A stretch of 12,089 nt of DNA from contig JAISBR010000160.1 of assembly GCA_031266095.1 (NCBI GenBank), positions 1 through 12,089 on the forward strand, written 5' to 3'. The notes under the pieces are model-generated. The model was given only the letters and a program-made list of their open reading frames with translations, had not been told where the DNA came from and searched no databases. The position numbers and the translations under genes are program-made. The stretch comes from Treponema sp. Its GTDB lineage: Bacteria; Spirochaetota; Spirochaetia; Treponematales; Breznakiellaceae. Of the stretch, positions 1-12,089 are shown in pieces (position 1 is the first letter of the stretch; each line of letters begins with the position of its first letter).

Positions 1-83
1 AAAATTGTACTTGCGGTGTTTCCCGGCCCGTGTTTTACTACCCCCCTGGTGCGGGTGCCTGGCGCCATAATTCCCCGTATCCA

Positions 84-105
84 CCCCCCCCCCCCCCCCC
101 CCCCC
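84..105. repeat. 22-base poly-C (poly-G) homopolymer tract
   Basis: An uninterrupted run of 22 C residues lies 115 bp upstream of the lipoprotein start codon. Runs this long are unstable through slipped-strand mispairing, and poly-G tracts in front of surface-protein genes vary in length in Treponema pallidum (family knowledge). On the minus strand it is a G tract 15 bp before an ATG (68-66) whose frame stays open to the left edge, so it could instead serve a leftward gene outside the window. Exact length is also error-prone in assemblies. Confidence 0.9.
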
Positions 106-155
106 GTCGATAGTTTCGCTCTCTAATTACCAGCTGCACCTCTCCCGTATATCAT

Positions 156-188
156 GCCGGATGCCCCCCGCGGGGTATACCGGCTTTT
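156..188 (+). promoter_or_regulatory. Leader hairpin with T-run upstream of lipoprotein gene
   Basis: The arm GCCGGATGCCCC (156-167) pairs with GGGGTATACCGGC (172-184) through about 12 base pairs, with one bulged A, one G-U pair and a CCGC loop. It is followed directly by TTTT (185-188). It has the form of an intrinsic terminator but sits 32 bp before the start codon at 220, so it may be an attenuator in the lipoprotein mRNA leader or the terminator of a gene to the left. The T-run is short, so termination efficiency is uncertain. Confidence 0.45.
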
Positions 189-219
189 GGTATTACAACC
201 TCACAATAAGGAGCTTCTC

Positions 220-1752
220 ATGAACAAGAAAAGCGGCAAACGGCTCTTCTTCGGCTGCATCACGCTCATCGCGCTGATGCTGTGTATCGGTACGGGCTGC
301 CCCAGCCCTACCGACAGCGGCGGTGGCGGCGGCGGGTCCACGACCATCACGCCCCAGACCATGGAGTATAACAGCGTGGATTCTGACGGCAATGCGTATC
401 AATTGAGCATTACGGAAAACTTCGGCGGAGCAAAATACACCGCAAAGCAGGGTGACCGGTATATATTAACGATTGTATTGGTATCGGGAGGAATGCAAAC
501 CAGCAGCGGGACCGTTGCCGGCGCGGGCGCCGCTATTACACTGCGGCCCTCAAAAGGATCGGGGACGATTACGGTACAGATAAGCGGCGAAGACCTGACC
601 GGTATCACTATTCCAGCCACCGTCAAAGATGATGACAACGCGGCGCTGCCAATTTCAAACGCTCCCATTACGTTAGCGCCTCTAACGGCGGAAGAGTACC
701 TTGCGGCGAAATTAGCCGCGGAAATCAACGCCATCCGGGCGGGGAGTGCCACAGCGGAGGGCGCCACGGTAAAGCTTGCCGCGGACACTCAGGTAGGGAT
801 ACCAAGTACCCTTACCGTGCCTGCGGGCGTTACGCTTGACGTGACGGCAGGCGGCGCGGCGCTCATCTTGGGATCACAAGCTGTTGGTAACACGCCTGTA
901 ACCTTGACCGTGAACGGCACGGTAATCGCGGGGTCTGACCATGTCCGCCTGGAAGACTCCCAATGGGGTGCGGCGACCATCAACGGGAGCGGGACCATCC
1001 GCCTGAATGGAAAAGGGAACCTCCTCTATGTCGAAGGTAACAAGAATGTTGCTAACCGGAAAATCATCCTTGACGGCGTTACGCTGGTTGGACTGGAAGA
1101 CAACGACCAGGCATTGGTATATGTGGGTAAAGGCGGCGAGTTTGTCATGGAAAGCGGCGTAATTACGGGCAACAGTGCTACCAGCGACAATTCGGACGGG
1201 GGCGGCGTGAAAGTGCAAAAGGGCGGCAGCTTCATCATGGAAGGCGGAAAGATTTCGGGCAACAGCGCCAATGGCAGCGTAGGGGGGATCAATGGCGGCG
1301 GCGTGTATGTTGCCGATAATGGTTCCGTGTTCACCATGTCGGGCGGCATAATTTCAGGCAACAATGTCAGCGGCCCAGATGCCTGGGGGGGCGGTGTGGA
1401 CGTGGAATTTTACGGCAGCTTCATCATGGAAGGCGGAGAGATTTCGGGCAATAGTGTCAACGGCAGCAACTACGCCTCAGGCGGCGGAGTGGATATCAGA
1501 GACAATGCCTCTTTCACCATGAAAGGCGGCACGATTTACGGCAACGTCTCGGTTGCTAACGCAGGCGGCAATGCCAACGAGACGAAAATAGGCGGTGCCC
1601 TGGTAAATGGCAAGGGCGCGGCGATTTCAGTTCTTGGCAGCAAGGCAGTAGCAAAGTGGGGCACAGGCGGGACCTACACCATAGGCGGCGTAGCCCAGTC
1701 CGGCGGCAGCGACATAGGCAGTACGGACGAGACACTGATTGCGACACCGTAA
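220..1752 (+). CDS. Surface lipoprotein with beta-helix-type repeats
   Basis: The 510-residue product begins with a basic n-region, a hydrophobic core and the lipobox IGTGC, so Cys27 is the predicted lipidation site. A glycine linker (GGGGGG) follows. Residues about 40-150 look like a small beta-rich domain. From about residue 205 the sequence is Val/Ile/Thr/Gly-rich, and residues 305-444 carry five copies of a repeat of the form GGxFxMxGGxISGN. This resembles right-handed beta-helix and chlamydial Pmp-like surface proteins. The start at 220 is chosen because AAGGAG (208-213) lies 6 nt upstream and the signal peptide starts there; an upstream in-frame ATG at 154 lies before the leader hairpin and has no ribosome site. 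The role is unknown, probably adhesion or surface display (inference). A terminator follows at 1769. The upstream poly-C tract and leader hairpin suggest variable or attenuated expression. Confidence 0.85.
   Translation: MNKKSGKRLFFGCITLIALMLCIGTGCPSPTDSGGGGGGSTTITPQTMEYNSVDSDGNAYQLSITENFGGAKYTAKQGDRYILTIVLVSGGMQTSSGTVAGAGAAITLRPSKGSGTITVQISGEDLTGITIPATVKDDDNAALPISNAPITLAPLTAEEYLAAKLAAEINAIRAGSATAEGATVKLAADTQVGIPSTLTVPAGVTLDVTAGGAALILGSQAVGNTPVTLTVNGTVIAGSDHVRLEDSQWGAATINGSGTIRLNGKGNLLYVEGNKNVANRKIILDGVTLVGLEDNDQALVYVGKGGEFVMESGVITGNSATSDNSDGGGVKVQKGGSFIMEGGKISGNSANGSVGGINGGGVYVADNGSVFTMSGGIISGNNVSGPDAWGGGVDVEFYGSFIMEGGEISGNSVNGSNYASGGGVDIRDNASFTMKGGTIYGNVSVANAGGNANETKIGGALVNGKGAAISVLGSKAVAKWGTGGTYTIGGVAQSGGSDIGSTDETLIATP
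1132..1545 (+). repeat. Five degenerate in-frame beta-helix repeats
   Basis: Five in-frame units within the lipoprotein share the protein pattern GG-S-F-x-M-x-GG-x-I-S-G-N. Units two and four are nearly identical at DNA level: the stretch from 1224 and the stretch from 1413 match closely for about 50 bp, 189 bp (63 codons) apart. Such near-identity can support recombination that adds or removes two repeat units without breaking the frame. Confidence 0.8.
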
Positions 1753-1768
1753 AGTGTTTTAAGGCACA

Positions 1769-1802
1769 GGGAGTACGGGGCAACCGCTCAGTACTCCCTT
1801 TT
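1769..1802 (+). terminator. Intrinsic terminator after lipoprotein gene
   Basis: GGGAGTAC (1769-1776) pairs perfectly with GTACTCCC (1791-1798) across a 14-nt loop and is followed by TTTT (1799-1802). It lies 16 bp after the lipoprotein stop and 28 bp before the next start codon. The next gene therefore either has a promoter overlapping this short gap or depends on read-through; I see no convincing promoter in the gap. Confidence 0.75.
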
Positions 1803-1830
1803 AATCATCAAGTCCAATAAGGAGGTCATT

Positions 1831-2595
1831 ATGGCAGTCATTGATGATGTTCCCGAGGTCCTGCACCGTATCCGGGCACGACTCTATCCCAACTACCTCA
1901 CCACCGTGGAGGGTGCGTATGTCGCCCGCACCGACGACGAGGCGGCCCTCTCCATCGAGAAGGTCTGCGCCGCCATGAAAAACCGCGGCGGCTTCACCGG
2001 CGAGTACGAGGACGCCGTGGAGTACAACCGCCTCTTCATGAGAGAGGCCGCTTACCAGCTCTGCGACGGGTTCTCGGTCAACTTCGGCGGCTTCTTCACC
2101 GTGCGCCCCCGCATCGGCGGCGCCTTCAAGAACGCCGTCGAACCCTGGGACCGGGACAAGCACCCGGTCCGCTTCAGCTTCCACACCCTCAAAGCCCTGC
2201 GGGACATCACGCAGCACATCGAAGTGGTCATCGAGGGCGTCCACGACGGCTCCGGCTACATCGCCGAATTCACCGACGTATCCACGGAGGCGGAGAACGA
2301 GAGCCTGACGCCCGGCGGCATGTTTGTCATCGAGGGCCACAAGCTGAAAATAGCCGGGACCCACGTTGACAACGGCGTGTACTTCGTACTGGCGAGCAAC
2401 CCCGTGTACCGGGAAAAGGTCGACGAGCACTACGCGGAAAACATGCCCGGCAAAATCATCGGCAAAATCCCCAACCTCGCCGCCGGGGGGTGGAAACTGC
2501 GGATAATCACCCAGTTCGCCGCTGGCGGCGCCTTCACCAAAGACCCCCGCACCATCGACTTCGCCCCCATATTAACCGTCTCCGCCCCGAACTAA
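1831..2595 (+). CDS. HU-like DNA-binding domain plus DUF4469 protein
   Basis: This 254-residue protein has no signal peptide or membrane segment. Residues about 1-125 match the HU/IHF-like DNA-binding domain seen at the front of many Bacteroidetes and spirochaete proteins (the RPRIGGAFKN stretch is typical). Residues about 135-250 match DUF4469, a beta-sandwich of the immunoglobulin type, with the motif LTPGGMFVIEGHKLKIAG and a C-terminal LRIITQF strand. The family usually occurs as this same two-domain fusion, so the gene looks complete. The start is fixed by AAGGAGG (1819-1825) five bases before ATG. Codon use is strongly C-ending, more so than in the lipoprotein. The biological role is not established; a nucleoid or phage-related structural role is possible (inference). 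It is followed by a strong terminator. Confidence 0.85.
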   Translation: MAVIDDVPEVLHRIRARLYPNYLTTVEGAYVARTDDEAALSIEKVCAAMKNRGGFTGEYEDAVEYNRLFMREAAYQLCDGFSVNFGGFFTVRPRIGGAFKNAVEPWDRDKHPVRFSFHTLKALRDITQHIEVVIEGVHDGSGYIAEFTDVSTEAENESLTPGGMFVIEGHKLKIAGTHVDNGVYFVLASNPVYREKVDEHYAENMPGKIIGKIPNLAAGGWKLRIITQFAAGGAFTKDPRTIDFAPILTVSAPN

Positions 2596-2615
2596 GCGCC
2601 CGCCGCCCAACCACC

Positions 2616-2642
2616 AAACCCTCCAGCCGGAGGGTTTTTTTT
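2616..2642 (+). terminator. Strong intrinsic terminator after DUF4469 gene
   Basis: AAACCCTCC (2616-2624) pairs with GGAGGGTTT (2629-2637) over a four-base AGCC loop, and the run of eight T residues spans 2635-2642. This is a textbook rho-independent terminator 20 bp after the stop codon. Confidence 0.93.
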
Positions 2643-2683
2643 CGCCGCCTGAGCACAAGCGCTGTCGACACCGCCTCGAAAAG

Positions 2684-2710
2684 CTCCCTCAGCCGGCCTA
2701 GCTGAGGGAG
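2684..2710. repeat. Ten-bp-stem hairpin at left end of the tandem array
   Basis: CTCCCTCAGC (2684-2693) is perfectly complementary to GCTGAGGGAG (2701-2710), with loop CGGCCTA. The 3' arm is the GCTGAGGG core of the first repeat unit, so the array begins inside a hairpin. Confidence 0.8.
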
Positions 2711-2900
2711 GTGAGCCAGGCTAGCAGAGGGAAATGAGCTAAGCTGGCAGAGGGAAGTGAGCAAGCCTAGCAGAGGGTGGCTTCGCTAGCCTAGCTGAGG
2801 GGTACTTTGCTAGCCTAGCTGAGGGGTACTTCGCTAGCTTAGCTGCGAGGGACTTCGCTAGCCTAGCTGAGGGTGGCTTCGCCAGCCTAGCTGAGGGAGG
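2697..2900. repeat. Nine-copy approx. 24-bp tandem array rich in CTAG
   Basis: The GAGGG core starts at 2704, 2727, 2750, 2773, 2797, 2821, 2847, 2869 and 2893, giving periods of 22-26 bp, mostly 23-24. The approximate unit is GCTAGCCTAGCTGAGGG followed by a variable 6-7 bases such as GTACTTC. Eleven CTAG tetranucleotides fall within these 204 bp. The leftmost three internal units (GAGGGAAATGAG type) differ from the central TACTTCGC type, suggesting two sub-families or decay from one side. No long open frame follows the period (24 bp would keep frame, but unit lengths vary), so this is not a coding repeat. It lies between two convergent genes. Confidence 0.9.
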
Positions 2901-2928
2901 TGATTCCAACTTGGAATCAGCCCCCTCA
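2892..2928. repeat. Long hairpin at right end of the tandem array
   Basis: TGAGGG-A-GG-TGATTCCAA pairs with TTGGAATCA-G-CC-CCCTCA around a single C. This makes about 17 pairs with one bulged A and one bulged G; the inner 9-bp palindrome 2901-2919 is perfect. The outer arm is the last array unit, so both ends of the array are folded into hairpins by sequences outside the repeat. Confidence 0.8.
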
Positions 2929-2948
2929 ATTGGCCTCGAAAAGGCTCA

Positions 2949-2981
2949 CTATTCCGGCACGGAATAGGGCCGGAACCGGCC
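2949..2981 (-). repeat. Two adjacent perfect hairpins after the ankyrin gene
   Basis: CTATTCCG-gca-CGGAATAG (2949-2967) and GGCCGG-aa-CCGGCC (2968-2981) abut each other and lie 7 bp beyond the ankyrin stop codon on the minus strand. Neither is followed immediately by a T-run; TTTT appears only after a further 6 bp (minus strand, 2942-2939). They may act as a weak terminator or an mRNA 3'-end stabiliser for the ankyrin transcript. Confidence 0.65.
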
Positions 2982-2988
2982 TTCAGGA

Positions 2989-5793
2989 TTAATTCAGCAG
3001 CGTTACATTCTCATGGCGATTCCAGCGTACCGCGATGTCCGCGGGGCTCTCGGCGGCGATATTTTTCAGGCTCTTGTTGGCGCCCAGTTCCAGCAGCAGC
3101 AGGATGGTATCGGTATTGCTCTGGCGGGCCGCGTAATGGAGGATGGTGTTGCCGGAAGCGTCCCGGGCGTTTATCGCCCTGCCTGAAAAGAGGGCGTATA
3201 TCCCCTCAGAGCCTTTGGTAAGGACAATTTCGGCGGGAGTTCTTCCGTCGCCGGCGGTGGAGAAGGGATCGGAGCCGCTGTCGGCCAGGAGTTTAGCCGA
3301 TTCCCACGCGCTCAGATCCACCGCGAGACGCAGGGGGGTACGGCCGTTGGAATCCACCGCGGTCCGGCGGGCCCCCTGATCAAGGATTATCTTGACCGTT
3401 GACGCCGGCGCTTTTTCCCGCAGGGCGATGTGCAGGGCGGAATTGCCAAAGTCATCGCTGCCGTTTATGCGATCCTTGGTCAGCAGGGTAGATACCATGC
3501 GGGGCGAGACGTTTAAAGCGGTCTGGAACGGGGTCCGCTCACGGGTATTCCGGGCATGGATTGAAACGCCCATCCGTAACAGGACATTTACCAGATCGGA
3601 GCGTTCCATATTGACCGCCATGTGGAGGGGTGTATCGCCCCGGACATTTCTGGTCATGGGGTCCGCTCCCCGCGCCGCCAGCCGTTCCATTGATCCGGTA
3701 TAGCCGGCTATAACCGCTTCCATGAAGGGGGTATTGCCGTCGGTGTTCCGCACTTCGGGATCCGCCCCCCGGCTTATAAGGATGATCTCAATATCGCTGA
3801 TGCCCAGGCGTACCGCATCGTGGAGCGGGGTATTGCCGCTGAGGTTATGGGCGTTGATATCTATTCCCGATTCAATCAGGGTAAGGGCGGAGTTTTTCGC
3901 GTTCCAGCGTACGGCGGCGTGGAGTACCGAATTGCCGAAGGTGTCACGGGCGTGGAGATTGGCCTTGGAGGCAAGCAGGGTTCTGACGGTTGACGCGCCG
4001 TCATGCTTGACCGCCATGAACAGGGGCGTTTCTCCGGTGGCGTTCGCTGTTTCCACCGATAAGCCCTGCTGGATGATAAAGGGGATGTGCTGATCCATTT
4101 TCCACTGCGCGGCGTAATGGAGCATACTGTTTCCCAGCCCGTCCCTGGCGGTGATGGTCCGGGGATTAAACATCCACTGCCGCCGCTCTCCGGGGGAAGT
4201 AAGCGCGAGGTAGAGCGGGCTTTCCCCCGCCGAGTTGGACGCGAAAATATCCGCTCCCCGGGAGATGAGGAATTCCCCGCTTTCCCGCTGATTGGTCCGC
4301 ACCGCGATATGCAGGGCCGTATCCCCTTCTTTATTGCGGGCATTGACCAGGGCCCGCTGATCGAGGATAAGGGAGATGATACTGGGATCGCCCCGGTTTT
4401 TGACTGCCGCGTGGAGCAGGGTGTTTCCCGCATTGTCGCTCTGGTGTACCGTTTCAGGGGTTATGAGTTCGTCCAGGGCGAACCCGTTATCCCGCATGGC
4501 CCGGTCAAAGGGGGTAACGCCTGAATTATCCGCCGCGAACAGATCCGAGCCATAGACCAGGAGCAGGGGAATGAGGTTGATGCGGTTTTCTTCCACCGCC
4601 AGGTAGAGGGGGGTCTTCCCGTCGATATTCCTGATTGAAACGTCCGACCCGCCTCCAAGGAGTGTTTGCGCCAGATAGGGACTCCGGTTCAGGGTAACGA
4701 TAATATGCAGCGGGGTTTCACCGTGTTCATCACGGAGGTTCGGGTTGGCCCCGTAGTCAAGGAACAGGCCCAGGGCCTGGAGATGCTGCTCGGCGGGAAT
4801 ACCGATATGCAGGGGTGTATTCCCCTTGGCGTCCTGGGCGTTTACTTCCGCGCCCTGGTTGAGGAGCATCTGCATAATCCAGATGTTGCCGGAACGGGCC
4901 GCCTCGTGCAGGGGTGTAGCGCCGGCGAGGTTTTTGAGATTGACGTCGGCCCTTTTCTCAATGAGGAATGAGATAAGGCCTTCATGGCCTTCCCGGGCGG
5001 CGTAGTGCAGCGGGGCAAGTCCGTCGCTGCGGCGGACATTGTAGTTGGCGCTGCGGGCGGCCGGGGCAAAATAAGGGAATACAGGGTTTTCCGAGACCGC
5101 GCCGGCAAGGATAAGCCGCTCGGCGATTTCGATATGATCCCGCGAATCCGGCCGGAGCAGGGCCAGATCAAGGGCGTTGTTCCCGTCAATATCTTTTTTC
5201 TCCGCGGCATTGCCCGGATTATCGGCGGTTGAGAGAATGTCGTCTACCGCCGGGATATTGCCGGCGATACTTGCCAGGTGGAGGATGGTTCTTCCCTCAG
5301 CATCGCTTGTTTCAACGGTGGCGGGGGTCAGGATGGCCTGTAGAAAAGCCTGGTCCCCCTCAACGGCAAGTATAGCGGGGCTTGACCAGGCGTTGATGGG
5401 CTTATGTATATCCGCGCCCGCCGTGACCAGTATCCTGGCAATTTCGGGATCACCTTTTTCCGCGCAGATCCCCAAAGGCGTCTGGCCCTCATCGTCCTGG
5501 GCGTCTACCTCAGCGCCAAGGGAGATGAAAAAGGCCGCCAGGGTGGAGTCTCCTAATTCCGCGGCGTAGTGGAGTGGCGTCCTGCCCAGGGAATCCCGTG
5601 CGTGAACATCTACTTCCCCCAAAAAATAATCCTTAGCCCGGCCGTCGCCCTGGGCCAGCAGTGACCATACATCCTCACGAGGGCGAGGGGCTTCAACCGG
5701 CTTGGGCTTTGGGGCGCTGCGACAGCCCGCCATAATCAGGAAATACACCCCTAAACCCGTGATAAACGCTCTGAAAAGAACTGTAGACTTCAT
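2989..5793 (-). CDS. Ankyrin-repeat lipoprotein (about 26 repeats)
   Basis: This 934-residue protein starts with a lipoprotein signal (lipobox IMAGC, Cys24), so it is predicted to be exported and membrane-anchored. A short Pro/Lys linker (residues 28-40) is followed by about 26 ankyrin-type units, recognised by the recurring G-x-T-P-L-H-x-A-A/V motif roughly every 33 residues from residue 70 to the C-terminus. Several units are degenerate, with insertions (near 120-235 and 440-460). No other domain is visible, so it is probably a protein-binding scaffold. Ankyrin proteins of host-associated bacteria often contact host proteins, but a periplasmic or surface location is the prediction here (inference). 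The start lacks a clear Shine-Dalgarno; two hairpins occupy the 55 bp upstream. A TATAAT-like box on the minus strand at 5867-5862 may be its -10. The gene faces convergently into the tandem array. Confidence 0.93.
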   Translation of the reverse strand: MKSTVLFRAFITGLGVYFLIMAGCRSAPKPKPVEAPRPREDVWSLLAQGDGRAKDYFLGEVDVHARDSLGRTPLHYAAELGDSTLAAFFISLGAEVDAQDDEGQTPLGICAEKGDPEIARILVTAGADIHKPINAWSSPAILAVEGDQAFLQAILTPATVETSDAEGRTILHLASIAGNIPAVDDILSTADNPGNAAEKKDIDGNNALDLALLRPDSRDHIEIAERLILAGAVSENPVFPYFAPAARSANYNVRRSDGLAPLHYAAREGHEGLISFLIEKRADVNLKNLAGATPLHEAARSGNIWIMQMLLNQGAEVNAQDAKGNTPLHIGIPAEQHLQALGLFLDYGANPNLRDEHGETPLHIIVTLNRSPYLAQTLLGGGSDVSIRNIDGKTPLYLAVEENRINLIPLLLVYGSDLFAADNSGVTPFDRAMRDNGFALDELITPETVHQSDNAGNTLLHAAVKNRGDPSIISLILDQRALVNARNKEGDTALHIAVRTNQRESGEFLISRGADIFASNSAGESPLYLALTSPGERRQWMFNPRTITARDGLGNSMLHYAAQWKMDQHIPFIIQQGLSVETANATGETPLFMAVKHDGASTVRTLLASKANLHARDTFGNSVLHAAVRWNAKNSALTLIESGIDINAHNLSGNTPLHDAVRLGISDIEIILISRGADPEVRNTDGNTPFMEAVIAGYTGSMERLAARGADPMTRNVRGDTPLHMAVNMERSDLVNVLLRMGVSIHARNTRERTPFQTALNVSPRMVSTLLTKDRINGSDDFGNSALHIALREKAPASTVKIILDQGARRTAVDSNGRTPLRLAVDLSAWESAKLLADSGSDPFSTAGDGRTPAEIVLTKGSEGIYALFSGRAINARDASGNTILHYAARQSNTDTILLLLELGANKSLKNIAAESPADIAVRWNRHENVTLLN

Positions 5794-5807
5794 ACCATAA
5801 TATCGGC

Positions 5808-5824
5808 AAAAGAGCTGCTCTTTT
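5808..5824 (-). promoter_or_regulatory. Hairpin immediately upstream of ankyrin start
   Basis: AAAAGAGC-t-GCTCTTTT is a perfect 8-bp inverted repeat centred 23 bp before the ankyrin ATG. In the mRNA its 3' arm ends in UUUU, giving an attenuator-like or translation-blocking shape. A function is inferred from position only. Confidence 0.5.
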
Positions 5825-5825
5825 G

Positions 5826-5846
5826 AAGGTTCCGTACCGGAACCTT
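5826..5846. repeat. Perfect 9-bp-stem hairpin, TTCCG-N3-CGGAA core
   Basis: AAGGTTCCG-tac-CGGAACCTT is perfect and shares its core and three-base loop architecture with the hairpin at 2949-2967 beyond the other end of the ankyrin gene. Its right arm overlaps the -35 hexamer of the tRNA promoter. Confidence 0.75.
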
Positions 5847-5874
5847 GACATAATTCATCTCATTATAGTATAAC
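5845..5874 (+). promoter_or_regulatory. Sigma-70-type promoter for tRNA-Leu
   Basis: TTGACA (5845-5850, consensus) and TATAAC (5869-5874, 5 of 6) are separated by 18 bp. Initiation is expected near 5881, ten bases before the mature tRNA 5' end. A minus-strand TATAAT (5867-5862) lies inside the spacer and could drive the divergent ankyrin gene, so the two promoters would overlap. Confidence 0.75.
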
Positions 5875-5890
5875 TCTCTTATCGTCTTTT

Positions 5891-5972
5891 GCGGCCTTGG
5901 TGGAACTGGTAGACACGCCAGCTTGAGGTGCTGGTGCCGAGAGGCATGGAAGTTCAAGTCTTCTAGGCCGCA
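5891..5972 (+). tRNA. tRNA-Leu, anticodon GAG
   Basis: This is a complete class II cloverleaf. The 7-bp acceptor stem GCGGCCT/AGGCCGC has discriminator A5972. The D arm contains GGTAGACAC. The anticodon stem CCAGC/GCTGG encloses loop TTGAGGT with GAG at 5925-5927, reading CUC and CUU. The long variable arm is TGCC-GAGA-GGCA, and the T arm has loop TTCAAGT. The 3' CCA is not encoded. It is a single gene with its own promoter; no T-rich terminator is apparent before the convergent kinase gene ends at 6005. Confidence 0.97.
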
Positions 5973-6004
5973 AATCTGTACAGAATAACGATCAATTATA
6001 TCTG

Positions 6005-7450
6005 CTATATCTGCCGGCCATTAGGGGCCAAAGCCCGGTATGTATCCCTGTATTCCCGAAAGAGCCGCTCGTAGAGAGAGGCGTTTTTTTCGTCGGGAAA
6101 CAGGCGGCTTTCAATGCGCGTCAAGGCGGAGGCGGCCTCGGTAAACGAGGAATACCTGCCCAAGGCGCTTGCGCCGATAACGGCAAGCCCCAGAAGTTCC
6201 GCTTCCTTTTGCGCTGGGACCAGAGTCTCTTTTCCGGTAACGTCCGCTTTGATTTGATTGAGGATGCGGCTTTGGGCGGCGGCCCCTGACAGGCGCAATT
6301 CCCCTACTTCCGCGCCGGCTTCTTCCATTACGGTGATCACGTCCCGAATGGCGAAACAGATCCCCTCAAGTATGGAACGGGCAAATTCGGCCCGGCCCGA
6401 GGAAAGGCCTAGTCCCCGCAAGACGCCTCTAACCGCCGGGTCCCAGATAGGGGCCCGTTCCCCGGCAAGGTAGGGCAGAAACACAAGACCCCCCGCCCCC
6501 GGCCGGGAAGCGGCGGCAAGGGCGTACAATTCCTTGAAATCCGCAAGGCCCAGGAGATCCCGAGCCCATTCAATGGCCTTGCCGGTAGTGGAGATGATCC
6601 CCGAAAGATTCCAGAAGGGCTTTATGGGGTGACCGTATGACATGAGCCGCTCATCGGTAATCCGCTGTCTGGTACAGACGTTTATCCCCTCTGAAGTCCC
6701 GGCCCGGTCACAGGCCTGGCTGGGGCTGGTAACCCCGGCGCCGAGAATAGCCGCAAAGAAATCCGGGCCGCCTGAAACCACCGGAGTCCTTGGCGTCAGC
6801 CCCAGGCGGGCGGCCACGGCGGGAAGAAGGGTTCCGAATGTTTCACCGGGTTTGATGAAGGGGGGGAATTTCGCGGCATCGAGTTTCAATTTTGCAAGAA
6901 TACCGGCGTTCCAGAACCAGCGGTCAAATCCCTCAGCGGGAAAGACCGTTCTTGCTTCTCCGGTGAGGGCACAGGCCAGATATTCGGGGCAGCCCAGGAA
7001 AAAATTTGTCCGCTCATACAACTCAGGTTCGTCATTTTTGATAGCCAGGGCCTTGGGAAGATAGAATCCGGGATCCACATAGCCGCCCATAAGCGCGGAA
7101 ACTTCCGAGGCGGCAGCCACAGCCCGCCGCTCCAGCCAGAGCCGGGAGGGAGCCGCCGGCAGATTGAGACCCTCGGCGTCAAGGACCGGCCCGCCCAGCA
7201 CCGGCGTCAGGCTGGGACCGTTTCCGCTGATTACAATGACCTCCACCGGGGACAGGGAACCAGCGGATGCAGCAAAACGGCGGCAACATTCTTCAAAGGA
7301 ACGCAGCCACTGTCTGCTTTCCGCCTCATGACGCGTACCGTCACCGGTGCTTATTGAGAGGGGAAGGGCGGCAAAGACCAGCCGGTCCCCGTCAAAATTC
7401 CACAGCGCCGACTTAAAACTTGATGTCCCAATATCTATGGCCAGTATCAC
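6005..7450 (-). CDS. FGGY-family carbohydrate kinase (xylulokinase-like)
   Basis: This 481-residue cytoplasmic kinase transfers phosphate from ATP to a sugar or polyol. The N-terminal phosphate loop AIDIGTSSFKS (residues 4-14) is present. SGGPD supplies the expected catalytic Asp230, GTSEG (251-255) is the adenosine-side loop, and the FGGY signature is seen as FLPYLAGERAPIWDPAVRGVLRGL (324-347). LSGAAAQSRILNQIKADVTG (388-407) matches the family's C-terminal motif. Length is normal. The substrate-side region usually reading SGQMHG...WxDxR is here SGNGPS...LWLERR, so it need not phosphorylate xylulose. The start is GTG: the preceding in-frame codon but one is TGA, and the protein begins at the family's usual position. 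It is 24 bp downstream of the SPFH gene, probably in the same operon. Confidence 0.9.
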   Translation of the reverse strand: MILAIDIGTSSFKSALWNFDGDRLVFAALPLSISTGDGTRHEAESRQWLRSFEECCRRFAASAGSLSPVEVIVISGNGPSLTPVLGGPVLDAEGLNLPAAPSRLWLERRAVAAASEVSALMGGYVDPGFYLPKALAIKNDEPELYERTNFFLGCPEYLACALTGEARTVFPAEGFDRWFWNAGILAKLKLDAAKFPPFIKPGETFGTLLPAVAARLGLTPRTPVVSGGPDFFAAILGAGVTSPSQACDRAGTSEGINVCTRQRITDERLMSYGHPIKPFWNLSGIISTTGKAIEWARDLLGLADFKELYALAAASRPGAGGLVFLPYLAGERAPIWDPAVRGVLRGLGLSSGRAEFARSILEGICFAIRDVITVMEEAGAEVGELRLSGAAAQSRILNQIKADVTGKETLVPAQKEAELLGLAVIGASALGRYSSFTEAASALTRIESRLFPDEKNASLYERLFREYRDTYRALAPNGRQI

Positions 7451-7474
7451 GCTTCATTTTACCCGGCAGGACTT

Positions 7475-8392
7475 TCACTTCTTCGCCAGTTCCGTCACGC
7501 TCGTCACCAGTCCCGCCAGGTTTTGAATATCCGACGGGATAATGATCTTGGTGGCCTGGCCTTCGGCGACTTTTTGCAGGGCCTCAAGGCTCTTGAGTTT
7601 TATCAACGCTTCGTCGGCGGCGACCGCTTTGAGCAAGCTCAGGCCCTCGGCGGTGGCTTTCTGGATGTTGAGAATCGCTTGGGCCTCGCCTTCGGCCTCC
7701 CGAATCGACGCCTCCTTGGTAGCTTCGGCCTGCAGGATCATCGCCGCCTTTTCAGCCTCGGCCTTGAGGATCGCCGAAGCCTTCTGTCCCTCCGCCACCA
7801 GAATCGCCGACTGCTTTTCACCTTCCGCCTTGAGGATCGATTCCCGGCGTTCCCGCTCGGCCCGCATCTGTTTCTCCATGGCTTCCTGGATGCTCTTCGG
7901 CGGCGTGATGTTTTTCACTTCGACCCGGTTCACCTTGATGCCCCAGGGATCGGTTGCCTCGTCAAGCACGATCCGCATCCGGCTATTGATCATGTCCCGG
8001 CTGGTAAGGGTTTCGTCCAGTTCAAGCTCACCGATGATGTTCCGCAAAGTGGTAATGGACAAGTTCTCAATGGCCATAAAGGGATTCACCACGCCGTAGG
8101 TGTAGAGTTTGGGATCGGTGATTTGCAGATAGATCACCGTGTCTATCATCATGGTGACATTGTCTTTGGTTATAACCGGCTGGGGCTCAAAATCAGCCAC
8201 CTGTTCTTTGAGGGAAACTCTGTTGGCGAGCCGATCAATAAACGGTACTTTTATATGAATACCCACGCCCCAGGTATCGCAGTAAGCGCCCAATCGCTCA
8301 AGCACACAGGCGTTTGACTGTGAAACGATTCTGATATTGGTGATAATCAACAGCAGAACAAAAGCAACTAACACAATAAGCACATAAGTCAT
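7475..8392 (-). CDS. SPFH/band-7 membrane protein, QmcA/paraslipin type
   Basis: This 305-residue protein is of the stomatin-prohibitin-flotillin-HflK/C superfamily. An N-terminal transmembrane segment (2-19) anchors the SPFH domain (about 21-190), which contains the family markers VSQSNACVLERLG, TKDNVTMMIDTVIYLQI and AMEKQMRAERERRESILKAEGE. A long Ala/Glu-rich coiled coil follows (about 172-275), then a short hydrophobic tail (about 281-300). Such proteins oligomerise into membrane microdomain scaffolds. The start at 8392 is chosen over an upstream in-frame ATG (8452) because GGAGG (8404-8400) lies 7 nt before it and the earlier start would overlap the NfeD gene by 47 bp. It sits 13 bp after NfeD, the standard partner arrangement (ybbJ-ybbK in E. 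coli). Confidence 0.93.
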   Translation of the reverse strand: MTYVLIVLVAFVLLLIITNIRIVSQSNACVLERLGAYCDTWGVGIHIKVPFIDRLANRVSLKEQVADFEPQPVITKDNVTMMIDTVIYLQITDPKLYTYGVVNPFMAIENLSITTLRNIIGELELDETLTSRDMINSRMRIVLDEATDPWGIKVNRVEVKNITPPKSIQEAMEKQMRAERERRESILKAEGEKQSAILVAEGQKASAILKAEAEKAAMILQAEATKEASIREAEGEAQAILNIQKATAEGLSLLKAVAADEALIKLKSLEALQKVAEGQATKIIIPSDIQNLAGLVTSVTELAKK

Positions 8393-8405
8393 AACAGTAC
8401 CTCCA

Positions 8406-8864
8406 TTAACTTTCATCAGGAAGAGGACGGACAATGGCCTGTACGCCTTCAATCCGAATCACTTCACATTTGGTTCCTTCAGGTATATCGGAATTATCCG
8501 GCGAGCGGGCGGACCAGATTTGGCCGTTCAGTTTCACCTCACCCTTTTCAAATTCGCCGATCCTTTTGATAACCAGCGTGTGCTTGCCGATTAGGCTGTC
8601 TACGTTGGTTTTTTCCCTGCCGATTTTGAATTTCTTAATCGCCAATGGCCGGGTAAATATAAGCAGAACCGCCGCGATTCCGAGAAAAATCAGAAACTGA
8701 ACCGCAAAAGGTATATCCAGGAGCGAGAGAAACACCATGGCCAGGGCCGCCAGGGCGAACCAGACCGTGGTAAGTCCAAGGGTAAACACCTCAATAAGGG
8801 CGAAAATAATGGTAAGGGCAACCCATATCCAGCGCGGGGAAATAAAACCAAATTCAAACAGCAT
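8406..8864 (-). CDS. NfeD-like membrane protein, YbbJ type
   Basis: This 152-residue protein has three predicted membrane spans (about 11-30, 33-49 and 53-71) and a C-terminal OB-fold-like soluble domain (about 88-150, GKHTLVIKRIGEFEKGEVKL followed by IRIEGVQAIVRPL). This matches the short NfeD class that partners SPFH proteins. It lacks the serine protease domain of long NfeD proteins. The start at 8864 gives the usual family length and opens just before the first span; an ATG at 8930 would add 22 atypical residues and place the promoter inside the gene. No ribosome-binding site precedes 8864, but a promoter ends 7 bp upstream, so the mRNA may be leaderless. It is first gene of the NfeD-SPFH-kinase operon. 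Confidence 0.85.
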   Translation of the reverse strand: MLFEFGFISPRWIWVALTIIFALIEVFTLGLTTVWFALAALAMVFLSLLDIPFAVQFLIFLGIAAVLLIFTRPLAIKKFKIGREKTNVDSLIGKHTLVIKRIGEFEKGEVKLNGQIWSARSPDNSDIPEGTKCEVIRIEGVQAIVRPLPDES

Positions 8865-8871
8865 ATACAGA

Positions 8872-8900
8872 ACTGTAAGATTCAAAGAACAAGGTGTCAA
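8872..8900 (-). promoter_or_regulatory. Candidate promoter of the NfeD-SPFH-kinase operon
   Basis: On the minus strand TTGACA (8900-8895, consensus) and TACAGT (8877-8872, 4 of 6) are spaced 17 bp. Initiation 7-8 bases on would fall at or next to the A of the NfeD ATG at 8864. Confidence 0.5.
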
Positions 8901-9032
8901 GTAATCGCGGGGGGGAGAAGCGGTGGACATGGTACGGCCAAACCGGGAAGTACGGAGAAAGGAATATTAAAAAAACCTCATTTTCATCACAATCACAAAT
9001 CAAACTGTTGATCGGGGGATACTTCCATTCTG

Positions 9033-9532
9033 TTAACTTGTTGACAGTGGGAGCCACAGGCCCTCTATCGCCAGGGCCGGGAAAGCATATCGGAGCCTCA
9101 GATCGTCCATCGCGAGGCGGCTCCCCTCAAAATCAAGCCCCACAAAGGCGGTCAGGTTCTGAGGGCATATCACATCGGTGAGGATAAGACCGTCCGCGGT
9201 GCCCCATGATACAAGCTGTCTTCCCAGCCGGAGGTTGAACCTCCCAACACCCCAATCAAGCCATGCTTCCCCCAGGGCAAAACCGGTACGATCATTACTC
9301 ACGGCGTTATACTCAACGGACAGAGAGACGAAGGCCGCAGCCTCACCGGAAGCGACATTGATTTCCCCGGTAAAGGCGTTACGCGAATCAATCAGCCCCC
9401 GGTCTTTTGAAAAGGGCAGGGCCTGGATGGTCTCCACCTATCCGTGAAGATCAATATTGACCTGGGCGGTCAGCAGCAGGGCGGCATAAAGAAGGGAAAA
9501 AAGAACGTAAACTGGTTTTTCAGATTTGCCAT
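9033..9532 (-). pseudogene. Decayed, truncated outer-membrane porin-like gene
   Basis: Reading leftward from ATG at 9532, the frame starts MANLKNQFTFFF and then shifts at a run of six T residues (minus strand, 9498-9493 region). Adding one T restores a signal peptide SLLYAALLLTAQVNIDLHG that joins the downstream frame. That frame is then broken by TAG (9440-9438) and continues 134 residues to TAA at 9035-9033. The conserved stretch RLGRQLVSWGTADGL followed by LTDVICPQNLTAF resembles DUF1302-type beta-barrel outer-membrane proteins. Such proteins are usually several hundred residues, so the 3' part is missing. I see no continuation of it in any frame of 8931-9032. Two lesions plus truncation argue for a dead gene. 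The family assignment is by motif memory and is moderate in confidence. Confidence 0.7.
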
Positions 9533-9621
9533 ATTGTTTGTCAAATACAACATATTGCGGTGGTATTATCAACGGCTCATTTTACCGGCTGGCGGAGATA
9601 GCCTCAAGTCCTGGCATTGGG

Positions 9622-9627
9622 TATAAT
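9622..9627 (+). promoter_or_regulatory. Consensus -10 box for AMMECR1-family gene
   Basis: TATAAT is perfect and ends 6 bp before the ATG at 9634; the expected start point is the A of the ATG itself. The -35 region (TAGCCT at 17-bp spacing) is poor. No Shine-Dalgarno sequence lies before the ATG, consistent with a leaderless mRNA. Confidence 0.55.
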
Positions 9628-9633
9628 GCCGGT

Positions 9634-10209
9634 ATGAATTTTACCATTACCCCGGAAGAACAGCGGATTCTGCTGACCAATGCCCGGGAGAGCATTGCCT
9701 CCCGCCTGGAAAGCCGTGAACCTCAATACCACGATGTCAATCCCGATGAGCATCCGACGCTGAAAATTCCCTGCGGCGCGTTTGTGACTCTGCACAAAAC
9801 GGCCGCTGCCGGAAAGCGTGCTTTGCGGGGATGCATCGGCAGGATGACCGCGAGCCTGCCCCTGGAGGAAACGGTCCGCACCATGGCAAGGGAGGCGGCC
9901 TTCGGTGATCCCCGGTTTCCGCCGCTCAGGCGGGATGAACTGGACCAGTGCCTCATTGAGATTTCCGCCCTGTCGCCCCTGGCAATCTGTCCGGATCCGC
10001 AGCAGGTGCAGGTCGGTATTCACGGCTTGTATCTGGTGAGGGGCGGCCGATCGGGAGTACTGTTACCCCAGGTGCCGCTGGAGCAGGGCTGGAATCTGCA
10101 TGAATACCTGGACTACATCTGCGTCAAAGCAGGCCTTCTCGCCGATTCTTACAACGCCCCGGACGCGGCTCTCTACACGTTTACCGCGGTTGTCTTTGGG
10201 GAAGCATGA
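9634..10209 (+). CDS. AMMECR1-family protein (AmmeMemoRadiSam system protein A)
   Basis: This 191-residue soluble protein spans the whole AMMECR1 domain. The strictly conserved LRGCIG lies at residues 64-69, followed by AFGDPRFPPL (89-98), the LIEISALSPL strand (107-116), and GVLLPQVPLEQGW (141-153) leading to KAGL (165-168). Length is typical. AMMECR1 proteins are conserved from bacteria to humans, yet their biochemical role is not settled. In many bacteria they occur with a Memo-like protein and a radical-SAM enzyme; neither partner is in this window, so here the gene stands alone. The start at 9634 fits the family's N-terminus (MNFTITPEEQRILL); an in-frame ATG at 9526 would lie upstream of the -10 box. 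A terminator follows the stop by 50 bp. Confidence 0.92.
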   Translation: MNFTITPEEQRILLTNARESIASRLESREPQYHDVNPDEHPTLKIPCGAFVTLHKTAAAGKRALRGCIGRMTASLPLEETVRTMAREAAFGDPRFPPLRRDELDQCLIEISALSPLAICPDPQQVQVGIHGLYLVRGGRSGVLLPQVPLEQGWNLHEYLDYICVKAGLLADSYNAPDAALYTFTAVVFGEA

Positions 10210-10259
10210 GCAATCCGGACAGGAGTTTGTTGAGTTTTACGCATAAAATCCCGAAAAAT

Positions 10260-10279
10260 CGCCTGACAGGCGGTTTTTT
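10260..10279 (+). terminator. Intrinsic terminator after AMMECR1 gene
   Basis: CGCCTG (10260-10265) pairs with CAGGCG (10267-10272) and is followed by G and six T residues (10274-10279). Five A residues precede the stem (10254-10258), so it could also terminate the convergent argF transcript from the other side. Confidence 0.88.
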
Positions 10280-10281
10280 GC

Positions 10282-10380
10282 CTTGCAAATTTCGTCGAAC
10301 CGAAGGTTTGCAAGAGCCCATAAATTGTGGTTTTTGCAGTACAAAGTGATGCAAAAATCAACAAGTGCAGCAGGCTCTTG
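10282..10380 (-). repeat. Nested, mutually exclusive inverted repeats after argF
   Basis: CTTGCAAA (10282-10289) pairs with TTTGCAAG (10307-10314), extended by two G-U pairs and one T-A pair. CAAGAGCC (10311-10318) pairs with GGCTCTTG (10373-10380), and inside that TTTTTGCA (10331-10338) pairs with TGCAAAAA (10350-10357). The first and second helices share bases 10311-10314, so both cannot form fully at once. The region lies between convergent genes, just downstream of the argF stop. It may be an argF 3' structure or a dispersed palindromic element. The non-coding stretch 10210-10435 holds only this and the terminator. Confidence 0.6.
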
Positions 10381-10435
10381 GGGACCTCTCGTCTTTGCCG
10401 GCGAAAGTTTTGCCCGCCCAAGCGGCCTTCCCCCG

Positions 10436-11374
10436 CTACAGCAGCGTGGCCAGCATTATCGCTTTGATCGTGTGCTTGCGGTTTTCAGCCTGGTCCCAGG
10501 CGCGGCTTTGAGAACCGTCGATCACATCGGCGGTTACTTCCTCACCTTTGATCGCGGGCAGGCAGTGGAGAAAGATACTGTCCTTACGTCCGGTTTTGTC
10601 CATCAGTGACCGATTCACCTGGTAGGGCATAAGGAGGGACCGGCGTTCCTCCCGCTTGTCCTCCTCGCCCATGGATGTCCAGACATCGGTGTAGACAGCG
10701 TCGACACCGTCAATGGCGGCGGTGTCGGCGGTAACGGTTATGACCGCGCCGGAGGAGGAGGCCAGGGAGTCGCACTCTTGGCGCAGAGCCGCGTCGGGGC
10801 TCAGCTCCGGTGGGGTCATAATAGTGAAGTGTACTCCCAGTTTGGCGCAGATCACCATGAGGGATCTGACCACGTTATTTCGGCCATCCCCCACAAAGCA
10901 GAGGCTCTTGCCCCTGGCCGGGCCAAAACTCTCCTCCAGGGTCATAATGTCCGCGAGAGCCTGAGTGGGGTGGAACCGGTCGGTGAGCCCGTTATATACC
11001 GGCACGCCGGAATACTTCGCCAGGCTCTCCACTGTTTCCTGCTTAAAGCCCCGGAACTGGATGGCGCTGAACATCCTGCCCAGCACCCGCGCAGTATCTT
11101 CAATAGATTCCTTAGTTCCAAGGTGAATATCCAGGGTGGAGAGGAACACCGGATGTCCTCCCTCTTCGCCGAAGGCAGTTTCAAAGGCGCAACGGGTCCT
11201 GGTGGAACGCTTTTCGAAAAGCAGGGCGATGGTCTTGCCGGTAAAACGCTGAAATATCGTGCCGCTTGAACTTTCGGCCTTGACCTGCTTTGAAAAATCC
11301 AGCAGGAACCGGATTTCCTCCGCAGTATAATCCAACCAGGTAAGCAGGGAACGCCCTTTTAACGCAGTAGACAT
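10436..11374 (-). CDS. argF: Ornithine carbamoyltransferase
   Basis: This 312-residue cytoplasmic enzyme makes citrulline from ornithine and carbamoyl phosphate, or runs in reverse in the arginine deiminase route. The carbamoyl-phosphate site STRTR is at residues 57-61, HPTQ at 135-138, the ornithine-site DVWTSMGEE at 230-238, and the catalytic HCLPA at 270-274. Length is normal and no motif is missing. Two in-frame ATGs occur; the second (11374) is chosen because GGAGG (11384-11380) lies five bases before it and partly inside the first codons of the longer version. No arc or other arg gene is nearby, so anabolic and catabolic roles cannot be separated and the symbol is provisional. A possible extended -10 (TGGTATTAT, minus strand, 11471-11463) lies about 90 bp upstream, with no good -35. 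Confidence 0.95.
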   Translation of the reverse strand: MSTALKGRSLLTWLDYTAEEIRFLLDFSKQVKAESSSGTIFQRFTGKTIALLFEKRSTRTRCAFETAFGEEGGHPVFLSTLDIHLGTKESIEDTARVLGRMFSAIQFRGFKQETVESLAKYSGVPVYNGLTDRFHPTQALADIMTLEESFGPARGKSLCFVGDGRNNVVRSLMVICAKLGVHFTIMTPPELSPDAALRQECDSLASSSGAVITVTADTAAIDGVDAVYTDVWTSMGEEDKREERRSLLMPYQVNRSLMDKTGRKDSIFLHCLPAIKGEEVTADVIDGSQSRAWDQAENRKHTIKAIMLATLL

Positions 11375-11543
11375 AATAACCTCCATGCTTACGGTAGCAC
11401 AAGGAAGCGTTTTATTAAATAGACTTGTTCGCTAACCCTGTTAAATCCGTAATTCAAAGTTGATAATACCACATATAAGAGTCATTCTTGACAAATATTG
11501 CAACTATTCAGCCGATTTTCCTATAGCAAGTGTTATTGTTATG

Positions 11544-11552
11544 TGATATAAT
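11544..11552 (+). promoter_or_regulatory. Extended -10 promoter before IS66-type fragment
   Basis: TGATATAAT is a perfect extended -10 (TG-N-TATAAT). It ends 10 bp before the ATG at 11563, so the leader would be only a few bases long and no ribosome site is present. No -35 match is needed for such promoters. The rest of the 188-bp gap 11375-11562 is AT-rich and holds no gene. Confidence 0.55.
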
Positions 11553-11562
11553 AAAACACGGG

Positions 11563-11862
11563 ATGGGAAACAGTATAAACATACAGGAGACCATAGAAAG
11601 GGCTCGGAAACAAATAACAAACGAGCCGAACCTCTCACCGGCCTTGAAAACCACTTTTGACCTGCTCATTAACCTCTGTCTGCTCCTTGCCGAAACACGG
11701 TTGGTAAAAAATTCATCAAACAGTAACATTCCGCCATCGGCAGACCCGAAGCGGGAAAAAACATCAAAGGCCAGAGGAAAAAGGAAATCCGGCGGACAGG
11801 CTGGGCATCCGGGGGCAACCCTGAAGCCGGTGGATAAGCCGGACAAGATAGCCGGAGGGTAA
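11563..11862 (+). pseudogene. IS66-family transposase, N-terminal fragment
   Basis: The 99 residues match the start of IS66-type (TnpC) transposases: a helical N-terminus, then KNSSNSNIPPSADPKREK (49-66) and the basic GKRKSGGQAGHPGATLKPV stretch (72-90). Full-length proteins are about 450-550 residues. Here translation ends at TAA 11860-11862, just after the KPDKI motif, and none of the following DNA resembles the zinc-binding or DDE domains. The gene has therefore lost about four fifths of its length. The breakpoint lies near 11845-11862, where unrelated sequence on the opposite strand begins. It cannot be active alone, though its promoter looks intact. No terminal inverted repeat was identified. 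Confidence 0.85.
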
Positions 11863-11881
11863 GATGGGCGGGATAGCCTGT

Positions 11882-11986
11882 CTAAGGGGAGACAATCGGT
11901 CTCTCAATAAAGAAAAAACTCAAAACCGCAAGCAGATAGCCCACTCCCAATAGCAAAACGCAACAGGCTGCTAGTATCCAGACCTC
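11882..11986 (-). pseudogene. C-terminal scrap resembling an acyltransferase-3 membrane protein
   Basis: In the frame ending with TAG at 11884-11882, the last 34 residues are a hydrophobic span ending FFFIERPIVSP. A final membrane helix followed by an E-R/K-P motif is characteristic of the C-terminus of acyltransferase family 3 (membrane O-acyltransferases that decorate envelope polysaccharides). The same frame stays open to the window edge, but upstream of about 11990 it is not hydrophobic, while another frame there encodes a transposase end. The parsimonious reading is that only the gene's 3' tail survives, cut by the IS630-type element. The match is short and assigned from memory, so confidence is limited. 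Confidence 0.45.
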
Positions 11987-12089
11987 ATTCAAACTGTGGA
12001 TATAGGCGCTTAAGCTTAATACGGGCATCGGCAGTAGTAAATCTCCAGTTGATTTTACACGCTTCCTGGTTCCGTCTGCTATTCCATGC
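11985..12089 (-). mobile_element. IS630-type transposase, C-terminal end (runs off window)
   Basis: The frame from the right edge encodes 34 residues then TGA (11987-11985). KINWRFTTADARIKLKRLYP (residues 12-31 of the fragment) is the C-terminal tail typical of a group of IS630/Tc1-mariner-family transposases. The catalytic DDE part would lie beyond the window. The stop codon overlaps the acyltransferase-like frame, leaving no room for a normal 3' non-coding end and inverted repeat, so the element is probably truncated or recombined at its end. Confidence 0.65.

Follow-up and report, generated by a model that had tools for sequence, protein, structure and literature searches.

REP and BIME repeats are intergenic, palindromic and clustered, and REP sequences recur across the whole genome. 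The closest match to the locus described here is a class of non-coding bacterial tandem repeats whose size is constant while their sequence varies, with a length of two helix turns noted (Subirana and Messeguer 2021, PMC8161180). Passages of that paper delimit the class by at least four non-coding tandem copies, a unit of 20-23 nt (or 52 nt) and a sequence that is not conserved between species, and further by the presence of several arrays of one size and different sequences in the same genome (PMC8161180). In the spirochaete Leptospira interrogans, the satellite families have units of 46, 46, 46, 69 and 37 nt, as given in an earlier paper by the same authors (Table 2), and about two thirds of the satellites are intergenic and scattered (Subirana and Messeguer 2019, PMC6749651). 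The streptococcal BOX elements are also intergenic and carry variable tandem boxB units between boxA and boxC (PMC3049150). Why certain bacteria have numerous short non-coding arrays that keep the unit length as the sequence drifts is left unexplained in the relevant passages of the two satellite papers (PMC8161180, PMC6749651). Our search of open-licence PMC papers returned no account of such arrays from termite-gut Treponema; as evidence of absence this is weak.

The array analysed here lies in contig JAISBR010000160.1 of Treponema sp., a spirochaete of termite-gut type (the whole stretch of 12,089 nucleotides is called the window), inside the 393-bp intergenic gap between a HU/DUF4469 gene and an ankyrin-repeat gene. 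The initial annotation had described a contiguous, CTAG-dense tandem array of palindromic character in a convergent gap, and our analysis agrees: the plus-strand HU gene and the minus-strand ankyrin gene face each other, and the nine units adjoin without unique spacers in Tandem Repeats Finder (TRF), confirming that the locus is not CRISPR. Between successive cores of the 24-bp part stands an inverted repeat, GCTAG-C-CTAGC, with three perfect copies and two that carry a single change. The gap reaches a TRF score of 184, against a best of 63 among 1,000 dinucleotide shuffles of the 393-bp gap; the array is real, not chance. The unit length of roughly 24 bp given earlier was right for part of the array, which has no single period: the spacings are 23, 23 and 23 bp and then five times 24 bp, and TRF splits the tract into 2691-2777 (period 23, 79% matches) and 2764-2897 (period 24, 85% matches). 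The structure is slightly longer than the interval 2697-2900 first assigned to it, because an inverted repeat at each end (2684-2710 and 2892-2928) and, outside these, an 11-bp direct repeat bound the array. The features are collected in Table 1.

Table 1. Coordinates of the array, its borders and neighbours in the window, and of comparable features in related genomes
Feature	Position	Strand	Remarks
Upstream neighbour, HU/DUF4469 gene	1831-2595	+	Pfam
Intrinsic terminator of HU/DUF4469 gene	2616-2637	+	Precedes the array; similar sequence in G177 L071 1446-1466
Left 11-bp bracketing direct repeat GCCTCGAAAAG	2673-2683	+	Flank comparison
Left-end perfect 10-bp stem-loop CTCCCTCAGC-CGGCCTA-GCTGAGGGAG	2684-2710	.	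Overlaps unit 1
Units 1-3	2700-2768	+	23 bp each; cores at 2700, 2723 and 2746 (variant core, seen by eye)
Units 4-9	2769-2911	+	24-bp spacing; cores at 2769, 2793, 2817, 2841, 2865 and 2889; unit 9 enters the right-end stem-loop
Right-end imperfect stem-loop TGAGGGAGGTGATTCCA-ACT-TGGAATCAGCCCCCTCA	2892-2928	.	Fold; 17-bp arms with two mismatches; overlaps unit 9
Right 11-bp bracketing direct repeat GCCTCGAAAAG	2933-2943	+	Flank comparison
Palindrome TATTCCGGCACGGAATA outside the array	2950-2966	.	Similar one 3' of the HU gene in G177, where the array is absent
Downstream neighbour, ankyrin-repeat gene	2989-5793	-	Pfam
G183 array	L068 231-307 = L028 3855-3931		Follows the ankyrin gene, on the side where the window array lies
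Module of about 115 bp	G178 L118, L119, L126, L134-L163 (e.g. L161 1256-2335); G180 L143, L147		

As RNA, either strand of the array region has a better fold than its dinucleotide shuffles (z -3.3 and -4.0). A promoter scan of 2400-3200 found none, and a terminator cluster, one of the explanations offered earlier, finds no backing, as two terminator-like sites were detected in 2400-3200 and neither lies inside the array. The Rfam scan of 2500-3100 gave nothing near a gathering score, only two chance matches (E 0.87 and 0.81). In the test for a MITE or insertion element there were no terminal inverted repeats; the 11-bp direct repeat could be a target duplication and proves none. The gap has no ORF of at least 80 aa, and five ORFs of at least 25 aa overlap it. 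Elsewhere in the window, a run of 22 C (84-105) precedes the likely start of a lipoprotein-like gene (ORF 154-1752) by about 115 bp and is either a candidate site of phase variation by slippage or an artefact of sequencing; 33-bp repeats (7728-7839) lie within an SPFH/Band 7 gene that adjoins an NfeD-like gene; and a short ORF (11530-11862) has a match to DUF6444 just under the cutoff.

The array holds 11 CTAG tetranucleotides (2698-2887), and the other 11.8 kb of the window hold three (14 in total); 11 or more appeared in one of 1,000 dinucleotide shuffles of the gap, whose mean was 4.6. The three closest genomes avoid CTAG in their sampled DNA, with seen against expected counts of 41 and 127 in G180, 27 and 116 in G178, and 45 and 119 in G177. 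The emphasis first placed on CTAG is nevertheless not supported: the tetranucleotide is the arm of GCTAG-C-CTAGC, and among 19 other non-coding arrays a single one holds any CTAG (two copies). CTAG is thus the palindrome arm of the window unit and not a motif common to the class.

To place the host, we compared the neighbouring genes. The ankyrin protein has 65% identity (best segment) to Spirochaetia bacterium MS502-68 and 52-61% identity to seven other Treponema, Spirochaetaceae or Spirochaetia records, and by the DNA of the ornithine carbamoyltransferase (OTC) gene the closest of the genomes compared are G180 and G178 (84%) and G177 (81%). The array sequence itself has no convincing relative in 195 genomes of the nearest relatives' family, where the matches were 33 bp at 85% (E 0.002) and 29 bp at 86% (E 0.0095). 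Six genomes identified by way of their ankyrin loci gave just four matches of 16-19 bp (E 0.3 to 0.7). The 16-mer CTAGCCTAGCTGAGGG, with at most one mismatch, occurs in none of 120 genomes of the phylum; it occurs exactly, once, in viral contigs, and the array is absent from the matching contig. In phage and plasmid searches the matches were confined to the terminator end of the query. The proposal of a dispersed repeat is not supported for the sequence of the array, which, like the published class, is not conserved between species across the 195 family and 120 phylum genomes. The initial annotation had regarded a single locus without relatives and with stable copy number as the mark of a local chance duplication; the lack of relatives holds for the sequence of the array and fails for its format, as the survey below indicates. 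The pattern AGCNGAGGG occurring twice within 10-20 bp was found in 11 of the 195 genomes and in 6 of 195 with the reversed control, and there is therefore no clear enrichment. One of the matching genomes, G012, has a 26-bp unit that starts AGCTGAGGGGGTAC and resembles AGCTGAGGGGTAC of the window; we do not count this as kinship, because the pattern itself selected G012. The same genome carries arrays of 21, 23 and 26 bp (L114 1-118 and L115), with GGGGACAGACC nearby or on both sides.

At related loci an array is mostly missing. Downstream of the ankyrin gene, no tandem repeat reaches TRF score 40 in 15 of 16 relatives, G180 and G178 included, in a comparison that covers 700 bp, or less at contig ends (192 bp in L005, 459 bp in G178). 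The exception is G183, where a weak 21-bp array of unrelated sequence (3.7 copies, 64% matches) follows the ankyrin gene, so that this site is not array-free everywhere. On the other side, a terminator-like sequence and ATTCC..GGAAT palindromes resembling those of the window lie downstream of the HU gene of G177 (80% DNA identity over 276 bp); the palindromes are spaced by 22 bp compared with 264 bp in the window, and the array is absent. The flank matches between G177 and the window are short (E 0.005 to 0.017), among them window 2946-2966 against G177 L071 1488-1508 (21 bp at 86%, E 0.017), and a single CAGCCCCC-tailed palindrome of G177 matches both window palindromes; the empty site is partly resolved.

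We then surveyed the format of the array, rather than its letters, in 33 genomes (about 1.78 Mb in all) from the family of the nearest relatives, using one TRF setting, an open-frame filter and at least 2.5 copies. The genomes were chosen non-randomly, by known long contigs or, for G012, G044, G081, G153 and G192, by a pattern match, and the array densities are therefore not estimates for the family; L211, because of its overlap with L210, and small loci obtained by searching were excluded, coding status refers to open frames only, and the contigs of metagenome-assembled genomes may break at repeats. Non-coding arrays numbered 21 and came from 10 of the 33 genomes, with none in the other 23. 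Their periods were 12, 15, 20, 22, 26, 46 and 102 bp (one array each), 21 bp (seven) and 23 bp (seven), so that 16 of the 21 fall at 20-23 bp. G178 has five arrays, all of period 23, in 169 kb, whereas this filter leaves no array in 229 kb of G180 and just a 102-bp one in 196 kb of G177. In L163 of G178, 10 bp separate a 24-bp array from a 23-bp one, and the two parts of the window array likewise adjoin. A second tally took all loci collected with periods of 18-27 bp and at least 3.5 copies, the window being counted twice; its 21 non-coding rows have periods of 21 (6), 22 (1), 23 (12) and 24 bp (2), and arrays in open frames have periods of 21 (10), 23 (3) and 24 bp (1). By rough gene calls, 18 arrays lie in convergent (7), tandem (5), divergent (3) or undecided (3) gaps, and these counts are too few to claim a preference for convergent gaps.

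Inverted repeats are a feature of these arrays as a group. Summed over 23 unit consensuses (two of them from the window and three from arrays later classed as coding by the filter), the best stems amount to 111, against 78.4 in 400 mononucleotide shuffles (sd 5.6, maximum 94); without the window the sum is 103, against 71.9 in shuffles. Taken alone, the window is only weakly palindromic (p = 0.115 for the 24-bp unit, p = 0.85 for the 23-bp unit), and in 7 of the 21 non-coding arrays of the second tally the best stem is just 3-4 bp. In all 14 non-coding arrays with a stem of at least 5 bp, the arms vary less than the rest of the unit, with a mean difference of -0.127, a value as low as which none of 5,000 rotations reached; two of the 14 (L124 and L163 1307-1415) are not independent, since their units are similar. 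The non-coding arrays with shorter stems have less variable arms in 5 of 7 cases (p = 0.03). Neutral simulation run through the same procedure gave mean differences of -0.022 with a built-in stem and -0.002 with a chance stem, and all 14 were negative in 0.08% and 0.02% of draws, respectively. Within the window, the 24-bp part has arms at 0.040 and the rest at 0.143 (rotation rank 0.12, not significant alone), and the 23-bp part goes in the opposite direction, with 0.125 and 0.111. Both the enrichment of inverted repeats and the slower arms thus rest on the class of arrays and not on the window alone. A tendency to slower arms is seen in open-frame arrays too (6 of 7 with a stem of at least 5 bp, p = 0.073; 5 of 7 with a shorter stem, p = 0.048).

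Compensatory two-sided changes were rare, with 4 cells in 11 arrays compared with 81 one-sided cells (22 of them G-T) and none in the window, which speaks against a conserved covarying RNA fold. Slower arms together with so few compensatory changes point to arms whose letters themselves are conserved, as they would be in a symmetric protein site, and away from a covarying RNA helix.

Some arrays are also bracketed by repeated sequence. A flanking direct repeat of at least 11 bp occurs in 4 of 25 arrays (the window, L124, L205 and L115) as against 0.33% of 3,000 random placements, a control that is lenient for intergenic DNA with its many dispersed repeats. The window bracket GCCTCGAAAAG was not found in the sampled DNA of G180, G177, G178 or G012. 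In G178, a structured module of about 115 bp (about ACCGCGCGGCGGCTTTAGC...CACGGCGTAAGCCGTG..., with hairpin loops GTAA, GCAA and GAAA), often in tandem at 113-115 bp, has arrays at one of its junctions, and these arrays consist of different 23-bp hairpin units. A 19-mer of this module, with at most two mismatches, has 48 places in G178, 13 in G180 and 0 in G177, compared with 0, 2 and 1 for the reversed control, and some of the G180 matches look like chance. An Rfam scan of five loci with G178 or G180 modules and arrays passed one tRNA and no family for the module; microRNA families matched the L118/L138 array far below threshold. In G053 (L205 14640-15180), copies of a module with CCTAGCTAAGACTCAAGAC alternate with a 22-bp array (ATCAG-GTT-CTGAT), which is the same plan as in G178 with unrelated letters. 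Neither module resembles the bracket of the window.

Compared with the described systems, the window array matches the class of Subirana and Messeguer as presented in passages of PMC8161180: it has nine non-coding tandem units, and its sequence has no convincing match in the family and phylum genomes searched. Several arrays of one size and different sequence within a genome are seen in the near relative G178. This assignment allows for five of the eight spacings being 24 bp, just outside the published 20-23, a point against the fit; the other three are 23, and the two sizes occur together in a single tract of G178. Slower arms and bracketing modules are seen here and are not described in the passages of PMC8161180 concerned, and the main text of that paper lacks the words palindrom-, hairpin, Treponema and Spirochaet-. 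As for L. interrogans, 46 and 69 nt are two and three times 23, as the table of PMC6749651 allows one to compare, although a 37-nt family is present too and the likeness to 23-bp units is by length alone. The G178 and G053 loci resemble BOX in being a module with a variable tandem interior, but the BOX modules have, in the account of PMC3049150, one sequence across loci, while here the units vary by locus and the window bracket has 11 bp. The window array shares with REP and BIME an intergenic, palindromic and clustered character; it differs in that no such sharing of its unit was found among relatives.

We consider it probable that the array belongs among the constant-size, variable-sequence satellites, as a non-coding one made of hairpin units whose length is held near two helical turns by symmetric binding or by a hairpin function, a role that we infer from sequence. 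The support is the array with its unit lengths, the recurrence of the format in relatives, the absence of the array at most related loci and the slower arms across the class. A short palindromic sequence 3' of the HU-gene terminator may have been amplified in tandem in the window lineage, by slippage or recombination. Thereafter the unit sequence would change freely while its length stayed near two DNA turns (21-24 bp), with slower change in the inverted-repeat arms than in loop and spacer. This would most likely be because each unit is the site of a symmetric DNA-binding-protein dimer, or a DNA hairpin, presented on the same helix face.

The main rival is a functionless minisatellite, a palindromic intergenic sequence expanded by replication slippage, in which the mechanics of hairpin slippage set the unit size. 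A sequence private to the window locus, absent at most related loci and located downstream of genes suits this explanation, and the better-than-shuffle folding of both strands makes hairpin-assisted slippage plausible. The clustering of periods at 20-23 bp speaks against it, as do the slower arms in 14 of 14 arrays, which lie beyond neutral simulation and which arm-biased homogenisation could still yield; on balance we regard neutral slippage as possible but somewhat doubtful. It is quite unlikely that the array is the variable interior of a BOX- or MITE-like element bracketed by a common sequence. The direct repeat on both sides of the window array, the excess of such flanks over random placements and the arrays at the module junction in G178, with the same plan in G053, all speak for such an element, but the bracket is just 11 bp long and was not found in the sampled DNA of four relatives, the 60-bp flanks match each other in inverted orientation over 6 bp at most, and the placement control is lenient.

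A minus-strand gene for a short repetitive peptide (56 aa with PSARLAKx repeats, 2739-2909) is very improbable: 24 bp equal eight codons and the frame is open across the 24-bp part, but the start would be TTG, the 23-bp part breaks the repeat and the 23-bp arrays of relatives could not encode a constant one, and other frames are open as well (71 and 76 aa, which overlap the left part of the array alone, and 28 and 30 aa). A protein or repair site centred on CTAG is hardly credible, for although this tetranucleotide is avoided in relatives and abundant in the array, it is nearly absent from the other non-coding arrays and coincides here with the palindrome arms. A broader and unlikely proposal is that the family has a dedicated process which generates hairpin units and propagates them in increments of about 23 bp. 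Units of unrelated sequence would then expand at constant junctions within bracketing modules, and a protein or nucleic-acid machine would read their length and symmetry, not their letters; this draws on the module of about 115 bp in G178, the other module in G053 and the 11-bp bracket in the window.

Returning to the hairpin satellite that we favour, the window array as a single locus is an ordinary example of its class. The contrast between five arrays in G178 and none in a longer sample of G180 can be used as a handle on the class. The arm constraint is measurable, and if a protein binds the arms, comparing array-rich with array-poor relatives should reveal that protein.
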